This document shows positions 1 to 64,000 of a DNA stretch of 64,000 nucleotides, one piece after another. The notes below the pieces were generated by a model. That model made no database searches and was not told the origin of the DNA. It worked only from the letters and a program-made list of their open reading frames with translations. The translations under genes were made by a program, and so were the position numbers. Numbering within the stretch: position 1 is the first letter of the stretch; each line of letters opens with the position of its first letter. Source of the stretch: Bdellovibrionales bacterium RIFOXYC1_FULL_37_79 (GTDB taxonomy: Bacteria; Bdellovibrionota; Bacteriovoracia; Bacteriovoracales; Bacteriovoracaceae); contig MEQB01000042.1 in NCBI GenBank assembly GCA_001770015.1, positions 1 to 64,000 on the forward strand, given 5' to 3'.

Positions 1-1
1 T

Positions 2-133
2 CAAAAAATAAAAGATCATACTAACGCTCATCCTGATTGTTGGATTATCAGACCTACGCATCCTGCTTCGGCTCCTCTGGTGATGAATCTGATAATCATT
101 AATATGCTTACTATGAAAGAAAATTATAAATAG
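2..133 (+). CDS. C-terminal fragment of an unidentified protein (truncated by window edge)
   Basis: A reading frame open from the first base ends with TAG at 131-133 and gives 43 residues; the other two forward frames close within the first 30 bases. The visible tail contains WIIRPTHPAS followed by a hydrophobic stretch and a basic end. I do not recognise the family, and with the N-terminal part outside the window the call rests only on the open frame. It could also be a relic, as several broken genes lie nearby. Confidence 0.3.
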   Translation, partial: QKIKDHTNAHPDCWIIRPTHPASAPLVMNLIIINMLTMKENYK

Positions 134-314
134 CGTTTGTAAACTTTTTCTTACAACAAGACAGCAATCAAGTTTAACTTGATTTTCGCAAGGATAACTT
201 GAAAGATGTAATGAACGATTTTAAATTGTTCATGAATTTTAAAATGTGTTGCATGGAATAAGAATTCTAGATATCCAGTAATCGGCTCTTTCCCAAAAAG
301 AGGGGCAACACTTA
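134..314. other. Intergenic stretch with one short palindrome
   Basis: No gene is visible between the left-edge fragment and the antitoxin gene. A near-perfect inverted repeat with 9-base arms AATCAAGTT/AACTTGATT occupies 166-184 and is followed by a short T run. It may be a weak terminator for the left-edge gene or a protein-binding site. Confidence 0.3.
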
Positions 315-674
315 TCAAGCAGCTTCATTGGAAAGGAACTCCGTAACTTCTTTATCAAATTTTTTTATAAGATTAACATTTTTAGAACTTATAATAAGAC
401 AAAAATAATACCCAAGAAGAGAATCAATTTTAAATCGGTCAATTTGACAATGAAGAATCCGGCTAGTCACAGCAGGACCCACTCCAATAATTTCTGATAA
501 TTCTTTATTGGTATAATCATTTTCAAGTTTAAATTTAATTATCTGTTGACAAATATTAAATTTCATCTTTTGTGTAGGAGATGCATTGTTATTAATCAAC
601 TTAGTAGATTTAACTTTCCCCTTTTTTATTCTATCTAAAGCTTTAAAAATTCTTTTTTGATCAGGATAATTCAT
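315..674 (-). CDS. HigA-like XRE-family antitoxin/transcriptional regulator
   Basis: A 119-residue protein with a helix-turn-helix at about residues 50-80 (NKELSEIIGVGPAVTSRILHC), typical of the XRE/Cro antitoxins that follow a RelE/HigB-type toxin. It probably binds its own promoter and neutralises the toxin. Its ATG (674-672) overlaps the TGA of the upstream toxin frame by the classic ATGA arrangement, and AAGGAG lies a few bases upstream within the toxin end. The toxin-first order is the HigBA arrangement. The antitoxin frame is intact although the toxin is broken. Family assignment is from motif and context only. Confidence 0.65.
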   Translation of the reverse strand: MNYPDQKRIFKALDRIKKGKVKSTKLINNNASPTQKMKFNICQQIIKFKLENDYTNKELSEIIGVGPAVTSRILHCQIDRFKIDSLLGYYFCLIISSKNVNLIKKFDKEVTEFLSNEAA

Positions 675-1023
675 ATCGGCTCCTTCTTAATTTGAAAAAA
701 AGTAATAATTCCACTTTTTTTAGGATTACTTCTTTCAATACAAAAAACCATTTTATAATTTTGATTATCTTGAAAAAAATGTTTTTCAACTATAAAATAA
801 TCAAACAAATCATCAGAATCAGGAATTAATCCAACTCCATCCAATGATTCAAAAAAATTGCGACCTCATCCACTGAAAAATTTGAACGTTTCTTTTTTCC
901 ATATCCTTTGTTTCTAGTAAGGCCATAGTTAATATGTTTCAGATCAATTTCAAGCGTACTTATTATGTAAGCATTAATCCTAGTTTTGTTAATTCTTTTT
1001 ATTTTAAGTTCAGCAGGTTTCAT
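671..1023 (-). pseudogene. HigB/RelE-like toxin gene with a single-base frameshift in a poly-A/T run
   Basis: The ATG-initiated frame (1023 to 826, 65 residues) runs into an early stop, but the same strand stays open in the next frame from about 860 down to the TGA at 673-671. The second segment contains FESLDGVGLIPDSD and YKMVFCIERSNPKKSGIITF, which resembles the strand-rich C-terminal half of small toxins of the RelE/HigB type. Restoring one base in the seven-A run at 851-857 gives a continuous protein of about 117 residues that ends overlapping the antitoxin start. This is either a genuine inactivating mutation, a slippage site, or an assembly error. Confidence 0.55.
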
Positions 1024-1059
1024 GCTCGTAACCTCACGACAAAAGTATTTTACAATTAG

Positions 1060-1075
1060 TTGACTATTAAGTCAA
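1060..1075. promoter_or_regulatory. Palindromic operator candidate for the toxin-antitoxin operon
   Basis: TTGACTATTAAGTCAA is a perfect 6-base inverted repeat around an ATTA centre, about 37 bases upstream of the toxin ATG. A second TTGTCAAC-like half-site follows at 1092-1099. Position and symmetry fit autoregulation by the XRE antitoxin. Confidence 0.4.
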
Positions 1076-1099
1076 TTTATTTGATTAAATTGTCAACAA

Positions 1100-1392
1100 A
1101 ATTGCGATCTCTAATTGTCATTGGGTTTGCAAATTGGACGAAATCATTTCAACCGAACGCAACGTGTTTTCAAGGCATTAGACTAGCAGGGTCAATTATA
1201 ATAACTAGTCAGTAACCCCTTAAGGAAATTCGACACGTTTGACTACTATAACTGACAATGATTTTATATATTTAATACTTGAACGTCTTTACAGCTAAGT
1301 TAAAAACTTTCTTTAATGATTATTTAATAGAAATAAAAGAATTATTAGAGTTATAATTTTTACGAGACTCAAAAATTACTGGAAATTAAATT
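1100..1392. other. Gene-free stretch between the toxin-antitoxin operon and the CPBP gene
   Basis: No open frame with coding character is visible on either strand. There is a distant inverted repeat GACTAG (1181-1186)/CTAGTC (1205-1210) and an AT-rich run near 1260-1340 that could carry promoters for either flanking gene, but no clear -35/-10 pair can be assigned by eye. Confidence 0.3.
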
Positions 1393-2046
1393 TTGAATTA
1401 TATGTCTAAATATTTATGTATTTTAGCTCTATTCATAAGAAATCTACTAACCCCATTTTTGTTTTCTATTCCTAAATACATCCATTCACCATTGCAGATG
1501 ATAATAATTGGCCTAGCTTATTATTTTGAAAAGGATAAGACAGATGATTTCTTTATTAGCAGAAAGAATCTTAAGAGAAAAATTTTTATTGGGATCATAT
1601 TAACTCCTCTTTTTTGTGGGACAGAATATATATTTGATTATTGGAGAGGTGAAGCATTCACAACTTTTTATTGGAAAAGCTTCTTCTTATTACCTGTTTT
1701 TGTTTTAACATCTGGATGGCGTGCTGGAATTTATGAAGAACTGCTATATCGATCTTTATTAATGGGGCTATTGTTACGAAAATTTAAAAATCCAATATTT
1801 CCAATTTTGATACAAGGAATTCTTTTTTATGTTGCTCATCCGAGATATTTACAGGCCGGCTCTTGGGGCGCTGGTTTAATGACTTTGGTAACTGGATTAA
1901 CTTTTGGAATTATAACGTATAAGACAAAAAGTATTATTCCAACCATAATTATTCATTCAACAATAAACGTATATGGATTGATATCAATGCCATTTGCTGA
2001 AGCATTTATAAAAGCTATAAATGCGTGGGGATTAAAAATCTTATAG
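1393..2046 (+). CDS. CPBP-family (CAAX/Abi) intramembrane metalloprotease
   Basis: A 217-residue multi-pass membrane protein with the CPBP glutamic-protease motifs: EExxxR at residues 115-120 (YEELLYR), a second motif with His149 in FYVAHP, and a third with His188 and Asn192 in IIIHSTINV. These residues lie at the membrane face and cleave substrates within or near the bilayer; bacterial members are linked to bacteriocin immunity or surface-protein processing, but the substrate here is unknown. TTG at 1393 is preceded by GGAA with good spacing; ATG at 1402 is the alternative start. It is monocistronic and lies in the accessory region. Confidence 0.85.
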   Translation: MNYMSKYLCILALFIRNLLTPFLFSIPKYIHSPLQMIIIGLAYYFEKDKTDDFFISRKNLKRKIFIGIILTPLFCGTEYIFDYWRGEAFTTFYWKSFFLLPVFVLTSGWRAGIYEELLYRSLLMGLLLRKFKNPIFPILIQGILFYVAHPRYLQAGSWGAGLMTLVTGLTFGIITYKTKSIIPTIIIHSTINVYGLISMPFAEAFIKAINAWGLKIL

Positions 2047-2095
2047 GATGCCCTATGATAAAACATTGTCAGTAAAATAAATATTAAGGAGAAAC

Positions 2096-2530
2096 ATGAG
2101 TTTACAAATTAAAAACGGTACAGAATGCATAGATTGGAATGAGCTTGATCAAGTTTTTCAAAGTGCACCGCTTGGCGGACGACCAGCCGAAAAATTTAAG
2201 AAAGCATGTGAATATTCCCCTGTAGTTGTATCAGTATGGAGCGATAATAGAATTGTAGGTTTTGGAAGAGCTTTTACTGATTTTATAGGATATGCGTCCA
2301 TTTATGATGTTGTTGTCCACAAAGATTTCCAAGGTCGTGGGATTGGGAAAAAAATTATGAATTCAATTTTGGAACAACTCAAGTCTTGTAATTATGTTAC
2401 CTTATTTGTGGCACCCGGGAAGTCTGAATTTTATTCTTCTTTTGGTTTTAAAAGTCTTAAATCGGGCATGATATTAGTTAATAATGATAACTTCAAAGAA
2501 CATCTTATTACGAGGGGACATATTGAATAA
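2096..2530 (+). CDS. GNAT-family N-acetyltransferase
   Basis: A 144-residue single-domain protein with the acetyl-CoA binding motif Q-x-R-G-I-G at residues 79-84 (FQGRGIGKKIM) after a beta-strand VVVHKDF, and the C-terminal FYSSFGFK segment typical of the fold. It transfers an acetyl group from acetyl-CoA to an amine on an unknown substrate. AAGGAG is positioned 5 bases before the ATG. It sits 50 bases after the CPBP gene in the same direction and could be co-transcribed. Full domain length and intact motifs suggest a functional gene. Confidence 0.85.
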   Translation: MSLQIKNGTECIDWNELDQVFQSAPLGGRPAEKFKKACEYSPVVVSVWSDNRIVGFGRAFTDFIGYASIYDVVVHKDFQGRGIGKKIMNSILEQLKSCNYVTLFVAPGKSEFYSSFGFKSLKSGMILVNNDNFKEHLITRGHIE

Positions 2531-2531
2531 C

Positions 2532-2768
2532 ATGAAGTGCCTGATAATAAATTTCATATATTCGATTTGACAGTGGACTAAAAACGAAAATTCCATTGGA
2601 GAAAATTTGGTTATCAATCTATTTGCATTAAAATTAATTGACGAAGATAAAAACACTGACATCAAGATAATCTACTCATCAAAAGAACCAGATATATATG
2701 AGTTTGAAATTGATGGTGAAGTCTTAGGTTTGGGTCCATATGGAGACCCTATTTGTAGAGCAATTTAA
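2532..2768 (+). pseudogene. Small unidentified gene with an in-frame TGA
   Basis: An ATG two bases after the acetyltransferase stop opens a frame that meets TGA at 2568-2570 after 12 codons, then continues without interruption for 65 codons to TAA at 2766-2768. The downstream part reads like real protein (ENLVINLFALKLIDEDKN, then IYEFEIDGEVLGLGPYGD). Either the gene starts inside, for example at the TTG within ENLV, or the TGA is a nonsense mutation. No family was recognised. Confidence 0.35.
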
Positions 2769-2909
2769 ATTCTGGCATAAGTTTTTATTTTGCTTATTTC
2801 TTCCACTTAAATCTTTGTGACTCAATGAATATGGGACGACATCCGATATTTAAAAACATTGACCTTTTCTCTCGGTTACGATAGTTTTAGAATAAAAAAT
2901 GTAGGTAAA

Positions 2910-3974
2910 ATGAATTATAAAAAAGAAGTAGAAAGATTACTTCAAAGTTCTCCATTTCCTATTAATCTAAATATCACCCTAACTGGTAGAACCCCCTCTC
3001 TCGCTAGCTCCGAGTTTCTAACTAATAAAGAACAAGGTGACTGGGCGGAGCAAGTCGTACTTAAAGCAATAAACGATAATAATTTTGACTACGTTGCAGT
3101 TCAGTATGGGCGATCAGACACTCTGAGTGCTGGAGATGATGGTTTTAAAGAATTTTATGATGGGTACTTGATTGAACTCAATACCATTGGTAAGAAGCCA
3201 GACATTCTTATTTTTCGTAGAACATTTTTTGAATCAAAGAATTTCGATTTAATCTCCGATAATACAGTTTCAAAAGCTGTTGCTGCTTTAGAAGTTCGTT
3301 CAAGTAGCTTCCTTGCCAATAAATATGATTCATATATGAAAAATCGGGCGCAAGAAGCAATTACAAATTGTATTCGTTTGCGAGATGAAATAGTTAATAG
3401 TCCACTAGGTGAATTACTTAAATCAAAGAGTGAGAGCATCTTTGAGCTCCTGCATACTGCCAAGGAGAATTCATTCTGTGATTTAGATTTTAGGCTTACA
3501 ACATGGTCTTCAAGCCAGGACTTAAAGTCTCTATCTCAGAAATTAAAAGAACTAAAAGAAAATATTAAAGTATTACACAAGAGGGACTACTTAAGTATAA
3601 CTCCGAAGCTTGAAGACCTTGCTCTTGTTAATCGCTGGATTCAAAAATATGGAGTCAAGCATTATTACCTACAGGTGTTTTTTGATATGGCCTATGTAAT
3701 ACCATTCAAATCAATTCTTGAGATTACTTCAAATCCTGAGAACGAAGGAAAATTTTTTTCAGTAGAGTCTGATGTCAAAAACCAAGGAAAATCAACAATC
3801 AAAGTCAATGTACATTTTGGGAAAAAAATTTTAAGGCGAATTGATATGCCGACCCGTAATTCCACTATGAAGGAATTAAGCAGAGGTCGTTTGTTATTTT
3901 ACGTAACATTCACTGGTGGCAAAGGTTATCTTGACAAAAACATCTTTATTAATGAGGTTGTAGGTGGAAAATAG
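2910..3974 (+). CDS. Type II restriction endonuclease, probably AccI family
   Basis: A 354-residue protein from ATG 2910; an upstream in-frame ATG at 2859 would add 17 residues with no coding look. The N-terminal FLTNKEQGDWAE segment and the following GRSDTLSAGDDGFKEFYD and TIGKKPDILIF resemble the AccI restriction endonuclease family as I remember it. A PD (97-98) followed by E128-V-R130 in ALEVRSSS looks like a PD-(D/E)xK nuclease core with Arg or a nearby residue in the Lys position. Its 3' end overlaps an adenine methyltransferase gene, so the pair is a restriction-modification system. AccI cuts GTMKAC; whether this enzyme shares that specificity is inference. Confidence 0.65.
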   Translation: MNYKKEVERLLQSSPFPINLNITLTGRTPSLASSEFLTNKEQGDWAEQVVLKAINDNNFDYVAVQYGRSDTLSAGDDGFKEFYDGYLIELNTIGKKPDILIFRRTFFESKNFDLISDNTVSKAVAALEVRSSSFLANKYDSYMKNRAQEAITNCIRLRDEIVNSPLGELLKSKSESIFELLHTAKENSFCDLDFRLTTWSSSQDLKSLSQKLKELKENIKVLHKRDYLSITPKLEDLALVNRWIQKYGVKHYYLQVFFDMAYVIPFKSILEITSNPENEGKFFSVESDVKNQGKSTIKVNVHFGKKILRRIDMPTRNSTMKELSRGRLLFYVTFTGGKGYLDKNIFINEVVGGK

Positions 3975-5499
3975 TCTTTTTTCAGCTTATTCAAATGTAA
4001 CTTCCCTGGAACATCGCAAGAAATTTGGGCAATTTTTTACTCCAAAAGCAATTGCTAAATTCATGATTGATTGGCTTTTAATTGATAGATCCGATAGCTG
4101 CCTTGATCCAGCTTTTGGACTTGGTGTTTTTGCCGAAGAGCTCGATGCAAGCAACTATAATTTTGCATCTTTCAAGACATACGAATTAGATAGCCATATT
4201 TTTGATTTTTCAAAAAACTATTTCGGAGAGAAAATCACAATTCATAATAAAGACTATTTGCTCAATTGGGACAACCCTAAATTCGACTCAATAATATGCA
4301 ATCCCCCTTACATGAAGTTTCAGAATTTTCAGTCAAAAGAAGAAGTCATTGAAGTTTTCGAAGAAAACCTAGGGATAAGACTTTCTGGCTATACGAACAC
4401 AGCATCTGCATTTTTACTGAAGTCTATCGAGGAGCTTAAAGACGGCGGCAAGCTAGCCTATATTATGCCATTTGAGTTCATGAATGCTGGCTATGGGCAA
4501 ATTGTTAAAGAATTTTTACTCGAGCAGGGAACAATAAATGCGCTTATAAAGATTGACTGTGAAAAAGATACTTTCTCCGAAGTAGTTACGTCTGTTGGAA
4601 TTATTTTTTTTACAAAGCAAAATAAGTCAACCCACGATATTCCATTCTATGTGATAACCAGTCTTTCTCAACTGACAAAACTAGATGACCTAACTCCTAT
4701 TAGAAGTGTGTCAAGAAATGATATTAAGCCAAAAGACAAGTGGGCTAAACATTTTGAGCTTAATCAAATTACTATAAATTCAAAATGGCTATGTCAATTA
4801 AACTACTATGGAAGCTTTAGTAGAGGAATTGCTACCGGAGCAAATGAGTATTTTTCAGCGAACCAAACTAAAGCCAAAAAATTTAAGTTGCCAGAAGGCG
4901 CCCTTATCCCATGTATTACTAAGAGTAATCAACTAAAGACTAGTATTTTCAGCAGCGAAAAATTAGAAAAACTAATATTATCCGATGCTACGATCTATTT
5001 AGTAAATCTTGAAGAGAACTCAGATTGTCCTGCAATAAAATCCTATATCAAGTTAGGAGAGGAACGAGAGGTTCATAAACGCTACTTAACAAAAATGCGC
5101 TCTCCTTGGTACAAACTTGAAAAACGAAAGCCTGCTGAGCTTTTATTTGGGGTATTTTCAAGGGATGGCTACAAAGTTGTAAGAAATTTCACAAATTCGA
5201 TTAACTTAACTTGTTACCACGGCTTCAATACTAACATGTTTGGAGCAAAGTATTTAGATTTGTTGTTTTTTTATTTCCTATCAGGTGCTGGCAAAAAAAT
5301 CCTGACCATTAATATGAGGAAATATGGTGATGGACTAGATAAATTTGAACCAAACGATTTAAATAACTCGTTTGTTCCTTCGTCGGGATGGTTTGACTCA
5401 CTAAAAGAAGTTGATATTGCTTATGAATACAGCCAGATTCGTAAAAATGGTAAAATTTCGGAAAAGCTAAATTGTGTATTCGATAGCTTGCTTCACTAA
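3964..5499 (+). CDS. N6-adenine DNA methyltransferase of the restriction-modification pair
   Basis: A 511-residue class I DNA methyltransferase. Motif X-like FGQFFTPKAIA is at residues 21-31, the SAM-binding motif I DPAFGLG at 48-54, and the catalytic motif IV NPPY at 113-116, which is diagnostic of amino (N6-A or N4-C) methylation; the order X-I-IV with a C-terminal recognition region fits the gamma (TaqI-like) class. It protects host DNA from the partner nuclease. It starts at GTG 3964, eleven bases inside the end of the endonuclease gene, with AGG upstream, so translation is probably coupled. Confidence 0.85.
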   Translation: MENSLFSAYSNVTSLEHRKKFGQFFTPKAIAKFMIDWLLIDRSDSCLDPAFGLGVFAEELDASNYNFASFKTYELDSHIFDFSKNYFGEKITIHNKDYLLNWDNPKFDSIICNPPYMKFQNFQSKEEVIEVFEENLGIRLSGYTNTASAFLLKSIEELKDGGKLAYIMPFEFMNAGYGQIVKEFLLEQGTINALIKIDCEKDTFSEVVTSVGIIFFTKQNKSTHDIPFYVITSLSQLTKLDDLTPIRSVSRNDIKPKDKWAKHFELNQITINSKWLCQLNYYGSFSRGIATGANEYFSANQTKAKKFKLPEGALIPCITKSNQLKTSIFSSEKLEKLILSDATIYLVNLEENSDCPAIKSYIKLGEEREVHKRYLTKMRSPWYKLEKRKPAELLFGVFSRDGYKVVRNFTNSINLTCYHGFNTNMFGAKYLDLLFFYFLSGAGKKILTINMRKYGDGLDKFEPNDLNNSFVPSSGWFDSLKEVDIAYEYSQIRKNGKISEKLNCVFDSLLH

Positions 5500-5865
5500 A
5501 CCCCCCTCTTATGTTGTTTTTTTAGATATTGAAAAGTTCATGTTATATTAGATTGGCATTACAGCACACTTTTGGAGTGTGTTAAATCTGATCAATATAA
5601 ATTATTTCTAAGAAAGCGAGTCGTTTCAGAATAGTGTCCCATCGGCAACCATGTGTGATTTGATCAAATTATCTTGATATTAAAAAAAGAAAATCTTTCC
5701 CTAAACTCAAGTTACAGAAATAAGCACCGCCTCCTTTCATTATGTAATTAAACGGACAGTAAATATCGAAAGATGGGTAAGCCGCTTATTTAATGTACAA
5801 AGCAATGTTGAAATTGTTGTCCTATTCTGCGAGGGGACACCATCGTTATGTAGAATTCTTAAAAA
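5500..5865. other. Gene-free stretch with inverted repeats and possible relics
   Basis: A hairpin CACACT/AGTGTG (5565-5570/5576-5581) lies downstream of the methyltransferase but lacks a T run. GTGTCCC near 5635 and GGGGACAC near 5832 form imperfect inverted ends about 200 bases apart, each followed inward by TCG, like remnants of a small mobile element. A forward frame from about 5707 to 5878 is open for nearly 60 codons without a usable start and matches no family I know. Confidence 0.3.
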
Positions 5866-7425
5866 TCATGGCCCTTGAATCGGAATTTTCTTTGGAAAAG
5901 AGCGATTGGCGATATCTCTAAGACAAAGAGAAATTGGAAGAGTATCGGCTTTTTTTGCTGACTTTACGCTATCACCTTCAAGTGCTGATTTTTCATCTAA
6001 GTTAGTCGCTTTTAATTGAAGTACAGTCATCATTTGAGAAGCATATGCTCCGATTGTTGTCTGTTTTCCCTGGATAATAATTGGAAAATTTCGCAGGGGC
6101 ACTAATTCATCTTGGAGAATCTTAATTGCATCTAAATCATCACTTCCTTCAACGACTTTTGTTAGAAATATTAAAAAAATTTCCTGATCAGGTGTCCCTG
6201 CAAGTTTTTTTAATATATTCATCGTTTCGCCTGCTAAAATGTGAACATTTAAATTAGTAGGACTGATTAAATAAAAAGATTTGGGATCATTTTGAAATGC
6301 AATTTTTTGAGCTAGTCTTATTTTGTTTTTTAAATCTTCTTTTTTAGTTTTAATTCTTGATTTGTTAGCTGCTAAGTTTTTAAATTCCTCACCATTAGCA
6401 ATTGTATCTTCACTTGGATAAATTGCTGGAGTTAAAAGTGCAGAGTTACGGGCACTAGTAATTTCAAACAGTCGTTTATGATTTTTTTCTAAAACAGCTA
6501 GTTCCCAGTCTGCTCTAATTGAAGTTTTGGCGTCAGAAATTTCCTTTATTCTCTTCAATGTTTCAACCAGCTTTGCCTCTGCTTCCCCTCGTTGCTCCTT
6601 TATAAACGCTTGGACTTTTTGATATATTTTATCAAACTCAAATTCTGTAGAGGATTCTAATGATATTAGAAGCTCATCTAAACTGAAACTCAATAATTCT
6701 GGTTTTGTGGTCCAGCCACTCGGCATGGTTATATCAGAATATTGAAACTCATTTATAAGTTTTAAAATTTTCTGATACGGTGTACATTGTGTGCAGAAGT
6801 TTTTAGCTTTATTGCCCATCCTCTCAAGGTGTTTTTTGGCTCTTTCAATTTGTGCCTCCATTTGCTTTGCATAACCAAATTCTTCTCTTCCAGCTGCGGT
6901 AATACTATTAAAGGTTACAAGGGGGTTTAATTTCATATCGGGGTTTAATGTCATATCAACGAAAGCGGTTTCCCAGCTTTTTGCGTGACACATATCACAC
7001 GTTAGATTTACGGAAATTTTTTTCCCCGTTTCTTCGGCAAACTTATTTATTGAAACAATAAGTTTCTTGATGATGTCGGTGTGTGGAATTTTTTTATGAT
7101 CCGGTATGCCGACAGAACCAATCCATCCATGAGACTTGAGGTCAATATAAATTTCAGGAGAATGGGCCTCTTTAATAATTCCAAGTTGTTTATTTAATTG
7201 ATGTTGAAAATAATCCAGTCCATTGTCAGGTTTGATGGTGTCTTCGATTTTAATCCCCATCTCATTGTACCTACTAACGGCAGTTTCAGCATCTATGCGA
7301 AAATAGTTAGCATCGTGCATTTGCCAAACAATACCAACAGTCTCGCTAGCAAAAAGATCAAAAGTCGAAATAAAAAAAATGATTGAAAAATATAAGAAAC
7401 ATCTTTTTAAAGCGCATAGAATCAT
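5866..7425 (-). CDS. Secreted protein with caspase-like (clan CD) peptidase motifs
   Basis: A 519-residue protein with a signal peptide (about residues 1-27, ending LFAS). The segment from 28 to 190 has the layout of a caspase/metacaspase-like fold: a first strand TVGIVWQ, a His-Gly pair at 99-100 after the strand IYIDLKS, a Cys146 in CDMCHAKS after strand KISVNLT, and a further strand VTFNSITAAGRE like the strand after the catalytic Cys. DMCHAKS resembles the DSCHSG of metacaspases. The rest (190-519) is largely helical with no domain I can name. It would act in the periplasm or outside. No neighbour shares its strand. The peptidase call is inference from motifs. Confidence 0.45.
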   Translation of the reverse strand: MILCALKRCFLYFSIIFFISTFDLFASETVGIVWQMHDANYFRIDAETAVSRYNEMGIKIEDTIKPDNGLDYFQHQLNKQLGIIKEAHSPEIYIDLKSHGWIGSVGIPDHKKIPHTDIIKKLIVSINKFAEETGKKISVNLTCDMCHAKSWETAFVDMTLNPDMKLNPLVTFNSITAAGREEFGYAKQMEAQIERAKKHLERMGNKAKNFCTQCTPYQKILKLINEFQYSDITMPSGWTTKPELLSFSLDELLISLESSTEFEFDKIYQKVQAFIKEQRGEAEAKLVETLKRIKEISDAKTSIRADWELAVLEKNHKRLFEITSARNSALLTPAIYPSEDTIANGEEFKNLAANKSRIKTKKEDLKNKIRLAQKIAFQNDPKSFYLISPTNLNVHILAGETMNILKKLAGTPDQEIFLIFLTKVVEGSDDLDAIKILQDELVPLRNFPIIIQGKQTTIGAYASQMMTVLQLKATNLDEKSALEGDSVKSAKKADTLPISLCLRDIANRSFPKKIPIQGP

Positions 7426-7614
7426 AAGTAATCTTTCGGATTTACTTGGAATTTAATTTACAGTAAGTTCACAATATTCACGAGGTATTCGGTGAAATAA
7501 TTTTAAATTTTATTAATAGTGTACAGTTTTTGTCGCCTAATCTGATTAATCTCTATCAGAAATATTCCTGTTGATAGCAGGATCGCAGCTAAACTATATC
7601 GATTACTGCTTTCA

Positions 7615-7800
7615 TTACTTTTCTCCTTTTTTCGCCTCTTGAAGCTTTTTAAGATCAATTGGAGGTCTTTACCAACGGACAGAATACCCCTTTGTTGTAA
7701 CCATCGGTTCAATCACTTTAGCGGAAGGGGCACCAAACGGCAGGTGGTATATGATATGATTGGGTTGTTGATCGCATTTTTTTAATTGGTGTACAATTTG
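7615..7800 (-). pseudogene. Relic reading frame with an internal stop
   Basis: On the minus strand a frame open from the start of the neighbouring lipoprotein gene reads HIIYHLPFGAPSAKVIEP, then MVTTKGYSVRW, then a TAA, then RPPIDLKKLQEAKKGEK in the same frame before TAA at 7617-7615. The residue content looks like coding sequence with a nonsense mutation and no start. The family was not recognised. A different frame here encodes a 69-residue arginine/lysine-rich product that I regard as a shadow. Confidence 0.3.
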
Positions 7801-7803
7801 TAG

Positions 7804-8424
7804 ATGCGTTTGATGCTAATTATGTGTACTTTATTCTTAATTATTTCGTGCGGTGAGAGGCCAGCATTTCATCTGGCTGACTTGAAACAATCTTTAACCC
7901 CTTCGTCAGAAATAATTCTTTTCAAAGACGCATTGGATATCGAAAGTTCTGAGTCTTCTCACAATGTCGTGCCACCTCATGGGAAAGTTGAGAAAGATCG
8001 AACGATGTGGTTTTTAGATGAAAGTTGTATTGAGGTAGGCAGATATAAGTTCTGTAGTGACAATGATCGAATGAACTCTAGGTTGAAAATGTCTGTGATC
8101 TCGGGAAACTCACGAATTCAGGCTAGACCTCTTGGGGGTTCATTCTATGATATTTGGTATAGATTTATGGGCGCTTCTCCAGCAAGTGTCCATGAGATTG
8201 TAAAGTTCGGGAATGAATCATTCGGGTTACTCCATACCCACGGTTTTTCGGTCTTTTACAATGGAAAATTCTGCGAACCAATCGAAGTTAATCCTAATGG
8301 TAAAATGTGGTTTGGCATGGATAATCGTGGCGCGCTTTTGATTTTCACATCTTCCCCACTGACCGATGTTGATAGGCCAGTCGATGGTTGGCGTGAATAT
8401 GAAATTGCAAGGCTGTGCCAATAA
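7804..8424 (+). CDS. Uncharacterised lipoprotein
   Basis: A 206-residue protein with a short lipoprotein signal ending in the lipobox LIISC (Cys16), so it should be lipid-anchored in the envelope. The mature part holds a few cysteines (ESCIEVGRYKFCSD, GKFCEP) that could form disulfides, and Trp/Gly-rich beta-like segments (FYDIWYRFMG, NGKMWFGMDN). No family was recognised. The upstream Shine-Dalgarno sequence is weak. It stands alone between genes on the opposite strand. Confidence 0.65.
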   Translation: MRLMLIMCTLFLIISCGERPAFHLADLKQSLTPSSEIILFKDALDIESSESSHNVVPPHGKVEKDRTMWFLDESCIEVGRYKFCSDNDRMNSRLKMSVISGNSRIQARPLGGSFYDIWYRFMGASPASVHEIVKFGNESFGLLHTHGFSVFYNGKFCEPIEVNPNGKMWFGMDNRGALLIFTSSPLTDVDRPVDGWREYEIARLCQ

Positions 8425-8611
8425 CACTTAGTTGCATCGTTTTCCAAAGAGAGAAAGACACGCGGAGCTGTTCATATTGAATGTTAATTTGTTTCACTAC
8501 ATTCGGGAAATTAGAATATTCATCATAAAGAATCTTTTTTCGATGGCGTATTTGAAGGTATTTAAAAACCTTTTTAGCGATATCTTCACCTGTAAGAAAG
8601 CTTGATATCTT

Positions 8612-9964
8612 TCACAAAAATTCCTTGATTGATTCAATCATATAAAGTGGTAAATTTTGAATCTCGATATCTGTCGTAAGCACGTCTTTTTTAAGATGGT
8701 TGGTTATAAAAGTTGATTTATATTTATTGATAAAGTTATTGTTAAAAACAATCGCTTGATTCCATTTTTTTTCGAGGGCAAAAACCATAAGTGATTTTAA
8801 TTTACCACCTTTTTCGGCTTTTACTTCAATTGGAACAATCTTTTGATTTATTTGTATGGCAAAATCAATTTCGGCCTTGCTCGATCCTTTATCTCTAAGC
8901 CAATAACGTAGCTCTGGGGTCTGACGATTACCATAAAACTGTTGTAGATGTTGAGCTATGAATTGTTCGGCAATTACTCCTTTGCTTAGTAGTAATTCAT
9001 CAAAATGTTCATCAATGAAATGATATTCAAATTTTTGAAGAGCGTTCATCAGTCCGATGTCTAAAAAATATAGCTTGTAAATTGAATTTGATAATGAGGC
9101 ATCAATAGGTAGTCCTGAACACTCTGAATGTATTGCCGGAATGATAACCATGGCATCAATAAGAAGTTCAATTCCTCTTTTAATTTCTCTAGCACCACTT
9201 TCTGAATCAAAATTTTGATATTTTACCTTTTTACCGATTTGATAGGCGGCTTGTTTAAAAATCCTTTCGATGCGTTTGTAATCAATTCTTTTAGCGTATT
9301 TCGGAAAATCAGCCGCGTAAGTTTCAATAATGTCAGTTTGGACTTCTCTGACTTCTTTAAAAGATTTGCCTTCAATGAAAGTTAAAACGACTTTGGGCAT
9401 TCCACCGATATAGAAATATTTTTTTAACAATTTGGTTAGATCATTATGCATGAATTCTTTTACTTTATTTTCCAAAATGGCCTGACTAAATTTTTCTTCG
9501 CCTATTGCAAGTAAGAATTCACAAAATGTCATTGGTGTCATATATAAAAAACGCACTCTTCCAACTGGAAAGCTAATTTCTTCTTTTTTAATCACTAACT
9601 CAAGGAGTGATCCGGCAGCAATAACCGCCAAGTCTTTATGATCCTCATAAAAAAAACGAAGCGTTTCTATTAAGGCAGGAACTTCTTGAATCTCATCAAA
9701 AAAAAGCAGGCTATTTTTAGTGGGGCGTCTTTTAAATTTTGATTCAATTTCATCAAGTAGGTCGTCAATGCTGATTTTGAATTTGGTTAACGAATAATAT
9801 CGTTCTTTCTCTAAATTAATCTCAAAAAAGTCGATATTGTTATCCTTGGCCACTGTTCTAATGGTGGTAGTTTTTCCAACCTGTCTCGGGCCACGGAGAA
9901 TCAGAGGAAGTCTATCCGTAGATTGATACCAAGATAAAAGGTCATTTTCGATAAATCTTTTCAT
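8612..9964 (-). CDS. AAA-type ATPase with DUF4143 domain
   Basis: A 450-residue protein with Walker A GPRQVGKT at residues 25-32 and Walker B LLFFDE at 86-91, followed by an AAA arm and the C-terminal DUF4143 region, whose end (KAEIDFAIQINQKIVPIEVKAEKGG) looks like a nuclease-fold strand pattern D-x13-ExK. Proteins of this family are common in accessory regions; their substrate is not well established. ATG at 9964 is preceded by AAAGG within a small inverted repeat (9971-9984), suggesting translational or transcriptional autoregulation. The frame stays open for more than 50 codons beyond the TGA. Confidence 0.85.
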   Translation of the reverse strand: MKRFIENDLLSWYQSTDRLPLILRGPRQVGKTTTIRTVAKDNNIDFFEINLEKERYYSLTKFKISIDDLLDEIESKFKRRPTKNSLLFFDEIQEVPALIETLRFFYEDHKDLAVIAAGSLLELVIKKEEISFPVGRVRFLYMTPMTFCEFLLAIGEEKFSQAILENKVKEFMHNDLTKLLKKYFYIGGMPKVVLTFIEGKSFKEVREVQTDIIETYAADFPKYAKRIDYKRIERIFKQAAYQIGKKVKYQNFDSESGAREIKRGIELLIDAMVIIPAIHSECSGLPIDASLSNSIYKLYFLDIGLMNALQKFEYHFIDEHFDELLLSKGVIAEQFIAQHLQQFYGNRQTPELRYWLRDKGSSKAEIDFAIQINQKIVPIEVKAEKGGKLKSLMVFALEKKWNQAIVFNNNFINKYKSTFITNHLKKDVLTTDIEIQNLPLYMIESIKEFL

Positions 9965-9970
9965 ATATGT

Positions 9971-10052
9971 GCCTTTATTAAGGCATTATAACATTCATTG
10001 ATGTCAAAAACAACATGTTATTATTAACGTTTTAACGTAATAACAATATGTT
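9971..10052. promoter_or_regulatory. Operator-like palindromes upstream of the DUF4143 ATPase
   Basis: GCCTT-TATT-AAGGC (9971-9984) overlaps the ribosome-binding site of the ATPase gene. A longer imperfect palindrome of about 41 bases (10012-10052) pairs AACATGTTATTA with TAACAATATGTT around a central AACGTTTTAACGT. Their position suggests control of the ATPase gene, but no regulator is encoded beside it. Confidence 0.35.
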
Positions 10053-10100
10053 GTGATTGTTTGTATGAAGAATTATTTAGTTCAATTTTATAATTTTTAG

Positions 10101-10475
10101 GCTGAAATTTTTGGAGCATATTGGAGGAAGTTAAAACAACGTCTTATTGCAGAAGGAAGTCAGGTCGTGACAAATTGTCACGACCTGAAATTAGAGGCCG
10201 CAGATGGGAAAATGTACAAAACAGATCATGCCAACTCTCAGGGTTGGATAGATAAACGATTATGTGGACTTGCGATCAGACAGAATTTAACTGATGAACT
10301 GAAATATCAAAAAAAGAAAAACCAGAAAATTTTGAAAAGAGTAAAAAAGTTGCTAAGCGTGGTGGTCGCGTTACAGGGAAGGCCTGTTAAGGATACTGAA
10401 AAAGAACTGGGTCGAAGTGTTATTAGCCGCCAAAATTATCTGCAAATTGAAGACAAGAGAAAAAAGAAGAAATAA
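10101..10475 (+). pseudogene. Frameshifted relic of a Bro-N (prophage antirepressor-like) protein
   Basis: The frame reads YWRKLKQRLIAEGSQVV then NCHDLKLEAADGKMYKTDHAN, the characteristic Bro-N stretch of phage antirepressors and DNA-damage-inducible homologues. Further on, a different forward frame (about 10300-10386) reads EKPENFEKSKKVAKRGG, and the first frame then resumes with VKDTEKELGRSVISRQNY. These match, in order, the C-terminal parts of the same family as I remember them, so at least two frameshifts and a missing N-terminus have destroyed the gene. TAG at 10098-10100 closes the frame upstream. It marks old phage or mobile DNA in this island. Confidence 0.6.
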
Positions 10476-10809
10476 AAATTTTTACAAGAGATATAAGTAA
10501 GATGCCTTCTGTGTATAATCTTGGCCTAGGCTAAGAAATATAAGAAAATACCAACTCTTTTGTATGTGCCATCAATATTACTTACTCCGCTCATTGCGGG
10601 GATGTATTTAATTCCAGCATTTTTAACGGAATTTTTAATAAATCCTCATAATTAATCACCAAAGTTTAATTGCATTAAATGAACGTGATTTAACTTTCTG
10701 TTTGGTTTTTATTCATGCGGCCTGTGATAGGTTCCACCATTATGTGCTTAGGGGGTAAATAAGTCAAAATGACTAACAACTTCAAACAATTTAAAACTGA
10801 GGAGAATTT
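10476..10809 (+). other. Gene-poor stretch with a relic hydrophobic frame
   Basis: From about 10533 to 10653 a frame without a start codon encodes a hydrophobic peptide (LLYVPSILLTPLIAGMYLIP) ending in TAA. An ATG at 10502 in another frame gives only ten codons, so a frameshifted small membrane protein is possible. The last 130 bases before 10810 must carry the promoter of the secreted protein gene, which has a GAGGAG ribosome-binding site. Confidence 0.3.
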
Positions 10810-11343
10810 ATGAAAACATTCAAAGATTTATGCTCAACTACTATTTTCACGGCAGTTCTCGCCGCCACTTTGTCGCTACCAATGGCCAGCGCTAACATGG
10901 GAGGCGACATGACCTATGAGTCTTTTTTAGAAAGCTGTAAAAACCCTGCAGCTTATGGTGCTCAACGTCCACCTCAAAATATACGTCTATCATGCAAAAA
11001 CGTTCAATCTACCTGGACCCCAATAGAGGCAGGTGAAACGGCACTCGGTGAAACCAGGAACCTATCAACCGAACTTTTTTCTGACAAGTATCACGTTGTA
11101 TTACAAAGTTTTGATGTTGCTACTCCAGAATTTAATATTGCTTGCCCACGTTATCGTGAAGTAATAGAAACTTCGCAAATTGATAAATCTTTAACTTGCG
11201 AACAAGTTTTGGCCGAAACAAGAGGTTTAAAAGAAATTTGTCTTGACGCTATAAATGAAGCTATTTCAACAAATCGAGATTTAGTTGATGTAGTTGCAAC
11301 CGGTAGAACCTTCAGTGGTTGTTCCGGCATAATTCAAAATTAA
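10810..11343 (+). CDS. Secreted cysteine-rich protein of unknown function
   Basis: A 177-residue protein with a clear signal peptide (cleavage after MASA, about residue 29). The mature chain has six cysteines (in ESCKN, LSCKN, IACPR, LTCEQ, EICLD, SGCSG), enough for three disulfides in a small folded periplasmic or exported protein. No family was recognised. It has a strong GAGGAG site before the ATG and is closed by a Rho-independent terminator 16 bases after the stop, so it is transcribed alone, which fits an abundant exported product. Confidence 0.75.
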   Translation: MKTFKDLCSTTIFTAVLAATLSLPMASANMGGDMTYESFLESCKNPAAYGAQRPPQNIRLSCKNVQSTWTPIEAGETALGETRNLSTELFSDKYHVVLQSFDVATPEFNIACPRYREVIETSQIDKSLTCEQVLAETRGLKEICLDAINEAISTNRDLVDVVATGRTFSGCSGIIQN

Positions 11344-11359
11344 ATTTTCATGTATTCAG

Positions 11360-11394
11360 AAAGTGGTGGGTAATATTCCCACCACTTTCTTTTT
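11360..11394 (+). terminator. Rho-independent terminator of the secreted Cys-rich protein gene
   Basis: Perfect 11-base stem AAAGTGGTGGG/CCCACCACTTT with a 7-base loop, followed by CTTTTT. Confidence 0.9.
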
Positions 11395-11418
11395 AATAAC
11401 ATTAATCTAGAGGCAAAA

Positions 11419-12393
11419 ATGCAAAATTTGATGATAATCGCAATTTTATTTATTGCGTTTGCTTGTAAATCTAATAATGATCAAACAGTTGTTGAAAAAA
11501 TTATCTATAAGGACAACGACAAAATCCACGAAAAGTATCAGCAAGTAACAAAGGAATTCGGGCCATTATCGGTTCAAGAAGGTGAATTTTCTTCAAAATC
11601 AAAAATTATCCCTTGGTCTTCATGGTGGTTTCCTTCTAAAGATAAATTTTTATTTGAAAATAGTGATTCAACAAAATTGGCACCCTTGCAAAAATACGAT
11701 TTATATGTTGAAAGAACTTATGGGGAAGATCCCGGTGCTGCGTTTTATGAAGAAACGGAGATTTATGATCCCAGCGAAGTTAATTGGGCTGGTCTATGCC
11801 ACGCATGGGCGGTTGCATCCGTACTGCACCCTGAACCCAAACATAACATAAGAAAAAAAAACATTACCTTCAGTATAGCGGATCAAAAGGCTTTGCTACT
11901 TAAAAGTTACGAAGAGGTCAGTGATTTGAAATACTACGGAGATAGATACGATGGTGGATTTGACGATGAATATGATGATGTTTTTCCGGAACAATTTCAT
12001 CGTTTTGCACAGGTTTTTTTATTCGATCAAAAGCTTCCGTTTCTTATGGATTATGATCCCAGCTATCCTGTTTGGACAGTCCCTGTCTTTGAGATAAAAT
12101 TTAAAATAAACAAAGTAGATCAAAACACAGCTCATGTAAAAACATGGGTTACCACGGCAAGTTCCTTTGTTGAAGATCCGAATTTTCTTGGAACAAAAAA
12201 GTCTGTGAAATATTATGAATATGAATTGTTTGGCACTTGGATAGGTCCAAATCTTTTAGTAGTAAATTCTAAATGGGTAAATGATGCTGTTTATGATCAT
12301 CCAGATTTTTTGATTGCTTATCCAGATAAAGTCAAAAGAGCCTCGCGGAACAAGAAACTAGAAATAACTATGATTGACGAGTTAAATCAATAA
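11419..12393 (+). CDS. Lipoprotein with a TGase-elicitor (transglutaminase-like) domain
   Basis: A 324-residue protein with lipobox AFAC (Cys16). The segment PWSSWWFPSKDK, then APLQKYD, then WAGLCHAWAVASVLHPEP matches the layout of the TGase_elicitor family (named for Phytophthora transglutaminase elicitors and found in bacteria), with Cys127-His128 in GLCHAW as the likely catalytic site. The family is expected to crosslink glutamine and lysine side chains, so an envelope role at the cell surface is plausible but unproven for bacterial members. It lies downstream of the previous terminator with its own weak ribosome-binding site. Confidence 0.7.
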   Translation: MQNLMIIAILFIAFACKSNNDQTVVEKIIYKDNDKIHEKYQQVTKEFGPLSVQEGEFSSKSKIIPWSSWWFPSKDKFLFENSDSTKLAPLQKYDLYVERTYGEDPGAAFYEETEIYDPSEVNWAGLCHAWAVASVLHPEPKHNIRKKNITFSIADQKALLLKSYEEVSDLKYYGDRYDGGFDDEYDDVFPEQFHRFAQVFLFDQKLPFLMDYDPSYPVWTVPVFEIKFKINKVDQNTAHVKTWVTTASSFVEDPNFLGTKKSVKYYEYELFGTWIGPNLLVVNSKWVNDAVYDHPDFLIAYPDKVKRASRNKKLEITMIDELNQ

Positions 12394-12414
12394 TTAAATT
12401 GGTTTAAAATACTT

Positions 12415-12432
12415 ATATCAAAAATTTGATAT
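12415..12432. terminator. AT-rich palindrome between convergent genes
   Basis: ATATCAAA and TTTGATAT flank an AA centre in the gap between the TGase-elicitor gene and the convergent DUF4105 gene. Without GC pairs or a T run it is at best a weak terminator. Confidence 0.25.
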
Positions 12433-12543
12433 GGCAGAAAATATCACTTAAATACTTAAAGTCGGTAATTATAAAATAAAAAAATGAGGACATACATTAG
12501 GTGGAGGACTTGACGCAACATTCATTCTTTCGTGTACCAGAAA

Positions 12544-14357
12544 TTAAAAATGCTGAAGAACTCCAAAGGAGTAAGCACTTTTTTGAGTGCCTATTTTTTC
12601 ATCTTTTAGATAGATCCCAAAATTTCTAGTGATGTTTAAATGGGTTTTGAGAGCGATGGATGAGTAGTAACGGTCAAGCTGCTTGATCATTTTGAGGCGG
12701 CATAATTCCAGAGAAAATGCCAATAAGTCGTTGTTAAAAATCAATAATAATTCAGGCCCTAGTCCAAACCGGTAATTTTTTTGATAATGGAAAATAACAG
12801 CTTGTTCAGATCGAATAAAGAAAGCAGTGACCAGGTTTTTCCATATGAAGCTGGCACCAAGGGAGAGATCAAAATAGGGTGAATAATCCTGTCTGTCTAT
12901 AAAACGCTGATCTTTTATGCCGGTTTTAAACCGCCAACTCATCGGCCAGGAAAGAGCATTTACTGGTTTTAAGGCGTCAACCCCCACCAGACTAAATTCA
13001 TCCAATCTAAGATTTGTCTTTTCCAGGTATCGTAGATTGATTCTGCCCATTTCAGTTTTGGAGAAAGGAATCCAGCCTGTTTGTCGATCCAGATATTCGT
13101 GCAGAGAAAATTTATATTCAAGTTCTCCACCATGAGACTTATTTTCTGATAAGTAGCCCAGTTTGAATCGTCTGGTCTTATGACCCTGGTGAGGGGCATT
13201 ATTGAGCTCCTCTTGATGACTGATTTCAAGAGGCTTTTCATCAATTTTACTTCTGATAAGATTAATTTTATTTTTTTGCTTCATAGCGAGCGCATAGGCA
13301 TCATCTTTTTCCCCAAGTAGAATTTTTGCATTTTTAAAATCATAATAATCGGCCACCATTTCGATAATGTTAGCTTTTACTTGAGAGTTTGTGATCTCGT
13401 TTAACAACGCCAAATTTTCATCTCTTGTTATGTTTAAAAAGATTTTTTTTTCCTCTTGGCTTAACAGTTTAAATCTTTTTTCAACTTTTACGCTGATGGA
13501 AGGCCGGTAGGTTACATTTTTAACGACATTATGGTTTTTATAAAGAGCATAGATAGTTTCGATGGGGGGAACAAACATACCAAGCGAGTTCATTAATTGC
13601 CAGTCGGGTCTGATGGCATTTATAAAGCCTAAAATATGATAAGAGCAATTTTCTCCCAGGTAATAATAATCAAAAGTTGCTTTTTCCATTTCCAATAAAT
13701 GGGCCACAAATAATTCCAGGTCCCTGGTATTAAAAGAAATTTCATAGTTCCATAAATCCCTGCTTTCCATATCGTTATATTCACGAATCTTATAATAATA
13801 GGGCATGAGCTTGAACCTTCCATCGAATCCGCCCAAAATCCCCATGATTCCATAGATTATGGGATTGGAGGTAGTTACGGTTGCACTAAAATCAACTCCG
13901 TAATCAAGTAATTCATTGTTTTCATGGTTTGAGTCTAGGCTTCTTAGTTTAAAAAAAGTATGACCAAAAGCCGAAGCTGGTTTTTGTATGAAATAGCTGG
14001 AAAAGACCAGAGAAACAGCAGCTAGGTTAATTTTTTGTTTTAACTGATTATACTTTTCACAAGGCTGAAAATTCGGACTTGGTGATAGGCCCATCTCATA
14101 GAGGATAAGGGCCCTGGCCGGAAACTCACACAGGCGATTAATATTTTGTTTAAATTGCTTAATGGTTTCTTCCAATTCCAGTTGAGGATTTTTTTTTCCG
14201 TTTGGGTGTAAAAAAAATTCTGTCGAATCAACTTCGCTTTGGTAACCCCAAAAATGTTTATGGTATCGAAGTAGATTTAACCAGCGAATATCTTCATGAC
14301 TATTTCCCAGTGACAGGAAAGAAAAGCATAAAAAAAAAGAGTGAGAAAAATTTTCAT
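12544..14357 (-). CDS. DUF4105 (Lnb N-terminal periplasmic) protein, frameshifted within its signal peptide
   Basis: The long frame encodes about 600 residues of the DUF4105 family: SAFGHTFFKL with the conserved His, DYGVDFSATV, and ENCSYHILGF with the conserved Cys, followed by a C-terminal beta-rich part that may be a barrel. The family is, to my knowledge, grouped with papain-like peptidases. The in-frame TTG at 14391 lies inside a hairpin and gives a poor N-terminus. ATG 14357-14355 gives a perfect signal peptide start (MKIFLTLFF) but is one base out of frame; restoring one T in the nine-T run (14330-14338) joins it to LCFSFLSLGNSHED. It follows a DUF3015 gene. Confidence 0.75.
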
Positions 14358-14364
14358 AGATTAT

Positions 14365-14388
14365 TATAGGTGCCCGCAGGCACCTATA
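14365..14388 (-). terminator. Hairpin between the DUF3015 and DUF4105 genes
   Basis: Perfect 10-base stem TATAGGTGCC/GGCACCTATA with a CGCA loop, seven bases past the DUF3015 stop. There is no long T run on the minus strand, so it could be an attenuating or processing hairpin that makes DUF3015 the more abundant product. Confidence 0.55.
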
Positions 14389-14394
14389 CAAGAA

Positions 14395-14826
14395 CTAAAG
14401 TTTTACCAGTTCGCTAATAGTATTGTGAATATCTAAGGAAGTGTTACCTTCGCTAAAAATTCTTCCATAATTTGCCTTTAGAGTGTTTTTATCGGCCAAG
14501 GTTGCATTAATTAACGTCAGGTAAGCATTTAAAGTCTGACCTTCGCCTTTTGAAATATCATTAGATAAAGCGACCAGGTTGTTATCGATAAAAGATATGG
14601 CCGTTACTTTTGCAGTTTGGGCATCTTCGCAACCAAGGGTTCCAGTTGACATGGCAAATGTTTGGTTTCCTGAAGATCCGTTAAAAGTGGCAGCTAAAAT
14701 TTGAAATACGATACCCTTTTTGTCTTTAAAAAGGACAGCACCTAATCCACAACCGGCCGGCCCATGGGCTGCAAATACAGAACTGGTTACTAACATACTA
14801 AGAACAACGAGCACTAATTTGTTCAT
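14395..14826 (-). CDS. DUF3015 family secreted protein
   Basis: A 143-residue protein from ATG 14826, which has GGAGG 5 bases upstream; a further in-frame ATG at 14838 overlaps that site and is not needed. The signal peptide ends at VFAA. The mature part has the DUF3015 signature: GPAGCGLGAVLF, then ATFNGSSGNQTFAMSTGTLGC, with two cysteines likely paired. The function is not known; members are small exported proteins. It is first in a two-gene unit with the DUF4105 protein, and a paralogous unit points the other way from a shared intergenic region. Confidence 0.85.
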   Translation of the reverse strand: MNKLVLVVLSMLVTSSVFAAHGPAGCGLGAVLFKDKKGIVFQILAATFNGSSGNQTFAMSTGTLGCEDAQTAKVTAISFIDNNLVALSNDISKGEGQTLNAYLTLINATLADKNTLKANYGRIFSEGNTSLDIHNTISELVKL

Positions 14827-15072
14827 AAATTCCTCCATTTGAATTTAACAATTGAATAAAATTGCATTGTTTGATTTTAAGTCTAAACGAATTTTTGTCA
14901 ACGGAGACAATTTGGGGATGTTTTAAGATTTGGTTAAGTTTAATGTTGATTATCCGGAGTATTTACGACAAGTATTAAAAAAATGAAAATGATTAAAAAT
15001 CACTTCTATTTTAGTGTTAGCTATCTTAGCATATTGTAACAATTAAACGTATGTTTAAAACAAGGAGATTTT
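14827..15072. promoter_or_regulatory. Divergent intergenic region of the two DUF3015/DUF4105 modules
   Basis: About 240 AT-rich bases separate the two DUF3015 start codons. Both promoters must lie here, which would allow shared control. No certain -35/-10 pair or operator could be assigned by eye. Confidence 0.35.
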
Positions 15073-15519
15073 ATGATCAAGCTAATTGCCTTTTTTTTGT
15101 TTTTCTCAAGTTTTTATGTAATTGCTGATGATTCATCTGATGGTTGCGGTTTGGGCTGGCAGGTGACAAAAAACAAAACTTTTTCTGCGACTACAACGCG
15201 AATGACTACTAATGCTTTTGTTCCACCGACATTTGGTATGACTAGTGGAACTATTGGATGTGAACAACATGGATTAGCAAAAAAAGAAGCAGAACAGCTT
15301 TATTATGCTAACGCCAATATTCAAAATTTAAGCGTTGAGCTTGCTCTTGGGCAGGGCGAATATGTTGATGGATTGGCCCAGGTCTTAGGATGTGATGTAT
15401 CTGCTTTTTCTGCTAGCATGCAAGCAAATTATCCACATATCTCTACGGTTAATGGCCAATCTCTTTTAGATAGCGTAAAACACGTTGTTAAACAAAATTT
15501 AAACTGTAATTTGATATAG
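15073..15519 (+). CDS. DUF3015-like secreted protein (second copy)
   Basis: A 148-residue protein with a signal peptide ending around VIAD and the DUF3015 core: SDGCGLGWQVTK, then FGMTSGTIGCEQ. It is clearly paralogous to the protein encoded divergently at 14395-14826, but carries two extra cysteines near the C-terminus (LGCDVS, LNCNLI). AAGGAG precedes the ATG. The DUF4105 gene follows 39 bases later in the same direction, mirroring the other module. Confidence 0.8.
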   Translation: MIKLIAFFLFFSSFYVIADDSSDGCGLGWQVTKNKTFSATTTRMTTNAFVPPTFGMTSGTIGCEQHGLAKKEAEQLYYANANIQNLSVELALGQGEYVDGLAQVLGCDVSAFSASMQANYPHISTVNGQSLLDSVKHVVKQNLNCNLI

Positions 15520-15558
15520 AATGTCGGGGCCTAAGTTAAATTAGGCCCTCAATTTATC

Positions 15559-17439
15559 ATGCAATCAAAGTATATTATCACGATATTTCTCCTATTAAAT
15601 TCTTTGCCTATCTGGGGATATAACGTTGAGGAAATTTCATTTAAACGCCTTGAACAGGTAGCATATTCACCGGCATGGCTTAAGCTTTTACACTACAGAA
15701 AAACATTATTGGGTAATTACAAATCTGATGCTGATGGTGATTTCTTTTTTTGGTCATCAAGTGGCAAAATAGATCCTTTGCAGGAATTGAAAGAGAATCT
15801 TGCTCAAATTGATCAACATAGAATTGTTGAACAAAAAAAATTACCATACCAGTGCCTATTCCCGGCTCGTTATCAATTTTTAAAAAAGGAATTTCAACTT
15901 GATTTAAAATCAGAAATTTGTCAGGAGTTGGAGTGGTGGCTTGATCGGCTTGCTCCCCAGCACATTAGTATGATTTATTCTAGTGCTTATCCCAATAATC
16001 CAGCTTCGATTTTTGGGCATACCTTTCTTAAATTTAATAGGAATAATGATGGGCGACAGTTTCAAGATTTTACAGTTGATTTTTCTGCGGTAACTAATGT
16101 GTCAAGTGGTGTAATTTTTGCTGTTAAAGGTTTGCTCGGTGGTTATTATGGACAATTTTCCACCAAACCATATTATGTGAAGGTAAATGAATATGTGTAT
16201 GGTGAAAGTAGGGATTTATGGGAATATGAATTGAATTATTCACCAGAAGAGACAAAATTCATAGCTTTTCACTTATGGGAGTTAATTAAGAATACCGTTT
16301 TTGAATATTATTTTTTTGATGAAAATTGCTCATATCAATTATTAACCCTACTGGAAGTGGCCAGGCCTTCGGTCACTTTGAGTAAATTGCAATTTTTTTA
16401 TACGCTTCCTCCGGAGACGATCAAGCGGTTATCCAGTAATAAAATTATATTTAAATCGTCGGTCAGGCCATCGCTGAGAAAACAATTTATTTGGAAAAAA
16501 AATAAACTTAATTCTGATCAATATAAAAAATACTCTTTGCTTGTCGGTAATCAACTTGATGTACAGGAAATTAATGATCCGAAAGTCTTGGAAGTGTTCA
16601 TTGCTTTCACCCAGTATAAACAAGCGGAAAGCGAGGGTATAAAGGAAGATCAACATTTGAAAGAAATGCTCGTACATAGAGCTAAATTAGGCGGGAAAAT
16701 TGATTTTGAAATTGAATCGTTGGAGAGTGAAACCAGAAATGAAGACCCTTTGAATTCTCATGGACCAAGCAGGGTGAGTATTTCTGTAGGACATCATACT
16801 CAAAACAAGGATTTTGTTTCGTCTGAATTTCGTCTAGGACTACATAGTTTTAATGATCAGCAGACGAGCTATCCTTCACACGCGCATATGGAGTATGGGA
16901 AACTTTCTGTCCGTCAGCTTATTCAAAAAAAGAAATTTTATTTTGATGAGTATACATTGGTAGATATAATGTCACTTTATCCTATTTTGCCATACGATTT
17001 TGATAAAAGTTGGGGAATTTCAGTCAAAGGTGAACGTCCTAATGATCTTGCTTCAACTTCTAGTATTTCCCACTCATTTCAAACCAATGTGGGAATGAGT
17101 TATAGCTTCAGTCCAAAAGTGATAACCTTGTTTTTGTTACCTGGGTTCAAAGGGGAAATTGGTAATTCAATTAATAAAACATTCAGGTATGGCCCAACTA
17201 TTAAAGCTGGATGTCTTTTCAACTTGTCCAGGACAACAGGACTAAGTATTGAATTAAATAATTTACTTGATTTGAATCACAATTATCACCATCACTACAT
17301 TCATAGTTTTAAGAATACTATTTTTTGGGGTATAAATTCAAAATCCCAGATTCGTCTTATTTATGATATTTACTCGCAAAGTCAATTGGAAAACAGATTT
17401 TATAGTGAGGGAAAACTAGCTTTTGATTTATATTTTTAA
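15559..17439 (+). CDS. DUF4105 (Lnb N-terminal periplasmic) protein (second copy)
   Basis: A 626-residue exported protein; signal peptide about residues 1-20 (LNSLPIWG). It has the DUF4105 landmarks NPASIFGHTFLKF with the conserved His near residue 154, VDFSAVTN, and DENCSYQLLTLLE with the conserved Cys. The C-terminal 200 residues are rich in alternating beta segments and end in an aromatic residue (LAFDLYF), like an outer-membrane barrel end. Family members are thought to be periplasmic or outer-membrane proteins; the activity is unknown. It forms a module with the preceding DUF3015 gene and is the intact counterpart of the frameshifted copy at 12544-14357. Confidence 0.85.
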   Translation: MQSKYIITIFLLLNSLPIWGYNVEEISFKRLEQVAYSPAWLKLLHYRKTLLGNYKSDADGDFFFWSSSGKIDPLQELKENLAQIDQHRIVEQKKLPYQCLFPARYQFLKKEFQLDLKSEICQELEWWLDRLAPQHISMIYSSAYPNNPASIFGHTFLKFNRNNDGRQFQDFTVDFSAVTNVSSGVIFAVKGLLGGYYGQFSTKPYYVKVNEYVYGESRDLWEYELNYSPEETKFIAFHLWELIKNTVFEYYFFDENCSYQLLTLLEVARPSVTLSKLQFFYTLPPETIKRLSSNKIIFKSSVRPSLRKQFIWKKNKLNSDQYKKYSLLVGNQLDVQEINDPKVLEVFIAFTQYKQAESEGIKEDQHLKEMLVHRAKLGGKIDFEIESLESETRNEDPLNSHGPSRVSISVGHHTQNKDFVSSEFRLGLHSFNDQQTSYPSHAHMEYGKLSVRQLIQKKKFYFDEYTLVDIMSLYPILPYDFDKSWGISVKGERPNDLASTSSISHSFQTNVGMSYSFSPKVITLFLLPGFKGEIGNSINKTFRYGPTIKAGCLFNLSRTTGLSIELNNLLDLNHNYHHHYIHSFKNTIFWGINSKSQIRLIYDIYSQSQLENRFYSEGKLAFDLYF

Positions 17440-17466
17440 TTAGGTTGGTAGTTAGCGAATATCAAG

Positions 17467-17841
17467 TTATTGGTTGGTGCTAGTTGTATTTTCTAATTCA
17501 AAATAAGTTTCTTTTAAAGACCAGCCGATTTTTTTTACGATGACTGGATCTTCCAGTTTAAATGGAATTTGGTATTGTTTTTCAAATTCTTTTTTCATGT
17601 CATCAAGAAATAATGCTTCTTGGTTGACAGTAGGATAGACCAAATGAAACCAGCATGCACCTCCGAAAAAAATTGCGGAGATATAACATAGATTTGCATT
17701 TTTATTTTCATACGACTTTCGATAGGTGATATTTTTAATCTTATCTTCAGATTTAAGTTTGCCGTTTAGCTCAAGTGTTACATGTGAGCAAGAGAATAGA
17801 AAAACTGATAAGAGAAAAACGGATAATATTTTTTTTCCCAT
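17467..17841 (-). CDS. Small lipoprotein of unknown function
   Basis: A 124-residue protein with lipobox LFSC (Cys18). A hydrophobic segment with Cys and Gly (CYISAIFFGGACWFHLVYP) lies mid-chain, which may be a beta hairpin or a short membrane-dipping stretch. No family was recognised. It converges on the DUF4105 gene and has its own promoter region shared with nothing obvious. Confidence 0.65.
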   Translation of the reverse strand: MGKKILSVFLLSVFLFSCSHVTLELNGKLKSEDKIKNITYRKSYENKNANLCYISAIFFGGACWFHLVYPTVNQEALFLDDMKKEFEKQYQIPFKLEDPVIVKKIGWSLKETYFELENTTSTNQ

Positions 17842-17950
17842 ATAGATGCCTTAGTTGATAGCAAATTGTAATTATAAAATTATAACAGGAATATCCATTA
17901 ATGCCAATTTTAAACCAGATCATTTATAGCATTTTTTATCTTATACTCTG

Positions 17951-17977
17951 TTGATTGTTTTTTTATAGAACAATCAA
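17951..17977. terminator. Hairpin downstream of the ABC importer operon
   Basis: Nine-base stem TTGATTGTT/AACAATCAA with a 9-base loop just beyond the end of the ATPase gene. There is no T run after it on the minus strand, so terminator function is uncertain. Confidence 0.35.
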
Positions 17978-17999
17978 AGTAGGTGAAGTTCCGTATTGG

Positions 18000-18725
18000 T
18001 TAACGAATGAAATCCGCTACAAAAGCGTTGATCGGACGATTCCGAATATCATCCGGTGTTCCGGTTTGGACGATTTCTCCCTTATCCATAACTGCAATTT
18101 GATCACTAATGGCAAAAGCTTCCGCTTGATCATGTGTTACATAGACACAGGTGATTCCTACCTGGGTTTGAATATGTCTGATATCAGCTCGCATTTTCTC
18201 TCTAAGCTTGGCATCTAGATTAGAAAGAGGTTCATCCAAAAGCAGAACCTTGGGTTTCATTACCAGGCCGCGAGCGAGTGCTACCCGTTGTTGTTGTCCA
18301 CCACTTAAGGTATTGGGAAAACGTTTGTCCATTCCTGGTAATTCCACAATCTCTAAAATTTCAGTGACTCGTTCTTTAATTTCATTTTTGGGCATTTTTC
18401 TAATTTTGAGTGGATAAGCGATATTGTCGAAAATATTCATGTGTGGCCAGACGGCATAACTTTGGAAAACCATACCCGCACATCGGTACTCCGGGGCCAC
18501 AAATTTTTTATTGATTGGATCAGAAACAATTTCCTCGCCAATTTGAATGGTGCCTTGGTCGTTGCGTTCTAGACCTGCAATCATTCTAAGGCAAGTCGTT
18601 TTGCCACATCCAGAAGGGCCAAGCAAGGAAAAAAGTTTTCCATTTGAAATTTCAAATGAAACGTTATTGACCACACGGTTGGTTCCGTAATATTTTTCGA
18701 CTTTGGTAAAAGTGATTGCGCTCAT
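18000..18725 (-). CDS. ABC transporter ATP-binding protein (FbpC/PotA-like)
   Basis: A 241-residue ABC ATPase with Walker A GPSGCGKTT (about residues 36-44), the signature LSGGQQQR, Walker B VLLLDEP and the H-loop VTHDQ. It energises import through the two-domain permease encoded upstream with a 4-base overlap (ATGA). It stops shortly after the ATPase core, without the C-terminal TOBE domain usual in FbpC and PotA, so regulatory input is probably lacking. With the FbpA-like binding protein the likely cargo is ferric iron, or alternatively a phosphonate or other anion. Confidence 0.85.
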   Translation of the reverse strand: MSAITFTKVEKYYGTNRVVNNVSFEISNGKLFSLLGPSGCGKTTCLRMIAGLERNDQGTIQIGEEIVSDPINKKFVAPEYRCAGMVFQSYAVWPHMNIFDNIAYPLKIRKMPKNEIKERVTEILEIVELPGMDKRFPNTLSGGQQQRVALARGLVMKPKVLLLDEPLSNLDAKLREKMRADIRHIQTQVGITCVYVTHDQAEAFAISDQIAVMDKGEIVQTGTPDDIRNRPINAFVADFIR

Positions 18726-20359
18726 AAGCCGTACTTTCCTTTGGAAATAAGTTTGACGGTATAGTTGATAATAGCAATAACTAAAACAATAAACAAGGCC
18801 AAGACAGCTGCACCGCCGCCGCTTATATCCGAATATTCTTGGAGTTGAAAAAGAAGTGTGCCGAGAGTTTCAAGTCCTGGTCCGGTAAGAAGTATCGTCA
18901 TGGTCAGTTCACTAAACGTCGGCATAAAAACCAGAAAAAAAGAAGCAACCAATGATGGGGTTAAGATGGGAATCCAGATGGTTTTAATACTGGTCCACCA
19001 ATCAGCTCCAGAGATGCGGGCAGCTTCATGCAAGCAATCATGAATCTGTTGCAGGCCATCGCCAGTTGTTCTCACTGCAAAGTTTAGATACTTGGCAATG
19101 TAGGCCAGCCCGATCAGGGTTAAGGTATTATATAGGGAAATAGGAATACCCATGATGTTGCTACTGAAGGTAATGATTAAGGCCAGTGCTATCACCGTAC
19201 CCGGTGTTGCGTAGGGAAATGCAACAATAATTGAGATGAGGGATCTTCCCTTGATTTTGGTTTTTTGTTCCAAATATGAGAGGAATAATCCAAGAATTGT
19301 GGCAACGCTGGCAGCAACAAATCCTAGTTTCAAGGAATTCAAAAGGGCGCGGGGGGTTTCCTCCACTTCTGAAAAGATTCTGATAAAATTATCAATAGTA
19401 AAATTGCTGAGGGAAATGTCACCTTGAAGTTTACTAAAAGCGCTGATAGCGATCGCCAGAAGAGGAAGAAAGAGTAAAAAAAAGAGCATCATGCAGATGA
19501 TAATAAATAATGGCCACTTGTAATTTCCCAGAGAAATGAGACTAGGCCTGGCGGTTTTTCCGCTGATAACTTGAAATTTTTTTTTAAGCAGTACTGCATT
19601 TATAACCAGTACAATTATCGCAATTCCAAGCAGGAGCAGACTTAAGGTGGCTCCTGAATAGATGCCATTCATGGTTCCCATTTTCTGAAGAGTGAAAATT
19701 TTAGTGGTTATCATGTAGATGCGGGCAGGATTTCCAATCAACGCAGGAATGCCAAAACTAGCTGCCGATGCCAGGATCACCAGAAGGATACCACTTAAAA
19801 ATGAAGGAAATACCAAAGGTAGTGAGATATGGAAAAAAACTTTTAAAGGGCCTGCTCCGGATAAGCGTGCAGCTTCTTCCAAAGAGGAGTCCATGCGATC
19901 TAGTGCTGATAATAATGAAAGTAAGATATAGGTATAAAAAAAACCACTCATCGCCCAGATTAACCCAGTATATGAATAAATATTAAGCACAGAATATCCC
20001 AAAAGCTTGTTAATAATTCCAGTTTGAGGATTGGCCAGATAGATCCAGGCGATTGCGCCAATGAAAGGCGGAATCGCATACGGGAGACAAAATAGTGATC
20101 GTAAGATTTTTTTCCCGGGTAGGTCGGTTCTGGTCAAAGGCCAACTTAAAAGTAGTGCAATAATCGTGCTTAAAAAGGCTGTTCCCAAACTTATGATTAA
20201 GGTATTTAAGACGGCCGTCAGGGTTGAAGAATTGGTGAAAAGATCCATGAGAGATATATTTTCACTTCCAAAAATAATTTTTCCAATCAAGGTACCGAAA
20301 GGATACAAACATAAAACAAAAAGGAATAAAAGGGAGATTCCAAGAATTAATATTTGCAT
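18722..20359 (-). CDS. ABC transporter permease with two fused membrane domains (FbpB-like)
   Basis: A 545-residue integral membrane protein with about twelve predicted spans. Two EAA-type loops, EEAARLSGAGPLKVFFHI (first half) and HEAARISGADWWTSIKTI (second half), contact the ATPase, so both halves of the channel are one polypeptide as in FbpB/AfuB. It overlaps the binding-protein gene by one base (TAATG) and the ATPase gene by four, a tightly coupled operon in the order binding protein, permease, ATPase. Confidence 0.85.
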   Translation of the reverse strand: MQILILGISLLFLFVLCLYPFGTLIGKIIFGSENISLMDLFTNSSTLTAVLNTLIISLGTAFLSTIIALLLSWPLTRTDLPGKKILRSLFCLPYAIPPFIGAIAWIYLANPQTGIINKLLGYSVLNIYSYTGLIWAMSGFFYTYILLSLLSALDRMDSSLEEAARLSGAGPLKVFFHISLPLVFPSFLSGILLVILASAASFGIPALIGNPARIYMITTKIFTLQKMGTMNGIYSGATLSLLLLGIAIIVLVINAVLLKKKFQVISGKTARPSLISLGNYKWPLFIIICMMLFFLLFLPLLAIAISAFSKLQGDISLSNFTIDNFIRIFSEVEETPRALLNSLKLGFVAASVATILGLFLSYLEQKTKIKGRSLISIIVAFPYATPGTVIALALIITFSSNIMGIPISLYNTLTLIGLAYIAKYLNFAVRTTGDGLQQIHDCLHEAARISGADWWTSIKTIWIPILTPSLVASFFLVFMPTFSELTMTILLTGPGLETLGTLLFQLQEYSDISGGGAAVLALFIVLVIAIINYTVKLISKGKYGL

Positions 20360-21351
20360 TATTCAAACATAATTTTGGTGAATTGCTCTTTTAGGTTATT
20401 TCGATCAAGCATGGTTTTTTTAAGAAATTCGCCGCTCCAGTTAAAGGAGGAATGTCTTAATTCTTCAAGGGGGGGAGCACCTTCTGGGGCCTGATATCCT
20501 GGCAGGGGTGAATACATATAGGATCGAATGGCCGCATCTTGACCTTTTTTAGTATACATCCAGTCAACAAAGCGTTCTTTTAATTCCGCTGAACCTTCTT
20601 TTTTGACGATGGCCATGATGTTGGCGTTAAAGATAACACCGTCGGAGGGATATACGGTAACCAGTCGCTTATCCTGTTTGACCAAACGGAGAATATTTTC
20701 CAGAAGAACTTGCCCGACTGCCCTTTCTCCATTTTGAATTCGGCGGATAACACCACTATTTCCCCCCTCGGAAATGGTGTTATTTTTTCGAAGTGCTTTA
20801 ATATAATCCCATCCGTATTTTTCAACTAGAAATGCCATGGTGGTAAAACTGGTTCCTGATGCCAGAGGACTTCCAGTGGTATATTGGTTCATCCATTTGG
20901 GCTCGCTCATTTCGGAAAAAGATTTGGGGGAATCCCTGTTATCTTTAATTATCTCGTTGTTGTAGCAAAGCACCATGATAGGTAGGGCATAGGCAGTATA
21001 AAAACCTTGAGGATTTTTTAAATCGATTGGAACATTGATAGAGTTTGCAGATTGGTAAATATGAAGTTTTCCGCTGGCAGCTAAATCTTCGTACCAAAAT
21101 CTGTCGGAGGAGATAAGGATATCAGCTTTTATGGAGCCAGACATGATTTCAGCATTAACCTTAGAAGCAATTTCTTCTGAACCCGCTTGATACCAATTAA
21201 ATTTGACTCCGGGAAAATCTTTTTCTAATTCGCGAGTTAAATCAGCGACCGTGTCTTTGTACATGGATGTGTAGATCCAAAGTTCTTGTTCATTTTTTTT
21301 TGAGGCGACACAGCCGCCTAGTAATAAAAGTACTAGCCATAATTTCATCAT
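20359..21351 (-). CDS. ABC transporter substrate-binding lipoprotein (FbpA-like)
   Basis: A 330-residue lipoprotein (lipobox LLGGC, Cys14) of the family 1 extracellular solute-binding type. LWIYTSMYKDTVADLTRE at the start and WYQAGSEEIASKV resemble iron-binding FbpA/AfuA proteins. The lipid anchor would hold it at the membrane to deliver its ligand to the permease. AAGGAG precedes the ATG. No Fur-box-like sequence is evident upstream, so an iron role is an inference from homology of the three-gene set. Confidence 0.8.
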   Translation of the reverse strand: MMKLWLVLLLLGGCVASKKNEQELWIYTSMYKDTVADLTRELEKDFPGVKFNWYQAGSEEIASKVNAEIMSGSIKADILISSDRFWYEDLAASGKLHIYQSANSINVPIDLKNPQGFYTAYALPIMVLCYNNEIIKDNRDSPKSFSEMSEPKWMNQYTTGSPLASGTSFTTMAFLVEKYGWDYIKALRKNNTISEGGNSGVIRRIQNGERAVGQVLLENILRLVKQDKRLVTVYPSDGVIFNANIMAIVKKEGSAELKERFVDWMYTKKGQDAAIRSYMYSPLPGYQAPEGAPPLEELRHSSFNWSGEFLKKTMLDRNNLKEQFTKIMFE

Positions 21352-21691
21352 TGTAACTCCTTGGACTACGGTATCAAATATACCAGTATGAGTATTTTAT
21401 GTCGAATTGAGAACTACCAATCGGTTTTTGAGTATTTCACTAACGGTGTTATTTTCAATCATCGGGAGTTATCTAAACGTAATGTTTTGGATTTAATATT
21501 TTACAATAATATCAATGGATTATCATGACAACCAGTTAGTTTATCAGATAAAATTGAAAAAAATACAGCGATGCATTAATTATATATTACAGCCAACAAC
21601 CCTATGGTACTATGCTAGAAATCATCAAAGCTTGGTTTTTATAAGTGTCTCAAAAAAAACTAAAGCTTTAAATAATGAGGAGTCCGGGTTT
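21352..21691. other. Intergenic region between the ABC operon and a small exported protein
   Basis: About 340 bases with no convincing gene on either strand. It must hold promoters for both divergent neighbours. No recognisable operator was found. Confidence 0.3.
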
Positions 21692-22111
21692 ATGAAAAAA
21701 TTATTTTTAATATGTATTTTTTCCATTGGTAGTTTGGTTACGGCTGCCTCGGATTCTTATCAGGCTAGAGATGGAAAATTTATTTTAGTGCAAATACAGG
21801 TAAATGGGCATGTTTTAACTGTGAATGACCCTGAGCTTGAGAATATGGAGATTAAAGTGAATGGAAGCTTATACTCTCCCAAAACATACATAGAGGAAAA
21901 CGGTGAACGAATTGCGACCGGGGTAATAGAAAAAGGGATAAGCATCTACGAGTACGAGGTAACTTATAGTGGTAAGAGTATCACTAAGGTGTTTGAATTT
22001 AATACATTTATGCTAAAAAAGGACTATCCTGGAAACGATATTGAATTTCATAGTGAGTATCCCTATTCCCGCAATAATGTGATTAGAATAATTTTTGACT
22101 TTAATAAATAG
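21692..22111 (+). CDS. Small exported protein of unknown function
   Basis: A 139-residue protein from ATG 21692, which is preceded by GAGGAG and begins a clean signal peptide (MKKLFLICIFSIGSLVTAA). The frame is open upstream to 21515 but those 59 residues look non-coding. The mature chain is beta-rich (FILVQIQVNGHVLTV, IYEYEVTYSGKSI) and could be a small sandwich domain. No family was recognised. It is followed by unrelated genes after a 100-base gap. Confidence 0.6.
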   Translation: MKKLFLICIFSIGSLVTAASDSYQARDGKFILVQIQVNGHVLTVNDPELENMEIKVNGSLYSPKTYIEENGERIATGVIEKGISIYEYEVTYSGKSITKVFEFNTFMLKKDYPGNDIEFHSEYPYSRNNVIRIIFDFNK

Positions 22112-22215
22112 ATTAAACAGTCAAACTTCAAATAAATCTAATGAAGGGAGGCGCAGGTTCTTTCCTTTTAAATTATTGTATTCAAATTCATCAAGCTATG
22201 ACAAAACAATGACGA

Positions 22216-22503
22216 ATGAAAACATCCTCTGCTATAAAAATCACTTGCGCCACTTGTCGGGCACTTTGTTGCCGGCTGGAAGTGCGGCTCATTGATGATT
22301 CTGATGATCAGGTTCCGCAAAGATACACCCAAAAAATGGATAACCTCTACACAGTCATGAAACAAGGGAAGGATGGTTGGTGTGTGGCAGTGGATCGCTC
22401 GACCATGCTTTGTTCAATCTATGAAAAAAGACCCTATCTTTGTCGAGAATATCAGTGTGGGGCCGATGATTGTCTGGTGGAAAGAGGCAAGCTTAATTTG
22501 TAG
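22216..22503 (+). CDS. YkgJ-family cysteine-cluster protein
   Basis: A 95-residue protein with the metal-chelating cysteine cluster of the YkgJ/UPF0153 family: CATCRALCC at residues 11-19, then Cys56, CSIYEKRPYLCREYQCG and a final Cys. Members are predicted to bind zinc or iron; no enzymatic role is established. Cytoplasmic. The next gene begins around its stop codon, so they may be co-transcribed. Confidence 0.75.
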   Translation: MKTSSAIKITCATCRALCCRLEVRLIDDSDDQVPQRYTQKMDNLYTVMKQGKDGWCVAVDRSTMLCSIYEKRPYLCREYQCGADDCLVERGKLNL

Positions 22504-22532
22504 TGATGCTTTTGGATTTTGATGGAGAATCC

Positions 22533-23306
22533 TTGAAAATTTTAATCTTGATTTTATCTTTTTTATTTTCAACCGGTGTATTGATGGCGGGGCCCAAAAC
22601 GGTGACCCTGGCAACGCTTGAATGGCCGCCCTATATTGGAACATCCCTGCCGCATGATGGATATGTTGCAGAAATAGTAGTGGAAGCATTTAAACGGAGT
22701 GGTTATCAAACTGATATACAATTTTTTCCCTGGGCAAGGGCAGTTCATACGATAGAAGTGGGAAGTCGAGATGGACTTTTTCCGGAATACTTTAGCAAGG
22801 ATCGGGCGAAACAATGTGTGTTTTCCAATCCTTTTCTGGGAGGTCCGGTTGGATTTTATAAAAGAAAGGACACTCGCATTTCATTTAATGGTAATCCGCA
22901 AAAGGAGCTTGAAAAGGTGTTAAAGGGGCTTAGGCAATATAAATTTGGAGTGGTGAGAGGATATATTAATATTGCAGATTTTGATGCTGCCACTTATCTA
23001 ACCAAGATTGAAGCAGATAGCGATGAATCAAATCTAAAAAAATTACATGTAAAAAGAACTGATTTAATTTTTATTGATAAGTTTGTGGCCAGTTATATTA
23101 TTAAAACCAAACATTTTGAAATGTTGGCCGATTTGGAATTCATGGAGCCACCGCTCGAACAAAAACTTTTGTATATTTGCTTTTCTAAACAGAGTGCTGG
23201 TTATCAAGAAAAGTTAAAAGCCTTTAATAGAGGGCTTAGGTCGATTAAGTCCGATGGTACAATTAAAAAAATAATTGCCAGGCATAAATCTGCCTGGATG
23301 AATTAA
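22533..23306 (+). CDS. Periplasmic substrate-binding protein (SBP_bac_3-like)
   Basis: About 257 residues from TTG 22533, chosen because GGAGA lies 5 bases upstream and the product begins with a standard signal peptide (KILILILSFLFSTGVLMAG). An earlier GTG/ATG at 22503/22506 would add ten residues of poor signal sequence. The mature part has the family 3 solute-binding layout: ATLEWPPYIG, YVAEIVVEAFKRSGY, FFPWARAVHTIEVG, DGLFPEYFSKDRA. Such stand-alone proteins occur in predatory and aquatic bacteria and may bind amino acids or act as sensors. No transporter partner is encoded here. Confidence 0.75.
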   Translation: MKILILILSFLFSTGVLMAGPKTVTLATLEWPPYIGTSLPHDGYVAEIVVEAFKRSGYQTDIQFFPWARAVHTIEVGSRDGLFPEYFSKDRAKQCVFSNPFLGGPVGFYKRKDTRISFNGNPQKELEKVLKGLRQYKFGVVRGYINIADFDAATYLTKIEADSDESNLKKLHVKRTDLIFIDKFVASYIIKTKHFEMLADLEFMEPPLEQKLLYICFSKQSAGYQEKLKAFNRGLRSIKSDGTIKKIIARHKSAWMN

Positions 23307-23332
23307 AATATAGAAACCAAGCCGAGGAGAAC

Positions 23333-23671
23333 ATGAAAATATTTAAAAACAATCCCAAAGAATTTCAACAGATAGAAAATATTCCGGATGGAATTGTGGC
23401 CTATCTTATCAATGATCCGGATGAAAAATTACCTTTGGCCTCCATTTATGCCAAAATGGAAAAAGGCACAGTTATTTCAAGTCCTCTGGTTAGTAGTTTT
23501 GAAATCATTATTGTCAAAACCGGGCAATTGGAAGTGACATCCTCTGAGGGAGTAAAAATTTTGGAAGCTGGAAGCATTGCTTATTTCCCATCAACGGGAA
23601 AAGATGATGATAAAGTAATCTATAAGGCGCTTAAAGATTCAGAGACCATAAGTTTTGAAGCAGAAATTTAG
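23333..23671 (+). CDS. Small cupin-like protein
   Basis: A 112-residue protein with the alternating beta-strand pattern of a single cupin domain (GTVISSPLVSSFEIIIVKTGQLEVTS, then GVKILEAGSIAYFPSTG). Metal-ligand histidines typical of cupins are absent, so it may not be an enzyme. GAGGAG precedes the ATG. Its stop overlaps the end of the convergent RND gene by 4 bases. Not assigned to a named family. Confidence 0.5.
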   Translation: MKIFKNNPKEFQQIENIPDGIVAYLINDPDEKLPLASIYAKMEKGTVISSPLVSSFEIIIVKTGQLEVTSSEGVKILEAGSIAYFPSTGKDDDKVIYKALKDSETISFEAEI

Positions 23672-26600
23672 CTTTCTTTAATGGTAAAGCTATATAAAAC
23701 CGGAACCAAAATTAAGGTGACAATTGTTGCGAGCGCTAGTCCCCAGCTCATGGCAAGTACCATGGGTACCAGGAAAGGTTCATACCCCCCCCATCCATAG
23801 GCGGTAGGTAATAGTCCCAACACAGTTGTAATCGTAGTAAGCAAAACTGGTCTAAGCCTGGTGGTGGCGCCCTTTAATAGTAACGTTGAATTCATGTTTT
23901 TATTCTCAATTTTTAATGCGTTAAAATGGGTAACCATGACCAGGGAGTCGTTGACCACCACCCCAACCATACCGAGTGTTCCAATTAATCCGATAAAACT
24001 CATTGGAAGACCGTGAATTAAAAATGCTAGAAGTACACCAACCAATCCAAAAGGGATAGCAATCATAATTAAAAGAGGTTGGAGGAATGAATCTAATAAA
24101 AGTATTAAGATGAAATAGATCATTAGTATTGCCATAACAAAGGCCATTAAAAAATTATCAAAACTTTCCATGGTTTCTTTTTCTTCTCCGCCAAAAACCA
24201 TCGTGACTCCCGGGGTTTCAGAAATTTGTTGTTCAAATTTTTCTTTAATCATTTTATTGATGGTTTGGGATGTGATTATTTTTGCATCAACTTCAGCGGC
24301 AATATTGATGGATTTTTTCCCATTGTAATGTCTAATGGTCTGGTTGGTTCTGCTTTCTTCAAAATCTACAAAGGTTCCCACTTTGATAAGCTGATTTTGG
24401 TTATTTAAGATTTGCAGTTCTTTTAAATAATCAGGATTGCCTCTTTGGTTTTCCAAGAGATTGACTCGAAAATCTATTTCTTCACCATCTTTTCTTATGG
24501 TAGTAGCGACTTTTCCATCGTAGGCAACCCGAATAGTCTCCGCCAGTTTTAAAGCGGTTACGCCCACTTTGGCCATAAGATAATGGTCGAGTTTTAATCT
24601 AATTTCTTTTTTACCGAGCATGTCGCTGGAATCAATATCGTACACACCTTTTTGATTGGTTAAAAAAGTTATTATTTTTTCTTCAAAAATTTTACTTAAC
24701 TTATTGTCGTCGGAGACCAGTCGAATATTGATAGGTTTGCCAACCGGAGGTCCGTCTTTAACTGCTCTTACCACAATTTTATCAAAACCCTTTATGGGTT
24801 TAAGCTTATTGGTCAAATCTTTGATGATAACTTCACTTCTGGTATTTCGCTGCCCTGCCGGTTTTAAGTAAATAGTTGATACGGCCCAGTTTTCATGCAT
24901 AGCGGGACTACTGGCGGCTTCATCGGTGCGATGATCTCCCACAATCGTTTTAAAGCTGATCATTAATTCGTTTGGAATTTGTGAAATAATTTTTTCAATT
25001 TGACTGACTTTATTTGATGTTTCAATTAACGAATGTCCTTGAGGGGTTTCCATAATAACATAAAATAAATCAAAATCATTGGTCGGAAACAATTCGAACT
25101 TGCCAAAGATTCCAAAGACGATACTTGATAATAGGAATATGGCTAAAAATCCCGCGAGCGTAGCTTTTCTAAACTTTAGAAAAATTTTTAATATAACTTC
25201 ATATCTGTTTTTTAGTTTATTGAGCAATTTCTCATTAGTGTTACTTCCGGTTTTTTTATGCATGCTTAAGTGGACGGGTAAGTAGGTTATAGATTCAAGG
25301 AGACTGGCCAGTAAAGTAAGGATTACAACTGTAGGGATAGCATAAATGAATTTTCCAATAATTCCTTTCATGAAATATATAGGGATAAAGCACAAAATAG
25401 TGGTTAAGACGGTTGCTAGAACTGGCAAAAAAACTTCCTTGGAACCAGTTAAAGTTGCGAGATATGTATCCATACCTTCTTCTTTGTGCCGATTGATGTT
25501 TTCTGCGATCACAATAGCATCATCTACAAGCATACCAAGCACCATAATGATGGTAATGAGAGTTATTTGATTAGTGGTGATGTCGAAGAGGGGGAACAAC
25601 ATGTAGGCAGCTAGAATTGATATGGGGATACCAAAAGCTACCCATAAAGCAGTATATAAATTTAAAAAGATGAATAAGGCTAAAAGGACTAGCACAAATC
25701 CCATTAGCGCATTGCTGGTTACAATATTTAAGAGACTTTTGGTGTAATGAGAGAAGTCCACTACTTTAACAATATCTATGCCTTGAGATTTATAAGTTTT
25801 TTGGTACTTTTCGATGACGGTATCTATTTTTTTACTTAAATCGATAATATCGGTTGTTCCTCGGCGTTTTATGAGGAGGTTGATACTGGGTTTTCCGTTA
25901 GTTCGAATTTTGATATATTCCTTCTCATATCCTTCTTCTACGGTGGCGATATCACTTACCTTGATATGCTTTCCGGAAAAATTACTTCTAACGATTACAT
26001 CTGAAACGGATAAGGGGGGATCAAATTCAGAAAAAGTAACAATCTTTTTTTCATCTACAAAAGATTCCAGGGTACCTCCGGACAATTTTACGTTACGTGA
26101 GCCGATCGCATTGAGTATTTCACCAAAAGAAATATATTTCTCGGTCATTTTTTCGTTGTCACATAGAATTTTTATTTCTTTTTTTCGATAGCCAATTTTT
26201 TGAACTACACCAACATTTCCCAGCGCTTTGATATCAGATTCCATGTCCTTAGCAATTTTTCGAAGCATTCCTTCATCAGCATTTAAACCAATGATAGCTA
26301 TTTCCAAAACAGGAAAGTCGGTGGATTTCATATCTTCGATCGTTGGACGGTGATCTACTTCCTTGGGTAAATTTGAAACGCGGTCAATCGCCGCTTTGAT
26401 ATCACTTTTAATTTGATCAGCATCGCTAGCATCGGGATCAAGCTGGATAAATATGGCAGACATACTTTCAATAGAAAACGAAGTTAACTCTTCAATACCA
26501 TCTACTCTTTCTAGTTCATCTTCCAGAAGATCGGTGACATTAATCTCGACATCTTCAGGTGAGGCGCCTGGATAAAAAGTTTTGACACTAAGTATATTAA

Positions 26601-26724
26601 AATTAACGTTAGGAGAATCTTGTCGCGGTAAACTAACGATCGAATAAGCTCCAGCCAAAATAATTAATATCATGGATAGATGAGTTAACTTTTTATGTTT
26701 TAGAAAAAATTCTGTAATTTTCAT
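23668..26724 (-). CDS. RND-family efflux transporter, inner-membrane pump
   Basis: A 1018-residue AcrB/HAE1-type pump with twelve spans: a first helix (HLSMILIILAGAYSI), two large periplasmic loops, and membrane motifs including GMLVDDAIVIAEN (proton-relay Asp pair) and GVVVNDSLVMVTHFN. Starting SLPRQDSPNVNF is typical of the heavy-metal-unlike, HAE1/uncharacterised branch. It exports hydrophobic compounds driven by the proton gradient. No membrane-fusion protein or TolC-like gene lies next to it, so partners must be elsewhere. AGGA precedes the ATG. Confidence 0.9.
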   Translation of the reverse strand: MKITEFFLKHKKLTHLSMILIILAGAYSIVSLPRQDSPNVNFNILSVKTFYPGASPEDVEINVTDLLEDELERVDGIEELTSFSIESMSAIFIQLDPDASDADQIKSDIKAAIDRVSNLPKEVDHRPTIEDMKSTDFPVLEIAIIGLNADEGMLRKIAKDMESDIKALGNVGVVQKIGYRKKEIKILCDNEKMTEKYISFGEILNAIGSRNVKLSGGTLESFVDEKKIVTFSEFDPPLSVSDVIVRSNFSGKHIKVSDIATVEEGYEKEYIKIRTNGKPSINLLIKRRGTTDIIDLSKKIDTVIEKYQKTYKSQGIDIVKVVDFSHYTKSLLNIVTSNALMGFVLVLLALFIFLNLYTALWVAFGIPISILAAYMLFPLFDITTNQITLITIIMVLGMLVDDAIVIAENINRHKEEGMDTYLATLTGSKEVFLPVLATVLTTILCFIPIYFMKGIIGKFIYAIPTVVILTLLASLLESITYLPVHLSMHKKTGSNTNEKLLNKLKNRYEVILKIFLKFRKATLAGFLAIFLLSSIVFGIFGKFELFPTNDFDLFYVIMETPQGHSLIETSNKVSQIEKIISQIPNELMISFKTIVGDHRTDEAASSPAMHENWAVSTIYLKPAGQRNTRSEVIIKDLTNKLKPIKGFDKIVVRAVKDGPPVGKPINIRLVSDDNKLSKIFEEKIITFLTNQKGVYDIDSSDMLGKKEIRLKLDHYLMAKVGVTALKLAETIRVAYDGKVATTIRKDGEEIDFRVNLLENQRGNPDYLKELQILNNQNQLIKVGTFVDFEESRTNQTIRHYNGKKSINIAAEVDAKIITSQTINKMIKEKFEQQISETPGVTMVFGGEEKETMESFDNFLMAFVMAILMIYFILILLLDSFLQPLLIMIAIPFGLVGVLLAFLIHGLPMSFIGLIGTLGMVGVVVNDSLVMVTHFNALKIENKNMNSTLLLKGATTRLRPVLLTTITTVLGLLPTAYGWGGYEPFLVPMVLAMSWGLALATIVTLILVPVLYSFTIKES

Positions 26725-26784
26725 ATTATTCCTCGACCAGGATATAACTTAGCATACATGTGATGAGTAGAAAAATAGCAATAT

Positions 26785-28164
26785 TTAGGCCAAGCCTACT
26801 TTAAATTTTCGATTTTTGATTTTTCCGTCGCGTAGTTTTTCAATTGCCATGGAAGTAAATTCCTTTTTTATGGCCACAAAACTTACAATGTTTAATATAG
26901 AAATTTCTCCAACATCTTTAGGATCCATTTGGGCAACGCCAACCAACGCACCTAAAATATCACCGGGGCGAAGTTTATCTTTTTTACCACCACTTATATA
27001 CATAGTTTTCATAGGGGGAACCAGGGTAAATGTATCATCAAGCACCAATTCATCTAGGTATTCAATTTTGCATGATCTGCCAGTAAATTTTTCAATATTT
27101 TCTATAACAAATCGACCCTTATCCACAAATAAGCTGAATGCAAGTCCAGTTTTGCCAGCACGGCCGGTACGACCAATCCGGTGGACATACATTTCTGGAT
27201 CGGTGGGTAAATCATAATTAATAACGGCTTCCAACTCTTGTATATCAAGCCCCCTGGCGGCAACATCTGTGGCCACTAAAACGGATAGACTTCGGTTTTT
27301 GAATTTAATCAAAATGCTGGTTCTTTCATTTTGATCCAGATCACCATTTATGGCGGCAGCACAGATCCCGTGCTTGTTTAAAAACTTGGCAACATTTTCA
27401 GTAAATTGTTTGGTTTTACAAAAAACGATAAGGCGTTCAGGTTTGAAAAAATTAATTATTTTTAATAAGGCAGCATCCTTTTCCTTGTGGGATTTCACTT
27501 CATAAAATACCTGCTCGATAATTTTGGACTTGTGTTCAGTATCGATTTTTACTTCTATGGCGTTGGTTTGAATGTTTTTACTGAGATCCAGGATTTTATC
27601 CGGAAACGTGGCAGAAAAAAGCATAGTCTGTCTTTTAGCCGGCAAAAGTGAAACAATTTCCAAAATATCACTTTGAAAACCCATGTCTAGCAAGCGGTCA
27701 GCCTCGTCTAGAATCAACGATTTAATGCTTTGTAATTTGATAAAATCTTTTTTTAGTAATTTTAAAATTCTCCCCGGAGTGCCGACAATTATGTGGGCCC
27801 CATATTGAAGGGATTTCTCCTGATGAAGTTCACCAGTACCACCACATAAAGTCAGGATTTTTACATCCTTTATTTTTCTTGCCAGTGTTCTAATTTCCTT
27901 GGCGACTTGTTCGGCAAGTTCCCGAGTCGGGCAAATAATCAGGGATTGGGTGATTAGACCAGTGGTATCTATTGAATTCAAGATACTCAAGCCAAAAACT
28001 GCCGTTTTGCCGCTTCCTGTTTTTGCTTGGGCAATAATATCGTCACCATCCAAAGCCAGCGGAAGGGCATTCGCTTGAATCGGAGTCATGATTTCAAACT
28101 TGAGTTCATCCAAGTTCCGTAAGAGTTCCTGCTTTAACTTCAGAACTTTAAATTTTTCATTCAT
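26785..28164 (-). CDS. dbpA: DEAD-box ATP-dependent RNA helicase DbpA
   Basis: A 459-residue protein with the full helicase core: Q-motif region MTPIQANALPLAL, Walker A AKTGSGKT, PTRELA, DEAD (LILDEADRLLDMG), SAT, and HRIGRTGRAG. The last 75 residues (from about 385, PGDILGALVGVAQMDPKDVG onward) match the DbpA RNA-binding domain that recognises hairpin 92 of 23S rRNA. DbpA assists late assembly of the large ribosomal subunit. Length matches the family. It sits alone between unrelated genes. Confidence 0.9.
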   Translation of the reverse strand: MNEKFKVLKLKQELLRNLDELKFEIMTPIQANALPLALDGDDIIAQAKTGSGKTAVFGLSILNSIDTTGLITQSLIICPTRELAEQVAKEIRTLARKIKDVKILTLCGGTGELHQEKSLQYGAHIIVGTPGRILKLLKKDFIKLQSIKSLILDEADRLLDMGFQSDILEIVSLLPAKRQTMLFSATFPDKILDLSKNIQTNAIEVKIDTEHKSKIIEQVFYEVKSHKEKDAALLKIINFFKPERLIVFCKTKQFTENVAKFLNKHGICAAAINGDLDQNERTSILIKFKNRSLSVLVATDVAARGLDIQELEAVINYDLPTDPEMYVHRIGRTGRAGKTGLAFSLFVDKGRFVIENIEKFTGRSCKIEYLDELVLDDTFTLVPPMKTMYISGGKKDKLRPGDILGALVGVAQMDPKDVGEISILNIVSFVAIKKEFTSMAIEKLRDGKIKNRKFKVGLA

Positions 28165-28227
28165 GCTACTTTCAGTGTTTTTATTTCGAAAAACTTTCTT
28201 TTACGTTGTTACAGTCATTACTGTAAC

Positions 28228-29703
28228 TTACTTGATCCAAATCGGCGAACTCATTATGTAATTTTCGTCAGCTTGCTTGGCGATTACATGGTAGTACTCA
28301 CCCGCTTGAGTTTCGAGCGACAAGGTTACCCGGTCGCTGGTTGGATTTATGGTTTCAAGAAGATCCCCGTTTTTATACAAATTAATTTCTGTGAATATTT
28401 CCAGGTCGGCATCCCTTACAATGATTTCGACATTTTTAAATCCTGGATGTAATCTTGAGCCCATTTGTGCTCCATCCATTTTAAAACTGAGAGAAGCATT
28501 TTTATCCTCAGTCGCAAAGGTTCTTCTTTCCTGATATGCATTGATTATTTCTTTTCTGGTCAGACCAAGGGCCCATACCCCGACTCGATACTCATTTTTT
28601 ATTCCCCATGATTGGTCGTGATTGTCTTGTCCACCAACGGCACCTATCATCCAGCCATTTAAGTTAGCGGTATTAAAGAAATTTTTATCACCATTATAAC
28701 CGGTATTGAAATAATATTTCCAAAGTCCGCTATCGCCATTGAACATTTCCATACCGGCCATATATTTTATAGCAGGAGGGTAAATTCTGAATTGATTAAA
28801 CTCCAATTTGTTTCCCCAGCTTGCAAACTTAACCCTACCCGGATGGTTATATCTGGCAAAGATATCTTTTTCTTGACGTCCCATCCATCTATATAAATTT
28901 CTGACCGTAGGCCAGGTAATGCAATTGATTAAACGTTTGGAATTGATGACATTAATGTGGCCAAAGATTGGCGAACTCCATTCAAAACCCCGGATCGCTA
29001 CAAACTTGCCGGGTTCGTAAAATTTGTCAGCGATTTTTTTGCTCTTTTTCCATTCATTGTTCCAAGGCCAGATGGCAATCCGCATATCATGATCCGTGAC
29101 TGCGAGGAAATCAAGTTTGGCCTGGTCTCTGGCCATGGTGTAAGCATCTTCAGGAAGGCCTTCTCCATCAGAATAACTGGTGTGTGCATGCATGTAACCA
29201 TAATAAAGATTGTAGTTGCCGGTATGAGCAGCATAATCCAGTTGATATTTTTTAATAGTCTCTTCACTGTATTGTTTTTCTGCATTATCTAGATACTGGT
29301 CAACTGCCAAGTAGGGAATGAAACCGCTCTTTTGACAAGAGTCTAGAGTTTCTATCAAATGACTTTCCTTCCTTAAAATTGAGTCAGTCAGTTGATCAGT
29401 GTCATATTTTTTGGCAAGCAACGCCGAGATTAAATCCGATCTTTTAATGGTTATCAAATTAGACTGATCATTGGACTCATCTAACAGCGACAAGGCGTTG
29501 GTCAGCTCTTCGTCTGTGGGATTTTGCTCGAAAATATTCTGATAAGTGGCAATGATAAAATCTGTATTGGAATTATTGCATATCCGCTTGTCAGGATGAT
29601 CAACAGTTTCAATAAATTTTTTGAAAATTTTGCGGATAGAGGTTGAGGCGTAGAGCGGTGCCTGTAACAGACAGATAGTAATTAAAAGGGTTTTAATAAA
29701 CAT
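28228..29703 (-). CDS. Secreted PHP-domain metal-dependent hydrolase
   Basis: A 491-residue exported protein (signal peptide to about residue 19, APLYAS). A PHP metallo-phosphoesterase-like domain begins near residue 165 with YGYMHAHTSYSDGE (HxH plus D) and continues with DFLAVTDHDMRI, RGFEWSS, RYNHPG and GGQDNHDQS, all metal-ligand motifs of the CehA/McbA-like and DUF3604-like enzymes. A C-terminal beta domain (FKNVEIIVRDADLEIFTEINLY) follows. It would hydrolyse a phosphoester or ester in the periplasm or outside; the substrate is unknown. Confidence 0.8.
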   Translation of the reverse strand: MFIKTLLITICLLQAPLYASTSIRKIFKKFIETVDHPDKRICNNSNTDFIIATYQNIFEQNPTDEELTNALSLLDESNDQSNLITIKRSDLISALLAKKYDTDQLTDSILRKESHLIETLDSCQKSGFIPYLAVDQYLDNAEKQYSEETIKKYQLDYAAHTGNYNLYYGYMHAHTSYSDGEGLPEDAYTMARDQAKLDFLAVTDHDMRIAIWPWNNEWKKSKKIADKFYEPGKFVAIRGFEWSSPIFGHINVINSKRLINCITWPTVRNLYRWMGRQEKDIFARYNHPGRVKFASWGNKLEFNQFRIYPPAIKYMAGMEMFNGDSGLWKYYFNTGYNGDKNFFNTANLNGWMIGAVGGQDNHDQSWGIKNEYRVGVWALGLTRKEIINAYQERRTFATEDKNASLSFKMDGAQMGSRLHPGFKNVEIIVRDADLEIFTEINLYKNGDLLETINPTSDRVTLSLETQAGEYYHVIAKQADENYIMSSPIWIK

Positions 29704-29923
29704 AAAAAATCCTCCTGATTTAAGTTAACTATATATTAAATGATATTACGAAACTCGCAATTGATTTAAGTTTGTCTAATTTACCTGAGGGTTTGTGGTG
29801 AGCGTGTATCAGATGATTTTAGTCTGGAGATTTTTTAACACTCATATAAAATAACCGATCTTTTCATTTTAATAGTTGATGCAAAATCATAGACGTCGCT
29901 GAAACTTATGCTACAATTTATTT

Positions 29924-30148
29924 ATGCTTGAAATTATTCTTTTTATTTTTAGATATATTCCTTTTTGGACAATTCCCATTATGATTATTGCTTTGGAATT
30001 TACTTATATTTACTGGCTTAAAAGTTATGCCCGGGTATCTTATTTTTTTGGTTCAATCTCCTTTATTTGTTTATTATTTATAATTTATTATTTTCTTGCT
30101 GGATCTCCTGACCGCTCGTCAAGTATTATTGCTAACCTATTGACATAA
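29924..30148 (+). CDS. Small two-span membrane protein
   Basis: A 74-residue protein, almost wholly hydrophobic with two probable helices (residues about 3-28 and 38-58) and a polar serine-rich tail. No family was recognised. A Rho-independent terminator follows the stop by about 30 bases, so it is a separate transcript upstream of the flagellar regulators. Confidence 0.55.
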   Translation: MLEIILFIFRYIPFWTIPIMIIALEFTYIYWLKSYARVSYFFGSISFICLLFIIYYFLAGSPDRSSSIIANLLT

Positions 30149-30178
30149 AAGAACTTTTTGCGATGCAGGAAAAAATAT

Positions 30179-30216
30179 CCCCAGGTGTCTATAAATTGAC
30201 ACCAACTGGGTTTTTC
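30179..30216 (+). terminator. Rho-independent terminator after the small membrane protein gene
   Basis: CCCAG and GTGTC pair with GACAC and CTGGG (three-base bulge on the right arm), followed by TTTTT. It isolates the flagellar regulator from upstream transcription. Confidence 0.75.
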
Positions 30217-30283
30217 GTTAGCATTTTAATAATAGGAATTGGACTTAAAAAGTCTGATATCTAAATTAAGTGGGGACAAATAA

Positions 30284-31837
30284 GTGAGTGATTTTGATTT
30301 TTTACATAATTCTTTTAATCAAAAATTTGAACTTAATAAAAACGGAAATGAATTATCTCCCTTGGAAGTAGTTTTAGTGGAAGATGATCAGATTCTGGGC
30401 AAGGCTATTAAAAAATTTCTTGAAAAAAAATTAGGAGTTAATGTCCATTATTTTTTAAATCCAAAGGACTGCTTAAAAGAAATCAATTTTAAAGTCATGG
30501 ATGATCATAATTTTCAAAAAAGATTCTGCTTGATTACAGATATTACCTTTGATGAGGGTGGTATTGATGGGCTGATGTTAATTGATCTATTAAGAGAGAA
30601 AGATTGTATTTTTGAATCTATCGCCATGACTGGTTTTTCCAGCGTGGAAACCGCAGTCATGGCCAGTAAAAAAAATGTTTTTAAATATTTAACCAAGCCA
30701 TTTGAACTGGATGTCCTTTGCAGTTTGGTAGTCAAGATTTTCACCTCTAGATTTAATGTAAACGAAGAGCAGTTCCCTTCGGTTACCAACGACCAAGATT
30801 CCCCTTTGAAAGGAAGCTCTTATATTTTTCTTGATAAGTTTAAGATTGAATCACCCAAAAAAGAGGATATGTTTTGTGGCATGATTGGAAGATCTTTAAA
30901 AATGAAGGAAATTTTCGGGAAAATTATAAAAGTAGCCTCCTCCAATTCAACGATATTGATTGCCGGTGATTCAGGAACAGGAAAGGAATTAGTGGCCAAT
31001 GCCATTCATATGCATTCGGATCGGGCAAATTTTAATATGGTTTCTGTTAATTGCGGAGCCATTCCGAGCGAACTTCTGGAGAGCGAATTGTTTGGACACG
31101 TTAAGGGGGCTTTTACCGGAGCGATTTCAGATCGTAAAGGGCGCTTTGAACTGGCCAATAGGGGAACTATTTTTTTAGATGAGATAGGTGATATGCCTCT
31201 GCTTTTGCAGGTCAAAATTTTACGGGTATTGCAAACCAAGAGCTTTGAAGCTGTGGGGGGAAATAAGCAAATCAAAACCGACACCCGGATTATTACAGCT
31301 ACCCATCGGAATCTGGAAAAATCAGTGGCAGAAGGGAATTTTAGAGAGGATTTATTTTATCGACTTAATGTCATTCCGATCAAAATTCCACCTTTGCGAG
31401 ATCGTAAAGAGGATATTCCGCTGCTTATTTCTTATTTTTTATCCAAATTTGTAAGTGCGGATGGCAGAAATAGTATTGAGTTTAACGATCAGGCTTTGGA
31501 GCTTTTGCTTTCCTACTCCTGGCCTGGAAACGTTAGGGAGTTGGAAAATCTCATAGAAAGACTGGTTATCCTTAGAGGTGGAAGTGTTATTCGAGCGGAA
31601 GATTTACCTGCTAAAATTTTTGAAACAGCTCCTTTTTATAATCAAGTGCAAAGTACCATTAACTTGCCAGAAGAGGGGCTCGATCTTAGAAAAACCCTCT
31701 CTGACTTGGAGGATACTTTGATTATCCAGGCCTTAAGCCGGACGGGGGGTAATAAAAACCAGGCTTCCAAATTACTTCAACTCAATAGGACCACTCTTAT
31801 TGAAAAAATGAAAAAGAAAAACCTGCTCTTTGTTTAA
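30284..31837 (+). CDS. NtrC-family sigma-54-dependent response regulator
   Basis: A 517-residue protein from GTG. Domains: receiver (residues 28-155; acidic pocket E33 D34 D35, phospho-acceptor Asp86 in ITDITFDE, T116, K138), AAA+ activator (about 195-430; Walker A GDSGTGKE 228-235, GAFTGA 275-280, Walker B IFLDE 296-300), and a Fis-type helix-turn-helix at the end (NKNQASKLLQLNRTTLIEK). It should activate RNA polymerase with sigma-54. The receiver holds a ten-residue insertion (NFKVMDDHNFQKR region) before the Asp strand. Its place at the head of the flagellar cluster suggests a FlrC/FlgR-like role; the cognate kinase is not in the window. Confidence 0.9.
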   Translation: MSDFDFLHNSFNQKFELNKNGNELSPLEVVLVEDDQILGKAIKKFLEKKLGVNVHYFLNPKDCLKEINFKVMDDHNFQKRFCLITDITFDEGGIDGLMLIDLLREKDCIFESIAMTGFSSVETAVMASKKNVFKYLTKPFELDVLCSLVVKIFTSRFNVNEEQFPSVTNDQDSPLKGSSYIFLDKFKIESPKKEDMFCGMIGRSLKMKEIFGKIIKVASSNSTILIAGDSGTGKELVANAIHMHSDRANFNMVSVNCGAIPSELLESELFGHVKGAFTGAISDRKGRFELANRGTIFLDEIGDMPLLLQVKILRVLQTKSFEAVGGNKQIKTDTRIITATHRNLEKSVAEGNFREDLFYRLNVIPIKIPPLRDRKEDIPLLISYFLSKFVSADGRNSIEFNDQALELLLSYSWPGNVRELENLIERLVILRGGSVIRAEDLPAKIFETAPFYNQVQSTINLPEEGLDLRKTLSDLEDTLIIQALSRTGGNKNQASKLLQLNRTTLIEKMKKKNLLFV

Positions 31838-31937
31838 TCACTGGGGGAAAATAATCAGGGCCATTTTGGGACTGGCGGTAAGTGTCTTTTTTGGTCAGAT
31901 ATTTGGTACTTCCGATAATCTATTGAAAATTAATTGA
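31830..31937 (+). CDS. Possible 35-codon ORF overlapping the regulator's end
   Basis: A TTG inside the last codons of the NtrC-type gene opens a frame encoding a basic N-terminus and one hydrophobic stretch (IIRAILGLAVSVFFGQIFG), ending TGA. It looks like a signal peptide or tiny membrane protein. There is no clear ribosome-binding site, so it may be a relic. Confidence 0.25.
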   Translation: MFNHWGKIIRAILGLAVSVFFGQIFGTSDNLLKIN

Positions 31938-31960
31938 GAATTTTTGGATGTCAAAATGTT

Positions 31961-31998
31961 AAAGGGAAAATTCGTCCCATGAGAAAAATTTTCCTTTT
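31961..31998 (+). terminator. Hairpin before the TPR protein gene
   Basis: AAAGGGAAAATT pairs with AATTTTCCTTTT (one bulged G) across a 14-base loop, and the right arm supplies the T run. It may terminate the regulator transcript or act in the leader of the downstream flagellar transcript. Confidence 0.45.
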
Positions 31999-32083
31999 AA
32001 AAAATTTGAAATAGTGTAAAATGGAATCATGTCGAAGGTCCAGGAAGGTCCGTTTGACGTCACTACTAGAAACAGGATGTTTC

Positions 32084-34807
32084 GTGAAGCAAATTAAAGG
32101 AATGAACAATTTTTTGACAATTTATTTTTTGGCGTTGTTCATTTTTGCCGATTGGTCTTTTGCACTTGATACTATCGCTACCATCGAAAATCATTCGACA
32201 CATTTAAGACTAAATTTACATGTTCCTAGAGACCAAGTTGAGATTGAAAATCTGGCTGACGGGATTTATATAAAAACGCTCAATGTTGAACTTTACGAAA
32301 ATATAAAAAAAACTATCGGTCAAATAACTTTTGATAATAAATATGTTTCCAATGTTGTTTATAATGATACTAAAGATCGCAAAGACAGTGTTTCATCCAT
32401 TAAGTTCCAATTGGCCAACAAAGCTATAGAGCTTTTTAGCTTTTATCAGGATAAGGAAGCTAAATATATCCTTGATTTTTGGAAAAATATCGAGGAAGCA
32501 GATTTAAAACCGGCCTTGACAAAAAAAATTGAAACACCTCCCGCAAATATTCCTGTTATCAATGAAAAACCAATTGCTTCGGAAGTGGCTAAAATCACAC
32601 CGTCTCCTGAAAAAAAACCGGTTGTAGGTAAGCTTGCTACCGAGGAACCATCAAAGCTTTCGCTGTTTAATTTTGAAAAAGATTATCGTGACTTCCGATA
32701 TGGAGCTCCCTTTATCTGGGATTATTCGCCGTTGCTGCCCACTCTTCCTGAAAATATCAATGTTGAACTTAAAACGGCTGAATATTTTTACCCAATAAAA
32801 GACCGTGATTTTGAAAAAAGCCCTCTGGAAACCCACTTGCAATTAAATATCAATCTATACCGGCAAAGAAAGTGGGGACTTATGAATAAGTCTATTGAAT
32901 TGTTCAATAAGAAATACCCTGCGGTGGCAAACCAGTATGTTGATTTACACGAATACATGAAAGCCAATGCGCTCCTGATGAGCAATATTCAAAGCAAGGA
33001 TCCCAGCCTGGAAAAAATGGCAATTAATATGTATAAAACTGTCTCCGAGCGTACTGATATTTATCCGTTTAAAAAGGCCTTGTATCAGTTTTTAATTTCT
33101 TACCATACCCACAAGGATGAAGCGGTGATGGGGTTACAAGTGGCCAAAAAATATTACGTATTGACGCTGGAGAATTTTGACCGGGAAGATTCCATTGTAG
33201 CTGCTGAATCAATATTATATTTCCTGTCAAAATTGAACCAGATTGATACACTTAAGAGTTTTATTGAAGAAAAAACAACCTTGAAAATATTACCGGCCCA
33301 AATTATGCTGGCCTATAAATTATATACAACCCTAAAATTGGGTGATTATAAGGAAGTTATCAAGGTTTATGAAAAAGAGCAAAAGTCCTTGGTGAAACCG
33401 GTGCATCCCGTGATCATATATAATGTGGCAGAGTCTTACTTTCGAAATGCAGATTATGACAAGGCCATATCAATGTATGATGATTTTCTTTCGATATATT
33501 CCCATTATCATGTAAGCGGACATGCGCGGCTTAGAATAGCTGTTTGCTACGAAATGTTGGAAAAAAATATTAATGAAACGGCGGAACTTTATAAAAACGC
33601 CATTAATCGAGCCTCGGATATTGAAATTCTGTATGAAGCCAAAATAAGATATGTGGCACTTAGAAGTGTTCGAAAGAAAATTTTAGATGCCGACGATAAA
33701 GAAGTGCGGGTCTTTTTGGAAAAAAGCGAAAATGACCGATATGAGTATTCACATAATTTGAATAAGTTGTTATGGCTGGTGCGCCTCAGGACTTTCATAG
33801 TGGATGGCAAGTTTCAGGAAGCGCTTTCATATTTAAATGCAATTCCAATCACTTCCATGTCCCTAGGTGAGCTTAGGATGTTTGAAGGTGATGGTGCGGA
33901 AATAGTATATGGCATACTTTTTGAACTATATAGGGAGTCGGAATACTCCAAGATTGTAAAAGTCTGGGAGATTTATAAGGATAAATATATTTCCAAGGTA
34001 GCCATGGATCCATTTTTAAATTTCATAGTTGGCAGTTCATATATCAGGCTTGGTTTGTTTAAAGGTTTTGATCGACTTTATATGTCGTTTGAAAAAATAA
34101 AAAATTCTCCGGAAAAAACATTTCCGATATGGAATGATCGTATCCATACGATTGACTCGAAGTTGATGCTGCTGGAATTGAAAGTGATAAGTAATTTTGA
34201 GTTGCAAAACTATACCGAAGTAAAAAAATATTTGGTGGAATATGAGCGAGTTGCCCCGGAGACGGTCAAATTGAATTATTACAAGGGAATGATGTATTTT
34301 AAATTGAAGGATTACAAACTAGCGGCTAAAAATCTGGAAGAATATTTGTCAAACAAAGGTGAAAGCAACGTCTATGATGCCTCAGAAGTTGCCCAAATGC
34401 TTAGGGCTTACGCAGATTCATTGTATGAGCTTAATATGCTCGAAAAATTTCAAAAAGTTGCACAAGCTATACTGACTGATACCAATCATTATGCCTCCCG
34501 TAATATGTTTATGTTGGAACTAAGAGAAAGAATATCCTACTTGATGGTGGAGATGTTAAATGCTGACGGTAAAAAAGTAGATGAATTGAAGGATAGTATC
34601 GAGCAATTTAAGAAAAATTTTAAAGAGTCAGTTTATCTTTCGAGAATTAATTATCTTCATGCCATGAGCCTGATAAAAACAAACAAGGAGTCCGAGGCTA
34701 AAAAATTGTTAGAAGAGTTGATTAAGGATGAAAAGGTTTCGGATTATATAAAGGAGTTAGCAAAATCAGAATTATCATTAATAAAAATCAAAAGTAGAAC
34801 TTTATAA
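32084..34807 (+). CDS. Large exported TPR protein at the head of the flagellar operon
   Basis: A 907-residue protein from GTG 32084, chosen for AGGA seven bases upstream and the resulting signal peptide (about 30 residues, ending SFA). After an N-terminal beta-rich domain of about 120 residues (THLRLNLHVPRDQVEIENL, VSSIKFQLANKAIEL, KYILDFW, similar in pattern to AMIN-like domains) and a Pro/Lys-rich linker, the rest is helical repeat, with recognisable TPR units such as YNVAESYFRNADYDKAISMYDDFLS and NYYKGMMYFKLKDYKLAAKNLEEYL. The earlier in-frame ATG at 32021 adds arginine-rich non-signal sequence. It is 40 bases upstream of the next regulator and probably belongs to the flagellar operon; a periplasmic motor scaffold is a plausible role. 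Confidence 0.8.
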   Translation: MKQIKGMNNFLTIYFLALFIFADWSFALDTIATIENHSTHLRLNLHVPRDQVEIENLADGIYIKTLNVELYENIKKTIGQITFDNKYVSNVVYNDTKDRKDSVSSIKFQLANKAIELFSFYQDKEAKYILDFWKNIEEADLKPALTKKIETPPANIPVINEKPIASEVAKITPSPEKKPVVGKLATEEPSKLSLFNFEKDYRDFRYGAPFIWDYSPLLPTLPENINVELKTAEYFYPIKDRDFEKSPLETHLQLNINLYRQRKWGLMNKSIELFNKKYPAVANQYVDLHEYMKANALLMSNIQSKDPSLEKMAINMYKTVSERTDIYPFKKALYQFLISYHTHKDEAVMGLQVAKKYYVLTLENFDREDSIVAAESILYFLSKLNQIDTLKSFIEEKTTLKILPAQIMLAYKLYTTLKLGDYKEVIKVYEKEQKSLVKPVHPVIIYNVAESYFRNADYDKAISMYDDFLSIYSHYHVSGHARLRIAVCYEMLEKNINETAELYKNAINRASDIEILYEAKIRYVALRSVRKKILDADDKEVRVFLEKSENDRYEYSHNLNKLLWLVRLRTFIVDGKFQEALSYLNAIPITSMSLGELRMFEGDGAEIVYGILFELYRESEYSKIVKVWEIYKDKYISKVAMDPFLNFIVGSSYIRLGLFKGFDRLYMSFEKIKNSPEKTFPIWNDRIHTIDSKLMLLELKVISNFELQNYTEVKKYLVEYERVAPETVKLNYYKGMMYFKLKDYKLAAKNLEEYLSNKGESNVYDASEVAQMLRAYADSLYELNMLEKFQKVAQAILTDTNHYASRNMFMLELRERISYLMVEMLNADGKKVDELKDSIEQFKKNFKESVYLSRINYLHAMSLIKTNKESEAKKLLEELIKDEKVSDYIKELAKSELSLIKIKSRTL

Positions 34808-34848
34808 ATAATTTCTCCAGGATGGGGAAGAAATGGACAGGAGGTCTA

Positions 34849-35787
34849 ATGAACAATATAAACGTCGAATTATTTGGGAATGATCCAAAAATTCAAAAAG
34901 CAATTTCAGTTGCCAGAAATGTTTCAGTTACCAAAGCATCAGTTTTGATAACCGGAGAAATTGGGGTCGGGAAAAAAAGCCTTGCTCGATTTATTCATAA
35001 CAATTCTAATCGGGCAGATCAGGAGTTTCTAATTGTTGATTGTTCAGTGGACACTAAAGAGGTGGAAAACAAGATACTGGGCTATCGAGATGCTGAGTCT
35101 GGTAGATTTGTAAAAGGTATTCTGGAAGCTGCCAATAAAGGGACAGTGGTTTTTGCCAACATAGATTCGCTAGATGAGGATTTTCAAAAGCGTCTGCATA
35201 AAATATTCAATCAGTTGAATGATTATGATATTGATGTAAGAATTCTCGCTACCACCACAAAAAACTTGTCTAAATTAGTTGGTTCGGGAAGATTTTACAG
35301 GGGACTTTATACCTACGTTTCATCCAATCTGATCACCTTGACACCAATCAGGGAACGTCCGGAAGATTTACAAATGTATGTGAATTATTTTATTAAGGAA
35401 TATTCTCTTAAATTTGCTAAAGAAGTGAATATTGGGGTGGATGCCTTAGATAGAATTAATACTCATTATTGGACACATAATCTTTATGAACTTAAAACGG
35501 TGTTAGAAAAATCGGTAGAAGGTGCACAAAGCAGTATCCTAAGCGATAAAGAACTGGCGATTGGGGAAAAGAAAGCGGTTAGTATAATATCGGAAGATGA
35601 TAATGAGGGAATTTTACTCATGTCGCTTAAAGATGCTGAAAAACTGCTAATCAAAAAGGCGCTTATTCATACCAGCGAAAATAGAACCCAGGCTGCCAAG
35701 ATTTTGGGCGTATCCATTAGGACGCTTCGAAACAAAATTAATGAATATAGGACAGCAGGCAGTTCATATTTTGTTAATTTGAGATAA
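34849..35787 (+). CDS. NtrC-like AAA+ regulator lacking GAFTGA and Walker B acidic residues
   Basis: A 312-residue protein from ATG 34849, which has a strong AGGAGGT site; the ATG at 34822 upstream has none. There is no receiver domain. Walker A GEIGVGKK (36-43) is kept, but the GAFTGA position reads ILGYRDAESGRF (77-87) and Walker B reads VVFANID (100-106), so the catalytic Asp-Glu is Ala-Asn. The C-terminal Fis-type helix-turn-helix (NRTQAAKILGVSIRTLRNKI) is intact. It can therefore bind DNA and perhaps ATP but should not remodel sigma-54 holoenzyme. Twenty-one bases separate it from flgB. Confidence 0.85.
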   Translation: MNNINVELFGNDPKIQKAISVARNVSVTKASVLITGEIGVGKKSLARFIHNNSNRADQEFLIVDCSVDTKEVENKILGYRDAESGRFVKGILEAANKGTVVFANIDSLDEDFQKRLHKIFNQLNDYDIDVRILATTTKNLSKLVGSGRFYRGLYTYVSSNLITLTPIRERPEDLQMYVNYFIKEYSLKFAKEVNIGVDALDRINTHYWTHNLYELKTVLEKSVEGAQSSILSDKELAIGEKKAVSIISEDDNEGILLMSLKDAEKLLIKKALIHTSENRTQAAKILGVSIRTLRNKINEYRTAGSSYFVNLR

Positions 35788-35808
35788 GCAGGTTTTAAAG
35801 GAGGCGGC

Positions 35809-36216
35809 GTGGACATAAATGATAAAACGATAGATGCGCTCCGAGCATCACTTAACTTCAGGCAGATGAGGCAAAAAATTATTGCATCTAATGTTGCCAA
35901 TGCAGAAACGCCCTCGTATAAGGCCAAAAAAGTGGATTTTGAACAGGCTTTGCAACGTGCTCTCAATTTGGACGAAAAGCAGACTTTGAATGTTGAGGAT
36001 GGAAGGCATTATGATGTTGGGGGAGGGGGCTTTGATAATTTGACTCCTGAAATTTATGAAGCCTCCGACGGGGTAGTTAAAGAAAATGGCAATACTGTGG
36101 ATAAAGAAGCGGAGATGGCGGAGATGCTGGATAACAACATTCTCTACAATGCCTCAGTCCAGTTGCTTAACAAAAAACTTGGGTTGCTTAAGTATGCTAT
36201 TGCAGCAGATAAATAA
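35809..36216 (+). CDS. flgB: Flagellar proximal rod protein FlgB
   Basis: A 135-residue rod subunit from GTG with AAAGGAGG upstream. The N-terminal motif IIASNVANAETPSYKAKKVDFEQAL and the C-terminal heptad helix (AEMLDNNILYNASVQLLNKKL) are diagnostic of the rod/hook family, and its size and place before flgC identify FlgB. It builds the proximal rod in the periplasm after export by the flagellar type III system. First structural gene of the operon flgB to flgE. Confidence 0.95.
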   Translation: MDINDKTIDALRASLNFRQMRQKIIASNVANAETPSYKAKKVDFEQALQRALNLDEKQTLNVEDGRHYDVGGGGFDNLTPEIYEASDGVVKENGNTVDKEAEMAEMLDNNILYNASVQLLNKKLGLLKYAIAADK

Positions 36217-36229
36217 TCTGGAGGAATGA

Positions 36230-36667
36230 ATGGATTTACTTACCAGTTTGAAAATCAGCTCTTCAGGGCTTGCGGCTAATCGGAAAAGAATGGCGGCAAT
36301 TTCATCGAATATAGCTAACGCTCAAACCACTAAAACGGTAGAAGGTGGTCCTTATCGACCTAAGGAAGTTGTTTTTGGGGCGGAGCCAGCGAGAGAAAGT
36401 TTTGCGGATATCTTGGAAGGTGAAATAAATGAACACGCCCAGGAAGTACATGCAACCGAAGTGATTTCCAGTAATCGACCTCCAATTTTGAAATATGAAC
36501 CCAATCATCCGGATGCCGATGAAAAGGGGTATGTGGCCTATCCTGATATTAATGTGATGAAAGAGATGGCCGAGATGATTGAAGCTTCTAGAAGTTATGA
36601 GGCAAATATATCTGCTTTAAATACCAGCAAAAATATGGCGCTTAAAGGTTTGGAGATAGGAAAATAA
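36230..36667 (+). CDS. flgC: Flagellar proximal rod protein FlgC
   Basis: A 145-residue rod subunit. MAAISSNIANAQTTKT at the N-terminus, the PYRPKEVVF segment, and the C-terminal YVAYPDINVMKEMAEMIEASRSYEANISALN are typical of FlgC. It polymerises with FlgB and FlgF in the proximal rod. GGAGG lies 6 bases before the ATG, thirteen bases after flgB. Confidence 0.95.
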   Translation: MDLLTSLKISSSGLAANRKRMAAISSNIANAQTTKTVEGGPYRPKEVVFGAEPARESFADILEGEINEHAQEVHATEVISSNRPPILKYEPNHPDADEKGYVAYPDINVMKEMAEMIEASRSYEANISALNTSKNMALKGLEIGK

Positions 36668-36682
36668 TAAAGGATGGATTGT

Positions 36683-37033
36683 ATGATCAAGGATGTAGCT
36701 TCTTTAAATAATGTTTTAAAAACTGCAAATACCAACGAGTGGATAAAAAGTGCAGAGATTGAGGGCGATAAGTCATTTGAGTTAGATCTGGGGCACATTT
36801 CAGAACCTAAAAATAGAAGTTTTAGTGAAATGTTATCTAATTCAATTTTGGAAGTTAATAACTTACAAAAGGAAGCAGACAAAGCAATTCAGAATTTAGT
36901 AACAGGAAGAACCAAAAATATTGATGAAACCATGTTGGCAGTGGAAAAAGCTGATATCGCCTTTCGAAGTATGACTCAAATTCGCTCAAAAGTGATTGAA
37001 GCATATAAGGAAATTATGAGAATGCAGTTATAG
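36683..37033 (+). CDS. fliE: Flagellar MS-ring/rod adaptor FliE
   Basis: A 116-residue protein from ATG 36683; AAAGGATGG is correctly spaced for this start and too close to the in-frame ATG at 36674. The C-terminal half (VEKADIAFRSMTQIRSKVIEAYKEIMRMQL) is the FliE signature. FliE joins the MS ring to the rod and is exported first. Located between flgC and fliF as in most operons. Confidence 0.95.
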   Translation: MIKDVASLNNVLKTANTNEWIKSAEIEGDKSFELDLGHISEPKNRSFSEMLSNSILEVNNLQKEADKAIQNLVTGRTKNIDETMLAVEKADIAFRSMTQIRSKVIEAYKEIMRMQL

Positions 37034-37091
37034 GATAATAATATAAACCACCCGACACAGGATGTGGAGGGTTAGATTCAGGAGGAATTAC

Positions 37092-38780
37092 TTGCAAGAC
37101 TTTATAGAACGGATTACAAGAAATTTCTTGGATTTTTTTTCCAGTCTTAGTGCAGTCAAAAAAATAGGATTTCTTTTTATTGCGGGTATTATTATTGCCA
37201 CGATGGTTTCTATTATTTCGTGGGCATCCAAAACCCAGTATGAGGTTTTATATACCGACCTGAATAAGGAAGATACCACTCAGATTGCCGCACTTTTAAG
37301 TGAAAAAAATATTCCATATCAATTAGCCGATGATAATAAAACGATCAGAATACCCAAAGAGATGGTGGAAGCTTGGCGTTTGAAGCTGGCCATGACGGGA
37401 GTTTCATTTAGTGGAACAGTGGGGTATGAAGTTTTTGATAAGCAATCATTTGGTACCACTTCTTTTGTGCAAAAAGTAAATAAGCAAAGAGCTCTTGAAG
37501 GTGAGCTTATTAAAACCATTAAATATATAAAAGGTGTCAAGCGCGCTCGAGTGCATTTATCGATACCCGAAAATAGTCCATTTGTATCAGAGAAAAAGCC
37601 CCCGCAAGCTTCCGTCGTGCTTGATCTTGAAAATGGAGTGAATCTTACTCCTAACGAAATAAAAGGTATTGGTTCGCTGGTATCTTCATCGGTTGATGAA
37701 ATGAGACCAGAAAATGTGGTGATATTAGATGATCGAGGGAAAAAATTATCTGAAAATATTGGTGATCCCTTGACCGCTCATACCGCCAATAGATTGGCGT
37801 TGGAAGGGAAATTAAACCGTAAGTATGAAACCCAGGTAGAGGAAATATTAAGTAAAGTGGTAGGGGATGGAAAAGTTATTGCCAAGGTCAGCGTGGAGAT
37901 GGATTTTACTGAATCAACGGCAACTGAAACTAAATATGATGGCGAAAATAAAGCGGTTATTTCTGAAGTGGTCAATAGCGAAAATCTTAAAGGATCAAGG
38001 CCTTCACCGCAAGGAATTCCTGGGGCAAGAAGTAATCTTCCTTCTGAACAACCCCAACCTGGTATTCCGGAAACTAGAAATGATGTAGATAAAAATCTTA
38101 CCACTCGTAATTATAGTATACCAACCACTGTCACCAAATCCAAAAACCCCACGGCGGGAGTTAAGAAAGTCAGTGTGGCAGTAATGGTGGATGGCAGAAG
38201 AGTCCCTGCCTTTAGTGAAAAAGGTGATCCGGTTTTAGATAGTAGTGGTATGCAAAAAACCAAATATGAGAAATGGGCTGAGGCTGATATTGCCAATTTT
38301 AAGGCCATCGTTGCTTCCAGCCTTGGGATTGATGAAAAACGTGGTGATAATATTGTTATAAAAAATATGGAGTTTGCACAAGAAGATCTCGCTGCTATTG
38401 AGTACATGATGAGGCAAAAAGAAAATCGTGCCTTGATCCTTAGTATTGTAAAATATTTGGCAGTGGGATTGACCATCTCACTCTTTTTCTTCCTGGTAGT
38501 AAGGCCGTTTATTCAGTGGATAACTGATAATACCGTTGAGTCTATTGAAGACTTTTTACCTAAAACACTTGAGGAACTTGAGAAAATTCAAACCAATCAA
38601 AAGTTACCAGGTTTAGAGGAAGCCCTTCCCCAAATTGAAGAAAAAATCAATCCTGAAAAAATTGAAGGGAATATGTTACGAGAAAAAATTATTTCTCTGG
38701 TGGAAAATGATCCAGCCAAAGCGGCACAGGTTATCAGAGAAATGATTCATTCAAATGAATCAAATAAAGAAATTGCCTAA
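37092..38780 (+). CDS. fliF: Flagellar MS-ring protein FliF
   Basis: A 562-residue protein from TTG 37092 with AGGAGG seven bases upstream; the in-frame ATG at 37062 would add an arginine-rich stretch and has no such site. Membrane helices at about residues 24-45 and 452-476 flank the periplasmic ring-building motifs (EVLYTDLNKEDTTQIAALL, RVHLSIPENSPFV, ASVVLDLENG) and a proline-rich loop. The cytoplasmic tail carries the FliG-binding segment. It forms the MS ring on which rod and switch assemble. Confidence 0.95.
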   Translation: MQDFIERITRNFLDFFSSLSAVKKIGFLFIAGIIIATMVSIISWASKTQYEVLYTDLNKEDTTQIAALLSEKNIPYQLADDNKTIRIPKEMVEAWRLKLAMTGVSFSGTVGYEVFDKQSFGTTSFVQKVNKQRALEGELIKTIKYIKGVKRARVHLSIPENSPFVSEKKPPQASVVLDLENGVNLTPNEIKGIGSLVSSSVDEMRPENVVILDDRGKKLSENIGDPLTAHTANRLALEGKLNRKYETQVEEILSKVVGDGKVIAKVSVEMDFTESTATETKYDGENKAVISEVVNSENLKGSRPSPQGIPGARSNLPSEQPQPGIPETRNDVDKNLTTRNYSIPTTVTKSKNPTAGVKKVSVAVMVDGRRVPAFSEKGDPVLDSSGMQKTKYEKWAEADIANFKAIVASSLGIDEKRGDNIVIKNMEFAQEDLAAIEYMMRQKENRALILSIVKYLAVGLTISLFFFLVVRPFIQWITDNTVESIEDFLPKTLEELEKIQTNQKLPGLEEALPQIEEKINPEKIEGNMLREKIISLVENDPAKAAQVIREMIHSNESNKEIA

Positions 38781-38794
38781 AGGGGGATATTACC

Positions 38795-39838
38795 GTGGCA
38801 AATTTAGATGTGAATGAAAATATTGATCCGGATGTGGAGTATAGTCTACTTACTGGTCCTGAAAAAGCTGGAATTTTGCTGAGCTTACTGGGTTCCCAGA
38901 CGACTCAGCTTATTTTTCAGCATCTCAAGGATAATGATGTAAAGAGAATGATCAATGCGATGTCCACTGTCAGAAAAGCTCCCATTTGGATGAGTAAAAA
39001 AATACTTGAGGAGTTTTATTCGCTTTTAAATGAGGACGCCAATTTGGTATTTTCCAATAACCGCGGTAAGGATTTCATTATTGATACGTTGGGTGAGGAA
39101 CGTGCTAAGCAACTTTTGGGACAAATTATTGATGTTGATAACGGCAATCATCTGGAGTCGCTGGAGCTTGTCGATATGAGAACATTATCGAACTTCCTGA
39201 TTAATGAACATCCTCAGACGATAGCTTTAATTACGGCACATTTGCCGGCTGATAAAAAAGTGGAAGTTTTACGAAGATTGCCGGAGGGGTTACAAGCAGA
39301 AGTCGTACTTCGAGTTGCCAATTTGGATTACGTTTCGCCTGAACTTATTGCTCAATTGGATGATGTTCTTAAAACCGAACTTTCAACGCTTGGTTCAATT
39401 GATACGCAACAACTTGGTGGTGTTGAGCCAATTGCGGAGATGCTCAATTTAATGGATAAGACAAACGAGAAAAATATCATGAATCGAGTTGAGGAAAAAG
39501 ATCCTGAACTGGCCGATGAGATTAGAAAACTTATGTTTGTATTTGAAGATCTGGTGCATGTGGATGATCAAGGTATTCAGAATCTGCTTAAGGAAGTCGA
39601 TAATTCCAAGCTGGTCATTGCACTCAAGACTGCACCAGATGATGTCAAAGCCAAGTTACTAAAAAATATGTCCAATCGGGCCGCCACCCTTCTCAAAGAG
39701 GATGTGGAGGCGCTGGGACCAACAAAATTATCGGATGTTGAAAAAGCTCAATCAGAAATTGTTCAAAAGTGCAAGGATCTTGAAGCAGAAGGCAAGGCCT
39801 TTATTGCTAGAGGTGGCGAGGGAGATACCCTTGTTTGA
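38795..39838 (+). CDS. fliG: Flagellar motor switch protein FliG
   Basis: A 347-residue protein from GTG. The N-terminal domain (GPEKAGILLSLLGSQTTQLIFQHL) binds FliF; the middle has EHPQTIALITAHL, the FliM-binding EHPQR-like motif, with Thr in place of the usual Arg; the C-terminal domain (MFVFEDLVHVDDQGIQNLLKEV) carries the charged torque helix facing the stators. It is part of the C ring; FliM and FliN are not encoded here. Confidence 0.95.
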   Translation: MANLDVNENIDPDVEYSLLTGPEKAGILLSLLGSQTTQLIFQHLKDNDVKRMINAMSTVRKAPIWMSKKILEEFYSLLNEDANLVFSNNRGKDFIIDTLGEERAKQLLGQIIDVDNGNHLESLELVDMRTLSNFLINEHPQTIALITAHLPADKKVEVLRRLPEGLQAEVVLRVANLDYVSPELIAQLDDVLKTELSTLGSIDTQQLGGVEPIAEMLNLMDKTNEKNIMNRVEEKDPELADEIRKLMFVFEDLVHVDDQGIQNLLKEVDNSKLVIALKTAPDDVKAKLLKNMSNRAATLLKEDVEALGPTKLSDVEKAQSEIVQKCKDLEAEGKAFIARGGEGDTLV

Positions 39839-39868
39839 TATTAATGATTTTTTTATCAGGGCATCAAT

Positions 39869-40762
39869 ATGAGTACACAATTAAATGATAAAAAAAATGC
39901 CAAGATTACTAGTTACAAATTCAAATCTTTCAATAAAGTAATCAAGGATAACGTTGAAGATCCAAATGATGTTAAAAAGTATGAGTTTTCCTCCTTGGAA
40001 AATGTTAAGCATTTTAAAAAAGAAAAAGAAAAAAACCTGGTTGATTTTATTTCCAAAACTTCCCAGGCTAAGGGTTTTAACATTTCCCCGATCGTCAGGG
40101 AACATAAGGGATTCAAAGAGCGGGATTTGCAAGAAAGAGAGGCCCGCATTGCCGAGGAAATTGAAAAAAGATTTAATCGTATAAAGCAACAAGGTTTTGA
40201 GCAGGGATACAACGAGGGCTTTGAAGAGGGGAAAGTGGAAGTTTATAATCAAACGAAGGTGGCAACCGAGGAAAAACTGGATGCTCTTACCAATATGATT
40301 TCCCAGACCCTTAAAACCCAAGAGGAACTTTTGGTAAATCAGAAAAAACAAATCTATTATATGATTAGAAATCTGACCAAGTGGATTATTTTGAGGGAAC
40401 TCAAAGATGATGGTGCTTATATTGAAAGGCTGTTAGAGAGGCTTTTGATAGAAATGAATGCCAAGAAAAATCTTTTAATCAGGGTTAACAACCGGGATTT
40501 TGAAAGGATGCCGGATGTGCTTGCAGTAGTTCAAAAAAAACTGGGATCTATCGAGAATGTTCGAGTGGAGGTAGATTACGAAACCTCCAAAAATGGAATT
40601 AATCTGGAGTGTGATAACGGAATTATTAATGGAACCTTTGAGGAGCAGTTTAGGACGATGGATAGACTGTTTCATGCCGTTGGTATCAACGAGGAGTTTT
40701 TTAAAGTCAATTCGGTTCAAGATGAGGTGACTTTAACTGATTTAAAAAAAATAAATGAGTAA
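39869..40762 (+). CDS. fliH: Flagellar export ATPase regulator FliH
   Basis: A 297-residue protein with a charged N-terminal half, the glycine-repeat helix GFEQGYNEGFEEGKVEVYNQ near residue 110, and the VATEEKLDALTNMI coiled coil followed by the FliH C-terminal domain (LIRVNNRDFERMPDVLAVV, RVEVDYETSKNGINLECDNG). FliH forms the stalk that ties FliI to the C ring. Its length exceeds the E. coli protein because of the N-terminal extension. It sits between fliG and fliI. Confidence 0.9.
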   Translation: MSTQLNDKKNAKITSYKFKSFNKVIKDNVEDPNDVKKYEFSSLENVKHFKKEKEKNLVDFISKTSQAKGFNISPIVREHKGFKERDLQEREARIAEEIEKRFNRIKQQGFEQGYNEGFEEGKVEVYNQTKVATEEKLDALTNMISQTLKTQEELLVNQKKQIYYMIRNLTKWIILRELKDDGAYIERLLERLLIEMNAKKNLLIRVNNRDFERMPDVLAVVQKKLGSIENVRVEVDYETSKNGINLECDNGIINGTFEEQFRTMDRLFHAVGINEEFFKVNSVQDEVTLTDLKKINE

Positions 40763-40783
40763 AAGAATAATGAGGTTGTGTGT

Positions 40784-42181
40784 ATGGAAATGAATTTGAA
40801 TCTAGAGCAGATTCATAAGAACTATGAGTTTTCCATACCCTATCAAAAAATTGGAAAAGTGTGTTCCAATAAGGGCTTTGTTTTTGAAGTCAGTCTTCCG
40901 CGCGCAGTTATTGGGAGTAATGTTGAGTTCATTACTGAAAATGGAGAAAGGTGTCTCGGAGAGGTGATTGCGATTCAGGGTAGTAAATGTCTGGCCATGC
41001 CTTATGCCGAACTTTCAGGCATAAATTCGGAGACCAGGGTTTTACTAAAGGAACTAACCACTACGGTTAAAATTTCTGATAATATGATTGGGAGAGTGGT
41101 TGATTATCAGGGTAATCCGATTGATTCCAAAGGACCGATTCAAGGACCTTTTGAAGCACGAAGTATATTTGGATCTTCTATGAATCCACTTGACCGTCCG
41201 GCAATTAAAAAATCGCTTGATACAGGAATTCATGCCATTAATGCGTTTAACACTCTCGGCAAGGGACAACGAATGGCCATTATGGCCGGATCTGGAGTGG
41301 GTAAATCAGTTTTGCTTGGTATGATCGCCAAAAATACAGATGCCGATATAAGTGTAATCGCACTAGTCGGTGAACGGGGAAGAGAGGTTTTAGAATTTAT
41401 TGATAATGATCTCGGTCCTGATGGTCTTAAAAAATCTGTAGTCGTGGTGGCCACTTCAGATAGCTCTCCCCTTATAAAAATTAAAGCCTCATATTTGGCC
41501 ATGACGATTGCCGAATATTTCCGGGATAAAAATAATGATATTCTGTTTATGATGGATTCGATTACTCGTTTTGCCATGGCCAATCGGGAAATAGGGCTGA
41601 GTGCAGGGGAGCCTCCCGGTCAGAAGGGCTATACTCCCTCAGTGTTTGCCAAACTGCCTAAACTTATGGAACGGGCAGGTACTAAAAAAAATGCCGGAAC
41701 AATAACCGGTATATTTACCGTGCTGGTGGAAGGAGATGACTTGGATGAGCCCGTATCTGACGCCGTCCGAGCTATTTCTGATGGACACATTGTTTTATCC
41801 CGGGAACTCGCTTCAAGAAATCAATTTCCGGCAATAGATGTTTTGGGATCAATTTCCAGGGTAATGACCAAAGTGGTTACTCCAGAGCATCGAGTGGTTG
41901 CCTCGCATCTTAGGGATTTGATGGCAGAGTATCGAAAGATGGAAGATCTTATTAACGTAGGTGCATATGCGAAAGGATCAAATCCCAAAGTTGATAAGGC
42001 GCTGGTTATTTATAACGATTTGATATCTCTTTTGAAACAAGAGCAAAACTTGTGTGAAACCTATCCGATAGATGAACTTTATGACCGCATGGTGGAACTT
42101 GCGAAAAAGGCAGAGAAAGCACTTAATCCAGAGTTTTTAGATAATAAAAAAAATAAGGACCCATTAAATGAAGAAATTTGA
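40784..42181 (+). CDS. fliI: Flagellum-specific export ATPase FliI
   Basis: A 465-residue F1-beta-like ATPase from ATG 40784 (GAGG upstream). Walker A GSGVGKS at 169-175, Walker B DILFMMDSITRFAMANREIG, and the type III ATPase signature PSVFAKLPKLMERAG are all present. It unloads and helps unfold substrates for the flagellar export gate. The last 14 bases overlap fliJ, implying coupled translation. Confidence 0.95.
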   Translation: MEMNLNLEQIHKNYEFSIPYQKIGKVCSNKGFVFEVSLPRAVIGSNVEFITENGERCLGEVIAIQGSKCLAMPYAELSGINSETRVLLKELTTTVKISDNMIGRVVDYQGNPIDSKGPIQGPFEARSIFGSSMNPLDRPAIKKSLDTGIHAINAFNTLGKGQRMAIMAGSGVGKSVLLGMIAKNTDADISVIALVGERGREVLEFIDNDLGPDGLKKSVVVVATSDSSPLIKIKASYLAMTIAEYFRDKNNDILFMMDSITRFAMANREIGLSAGEPPGQKGYTPSVFAKLPKLMERAGTKKNAGTITGIFTVLVEGDDLDEPVSDAVRAISDGHIVLSRELASRNQFPAIDVLGSISRVMTKVVTPEHRVVASHLRDLMAEYRKMEDLINVGAYAKGSNPKVDKALVIYNDLISLLKQEQNLCETYPIDELYDRMVELAKKAEKALNPEFLDNKKNKDPLNEEI

Positions 42182-42608
42182 TTTCCGATTGCAAAGTCTT
42201 TTGCGACTTAGAAATTTTAAAGAAGAAAAACTCAAAGCGGAAATGGGTGAGATCGTCAGCAAAATGAATAATACCAGGGATGACATTATAAACCTCAATC
42301 AGGATATAGAGGATGCTTATACCGCTCAAAATAAATTTCTAAACGAAAAAATTGGAGGACAAATAATTCAGTTTTTTGGTTTTTATGTCCAAGGCAAAAG
42401 AGAGCATATTAAAGTTAAACAAAATGAGCTGGAAGTTCTAAAAAAGAAATACGAGGAAAAGAGCCATGAGCTGGCCAAGGCCATGGGCGATGTAAAGGTT
42501 ATTGAGAGTATAAAAAAGAAACAATTTAATCAGTATCGAGTGGATTATAACAAAAAAGCACAAGAAGAGATTGAAGATCTATTAAGAATGAAAAATGAAA
42601 ATGGGTGA
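42168..42608 (+). CDS. fliJ: Flagellar export chaperone FliJ
   Basis: A 146-residue, almost fully coiled-coil protein with the FliJ start pattern KKFDFRLQSLLRLRNFKEEKLKAE. FliJ sits in the centre of the FliI hexamer like the gamma subunit of F1 and links it to FlhA. It overlaps the fliI end and is followed after 3 bases by the MotE-like gene. Confidence 0.9.
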   Translation: MKKFDFRLQSLLRLRNFKEEKLKAEMGEIVSKMNNTRDDIINLNQDIEDAYTAQNKFLNEKIGGQIIQFFGFYVQGKREHIKVKQNELEVLKKKYEEKSHELAKAMGDVKVIESIKKKQFNQYRVDYNKKAQEEIEDLLRMKNENG

Positions 42609-42611
42609 TCT

Positions 42612-43166
42612 ATGAAAAAAAGTTTTTTATTAATATTTCTGTTGATGTTTACCGGTACTGCCTTTTCTAATCAGGCTCCAGAAACCAAGATCGAGGAAAA
42701 AAAATACACCGAGACAGAGTTCAACACTAAACTTTCTGATGCTCTTGGGAAAAAGCTTAAACACCTGGGCAAGGGGCAGATAGAGGAATTATCTAAAGAA
42801 TTATTGGATAAGGAAAGAGAGTTAAAGGCCAAAGAAATATTGTTAGAAAAAAAAGAAGAGCAGTTAAAAATAAGTACTGAAGAGTTTAAAAAGAAATTGC
42901 AAGAGTTTCAAGAAAGACAAAGTCGTTTAATAGTTTGCCTGGATGACATAGAAAAACAAGAAAGTGAAAGAGTCGGGCATATGGTAGAAACAGTGTCTGG
43001 AATGAGGCCTCAAAATGCCGCCGATGTTTTATCAGTGCAAGACTCTGAAATTTCAGTAAAAATCTTGTCTCAACTCCCTTCCGATAAAGTGGCCAAGATT
43101 TTTAACCTGATGAATAAGGAAGTTTCTGCCCGGCTTCAAAAACAGTACCTAACTATGAAAAAATGA
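42612..43166 (+). CDS. MotE-like exported coiled-coil protein
   Basis: A 184-residue protein with a signal peptide (to about residue 20, GTAFS), a long coiled coil (residues about 55-125, LLDKERELKAKEILLEKKEEQ) and a C-terminal domain resembling the MgtE N-terminal fold (MVETVSGMRPQNAADVLSV, ILSQLPSDKVAKIFNLMNKEV). This is the architecture of MotE, a periplasmic chaperone of the motility protein MotC, and of similar proteins encoded between fliJ and fliK in many operons. Acts in the periplasm. Confidence 0.75.
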   Translation: MKKSFLLIFLLMFTGTAFSNQAPETKIEEKKYTETEFNTKLSDALGKKLKHLGKGQIEELSKELLDKERELKAKEILLEKKEEQLKISTEEFKKKLQEFQERQSRLIVCLDDIEKQESERVGHMVETVSGMRPQNAADVLSVQDSEISVKILSQLPSDKVAKIFNLMNKEVSARLQKQYLTMKK

Positions 43167-43207
43167 TGATAACACATTTGGTTAAAAATTATTAACCGGA
43201 GATTGGT

Positions 43208-44455
43208 TTGATGATAGGCACAGGACCTAAAAATATTAATAAAGAAATTTTGATTCCAGGTAATCAGACGGTCGGCAGCAAGGGCGGGATTTCTCATTTA
43301 TTAGGAAAGAACTCTGCTAAAAAAGATTTCCAATCTATTATTGAAGGGGAAATTGCGGGTAGTGAAGAAGTGCTTGGTGGTCATAGAAGTAGTGCTCTCA
43401 AAATCTTAAGTAATAAGGGTGCGCTTGGTAAAAAAGATAGTGCTTTGGGAAAACTTAACTTGGCACAACTGAAGATAGAGGGTGATGTTACTCGTGAAAA
43501 TGGCGGTCAATTGGAAAAAATGATTGGTCACAAGAAAGTAACTCCTTTGAAACTTGGATTAAGCTCGGGTAATAATCAAAAGTATGAAAAAAAGATTGAA
43601 GAATTTCTGCAAAACAAAAATAATCCAGGTATGATCAAAAACCCGCATGTATCTGCCATGAGAAATCAAAATGCCAATCATGTTTTCAATAAAGTCAATC
43701 TGGATAAAATTGAAAATCAAAATCTGATAGTATCTAATAATGTCAGCGCTAATTTAAATAAATATCAAAAATTATCAACTAAAGATAAAAATAATATTGT
43801 GAAGCTTAATGTTGGTGAAAGTAAAATTGCAAAGAATGCGATTGAAGCTAACGATGGCAGCGTTAATACTGATAATCTTTTAGATTTTACTTTGAAACAA
43901 GATTTAAGTGATGGTTCAGGCGGGCAACATAGATTTTCGGAACACAAGTCGCTTATGCCGGAACTGCAATTGATGAAAAATGAGAAAGTTTTGAATATGG
44001 ATCAACTCAATGTAAATGATCCTAAGGCATTAATTGATAAGATATCAAATTATATTGTAGAAAAATCTTTTGAAAATAAGGACTCGATTGATTTGACGGT
44101 TAAACATAACGAACTTGGTGAGTTTAGAATCAATGCCAGCAGATTGAAGCAAGGTGATAGAATTGATCTTGAGATTGTTACGACCAGTGATAAGGGGCAT
44201 CGCTTTTTTACTGATAATGAATCTGCGATGGTGAAGTCATTATCAAACTCTGGCATTAAAATTGCTGATTTGAAAATTTCCACCGGTCATGAATCTCATA
44301 TGAGCAGTCAAGATGGCAATTCATTCGCCAAAGAACATTCGCTCTTTAGTAAAACAGCCCAATATTCTTTTGACGAGAAACCGGAAGGATATGATGAAGA
44401 TTCTCAAAGACGTAAAATGTTATGGGAGATGTTTAAAGAAAGGAAAGAGGCTTAA
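43208..44455 (+). CDS. fliK: Flagellar hook-length control protein FliK
   Basis: A 415-residue protein, low-complexity and Asn/Lys-rich through residue 250, then the conserved FliK C-terminal domain (IDLTVKHNELGEFRINASRLKQGDRIDLEIVTTS, NESAMVKSLSNSGIKIADLKIS). FliK is exported during hook growth, measures its length and switches export specificity through FlhB. It is followed immediately by flgD, whose ATG abuts the stop. Confidence 0.85.
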   Translation: MMIGTGPKNINKEILIPGNQTVGSKGGISHLLGKNSAKKDFQSIIEGEIAGSEEVLGGHRSSALKILSNKGALGKKDSALGKLNLAQLKIEGDVTRENGGQLEKMIGHKKVTPLKLGLSSGNNQKYEKKIEEFLQNKNNPGMIKNPHVSAMRNQNANHVFNKVNLDKIENQNLIVSNNVSANLNKYQKLSTKDKNNIVKLNVGESKIAKNAIEANDGSVNTDNLLDFTLKQDLSDGSGGQHRFSEHKSLMPELQLMKNEKVLNMDQLNVNDPKALIDKISNYIVEKSFENKDSIDLTVKHNELGEFRINASRLKQGDRIDLEIVTTSDKGHRFFTDNESAMVKSLSNSGIKIADLKISTGHESHMSSQDGNSFAKEHSLFSKTAQYSFDEKPEGYDEDSQRRKMLWEMFKERKEA

Positions 44456-45291
44456 TGGCAGAGATTGGAAAACCCCAAATTGCAAATAACAATTATTCTA
44501 ATATAAAAATGCAAAATTCTGTTCTAAGTAAAGAAGAACAAATCAATAAAATTGCCGGAAATAAAACCAGTAGAAAATTTGTGGATCGACAAAGGCACAC
44601 TCAGCTGGAGGGTGATGATTTCATGAAACTGCTCACTCATCAGCTTACGTTGCAAGATCCGACCGATCCAATGGACCAGAAAAAATTTGCAGCGGAACTT
44701 GCCCAATTCAGTCAGCTAGAGCAACTGCGTGGTATGAATCAAAAGATGGAACAGATTATGGGTAATAATCCCAGTCAGAATAAATATTTTGGAGCAAGTT
44801 TTCTGGGCAAACAGGCCATTACTGCGGGTACTTCGGTTAATTATAAAGGACAGGATATTGAGATTCCTTTTAGTCTGCCTAAAAATGCGAGCAAAGCAGT
44901 ACTTAGAATTTATGATGAAAAAAATCAGATATCTAAACAGGTCGACTTTGAAAAATTAGCACAGGGTAGTCAGTTCTTTATGTGGGATGGAACTCAGTCA
45001 GATGGAACCAAAGTTAAGGAAGGAAAATATAGAGTGGAAGTGATTGCCTGGGATGAAACCTTGGCCAAATTTGAAGGTGAGACCAAGGTTTCAGGATTGG
45101 TAACCGGGGTTGGTTTTCAAAACGGAGATACTATTTTAGAAATTGAAGGGAATAAGAGGATCTTTTTGCACGATGTTGAAAGTTTTAAATTAGTAGAGGA
45201 TAATAAAAATAACTTGAAAGCTGAAAATAATCCGGGCTTAAAGAGTGATGCGATAAAAGCCTATACAGATAATCAAGAGCTGGGGCAATAG
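44455..45291 (+). CDS. flgD: Flagellar hook cap protein FlgD
   Basis: A 278-residue protein with the FlgD N-terminal signature DDFMKLLTHQLTLQDPTDPMDQKKFAAELAQFSQLEQLRGMN and the FlgD Ig-like/Tudor domains (VLRIYDEKNQISKQVDF, FMWDGTQSDGTKVKEGKYRVEVIA). It caps the growing hook and is replaced by HAP1. It overlaps the fliK end by one base. Confidence 0.95.
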   Translation: MAEIGKPQIANNNYSNIKMQNSVLSKEEQINKIAGNKTSRKFVDRQRHTQLEGDDFMKLLTHQLTLQDPTDPMDQKKFAAELAQFSQLEQLRGMNQKMEQIMGNNPSQNKYFGASFLGKQAITAGTSVNYKGQDIEIPFSLPKNASKAVLRIYDEKNQISKQVDFEKLAQGSQFFMWDGTQSDGTKVKEGKYRVEVIAWDETLAKFEGETKVSGLVTGVGFQNGDTILEIEGNKRIFLHDVESFKLVEDNKNNLKAENNPGLKSDAIKAYTDNQELGQ

Positions 45292-45298
45292 GAAAAAA

Positions 45299-45721
45299 AT
45301 GACAGGACCTAAAATTAATAACTTTTTTGTGCCGAATGTATCAAAACTGAAAGGGCAAAAAACTGTCGATTTAAGAGAGCAGCTTGGCAAAAATTCTACT
45401 CAGGGAGAATTTGAGGAACTCTTAAAGGTCCAGCTTGAAAATAAAAATGGATTAAAGGATGTTCAAGAAATCCAGCTTTCATCTCATGCAGCCAAGCGTT
45501 TGAAAGAAAGAAATTTAGAAATGGATGCAAATGAATTTTTTAAATTAAAAAAAGCCATAGGTACACTTCGGGATAAAGGAGGACATGACTCTTTAGTGAT
45601 AACAGATAAAGCTGCTTATATTGTTGATGTTGATAATAATAAAGTGGTGACGGCATTGGAGAAAAAAGAGATGGCAGAAAATGTTTTTACGAAAATTGAT
45701 TCGACGATTTTTATAGAATAA
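45299..45721 (+). CDS. Flagellar operon protein of the TIGR02530 family
   Basis: A 140-residue protein. IQLSSHAAKRLKERNLEM and DSLVITDKAAYIVDVDNNKVVTAL are the signature of the TIGR02530 flagellar operon family, consistently encoded between flgD and flgE. The function is not firmly established; location suggests a role in hook assembly. It lies 7 bases after flgD. Confidence 0.85.
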   Translation: MTGPKINNFFVPNVSKLKGQKTVDLREQLGKNSTQGEFEELLKVQLENKNGLKDVQEIQLSSHAAKRLKERNLEMDANEFFKLKKAIGTLRDKGGHDSLVITDKAAYIVDVDNNKVVTALEKKEMAENVFTKIDSTIFIE

Positions 45722-45725
45722 TGAC

Positions 45726-45795
45726 TTAGTCAGCATTAGGCTGGTCCTTTCCGGAAGCCTAATTTAAGCCTGTAGTTGTTTAAATTGCTGACTAA
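45726..45795 (+). promoter_or_regulatory. Predicted three-way-junction RNA structure in the flgE leader
   Basis: An outer 9-base stem TTAGTCAGC (45726-45734) pairs with GCTGACTAA (45787-45795). Inside, ATTAGGCT (45735-45742) pairs with AGCCTAAT (45756-45763), and TTTAA pairs with TTAAA across an 11-base loop (about 45763-45785). The structure ends ten bases before the AGGAGGG site of flgE. No T run follows, so it is not a simple terminator; it could stabilise the flgE message or control translation. Confidence 0.5.
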
Positions 45796-45817
45796 CTAGG
45801 TGTCTAGGAGGGACAAA

Positions 45818-47101
45818 ATGGGTATTCTTCAATCATTTCAAATTGGTGTTTCTGGTCTAGGTGCAACAGGTAATGGTCTTACCGTAATTGGTGATAATAT
45901 CGCTAATGCAGGCACGATTGGATTTAAACGATCAAGGGCCGAATTTCAAGATGTTCTATCAACTTCCCTCAAAGGAGTGGATGGTGGAGATCAATTTGGC
46001 CATGGAGCTAAGCTTTCACATATCAAACCGACTTATACTCAAGGTAGTTTAACTAGAACTGAAAATTCAACTGATTTGGCACTTAATGGTAATGGCTTCT
46101 TTACAGTTCAAGCTCCCTTTGGAACTGGTTTCACTCGGGATGGATCCTTTAATTTTGATAAAGAAGGATTTTTGATTAATGGAGATGGATATAAGGTAAT
46201 GGGATATACCGCTACAGAAGATGGAAAAATTGCTAATAAAATTGAACCCATTAAGCTCGGTAATACGACTGTTCCTGCCCAGGCCACTAAAGAAGTGGAA
46301 GTCTCTATGAATATTGATTCCCGAAGTAAAGTATTACCGTTTAATATTTTAAAACCTGATGATTCCTCCAGTTTTAATACAGGTATGACGGTTTATGATA
46401 ACGTCGGAACCGCCAGATTGGTTACTCTCTATTTTAACAAAGCAAGCGACAATACATGGGAATATCATGCATGTGTGGATGGAAAAGATGCAGCCGGAGG
46501 AAAAGAAGGTCAAATGGTGGAGATGGCTTCTGGAAAGGTCATTTTCAATGATAAGGGAAATCTACTTCGTGAAGAGGAAGGAAAAAATGCTTTTAATTTT
46601 AATCAGGGTGCCGCTCCTGGACAAAAAATTAAATTTAATTTTGGAAAATCTATTACCGAAGGTGGAACTGGTATTGATGCTTCTACGCAGTTTGGTTCAG
46701 AGTCATCTGTCGCTAGACATTCCCAAGATGGTATGAGTGCTGCTACATTAGCTAGCTTGTCATTTAATGATGATGGTGTTTTGACCGCTGTTTATAATAA
46801 CGGTTTTTCAAGAAATATGAGCCAGATCGCTGTTGCCAAATTTGAAAATAACGAAGCTCTCTTTAAGATGGGAAAAAATCTTCTTAAGGAAACCAGAAAA
46901 TCTGGACAAGCGATTATGGGCAAACCTCATCAAGCAGGTCGAGGCGAGGTTGTGGCCAAATCTCTGGAACTTGCTAACGTTGACTTGGCTCAGGAATTTG
47001 TTGATTTGATAACCACTCAGAGAAATTTCCAGGCCAATGCTAAAACTCTAAGAACTGCTGATCAAATGTTAGAAGAGGTAATCAATATCAAACGTAATTA
47101 A
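45818..47101 (+). CDS. flgE: Flagellar hook protein FlgE
   Basis: A 427-residue protein from ATG 45818 with AGGAGGG upstream; the in-frame start at 45800 overlaps this site. The N-terminal MGILQSFQIGVSGLGATGNGLTVIGDNIANAGTIGFK and C-terminal VDLAQEFVDLITTQRNFQANAKTLRTADQMLEEVINI coiled-coil motifs are typical of hook proteins. It polymerises into the universal joint outside the cell. Last gene of the flagellar operon, followed by a strong terminator. Confidence 0.95.
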   Translation: MGILQSFQIGVSGLGATGNGLTVIGDNIANAGTIGFKRSRAEFQDVLSTSLKGVDGGDQFGHGAKLSHIKPTYTQGSLTRTENSTDLALNGNGFFTVQAPFGTGFTRDGSFNFDKEGFLINGDGYKVMGYTATEDGKIANKIEPIKLGNTTVPAQATKEVEVSMNIDSRSKVLPFNILKPDDSSSFNTGMTVYDNVGTARLVTLYFNKASDNTWEYHACVDGKDAAGGKEGQMVEMASGKVIFNDKGNLLREEEGKNAFNFNQGAAPGQKIKFNFGKSITEGGTGIDASTQFGSESSVARHSQDGMSAATLASLSFNDDGVLTAVYNNGFSRNMSQIAVAKFENNEALFKMGKNLLKETRKSGQAIMGKPHQAGRGEVVAKSLELANVDLAQEFVDLITTQRNFQANAKTLRTADQMLEEVINIKRN

Positions 47102-47127
47102 TAAATAATTAGAGATTTAGAAGGAAG

Positions 47128-47158
47128 TGGGCCCAGATAAAAGACTGGGCCCATTTTT
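47128..47158. terminator. Rho-independent terminator after flgE, probably bidirectional
   Basis: Perfect 9-base GC-rich stem TGGGCCCAG/CTGGGCCCA with an 8-base loop and T run. It lies between flgE and the convergent foldase gene ending at 47161, so it may serve both. Confidence 0.9.
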
Positions 47159-47160
47159 AT

Positions 47161-48687
47161 TTAACGAAGAATGTTGTATTGTTTTATTTTAATGTCTTTA
47201 GATATCAACTCAATGAGTTCTTGATTGAACTTATTCGAAATCGCATAGCTTTGTTCCTGTCTATCATACTTTTCTTTGTCTTCTACCTTGCCCACTTCCA
47301 ATTTTTCCTTATTATTTGCGTTAACAATGACGAAATCTAAAACGTTATCAAAGGAATGGATCTCTGGAACCTTGCCATTAAAAATCTGATTGGCCTGAAC
47401 AGGAGTAATTTCAAAATTGACGGATATGCCATCCAGTTTATTAACTTTTAAACCTTTTTGATATTCAGCAAGGTATTTTTCTTTTAAAACCTCCAACTTC
47501 TTGTAGTCTTTATTTTTAAAGGATTGAGTAACCTCATTTTTAATTTCCTCAATGAGTTTTTTAATTTCTTCTGTTTTTTGCCGGCTTAGGTATTCTTTGG
47601 CAAGTTCCTTCTGGTGTTTGTCCAAGGTCGCCACATATGCCGGTTTTTTGTCTTTTACATAAATGATGTGCCAGCCAAATTGAGTTTTGACAGGGGCGGA
47701 GATTTTTCCAATAGGTGTTGCGAAAGCAACATTTTCAAACTCGGGGGTCATTTGTCCTTTTTTAAACCAACCCAGGCTGCCGCCTTTGTCTTTTCCACTG
47801 GGATCCATGGTGTGTTTGTTCGCCATATCGCTAAAATTAGCGGTAGTTAATTGCTTGTGAAGAGCACTTATCTCCTGCTCGATATCCTTGTCGGTTTTTT
47901 TGTCAGTAGCTCTAAGCAAGATATGACTTGCGGAAATTTCATCCGGTTTATCTAAACTGGATTTTCTTTGTTCAAAAATGGATTTAATGAGTTCAACGTT
48001 TTTCTGGTCGGAAAAAAAGGTTGAGATTTCGCTGTCAGTGATGGGGATGTGTTTTTCCACGTTCTTTTTGTCTAGTTTAAAAACGTCAATATTGACTACA
48101 TTAGATTTGAAATTTTTAATGGCATCCATATAGCCGTTAGTCAGGGGGAGGTTGCTGATAATTTGCTGATATTTTTTAAGTGCGATATCGGATTTTATAT
48201 TTTTCTCAAATTCCATCGGACTGGTGCCTTGGTATCTTAAGAGTGATTTGTAAGTGTCAACATTAAATTCATGTCCGCTATTTTTCATCAATTCTTTGAT
48301 GTATTCTTTAATTTCGGTATTACTGGGGTGTATTCCCAATTTGTCTGCCAGAATCAGGGAAAGTTTCTGGTTGATTAGTTGCTGGATAGTTTTCTCTTTA
48401 AGACCCATGGACTCAATTTGCTTGGCCGTAAGGGTGCTACCCCCAAACATTTTTGAATACATGGTTACATATTGCTCGAACATTCTCTCAAATTCTGCAA
48501 TTTTGATTCGGTGTTTTCCAACCTGTGCAATTGTATCAGGAGCGCTCATCATCATGGTTTGAGAACTGCTGAAAAGAAATGAAATAACAACCAAGCCTAT
48601 TACGATGGCGAGCAGTATGCTGGAGGTTCTTTTTTGAAAACTAGTAAGAAGAAAATTAGTTTTTGATTTGCTTTCTTGTTCATTCAT
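47161..48687 (-). CDS. PpiD-like periplasmic peptidyl-prolyl isomerase
   Basis: A 508-residue protein with a single N-terminal membrane anchor (residues about 22-43), a SurA/PpiD-type chaperone region (VGKHRIKIAEFERMFEQY, LINQKLSLILADKLGI) and a parvulin domain around residues 245-345 (EISASHILLRA, SGKDKGGSLGWFKKGQMTPEFENVAF, TQFGWHIIYVKDKK). It would assist folding of outer-membrane and exported proteins from the inner-membrane surface. The second copy of the parvulin repeat found in PpiD-SurA hybrids is absent. Confidence 0.85.
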   Translation of the reverse strand: MNEQESKSKTNFLLTSFQKRTSSILLAIVIGLVVISFLFSSSQTMMMSAPDTIAQVGKHRIKIAEFERMFEQYVTMYSKMFGGSTLTAKQIESMGLKEKTIQQLINQKLSLILADKLGIHPSNTEIKEYIKELMKNSGHEFNVDTYKSLLRYQGTSPMEFEKNIKSDIALKKYQQIISNLPLTNGYMDAIKNFKSNVVNIDVFKLDKKNVEKHIPITDSEISTFFSDQKNVELIKSIFEQRKSSLDKPDEISASHILLRATDKKTDKDIEQEISALHKQLTTANFSDMANKHTMDPSGKDKGGSLGWFKKGQMTPEFENVAFATPIGKISAPVKTQFGWHIIYVKDKKPAYVATLDKHQKELAKEYLSRQKTEEIKKLIEEIKNEVTQSFKNKDYKKLEVLKEKYLAEYQKGLKVNKLDGISVNFEITPVQANQIFNGKVPEIHSFDNVLDFVIVNANNKEKLEVGKVEDKEKYDRQEQSYAISNKFNQELIELISKDIKIKQYNILR

Positions 48688-48823
48688 ATTCTCTTTCCCT
48701 TAAAATATAAAAATTTACATACAAGTTTAATACACTTAATAGCCTTTCGTCTAAATATATATGTATCAAAGATTATCTTGTTTTTATTTGGGTTAACTCT
48801 TCCAAATGAATTAAACTTTGTAT

Positions 48824-48829
48824 TATAAT
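48824..48829 (+). promoter_or_regulatory. Candidate -10 element for mreC
   Basis: TATAAT lies 37 bases upstream of the mreC start. The matching -35 (TCCAAA at 48801-48806) is poor, so this is tentative. Confidence 0.35.
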
Positions 48830-48865
48830 TAAATTTTTAAATAAATCCTTTGAAGGGAGTTTTTT

Positions 48866-49804
48866 TTGAAAGATCAGCGACTGAAAATTGCTCTTCATAT
48901 TTTGGTCATGGTGCTATCGCTGATAGTGATAGCCAGAAAGGATGCCGTGCATCACCAGACCTCTGTTTTTGAAAATCTGATGATTGATGCTTTTGCTCCA
49001 ACTCAAAGAAGTATTTTTTATATTAAGGAAAAAACCTCTTCTTTTTTTCAACATTATATTACCAATGTGAACGCCAGCAAGGAAAACATCCTGCTAGGTG
49101 AGAAAATCAAGCATTTGGAAAACAGGTTATTTATTTATGATGAAATAGAAAGAGAAAATAATCGCATTAAGGATCTACTGCAGTTTGGAGAGGAAATCAA
49201 AAGCGATAAGGTTTTGGCCCAAATTGTGGCATGGGATGCTTCCTCGGATTTTAAAGTATTGAGGGTAAATAAGGGTTCTAAGGACGGTATTAAAATACTT
49301 TCCCCAGTGGTGACTGCCAATGGTTTGGTCGGATATGTCTTCAAGCTTACAGATCACTTTTCAGAAATAATTTCCATCTTGGATTCAAATAATCGGGTTG
49401 ATGCCATTATCCAGCGTACTAGGTCCCATGGCATTGTGGAAGGTTTTGCAAAAGGGCGTTGTGTAATGAAATATGTGACCAGGACGGAACCGATTATTTT
49501 AAACGATTTGGTTATAACAAGTGGACTTGGAAATATTTTTCCCAAAGGGTTGAAAGTTGGGTCGGTCACTAAAATTGAGAAGGAGAGTTATGGTATAACT
49601 CAACATGTTGAAATTACCCCGAGTGTTGATTTTGATAGGCTGGAGGAGGTTATTATTTTGGTGTCTGATTTTATTCAGGTTACTACTGGTGAATGGCTCA
49701 AACTGGATGCGAGCTACGAAAACGAAGAGGAAAACTTTGAAAGTAAGATTGACAGTAAAAACGCAGTTCCCGGCGATCCAAAGAAGAAGGAAGAAAAAAG
49801 ATGA
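48866..49804 (+). CDS. mreC: Rod-shape-determining protein MreC
   Basis: A 312-residue protein from TTG with GAAGGGAG upstream. One N-terminal membrane span, a coiled coil (residues about 60-105) and the MreC beta domains (VLAQIVAWDASSDFKVLRVNKGSKDGI, VDAIIQRTRSHGIVEG, GLGNIFPKGLKVG). It links PBP2/RodA to MreB filaments. First of mreC-mreD-mrdA-rodA; mreB is not in the window. Confidence 0.9.
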   Translation: MKDQRLKIALHILVMVLSLIVIARKDAVHHQTSVFENLMIDAFAPTQRSIFYIKEKTSSFFQHYITNVNASKENILLGEKIKHLENRLFIYDEIERENNRIKDLLQFGEEIKSDKVLAQIVAWDASSDFKVLRVNKGSKDGIKILSPVVTANGLVGYVFKLTDHFSEIISILDSNNRVDAIIQRTRSHGIVEGFAKGRCVMKYVTRTEPIILNDLVITSGLGNIFPKGLKVGSVTKIEKESYGITQHVEITPSVDFDRLEEVIILVSDFIQVTTGEWLKLDASYENEEENFESKIDSKNAVPGDPKKKEEKR

Positions 49805-50334
49805 AACTTAAATTCAGTCAAATCATTCCATCTTTTGTCATGACTATTTTGGTTTTGATTGTCCTTGAAATTTTAACCACGACTTTGCTGCCCATTTTAG
49901 GCATTGAACATTATCGATTGCCGTTTAATATACTTATTATTTTGTTCCTGGCTTTCAAGTTAGAGACACCTTTCATCGCCTGCTTGATACTGGTAGTTCA
50001 GTTGTTTTACTCTGTTTTTTCCGTCGAAGGGTGGGCCTATGGTACTTTTGCAGGAGTAATTGTCTGTATTATTATTTCTTATTTGCGTGACATGCTCCAT
50101 TTTGATTCAAAACTTTTTACTATTTTTGTTACTCAGATATTTCAAGTGGTGTGGTTTATTATTGTGTCTTTGCTTATTTATTTAAGACTTGGCACCACTG
50201 AGTATATTTTATTAAAGTTGGCACGTTTTCTTCCGGAGAGCTTAGTAATTTCCTTGATGGCACCTTTCTTTTTTATGTTGCTTGACCAAATTTGGAAGGT
50301 CAAAGAGGGAGGGGTTTTGGGAGAAAATGATTAA
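49801..50334 (+). CDS. mreD: Rod-shape-determining protein MreD
   Basis: A 177-residue membrane protein with about five spans and the MreD-like pattern of short hydrophilic turns. It overlaps mreC by 4 bases (ATGA) and pbp2 by 1 base. Position between mreC and a PBP2 gene supports the call more than sequence, as MreD diverges fast. Confidence 0.85.
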   Translation: MKLKFSQIIPSFVMTILVLIVLEILTTTLLPILGIEHYRLPFNILIILFLAFKLETPFIACLILVVQLFYSVFSVEGWAYGTFAGVIVCIIISYLRDMLHFDSKLFTIFVTQIFQVVWFIIVSLLIYLRLGTTEYILLKLARFLPESLVISLMAPFFFMLLDQIWKVKEGGVLGEND

Positions 50335-52286
50335 TGTTTGGCGAAGAAGATATTGTCAAATCCCATAAAAGCCGTGCTGATGTTATTACTAATATTATTT
50401 TAGTGTCATTTGCAATTATTCTGGCAAGGCTTTGGTATTTGCAAATATACATGGGGGAGGCTTACCGAAGATATTCTTTGGAAAACAGCCTTCGTAAAGA
50501 GACTGTGATGGCCCCCCGGGGAATGATTTTTAGTCGAAATAATGAATTAATGGTGCATAATGTTCCCCGGTTTGATGTTATTGTGGTTCCTCAATATTTA
50601 AAAACCCCTAAAGAAACCATTGAAATGCTTGCCCAACGAATTGAGATTCCTGCCGCCGAAATATTTCAAAAATTAAATCGGGCTAAGCGGGAACAGGCCA
50701 GCTATATCCCTGTGGTGATTAAGAAAAATCTTAGTCGTAAGGAGGTGGCGTTAATTGAAACTGAAAATTCTTATATGCCAGGGGTGAGTGTATCGACTTT
50801 TATTACCAGAGAATATACTGATGAATATATTGGCTCACACATGTTGGGTTATATTTCAAAACTGGATAAACAAGGGAAAAAAAAGGTCAAGGAGTACGAT
50901 GAATTCCAGTATATTGGGGTAGCAGGTATTGAAAAGGTTTTTGATAAGCATCTTAAAGGGGATAATGGTTTTGAATTTGTGGAAGTTGATGCCCTCGGAA
51001 GAAAAAGAAGATATCTAAAAAGTGATTTGCTACTGGATGACATTCAAAATCGGCCAGCGGTTCCTGGTTTGAATATCAGGTTGACCATTGATCGTGATTT
51101 ACAATTAGCTGCCTACGAAGCCTTGGAAGGAAAAGTTGGCAGCGTTGTGGCACTGGATGTAACTAACGGTGAAATTTTGGCGATCATCTCAAGACCTTCA
51201 TACAATCCATCTATTTTCAGCCGACAGTTAACAAGTGATTACTGGAGTATTTTATCCAAGGATGAGAATGAACCGCTTTATGATCGGGCTATCCAGGATC
51301 ATTATCCACCAGGTTCAACTTTTAAAACTATTACTGCGCTGGCAGCGTTAGAAGAAGGTATTGTGGATGAAAATACCGAAGTCCGTTGCAATGGTTTTTT
51401 CCAGCTTGGCAGAAAAATATTTCATTGCTGGAAAAAGCATGGACATGGGGCTGTGAACATTTATAAGGCCATTAGAGAATCCTGCGATGTTTATTTTTAT
51501 AAGATTGGAACTAAAATTGATATTGATGTTTTGGCAAAATATGGCAAAATGCTAGGCTTTGGCAATAAAACAGGTATATCACTACCTCGGGAGACCCGAG
51601 GGCTTATTCCCACTAAAGATTGGAAGCTCAAGAAAAATGCAGTCCCTTGGCAGTTGGGAGAAACTTTATTGACAGCGATCGGACAATCCTATGTACTGGC
51701 TACTCCCTTACAATTAACCGTCGCCTATGCAGCGATTGCTAATAACGGCAGACTGGTCAAACCGGTTTTAATTAAAGAAATATTTTCAAATGCTGGAGAT
51801 ATTATTCAAAAAGGCAATATTGAAATTTCAAAAGAAAAAATATTTTCTGATAAAACCATTAAAATCGTCAAGGATGGGCTTTTTCAAGTTGCCAATAATC
51901 CTACGGGAACAGCATGGTGGTATAGGGGAAAAGGCATTAATATGAGTGGTAAAACTGGAACCTCACAAGTCGTGCGTTTCTCAAGTGATAAAATTTTTAA
52001 TAAATGTGAAGACAATGAGTACAAGCTGAGACATCATGCAGTTTTTGCAGCTTACGCTCCTAGTGATAATCCGAAAATTGCCGTCGGAGTGGTGGTTGAG
52101 CATGGGTGCCATGGTTCTTCTTCCGCAGCCCCAGTTGCCACCGCCATAATTAGTAAATATTTGGATAAATATTACCCGGAATTACGAGAGAAGTATTTGA
52201 AAGAGGATAGCAAAATGCTCGCAGCACATTGGAGCAGAAAGAAAGCCCAAGCCGCCGAAGAAGCCAAAAAGCATGATGAAGAGTAA
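50334..52286 (+). CDS. mrdA: Penicillin-binding protein 2 (peptidoglycan transpeptidase)
   Basis: A 650-residue class B PBP. One N-terminal membrane span (about residues 18-38), dimerisation region, then the transpeptidase: SxxK in GSTFKTITA, SxN-like SCD in RESCDVYF, and KTG in SGKTGTSQV. It crosslinks lateral-wall peptidoglycan with RodA during elongation. The SCD in place of SxN is found in PBP2. A lysine- and glutamate-rich tail follows the domain. Confidence 0.95.
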   Translation: MFGEEDIVKSHKSRADVITNIILVSFAIILARLWYLQIYMGEAYRRYSLENSLRKETVMAPRGMIFSRNNELMVHNVPRFDVIVVPQYLKTPKETIEMLAQRIEIPAAEIFQKLNRAKREQASYIPVVIKKNLSRKEVALIETENSYMPGVSVSTFITREYTDEYIGSHMLGYISKLDKQGKKKVKEYDEFQYIGVAGIEKVFDKHLKGDNGFEFVEVDALGRKRRYLKSDLLLDDIQNRPAVPGLNIRLTIDRDLQLAAYEALEGKVGSVVALDVTNGEILAIISRPSYNPSIFSRQLTSDYWSILSKDENEPLYDRAIQDHYPPGSTFKTITALAALEEGIVDENTEVRCNGFFQLGRKIFHCWKKHGHGAVNIYKAIRESCDVYFYKIGTKIDIDVLAKYGKMLGFGNKTGISLPRETRGLIPTKDWKLKKNAVPWQLGETLLTAIGQSYVLATPLQLTVAYAAIANNGRLVKPVLIKEIFSNAGDIIQKGNIEISKEKIFSDKTIKIVKDGLFQVANNPTGTAWWYRGKGINMSGKTGTSQVVRFSSDKIFNKCEDNEYKLRHHAVFAAYAPSDNPKIAVGVVVEHGCHGSSSAAPVATAIISKYLDKYYPELREKYLKEDSKMLAAHWSRKKAQAAEEAKKHDEE

Positions 52287-52314
52287 TGAACGAGTTTAGC
52301 AATCTGAGGAGACT

Positions 52315-53427
52315 ATGAATTATACAGCAATACTTGAGACCTTGAAAAAATATGATTTCAGTTTTTTTGGTGCGGTGATTGCCATTTTTTTTATAGGTGT
52401 TATCAATCTCTATTCTGCAACACAAGCCTCAGACCAATTGTCTCATTCAAATTTATTTAAAATTCAATTGTTTTATTTTTTTATTTCTTTAGCGATAGCG
52501 TTGACGGTAAGCTTCGTTCAAACTAAAAATTATTTTAGATATGGCTATTTTATCTATGGGGTCAATGTTTTTTTGCTTATTTTGGTTTTAACTCTTGGAA
52601 AAATTGGAATGGGAGCTCAACGTTGGCTGGTGCTGGGTCCAATTAGTTTTCAACCTTCCGAGTTTATGAAAATATCTATTGTGTTGGCTTTGGGAAGATG
52701 GTTTACCAAAAGTGACCCTCATTTAGTGCTTGGATTTAGAGAATTAATTATCCCAGCTATTATTACTTTTATTCCCATGGTGTTAATTGTTTTGCAACCG
52801 GATTTGGGCACCGGGGTTTTAATTGGGTTAATATTTTTTATGATTGCATTTTATCGAAGACTTCGTTGGAAAATCATTGTCATGCTTGGGATTATTTCTT
52901 TAATTGGCGGGAGTGTCATGTACCAATATGGGTTAAAGGAATATCAACGCAAAAGAATCATTACTTTTATCAACCCAGATTCAGATGCCAAAGGTTCCGG
53001 GTATAATGCTATACAATCAAAAATTGCCATCGGTTCGGGAGAATTTTTAGGTAAAGGTTATAAAAAATCAACCCAAGCGTCGTTACAATATTTGCCAGAA
53101 AATCATACGGATTTTATTTTTTCTATTTTTAATGAAGAGCATGGTTTTTTTGGTTCGCTGGTTTTAATATCCCTTTATATTGTGTTGTTTTACAGGTTCA
53201 TATGGCTGGCCCAGTCAGTGACCAAAATTTATGATTCAATTCTGGCGATTGGTCTGATGTCTATTTTTTTCTGGCATACATTTATTAATATGGGAATGGT
53301 GATGGGACTCATGCCTATTGTAGGGGTTCCCCTTCCACTGCTTTCTTATGGTGGAACGAGTCTTTTAACTTTCATGATATGTTGTGGGGTGGCTACCTCC
53401 ATTAGTAATTCGAGAAACTTTTTTTAA
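52315..53427 (+). CDS. rodA: Peptidoglycan glycosyltransferase RodA
   Basis: A 370-residue SEDS protein with ten spans. The signature regions GAQRWLVLGPISFQPSEFMKISIVLALGRW, LQPDLGTG, PENHTDFIFSIFNEEHGFFGS and GVPLPLLSYGGTS are intact. It polymerises lipid II and forms a complex with PBP2 encoded just upstream (28-base gap). GAGGAG precedes the ATG. Confidence 0.95.
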   Translation: MNYTAILETLKKYDFSFFGAVIAIFFIGVINLYSATQASDQLSHSNLFKIQLFYFFISLAIALTVSFVQTKNYFRYGYFIYGVNVFLLILVLTLGKIGMGAQRWLVLGPISFQPSEFMKISIVLALGRWFTKSDPHLVLGFRELIIPAIITFIPMVLIVLQPDLGTGVLIGLIFFMIAFYRRLRWKIIVMLGIISLIGGSVMYQYGLKEYQRKRIITFINPDSDAKGSGYNAIQSKIAIGSGEFLGKGYKKSTQASLQYLPENHTDFIFSIFNEEHGFFGSLVLISLYIVLFYRFIWLAQSVTKIYDSILAIGLMSIFFWHTFINMGMVMGLMPIVGVPLPLLSYGGTSLLTFMICCGVATSISNSRNFF

Positions 53428-53490
53428 GTCGGCATTCATATTGCAAACACAATTGGTATAGTTCTAAAACTACTGGATTGTGGGTTTAAT

Positions 53491-53754
53491 ATGATTAAAA
53501 ATCTGTTTAAAGTTTTTACGGCCGTATTTCTACTTAATTGTTTGATTTATTCCTTAGAAGTATCGGCTACGGATAATTCCAGCGTTATTAATCAACTAAG
53601 ATCCGATTTGTGGTATAACGGTATTCAGATTTCCGATGTAAATGAAGAATATGATGCGCCTGATGTGGTCGAGTCGCAGGAGTTGGAGCAAGATCAAATA
53701 TCCTATCCTGTTGAATTAACTATTCCGCTCTATGAAAAACTTGGCCCAGTATAA
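53491..53754 (+). CDS. Small exported protein of unknown function
   Basis: An 87-residue protein with a signal peptide (about residues 1-26, ending EVSA) and an acidic mature part of about 60 residues (DVNEEYDAPDVVESQELEQDQ). No cysteine in the mature part and no family recognised. It follows rodA by 63 bases and may be in its transcript. Confidence 0.55.
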   Translation: MIKNLFKVFTAVFLLNCLIYSLEVSATDNSSVINQLRSDLWYNGIQISDVNEEYDAPDVVESQELEQDQISYPVELTIPLYEKLGPV

Positions 53755-53793
53755 ATAAATAATATTTTATTGATTCTTTTTAGTTTCATTATA

Positions 53794-53812
53794 TAGTATG
53801 AATAACATACTA
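53794..53812. promoter_or_regulatory. Palindromic operator candidate of the MarR gene
   Basis: TAGTATG and CATACTA flank a 5-base AATAA centre, 22 bases before the MarR start. The perfect 7-base arms and spacing fit autoregulation by a MarR dimer. Confidence 0.55.
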
Positions 53813-53833
53813 ATAATGTAATAATCCTAAAAT

Positions 53834-54280
53834 ATGAAAAAAATTGCGTCCATTGGCAGCTATCTTAAAAAAATCCATAGGGGATATGGGAACAATATTC
53901 TTAGTCTATTAAGTCAAAGAGGTTTTACTGATTTAAGAATTAGCTTTTTGGAAGTTATGCTTTATGTTTGTGAACATAACGGGCCGACTATCCGGGACAT
54001 TGGTATTGGATGTAACTTAAAAAAGCAAACAATGACCAGTCATTTAAATGAGCTCAAGAAAAGAGGATATTTGTTTACAGAAATCAATCCAAAGGATCGT
54101 CGTGAACAGCGTGTTCGTCTGACTGAGTATGGGGAAAAGTTTAAATTAAATTTGATTGAAAGTGTTAGCGAATTGGAAAAAACCTATATTGATATAATCG
54201 GGGAAGTCGAATTGGAAAGGGTTAATCTCATGCTGGCTAACTTTTATGAAAAATTGCACGAGTCCTCACTTATTTCATAG
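53834..54280 (+). CDS. MarR-family transcriptional regulator
   Basis: A 148-residue protein with the MarR winged-helix core: FLEVMLYVCEHNGPTIRDIGIGCNLKKQTMTSHLNELKKRGYLF for the helix-turn-helix and KDRREQRVRLTEYGEKF for the wing. N- and C-terminal helices form the dimer interface. The ligand is unknown. Its own upstream palindrome is a likely binding site. The next gene converges on it. Confidence 0.85.
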   Translation: MKKIASIGSYLKKIHRGYGNNILSLLSQRGFTDLRISFLEVMLYVCEHNGPTIRDIGIGCNLKKQTMTSHLNELKKRGYLFTEINPKDRREQRVRLTEYGEKFKLNLIESVSELEKTYIDIIGEVELERVNLMLANFYEKLHESSLIS

Positions 54281-54306
54281 CAAGACAGGGGCTGGATAAG
54301 CTCTTG

Positions 54307-55215
54307 TTAGTATGATGGGTAAAATGAACCAAAAAATATATTGCCTGTGATAACGGATGTTAAAAGACAGGAAACTAAAAAAATGGCACCTTCATAAAGA
54401 CCAAAACCGATTTCAGGGCCCAGCAGTTCTTTTCCATCTTCTGATAAGACATCAGATCTAAAATCATTTTCAATTTTAAAAATTTTAATCAGTCCCCATC
54501 TGAAAAGAGGAAAGATGATTATCGATAGAAGTATTTTTAACACCACTTGAATATTATACCAGACGTAATCTTTCATGTTGTTTTCCAAGGAGGAGGAAAT
54601 GATTAATGTCCAACCCAGAATGAAACCTCCATAAGAAAATGCTGCTGAAATATTTTTTTGCACAATTAGTTTATTGAGTGATAGTTTTGAAACGATGGGG
54701 AAAGACCGAACACTAAATCCAAGAATCACCATTGATAGTAACCACATAAGTAAAAATAAAATAAAATTATTTTCCGAAGCCCTGATGACAGTTGATACAA
54801 TCAGAGCAATGCTTAAGGTATTGGCAAAACTAATAATAGCATAGGAATAATTTTTTCGTTTAATGATTTCATCTATATATTCAAAATTATAAAAAACAAT
54901 ACTTTCAATAATGTAGATAGATAGCAGATAGATAATAAATATCAGGGTCGCCTGGATCAAAAAGGTGGTCAGTGCCAGCATAATTCCATTAGAAAGATAA
55001 AAATAAAAATTCGAATAAACAATTCCAATTCCAAGGATTCGTCCAAAAAGATGAATGGTGTCGGGAGAGTTTTTTGAGGGATAGAATTTTTTTAAGAGTT
55101 GTTGTTTGGATGACGGGTAAAGAAAAATGTGGGCAAATTTATATAAAACAAGTGTCAGGCATATGAAAGCGGTAAACACTATCCTTAGAATCATCTTATC
55201 AAAAATCTCATTCAT
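54307..55215 (-). CDS. DUF350-like membrane protein
   Basis: A 302-residue protein with about eight spans. NYSYAIISFANTLSIALIVST and KNISAAFSYGGFILGWTLIISSS, and a third similar segment IGFGLYEGAIFLVSCLLTSVI, look like repeats of the DUF350 (UPF0719) membrane motif. Function unknown. GGAG precedes the ATG, and it follows the next gene (55229-55951) by 13 bases on the same strand, so the two form an operon. Confidence 0.6.
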   Translation of the reverse strand: MNEIFDKMILRIVFTAFICLTLVLYKFAHIFLYPSSKQQLLKKFYPSKNSPDTIHLFGRILGIGIVYSNFYFYLSNGIMLALTTFLIQATLIFIIYLLSIYIIESIVFYNFEYIDEIIKRKNYSYAIISFANTLSIALIVSTVIRASENNFILFLLMWLLSMVILGFSVRSFPIVSKLSLNKLIVQKNISAAFSYGGFILGWTLIISSSLENNMKDYVWYNIQVVLKILLSIIIFPLFRWGLIKIFKIENDFRSDVLSEDGKELLGPEIGFGLYEGAIFLVSCLLTSVITGNIFFGSFYPSY

Positions 55216-55228
55216 AAATAAACTCCAG

Positions 55229-55951
55229 CTATATCTTGTTCACCGTATTGCCGTGTGGAACTTTGGGTCGATACTTCTTTTGCCACGGAATGCTTAAAAA
55301 GTTTTTCAAATGGTATTTTATTTTTTCGATATTTTGAATTTTTCTCTGGTTATGTTTATAAAACTCTTTGGAGATGGTGCCATTTAGTCCAAACTCTTCA
55401 TTGGTACCATAAAAAGGTTTTTCGCTCGCAAGGTTGATTTTTAGTTGTGTCAAAAATTCTTTGGTGGGCCTAAAAGTCCCCCAGCCAAAAAGTTCAGGAA
55501 AGTGTTTGTATCCTCTATGAAAATCCCATATCTGATTACCTGAATTTTCATAAGTCCATTTCCCGTAGAATGAGTCATCCACATAGAGCATGCCTGGAGG
55601 GCTAGGGATAAAGGTTTCTTCATTTAAACGTTCTTTCCGGTTAAACAGGCTCATTCCTAGATTAAGAATATTATCTTGGTAGTAATTTTTGGAAATTCGC
55701 ATGGTAATCGTTTCTGGTTGAGTAAAACCGTGGACTATTTTATATCGGTGAAAATAGGTTTTGATAATAAAGCCTGCTTTGAAGTAATCAATTAAAATCG
55801 CACTTACCGGGGCGTTTTTAATATACTTTGATAGATCATACTGATTTTTTATATAAGGGGTTATTTTTTCGGCAGGAGCAAAACTTTTCGACATTCCCAA
55901 GTAGACCAGGACCAGTAAGGCATAAATAGAAAATCGATTCATGTTTTTCAT
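55229..55951 (-). CDS. Exported protein of unknown function
   Basis: A 240-residue protein with a signal peptide (about residues 1-24, ending SKSFA). The mature chain is rich in aromatic and basic residues (YFKAGFIIKTYFHRYKIV, YVDDSFYGKWTYENSGNQIWDFHRGYKHFPELFGWGTFRP). There are no cysteines in the mature part. No family was recognised. Operon with the DUF350-like gene suggests a joint envelope role. Confidence 0.6.
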   Translation of the reverse strand: MKNMNRFSIYALLVLVYLGMSKSFAPAEKITPYIKNQYDLSKYIKNAPVSAILIDYFKAGFIIKTYFHRYKIVHGFTQPETITMRISKNYYQDNILNLGMSLFNRKERLNEETFIPSPPGMLYVDDSFYGKWTYENSGNQIWDFHRGYKHFPELFGWGTFRPTKEFLTQLKINLASEKPFYGTNEEFGLNGTISKEFYKHNQRKIQNIEKIKYHLKNFLSIPWQKKYRPKVPHGNTVNKI

Positions 55952-55987
55952 TGATAACAGTGTACCATATTATCAGGGTTGCTGAAG

Positions 55988-57328
55988 TTACTCAATAATG
56001 AGATTCTCCAGTTTGGGTTGGTGGCCGGTATTAATGAGTTCAATAATTTGATTTTTGTGCGACGCTTTCAGGAGGGATATATCCAAATGCAGGCGGTTAA
56101 CAGCGTGTGATTTTTCAAATTTACTGAATAAGTCGGTTGCTTCATTGATGTGGGAGAAACTGCGTTGTTGGGTTTCATGAAGAGTGCGCACCACCTTGAT
56201 TGTATATTTGCTGGGTGCTTCATTCAGGGCAATGTATTTTGAAATTCTTTTGGAAGACGAGCATCTGATATAATCAATATTATTATCATCTAGGTATTTT
56301 TGAATCACTTCTAATTTTAAAAGTTGTTCATCATTGAATGATTCAAAAATTTTGGGAGGAATTTTATTTTTTACTAGATTGTTGGCATATTCTGATTTTG
56401 ATTTTCTCAGAGTCTTCATTAAATAATAATCATCATGCTCAAAATACTCCTCTATATCAGCGGGAAGACGATATTCATCAGGAGAGTTTAAAAAGTATTT
56501 AACCAGCAATTGCTCCAGACAGACAGCTTTGTAGTGAAAGTACACCATTAAAAACATGTGATATCTGCTCAAGAGAAAATCATCAAATGTGACGACTGCT
56601 CTTTCTGATAATCCCAGATAAGCTTCCGTCCCCACCAGACAGATTTCCAAATTATTTATAAGCCAGTCCAGATCAAAATTGCCATAACTTACTCCACAAA
56701 AATAACTATCACGAAGTAGATAATCCATTCGATCACAATCAAGTTCACTGGAAATTAATTGATGTAAAATCGGAAAATAATTGATTCCCTTATAGGTGAA
56801 ATAACTGGGTTCAGCGGTCGTACCGGTAATCAGGTCAACAATAAATTTTCTCTCGATTCCAAATTTCTTTTCAACCAGATAAAAAGCGTCACTAAATGAA
56901 CTGTCGGCGATGGCTTTTATGGTGTAGTCCTCATGCCTTGCCTGACGGTCATGTTTTTGATCATTGGTGGATAGGTATCGGATAGGGATCATTAATTCAC
57001 TTAGAGCAGGCATGACTATCTCAGTGGTATGACTTAAAGGGGCATGACCTATATCGTGTAATAGACATGCCAATCGAAAAGTTTCTTTTAAGGTTTTTAT
57101 TTTTTGTTCTTCCAGTTGACTGTTAAAGACACTATTGAATGCCATGGTTCCTATGTGCATGACTCCGATGGAGTGTGTGAACCTGGTATGGGTTGCTCCA
57201 GGGAAAGGATATTCACAAAATCCTAGTTGTTTGATATTTCTTAGCCGTTGAAAAAGATTGTGTTCAATTATTGGAATTTCTTCATCAAGAATATTGATTG
57301 AACCATGCACTGGATCTCTGATTTCCAT
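55988..57328 (-). CDS. HD-domain phosphohydrolase (SAMHD1/dGTPase-like)
   Basis: A 446-residue protein from ATG 57328, with AGGAG eight bases upstream (a GTG at 57331 is adjacent). IRDPVHGSINILDEEIPIIEHNLFQRLRNIKQLGF, THTRFTHSIGVMHIG, LLHDIGHAPLSHTTE and SSELDCDRMDYLLRDSYFCGV are the conserved metal and nucleotide residues of the HD/dNTPase superfamily (COG1078). It probably hydrolyses a dNTP or related nucleotide in the cytoplasm; substrate not shown by sequence. Confidence 0.85.
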   Translation of the reverse strand: MEIRDPVHGSINILDEEIPIIEHNLFQRLRNIKQLGFCEYPFPGATHTRFTHSIGVMHIGTMAFNSVFNSQLEEQKIKTLKETFRLACLLHDIGHAPLSHTTEIVMPALSELMIPIRYLSTNDQKHDRQARHEDYTIKAIADSSFSDAFYLVEKKFGIERKFIVDLITGTTAEPSYFTYKGINYFPILHQLISSELDCDRMDYLLRDSYFCGVSYGNFDLDWLINNLEICLVGTEAYLGLSERAVVTFDDFLLSRYHMFLMVYFHYKAVCLEQLLVKYFLNSPDEYRLPADIEEYFEHDDYYLMKTLRKSKSEYANNLVKNKIPPKIFESFNDEQLLKLEVIQKYLDDNNIDYIRCSSSKRISKYIALNEAPSKYTIKVVRTLHETQQRSFSHINEATDLFSKFEKSHAVNRLHLDISLLKASHKNQIIELINTGHQPKLENLIIE

Positions 57329-57420
57329 CACACTTCTCCTTGATTAATAAGCATACGGGGCGTTTGGGTGATGTTTAAACGTGTACACTTTTACCTGACA
57401 AATTGGCCAATTTCCAATAA

Positions 57421-57456
57421 AAAAAGGCTCAAAATATCATGAGCCTTTTTATTTTT
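57421..57456 (-). terminator. Terminator between the H1-like gene and the HD-domain gene
   Basis: AAAAAGGCTC pairs with GAGCCTTTTT across a 10-base loop, with T runs on both strands. It lies 22 bases past the histone-like gene's stop on the minus strand and may act in both directions. Confidence 0.8.
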
Positions 57457-57477
57457 TAAAGTAATTTTTTTAGTCGA

Positions 57478-58080
57478 TTAGTTTTCTTCGTCTTCTGAGC
57501 CTTCTGCATAGCGCTCATCTTCGTCTACAAACTCTTCTCGATCTTCGTCATCTTCTCCATCGAAGGCATCGTTGTAACCCCAACCGTAACCGTATTTGCC
57601 TTCCTCTTCTTCTTCCTCATCGTCCGTGCCAGCCGGGTCAGCTGCCACAAAACCCTCCTCACTTTCTTCCAGCTCATCCAAAGGAACTTCTTCGTTGTCG
57701 AGTATATCTGTTTCGCATTCAGAATCATCACAGCAACAGCAACCAGAGGTCTCTGCAGAGATCTTGGTATCTAATTTTTCAACAAAAGGATTCTTTTTTC
57801 CTTTAACTTTCTTGGCAGCTGCTTTCTTGGGTTGCGCTTTAACAGTCTTTTTCTTGGCTTCCACTTTTTTAGTAGCTTTCTTGGCCACTACTTTTTTAGT
57901 GGCTTTCTTGGCCACTACTTTTTTGGTAGCTTTCTTGGCCACTACTTTTTTGGTAGCTTTCTTGGCCACTACTTTTTTGGTAGCTTTCTTGGCCACTACT
58001 TTTTTGGTAGCTTTCTTGGCTACGACTTTTTTCTTAGGTGTGATTTTTTTAGTTGTTTTTTTCTTTGCCACGGGCCCCAT
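57478..58080 (-). CDS. Histone H1-like Lys/Ala repeat protein with a Cys cluster and acidic tail
   Basis: A 200-residue protein of opposite halves. Residues 5-95 are basic, with six perfect copies of VVAKKATKK (19-72) plus a degenerate seventh and KTVKAQPKKAAAKK, as in bacterial H1-like DNA-binding proteins. Residues 100-200 are acidic, starting with SGCCCCDDSECETD and ending in long Asp/Glu runs with a central GYGWGYND. The basic part should bind DNA or RNA; the tail may compete or bind partners, and the four adjacent cysteines could hold metal or a disulfide. Opposite-strand frames over the repeat are artefacts. Confidence 0.8.
   Translation of the reverse strand: MGPVAKKKTTKKITPKKKVVAKKATKKVVAKKATKKVVAKKATKKVVAKKATKKVVAKKATKKVVAKKATKKVEAKKKTVKAQPKKAAAKKVKGKKNPFVEKLDTKISAETSGCCCCDDSECETDILDNEEVPLDELEESEEGFVAADPAGTDDEEEEEEGKYGYGWGYNDAFDGEDDEDREEFVDEDERYAEGSEDEEN
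57865..58026 (-). repeat. Six tandem 27-base repeats in the H1-like gene
   Basis: Units encode VVAKKATKK and are near-identical at the DNA level, differing mainly at third positions. Copy number is likely to vary between strains by slippage. Confidence 0.9.
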
Positions 58081-58204
58081 CCTTTTTTAAAAATTTGATT
58101 TAAAATTTATACTAAAAAATTATATCTGTACTTTTATAAAGATTTCAATCACTTTTTGTCGGTAATTATAAGATAAACTTTATGCCTTATGAACAAAAAC
58201 TTTT

Positions 58205-60889
58205 TTAGTGTGTAAGTTCTCCAAATTCAGACAAATCGTCAAGCATGATGGGATTTTTAAAATCGGGTGTGTTTTGGGGATATACATCCGGGATTACGTT
58301 ACCAATATCGGAATGTTCCTGGTAAAAACCCAAACCTGAATAACTCGGTATGTTTCCTGATCCATTTTTAGTCAAAGCTGCCATGGCGATAAATTTAACG
58401 GAATAAAAATTCCTTCTGGAAAATACATTTTCGCTCCTGCCTCTGAGTTTGTTGGCGCTGGACACTTCACCATCGGGAGTAGCCCCTTGCCTAGATCCGG
58501 GCAAATAAGCGGTGTGAAAGGTGGTAGATTTAAGCCCTGAAGGTGGGACCACCGCATCACTAGGTCCCCTGTAATGATCTAGAAAATAATTGGAAAAGTT
58601 GGGATTATTATTGGCCATTTCACTCCAGTACCTCTCCAAAGAAAGGGCCAAAGGAACGATACCGCAAGTGGTACTGTTATTGGAGTTAAAAAATATTCTG
58701 AATTTACCGGCAATGGAGAGGGTTTGGCAGTCGGTGTCGGTAGCTGCATCCTTGTAAATGATATCTGCGGCAGGGGCCATGGAATCGTTTTTGGTGACCG
58801 ATGAACGGATGTCATGGGATAGTTTTTGAAGTCCTGATATAAAAGTATTAATGGCATCGTGATTTTGATTTATGTATTCATTAAGAGACCCCAATAAATC
58901 ATTAGCGTTTTGATGCAGCGCTTCTGGACCAAAAAAAGGTGCCAATAATGAGTGCTGATCGCATGGGGAAGCTATGGCAGGAACGGCATCCGCTTGGTCG
59001 CCATCGGTAGCACAGGTGGGAACCAGGTAATTAAGGGTTTCATATTTGGTCGGTCGTCTTACGTTGTAAATAGCCTCATTGACGGATTCAGCGGAGATAA
59101 CAGTTTCTTGTCCCAGAGGAGGGATGTTAGCTGCAAACATTTTAAATTGGGATTTGTCATAGAGTCCTGCAAATTCGTTGATATTTTTTGCGTTCTCAAT
59201 GCTGGTTGCGGGAGTAACTATTTGAATTGTATCAACTTTTGAACTCCCAGCGCTTGAATATTTGGTTTGGTTTAGGCCTATCTCAAGGTGGGAATCCAAG
59301 TATTCATACAAGAGGTTAGGGATGGCAAATGTAAGATTGTCTCCCGTATCAGGTATGCCCCCAATGACATCGTTATCACTGGCAACAAAAAACCTGCCTC
59401 CTCCGGGTTTGGTCAGAGGTATAATCGGGTCAGGCATGTTTCCTTGAGGTAAGCCCCCGGGCTGGACACCTGATATATATGGTAAGGATCGATACTGCCT
59501 AGAGCTTATCCTGGGTTTAACTTGGGTATTGGAATCAATGTGAAATAGCCGAGGGCCAATTTTTCCACCAAATGGTTTAGCCGCAGCATAGGCTGAAATC
59601 TCAATGCCGTTGTCATCTTGAAACGGATAAAAGAGCCCAATAAATTGGGTTTTTCCTTTAACAGCGTAGTAGGTGAGAACATCCGGGTTTTTAATAAAGC
59701 CAAATAGGTATCCGGGAACGGGGATGGCGGTATTTGCCCGGTCACAAGAGGCCTCAGCTTTAATATTTCCATGGTCCATCTCTGCTGTCCGGCTCGAGAA
59801 AGTACTAAAGTAAGTGACCAGATTGAGAGGGTAGGCTTGTAAATCAAGATATTGTTTAATGCGAGGACTAACTCCTGCAATACTTCCTGAAGCGGGTATT
59901 AGAAATGTTGATAGGGTATTATGATTGGGAGCAAAGGCATTGGGTGCAATTTCGTAGAGAGTAAATCTTTCTTGCATGTGGGGATTTAGGTTGCGATAGG
60001 CTGACCAATAGGCCTTGATGGGCCTTTCATTGATCGGGATGGTGGTGTATTGATCGTCCAAACTTCGCACATCCATACCACAATCGCCGCTGGTGCACAT
60101 ACCATCTGTAATAGCTGGCCGGTTTACAAACGTTTCCAGATTTCTCATACGTACGGCCAGCTCAAAAGCCTTTGGCCAGGCCCCTGGTCGATTGGAAGCA
60201 ATGCCAGGTGCCCCTGGCACAATGACTCCTCCGACTCCGTAGGCCCACATGAGTGCAACCCCAAAATTTATCTGGGTCCGCTCTGAACAGTTTTTTGCCT
60301 TGGTTTTAACAATGCTGTTTAAAAAAACCTCTTGGTGTTCGCTGATGCCAGGGATGCTTATGGGTTTAAATCTAGGCAGACCGGGAACGAGGGCAGCTTC
60401 GCAAATGTTAAATTCAGATCCGGTTTTTCCAAAGTGAAAGCAAATGGAGGGAAGATTGTATTTGGAATATGCATTGGGGTCATAGGCAAATTGTTCGCTG
60501 TCTTTAAATATGGTGTCTGCTCGAAAACTCATCTTGTCACCAAGTGGTTGAAGTCCACTGATTCCATAAGCCCCAGTGAGTCTTGTTTTGGTCAGTGAGG
60601 CCTGTCCTAAAACGTAATACTTGAACATCCACTCCTTATAGACATTTCTCATTTCCCAATTAAGATAAGCGATGTTGGTTAATTGTTTTGCCTGAACGGA
60701 TGCTCCGGCCCAGGCTGCTGCATCAACTGCGTTTTGCAGATTAATTTTTGCCTTCACAAACAGTCCTACATTGATAATAAAAGCGAGCAGAGTCATGAGA
60801 ATAATGAGTGACATTCCCAGAAAAATAGATAGCTGCCCTTTGGAATGATTTATAAGGGCGTTTAATTTGGATAGCGTTTTTTTAAACAT
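58205..60889 (-). CDS. TadE/TadG-like (Flp pilus-assembly) secreted protein
   Basis: An 894-residue protein. GQLSIFLGMSLIILMTLLAFIINVGLFVKAKINLQNAVDAAAWAGASVQA at residues 19-68 is the N-terminal TadE/TadG-like domain (a class III signal and membrane helix followed by the conserved D/A segment). The long C-terminal part has scattered cysteines and no domain I recognise. Such large TadG-type proteins are exposed on the periplasmic side and may be pilus-associated. No other tad gene lies in the window; ATG is at the start of a stretch with GTTTTTTT only weakly SD-like upstream. Confidence 0.7.
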   Translation of the reverse strand: MFKKTLSKLNALINHSKGQLSIFLGMSLIILMTLLAFIINVGLFVKAKINLQNAVDAAAWAGASVQAKQLTNIAYLNWEMRNVYKEWMFKYYVLGQASLTKTRLTGAYGISGLQPLGDKMSFRADTIFKDSEQFAYDPNAYSKYNLPSICFHFGKTGSEFNICEAALVPGLPRFKPISIPGISEHQEVFLNSIVKTKAKNCSERTQINFGVALMWAYGVGGVIVPGAPGIASNRPGAWPKAFELAVRMRNLETFVNRPAITDGMCTSGDCGMDVRSLDDQYTTIPINERPIKAYWSAYRNLNPHMQERFTLYEIAPNAFAPNHNTLSTFLIPASGSIAGVSPRIKQYLDLQAYPLNLVTYFSTFSSRTAEMDHGNIKAEASCDRANTAIPVPGYLFGFIKNPDVLTYYAVKGKTQFIGLFYPFQDDNGIEISAYAAAKPFGGKIGPRLFHIDSNTQVKPRISSRQYRSLPYISGVQPGGLPQGNMPDPIIPLTKPGGGRFFVASDNDVIGGIPDTGDNLTFAIPNLLYEYLDSHLEIGLNQTKYSSAGSSKVDTIQIVTPATSIENAKNINEFAGLYDKSQFKMFAANIPPLGQETVISAESVNEAIYNVRRPTKYETLNYLVPTCATDGDQADAVPAIASPCDQHSLLAPFFGPEALHQNANDLLGSLNEYINQNHDAINTFISGLQKLSHDIRSSVTKNDSMAPAADIIYKDAATDTDCQTLSIAGKFRIFFNSNNSTTCGIVPLALSLERYWSEMANNNPNFSNYFLDHYRGPSDAVVPPSGLKSTTFHTAYLPGSRQGATPDGEVSSANKLRGRSENVFSRRNFYSVKFIAMAALTKNGSGNIPSYSGLGFYQEHSDIGNVIPDVYPQNTPDFKNPIMLDDLSEFGELTH

Positions 60890-61021
60890 TTAATTAAATA
60901 ACCGAGTGAATAAGTGTCTCAATGATACTGGAGTCAATTTGTTGCGTCAATTAATCGCCTGGATTTGATGTAATGCGCTAAAATTACTTTAAAAGTGTAG
61001 TCTATCCCAGAGTATATAACA
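60890..61021. other. Intergenic region before the candidate small RNA
   Basis: No gene is visible. It carries the promoter region of the TadE/G-like gene (minus strand) and lies upstream of the sigma-54-like element. Confidence 0.3.
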
Positions 61022-61037
61022 TGGCACTTATCTTGAA
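61022..61037 (+). promoter_or_regulatory. Sigma-54-like promoter
   Basis: TGGCACTTATCTTGAA matches the sigma-54 consensus TGGCAC-N5-TTGC with correct -24/-12 spacing, except that the -12 GC reads GA. It points at the orphan terminator 125 bases downstream. Confidence 0.35.
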
Positions 61038-61047
61038 ACTATAATTA

Positions 61048-61200
61048 ATATCCATCGAAACCGAGCGATGGTAGCTGAACGTTTAAATGCATTCGGTACA
61101 CCCTTCACAAAAAATCTTCATTAAGCTGGTTTAAAAAGCCACAATCTAGTTGCATGTCTAACCTCCGAGGTTTCTTATGAAACCTTGGAGGCGCTTTTTT
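61048..61200 (+). ncRNA. Candidate small RNA of about 150 nt
   Basis: No coding frame lies between the minus-strand TadE/G gene start and 61200, yet a strong plus-strand terminator closes the segment. Two further hairpins fit a structured transcript: CCATCG/CGATGG (61052-61057/61066-61071) and TGGTTT/AAGCCA near 61124-61138. The 5' end is placed from the sigma-54-like element. It could instead be a leader/attenuator for the zinc-ribbon gene at 61269. It does not resemble 6S, 4.5S or tmRNA. Confidence 0.4.
61162..61200 (+). terminator. Orphan Rho-independent terminator
   Basis: CCTCCGAGGTTTC pairs with GAAACCTTGGAGG (one mismatch) around a 4-base TTAT loop, followed by CGCTTTTTT. No plus-strand gene lies upstream of it. 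Confidence 0.85.
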
Positions 61201-61268
61201 ATTGAGGAAAAACTTGTCCGATAGATTTTCATCTCATCGTGTGGGTATAATTAGTTTGTGGAGGGCAT

Positions 61269-61682
61269 TTGAATCCGAAGGCATTGGTTAAAAGAACATT
61301 CAAGTATAAAAAAGCAGCGATGGAATTTATTTGTCCTCTTTGTGGAACTTACCGTGCTTTTACGTTGAGACCTCAAATAGCCATCAGGAATTATTTGCAC
61401 ATCTTTATGATTACAGTCATTTTGGTAATGTGCTTATATCCAGTGATGAAATTAAATGCAGTATGGCTGTTTTTTGTGGTTTGGGGGGTCTATGAATGCA
61501 TTTTAAGAATGCTATTTAGAAAGCAAGTGGCCTGTCCTCACTGTGGTTTTGATGTTTCTTGGTACCGCAAAGATGTGAAGGTGGCCCGTAAGCAAGTGGA
61601 GGAATTTTGGAAAAATAAGACTCCAGCGGTTAAGCCCAAAATAGTGGAAGAGGTAAAGTCAGCAGAAATTTCAACTTTGTAA
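61269..61682 (+). CDS. Membrane protein with two zinc-ribbon motifs
   Basis: A 137-residue protein from TTG with GGAGGG upstream. A CPLC pair (residues about 22-25) precedes two membrane helices (about 43-62 and 66-84), and a CPHC pair (about 92-95) follows, so the four cysteines face the same side and may form one zinc site. A basic/charged tail completes it. No family name is certain. It may be under control of the upstream terminator segment. Confidence 0.6.
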   Translation: MNPKALVKRTFKYKKAAMEFICPLCGTYRAFTLRPQIAIRNYLHIFMITVILVMCLYPVMKLNAVWLFFVVWGVYECILRMLFRKQVACPHCGFDVSWYRKDVKVARKQVEEFWKNKTPAVKPKIVEEVKSAEISTL

Positions 61683-61858
61683 ATAAATATCGTCTATAAA
61701 ATATTTATTTTAAATGCCAAACGGGCAAATATTTTCAATTAATTATAAATATTAAATCTAAATTTCAAATGCAACTGCGATTTGGCATCAAGGTTTTAAT
61801 AAAACACTTTAAAAACAGTATTAATCGTACTATTGTTCGATTAGAAAAGGAGAAATTT

Positions 61859-62314
61859 ATGAGTATTAATAAAGTGATTATCTTAGGAAGATTAGGTAAA
61901 GACCCTGAACTTAAGTACACTCCTTCTGGTGCAGCTGTGTGTAATTTTTCAGTTGCTACTTCCGAAGTTTGGACAGATAAAGCTGGCCAAAAACAGGAAA
62001 AGACCGAATGGCATCGCATTGTGGTTTGGGGGAAATTGGGAGAGCTTTGTAATCAGTATTTAGCTAAAGGACGCCAGGTATTTGTGGAAGGTAAAATTCA
62101 AACCAGATCGTGGGACGATCAAAGCGGTCAGAAAAAGTATGTAACCGAAGTAAGTGCCACCAATGTGCAATTTTTGGGAGATGCTAAAATGGGAGCGGGC
62201 AAGACCACTACCACCGAAAAAACGGTTGATAATAATGAAGCAAGTAATGTATTTGAGCAGGATTTCAGTGTCTCCACAGATGCCAACTATACACATGATG
62301 ATATTCCTTTTTAG
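61859..62314 (+). CDS. ssb: Single-stranded DNA-binding protein
   Basis: A 151-residue protein from ATG 61859 with AAGGAG upstream; the 30 residues of open frame before it are not SSB-like. The OB fold spans residues 1-110 ([72 protein letters not shown]), followed by a flexible linker and the acidic tip DDIPF that recruits repair and replication proteins. Tetrameric, coats ssDNA during replication, repair and recombination. Confidence 0.95.
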
Positions 62315-62344
62315 AAAAGAATATCTGACTGAAAAGATCAGTAC

Positions 62345-62374
62345 AAAGCATGAGTTCATCTCATGCTTTTTTTT
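62345..62374 (+). terminator. Rho-independent terminator after ssb
   Basis: GCATGAG/CTCATGC stem with a 5-base TTCAT loop and A/T flanks ending in TTTTTTTT. Confidence 0.9.
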
Positions 62375-62450
62375 ATCCAATTTTTTAAGTTTTTGTCTAA
62401 ATTAAAACCAAACCTACCGACAAGATAGACGAGGATTTATATGGTGTTAA

Positions 62451-63743
62451 ATGTCGATTATAGATAAGCATTACTTTTTTTCAATCTCTTTTGAGTTTGT
62501 CACAGTTGGGGAACCAATACTCTATGATTTATACATCAATTCATCAGGGTTGGAAGGCAAGGAAAGGTTTGTACGAATTTTTCCGATGGGAGGGGCCCTT
62601 GAGAGGGACGATGTTCTGCGTTTTAGGAATAAATATCATCAGCTTTATGTGTTGGAAGAGCAGCGGGATTTGTATCTCAGAAGTCTTATTAAAAATAAAA
62701 ATGTTCCCAATATAAAAAAAGCAGAGGTGATAAAGGACACGGCTATTCAATATTTGGACACTATTTTTTCTGATGATAGAATTTTAGATAATGAAATGCT
62801 CGAAGATGTCATTCATGGTTGTCGAGATTCAGTGGAAGTGATGGTAGAGGTGGTCCAGGATTATTCAATTAATGATATTCAGGAATTGATTGGTAATTTA
62901 AGTTTTCATGACTTTTATACATATGATCATTCCATTAATGTTTCAATGTATAACATATCCATTTTCAAAACTATGAAACCAAATGCTAAAAAGGAAGAGC
63001 TCGTTTTGGCAGGGATGAGTGGGCTTTTGCATGATCTGGGTAAAATGAGTATACCTACTCATATTATTAATAATCCGGGTAAGCTGACAGATGAGGAATT
63101 TGAGATTATCAAAAGTCATCCACAGGCCGGAAGGGATTTAGTTGAAAAACAGGTGAAAAATATTGTGGGTCTTGATTTGGAAGTAATCAAGCGAGTTATT
63201 TTTGAACATCATGAAAATTTTAATGGTTCAGGATATCCGGGAAATAAAAGCGGCAAGGACATCCATATTTTTGCCCGGATTACTGCGATTGCTGATTTCT
63301 ACGATGCTATTACCACCAAACGCTCTTATCATAAAATCTTGTCAACTGATGAGGCCATATCGGTTATGTCCAAGTCAGTAGGTAAAAAAATTGATCCGGA
63401 TATTTTTGATGTTCTGGCCAAAAACGCTAAAAAACTGGTTACCACTGGTGATCCTAAAATGGTTTTGCCGGACGATTTCGATCCATGCCAGCCTCATCGT
63501 GAGTTACCTTTTGAGGAATTTAAACCACATAAACAGGATCATGATCTGTTTGGTAAAAATGATGAGAAAACCTTCGGAAGCGTTAAAGTCAATTTAATAG
63601 GTCAAGGTTGTGATCATCATAAAAATGAAAATATTGATTATGAATCATCTTCAGATGATACCGTAACGGTAAACCCCGAAGAGTTAGCCGAAGAAGAAGA
63701 TGATGATAGTGTTAAAAATAATCCGCTAAAGAAAGTTTCTTAA
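62451..63743 (+). CDS. HD-GYP domain protein (probable c-di-GMP phosphodiesterase)
   Basis: A 430-residue protein. An N-terminal domain of about 120 residues (FEFVTVGEPILYDLYINSSG, KERFVRIFPMGG, FRNKYHQLYVLEEQRDLYL) precedes the HD-GYP domain: His160 in YTYDHSINVS, HD at 194-195 (LLHDLGK), HPQAG and HENFNGSGYPG (GYP 261-263), all intact. It should degrade cyclic di-GMP and thus affect motility or attachment. The tail is charged and low complexity. Translation: the good GAGG site (62431-62434) serves an eight-codon ORF at 62441 that spans this start. Confidence 0.9.
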   Translation: MSIIDKHYFFSISFEFVTVGEPILYDLYINSSGLEGKERFVRIFPMGGALERDDVLRFRNKYHQLYVLEEQRDLYLRSLIKNKNVPNIKKAEVIKDTAIQYLDTIFSDDRILDNEMLEDVIHGCRDSVEVMVEVVQDYSINDIQELIGNLSFHDFYTYDHSINVSMYNISIFKTMKPNAKKEELVLAGMSGLLHDLGKMSIPTHIINNPGKLTDEEFEIIKSHPQAGRDLVEKQVKNIVGLDLEVIKRVIFEHHENFNGSGYPGNKSGKDIHIFARITAIADFYDAITTKRSYHKILSTDEAISVMSKSVGKKIDPDIFDVLAKNAKKLVTTGDPKMVLPDDFDPCQPHRELPFEEFKPHKQDHDLFGKNDEKTFGSVKVNLIGQGCDHHKNENIDYESSSDDTVTVNPEELAEEEDDDSVKNNPLKKVS

Positions 63744-63901
63744 AATTGATCAAGGATTTGGCTTCCAACTGCTTTCCTTTAAATTCGACATTCAAATATA
63801 ATTTTTTTATTGAAAATGAAATGGGCTATGGCTATGCTACCTCCAGGGATCAGAAAATATGAATGATTTTCTTTTCGAAAAATTCCAGATTAAGGTGGGA
63901 T
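63744..63901 (+). other. Short gap between HD-GYP and the right-edge lipoprotein
   Basis: A TTG-initiated frame (63746-63862, 38 codons) exists without a ribosome-binding site and is judged unlikely to be a gene. AAGGTGGG before 63902 is the ribosome-binding site of the lipoprotein. Confidence 0.3.
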
Positions 63902-64000
63902 ATGCCTATTATTTTAAAAGTTTTATCGTTGTTATTGATGTTTTCGGCATGTACTAATTATTTTCTTTTGCCTGATCGATTCCATTATAGTGATCCTAGA
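63902..64000 (+). CDS. Lipoprotein, start of gene (truncated by window edge)
   Basis: Thirty-three codons from ATG 63902 to the window end, with AAGGTGGG upstream. The lipobox FSAC (Cys17) and the following NYFLLPDRFHYSDPR are visible. A similar post-lipobox pattern (aromatic, then PDR-x-Y) occurs in alpha/beta-hydrolase lipoproteins of the Bdellovibrio group, as I remember them, but that is a guess from 15 residues. Confidence 0.6.
   Translation, partial: MPIILKVLSLLLMFSACTNYFLLPDRFHYSDPR

Follow-up and report, generated by a model that had tools for sequence, protein, structure and literature searches.

The flagellar hook gene flgE is preceded by a real cis-regulatory RNA that is conserved across many genomes and of which our searches turned up no earlier description. 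It was found in a stretch of 64,000 nucleotides from Bdellovibrionales bacterium RIFOXYC1_FULL_37_79 (hereafter the window), and comparison with related genomes confirms the structure of the RNA, its conservation and its linkage to flgE. Since the fold is conserved and ends in a Shine-Dalgarno (SD) hairpin that resembles a CsrA target, hook production is very probably controlled at the level of translation. We give a probability of about one half to the reading that the element is a cis-acting translational-control leader of flgE in which CsrA acts at the SD hairpin and the hairpins preceding it provide a second platform. It is an old question how the synthesis of hook protein is adjusted to the progress of assembly. 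The element described here is compact, occurs in most flgE-carrying genomes of the phylum, has no entry in Rfam and comes with a clear candidate regulator, CsrA.

Structure and genomic context

The minimum-free-energy fold of positions 45726-45795 (the helices and the two flanking genes lie on the + strand) is a three-way junction of the helices P1, P2 and P3 with an energy of -25.9 kcal/mol. Dinucleotide shuffles of the same stretch reach -13.6 ± 2.7 kcal/mol, which corresponds to a z-score of -4.6, and none of 200 is as good. The outer helix P1 pairs a 5' strand at 45726-45735 (UUAGUCAGCA) with a 3' strand at 45786-45795 (UGCUGACUAA). Enclosed by it are the P2 hairpin (45737-45761), which reads UAGGCU[GG]UCC-UUUCC-GGAAGCCUA with the internal loop in brackets, and the P3 hairpin (45762-45785; AUUUAAGC-CUGUAGUU-GUUUAAAU) with its conserved terminal loop C-Y-G-U-M-G-U. 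Both strands of P1 and the P3 hairpin are backed by the fold and by covariation, P2 in addition by its occurrence in other families.

The original prediction, made from the letters of the window, had placed a three-way junction at 45726-45795, and both the fold (z = -4.6) and covariation bear it out. It had also described helices with perfect or near-perfect pairing; this holds for the presence of the three helices but not for P2 as an uninterrupted stem, which is broken by a 2-nt GG internal loop at 45743-45744, the most conserved feature of the whole element. The proposed extent is real but incomplete, as a fourth hairpin, P4 (45802-45814, GUCU-AGGAG-GGAC), which carries the SD of flgE in its loop and is a candidate CsrA site, had been missed; the full RNA unit in the window, P1-P2-P3 together with P4, covers 45726-45814.

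This unit fills the intergenic gap of 96 nt between a stop codon at 45721 and the flgE ATG at 45818, which is, as had been noted, the only sizeable gap in the flagellar operon, the others measuring about 60 nt or less. The gene directly upstream (45299-45721) is a flagellar gene of the TIGR02530 (flg_new) type (NCBIfam, E = 5.7e-24, above cut-off). Downstream, the hook protein gene flgE (45818-47101; Pfam FlgE_D2 at 3.1e-20 and FlgEFG profiles) is the putative regulated gene and closes the operon in the window. The operon reads flgB-flgC-fliE-fliF-fliG-fliH-fliI-fliJ-(184 aa ORF)-fliK-like-flgD-TIGR02530-[RNA]-flgE, in which the names from flgB to the fliK-like gene are assigned from order and sequence and not from a profile hit. 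Among the relatives of FlgE, the protein of the Bdellovibrionales RIFOXYA1_FULL_36_14 MAG is 99% identical, and the next, from a Bacteriovoracaceae MAG, 81%.

Covariation within the family of the window

A covariance model was built in two rounds (R1 and R2) and searched against 369 genomes of one phylum of Bdellovibrio-like bacteria, a scope from which no restriction of the element to that phylum is claimed. R2 yields about 105 strong matches, all of them in the family to which the window belongs and one per genome. Among the 104 strong matches examined, 102 have a confirmed flgE downstream on the same strand and the remaining two (L085 and L136) run off contig ends. The distance from the element to the ATG is 14-81 nt in this family, with a single case of 235. 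Weak R2 matches away from flgE (E between 1e-6 and 0.01) were rejected as simple terminator-like hairpins; none of them precedes flgE, and one adjoins a tRNA-like stretch. The short pattern GGTCCTTNCYGGA was likewise discarded as a signature of the element, being unspecific outside the window's family.

The flgE leaders of the relatives have the P2 and P3 loops in common and differ in the sequences of the helices. Over 97 distinct sequences of the window's family, double changes occur in 18 of 21 pairs, and the number of double-changed cells (539) compares with 155 ± 16 after shuffling and with 108-153 when the partners are slid. In the same set P1 shows double changes at all seven modelled pairs with 80% of its cells paired; P3 equally changes at seven of seven, with 90% of cells paired, and P2 at four pairs, with 99.4% paired. 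Fitting the alignment to the model introduces a bias toward structure; the helices themselves were first seen in independent single-sequence folds. Chance is ruled out by the compensatory changes in the relatives, and the covariation among related flgE leaders, whose absence had been named beforehand as evidence against the element, is found at the large majority of pairs.

Certain positions hardly vary. The GG internal loop, the UCC and the GG facing it are invariant in 100 of 100 aligned elements, and the loop C-Y-G-U-M-G-U of P3 is invariant or nearly so throughout the window's family. Such constancy implies a specific partner or a tertiary contact for P2-P3. Finally, G-U cells outnumber A-C cells by 112 to 56, as fits an RNA transcribed from the + strand.

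A core element in other families

Across about 20 further families of the phylum, most flgE leaders contain a hairpin with the GG internal loop, in the form GGGCUGGUCCUC-GUA-GAGGGGGCCC or GGCUGGACCC-NNNN-GGGAAGCC. It is followed, in 5' to 3' order, by the P3 hairpin, whose loop resembles YGAHYGAYUGAR, and then by the SD hairpin, and no enclosing P1 helix is evident in the leaders of these families. The three-way junction, in which P1 closes P2 and P3, was seen in the window's family only; the phylum-wide core of the element consists of P2, P3 and the SD hairpin.

In an alignment of 17 leaders from other families all pair cells (100%) are standard, and 69 are double-changed as against 20 after shuffling. 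A second model, R3, which covers P2-P3, matches 135 further genomes with one match each. Wherever such a genome has an independently located flgE (45 of 45), the match lies directly upstream of this gene, at 1-94 nt. Another 19 located flgE genes lack an R3 match, and in some of these leaders (e.g., L151-L153, L157 and L158) a P2-like hairpin can be recognised by eye. R3 also aligns in register with the element of the window (E = 0.015 for L002, 0.004 for the sister L003), an argument for a shared origin of the P2-P3 core. On this comparative evidence, compensatory change has kept P2, P3 and P4 intact in the majority of the phylum's genomes with a located flgE.

The leaders of one family, f3 (L151-L153 and L249-L251), keep the GG-loop hairpin (CUGGCCCG...GGAAGC), in some cases with long apical arms, and have neither P3 nor an SD hairpin of the P4 type.

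The Shine-Dalgarno hairpin

The stretch around the SD reads GTCTAGGAGGGAC in 88 leaders, and in 101 of the 104 leaders of the window's family set P4 presents a GGA in the loop of the SD hairpin. Variants of the stem (GUUC/GAAC, AUCC/GGAU, GUCC/GGAC) preserve the pairing. P4 is also found, at a stem score of 3 or more, in most leaders of other families, where its loops read AUGGAG, AAGGAG or AGGAG and the stem covaries strongly. In a swap test these leaders have a mean score of 3.35 with their own flanks versus 1.70 with swapped ones, and none of 2000 shuffles is as high. The corresponding values within the window's family are 3.52 and 3.33; here P4 varies so little in sequence that its covariation is weak, and so is the test. 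As a background, 20 SDs of the window, that of flgE included, have a mean stem score of 2.1, and 35% of them reach 3 or more.

Two other SDs of the operon lie in hairpins with an AGGAG loop, namely those of the regulator-like gene at its head (GGACAGGAGGUC; 34830-34850) and of the fliF-like gene (AUUCAGGAGGAAU; 37075-37092); CsrA may act on both of them as well. One genome carries an additional, divergent copy of flgE (L162, G011:C3), which has the SD hairpin UGUUC-AGGAG-GAACA and no three-way junction.

CsrA as the putative regulator

The high-affinity target of CsrA/RsmE is the apical hexaloop CANGGANG (PMC4894983), and the CsrA motif has been given as ANGGAN (PMC7652899). The forms CAUGGAGG and CAAGGAGG of P4 in other families match the CANGGANG hexaloop exactly. 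An AnGGAN hexaloop (AUGGAG or AAGGAG) is present in most of these families, as opposed to the AGGAG or UAGGAGG loop of the window's family. Moreover, csrA was detected in 74 of 77 genomes tested, with fliW adjacent. P4 is thus a candidate CsrA-binding site, and control by CsrA is the mechanism that the sequences favour most. In C. jejuni, flgE mRNA co-purifies with CsrA with a 68-fold enrichment, in the ORF (PMC4894983).

According to this scheme, a CsrA dimer bound to P4 would cover the SD and block ribosome loading, a block that FliW, encoded beside csrA, would relieve. P2-P3 would act as a second recognition platform, to which a different protein or, in an unconventional manner, CsrA itself would attach; there is less support for this than for the P4 site. 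Such a platform could make control specific for flgE within the polycistronic mRNA. As P4 has drifted from AnGGAN in the window's family, specificity there may depend to a larger degree on the P1-P2-P3 domain. The idea, put forward with the original prediction, that a cis-acting RNA tunes the output of hook protein gains support from covariation, the single copy per genome, the strict linkage to flgE and the covarying SD hairpin.

Several observations do not fit easily with a CsrA leader. Besides the non-canonical loop and the weak P4 covariation in the window's family, hairpin scores are also obtained for a number of ordinary SDs in the window. In addition, P2-P3 offers no GGA in a hairpin loop, and thus the usual second CsrA site is missing; the window leader itself has just one GGA outside P4, and this one is paired within P2. 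Some CsrA targets make use of one site on the SD alone, E. coli hfq being an example cited in PMC7652899. Individual genomes point both ways. G042 (L157; 94% complete) has neither a csrA nor a FliW match and keeps the GG-loop hairpin, and its flgE SD hairpin, AACU-UAGGGGG-AGUU, has no GGA, although this is one genome only. As a counter-case, G056 possesses CsrA and an SD region devoid of GGA, and the six f3 leaders deviate as well in having no P4.

If CsrA control is nevertheless correct, it predicts that CsrA-FliW regulation, known from flagellin, extends to the hook, and comparison already names the invariant bases concerned: the GG loop, the P3 loop and the AnGGAG loop. We tentatively add a more far-reaching version, in which the phylum-wide RNA is dedicated to flgE and a factor bound to P2-P3 would sense hook assembly or FlgE export and gate the CsrA-type SD hairpin; if true, this would constitute a dedicated RNA checkpoint for hook synthesis.

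Alternative explanations

The P2 hairpin could also interact with the SD directly. Such a switch would have an off state, incompatible with P2, in which the SD is paired with the 5' strand of this hairpin (GUCCUUUC) or, in other families, with a CCUCC linker that follows it, and a ligand, a protein or temperature would shift the balance. An 8-bp duplex of about -13 kcal/mol is indeed possible in the window's family and is predicted to be favoured in 39 of 102 leaders, but in 45 of the 102 it almost never forms, and P2 and SD do not covary in this family (-13.45 with the own SD, -13.40 with swapped ones). For the CCUCC linker the own SD is a slightly better partner than swapped ones (4 of 500 swaps are as good), but for the P2 5' strand in other families it is a worse one. 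Furthermore, L006 and L088, in which the SD flanks have changed, retain P4 and lose the complementarity to P2, which favours P4 over the P2-SD pairing. Although energetically strong, this pairing shows no covariation and its ensembles are inconsistent; it was rejected as the main explanation, and the switch as a whole appears doubtful.

A different reading takes P2-P3 to be bound by a flagellar protein, so that translation of flgE would respond to how far hook assembly or export has advanced, with CsrA secondary or absent; FlgE itself is one candidate, others are a hook-assembly factor and the product of the TIGR02530 gene just upstream. That the element is tied to flgE alone and occurs in one copy per genome would suit this reading, as would the invariant GG loop and the conserved P3 loop, which resemble recognition elements. 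FlgE of Salmonella, in a different phylum, is reported to be under post-transcriptional control that responds to the stage of assembly (work by Bonifield and colleagues in 2000), and we know of no comparable RNA element there. None of the candidates has a known RNA-binding activity, however, TIGR02530 being suggested by gene position alone, and the SD hairpin closely matches a CsrA target in most families. We consider this explanation improbable.

Quite unlikely is a role in mRNA stability or processing, with the element marking an RNase cut or protecting the flgE end and so raising FlgE over FlgD. FlgE is the most abundant structural protein of the operon, FlgD and others being low-copy, and its gene comes last in the operon of the window, both of which would agree with such a role. 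Yet a plain hairpin would suffice for this purpose; the invariant loops and the covarying SD hairpin suggest recognition and translation instead.

A metabolite riboswitch with P1-P2-P3 as the aptamer could account for a junction with conserved loops near an SD, but is very unlikely: the matches precede one structural gene only, with transport or metabolic genes absent among them, Rfam riboswitch families are unmatched, and the alternative P2-SD pairing, though possible, has no support from covariation. Inverted repeats acting at the DNA level (operator, promoter or terminator), of the kind that proteins can bind, are largely refuted by compensatory change combined with little sequence conservation in P1 and P3, by the excess of G-U over A-C cells, by the constant orientation before the SD and by the absence of a U-tract after the helices.

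Relation to known RNA elements

Neither the window nor 13 related loci give a match above the gathering threshold in Rfam release 15, which includes RF01736 and the c-di-GMP riboswitches; when E values as high as 10 are admitted, two weak matches to snoRNAs are all that appears, both below threshold. Our literature searches on RNA leaders of flgE and on CsrA in Bdellovibrio turned up no description of this element, and the original statement that no element of this kind is known at this gene agrees with both results. The flg-Rhizobiales RNA motif (RF01736) is a candidate cis-regulatory RNA also tied to flagellar genes (PMC2864571), but it is restricted to Rhizobiales and cmscan does not detect it in the window or the 13 loci. 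The name of the GUCCY-hairpin motif (Weinberg 2010), which is of unclear function and occurs in Bacteroidetes and Proteobacteria (PMC2864571), recalls the GGUCCU of P2, a comparison by name and description only; GUCCY is not constant here, as GGACC or GGCCC takes its place in the P2 of other families.

The closest parallels are the CsrA-bound flagellin leaders antagonised by FliW, B. subtilis hag and C. jejuni flaA. The flgE element shares with them the position in a flagellar mRNA leader, a GGA hexaloop hairpin on the SD, with the CANGGANG loop in other families, and the presence of csrA-fliW. It differs in that the target is the hook gene, in that the GG-internal-loop hairpin and P3 replace the second GGA hairpin, and in the non-canonical P4 loop of the window's family. 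Flagellin leaders of this same family (L166-L181) often have two consecutive hairpins with AnGGA-type loops, i.e., the classic double CsrA site, as in CUGACAAAC-AAGGAC-GUUUGUCAG followed by AUC-AAGGAG-GAU on the SD.

In the window's own genome a contig ends within csrA, whose remaining part lies 200 nt ahead of fliW. A flgL-like gene lies at the edge of another contig, and flgL-csrA-fliW (G000:C3:3-614 and G000:C45:780-1193) probably form one cluster split by the assembly. The same genome has nine matches to the flagellin N-terminal domain, one of them FlgL-like, with the flagellins lying in separate places.
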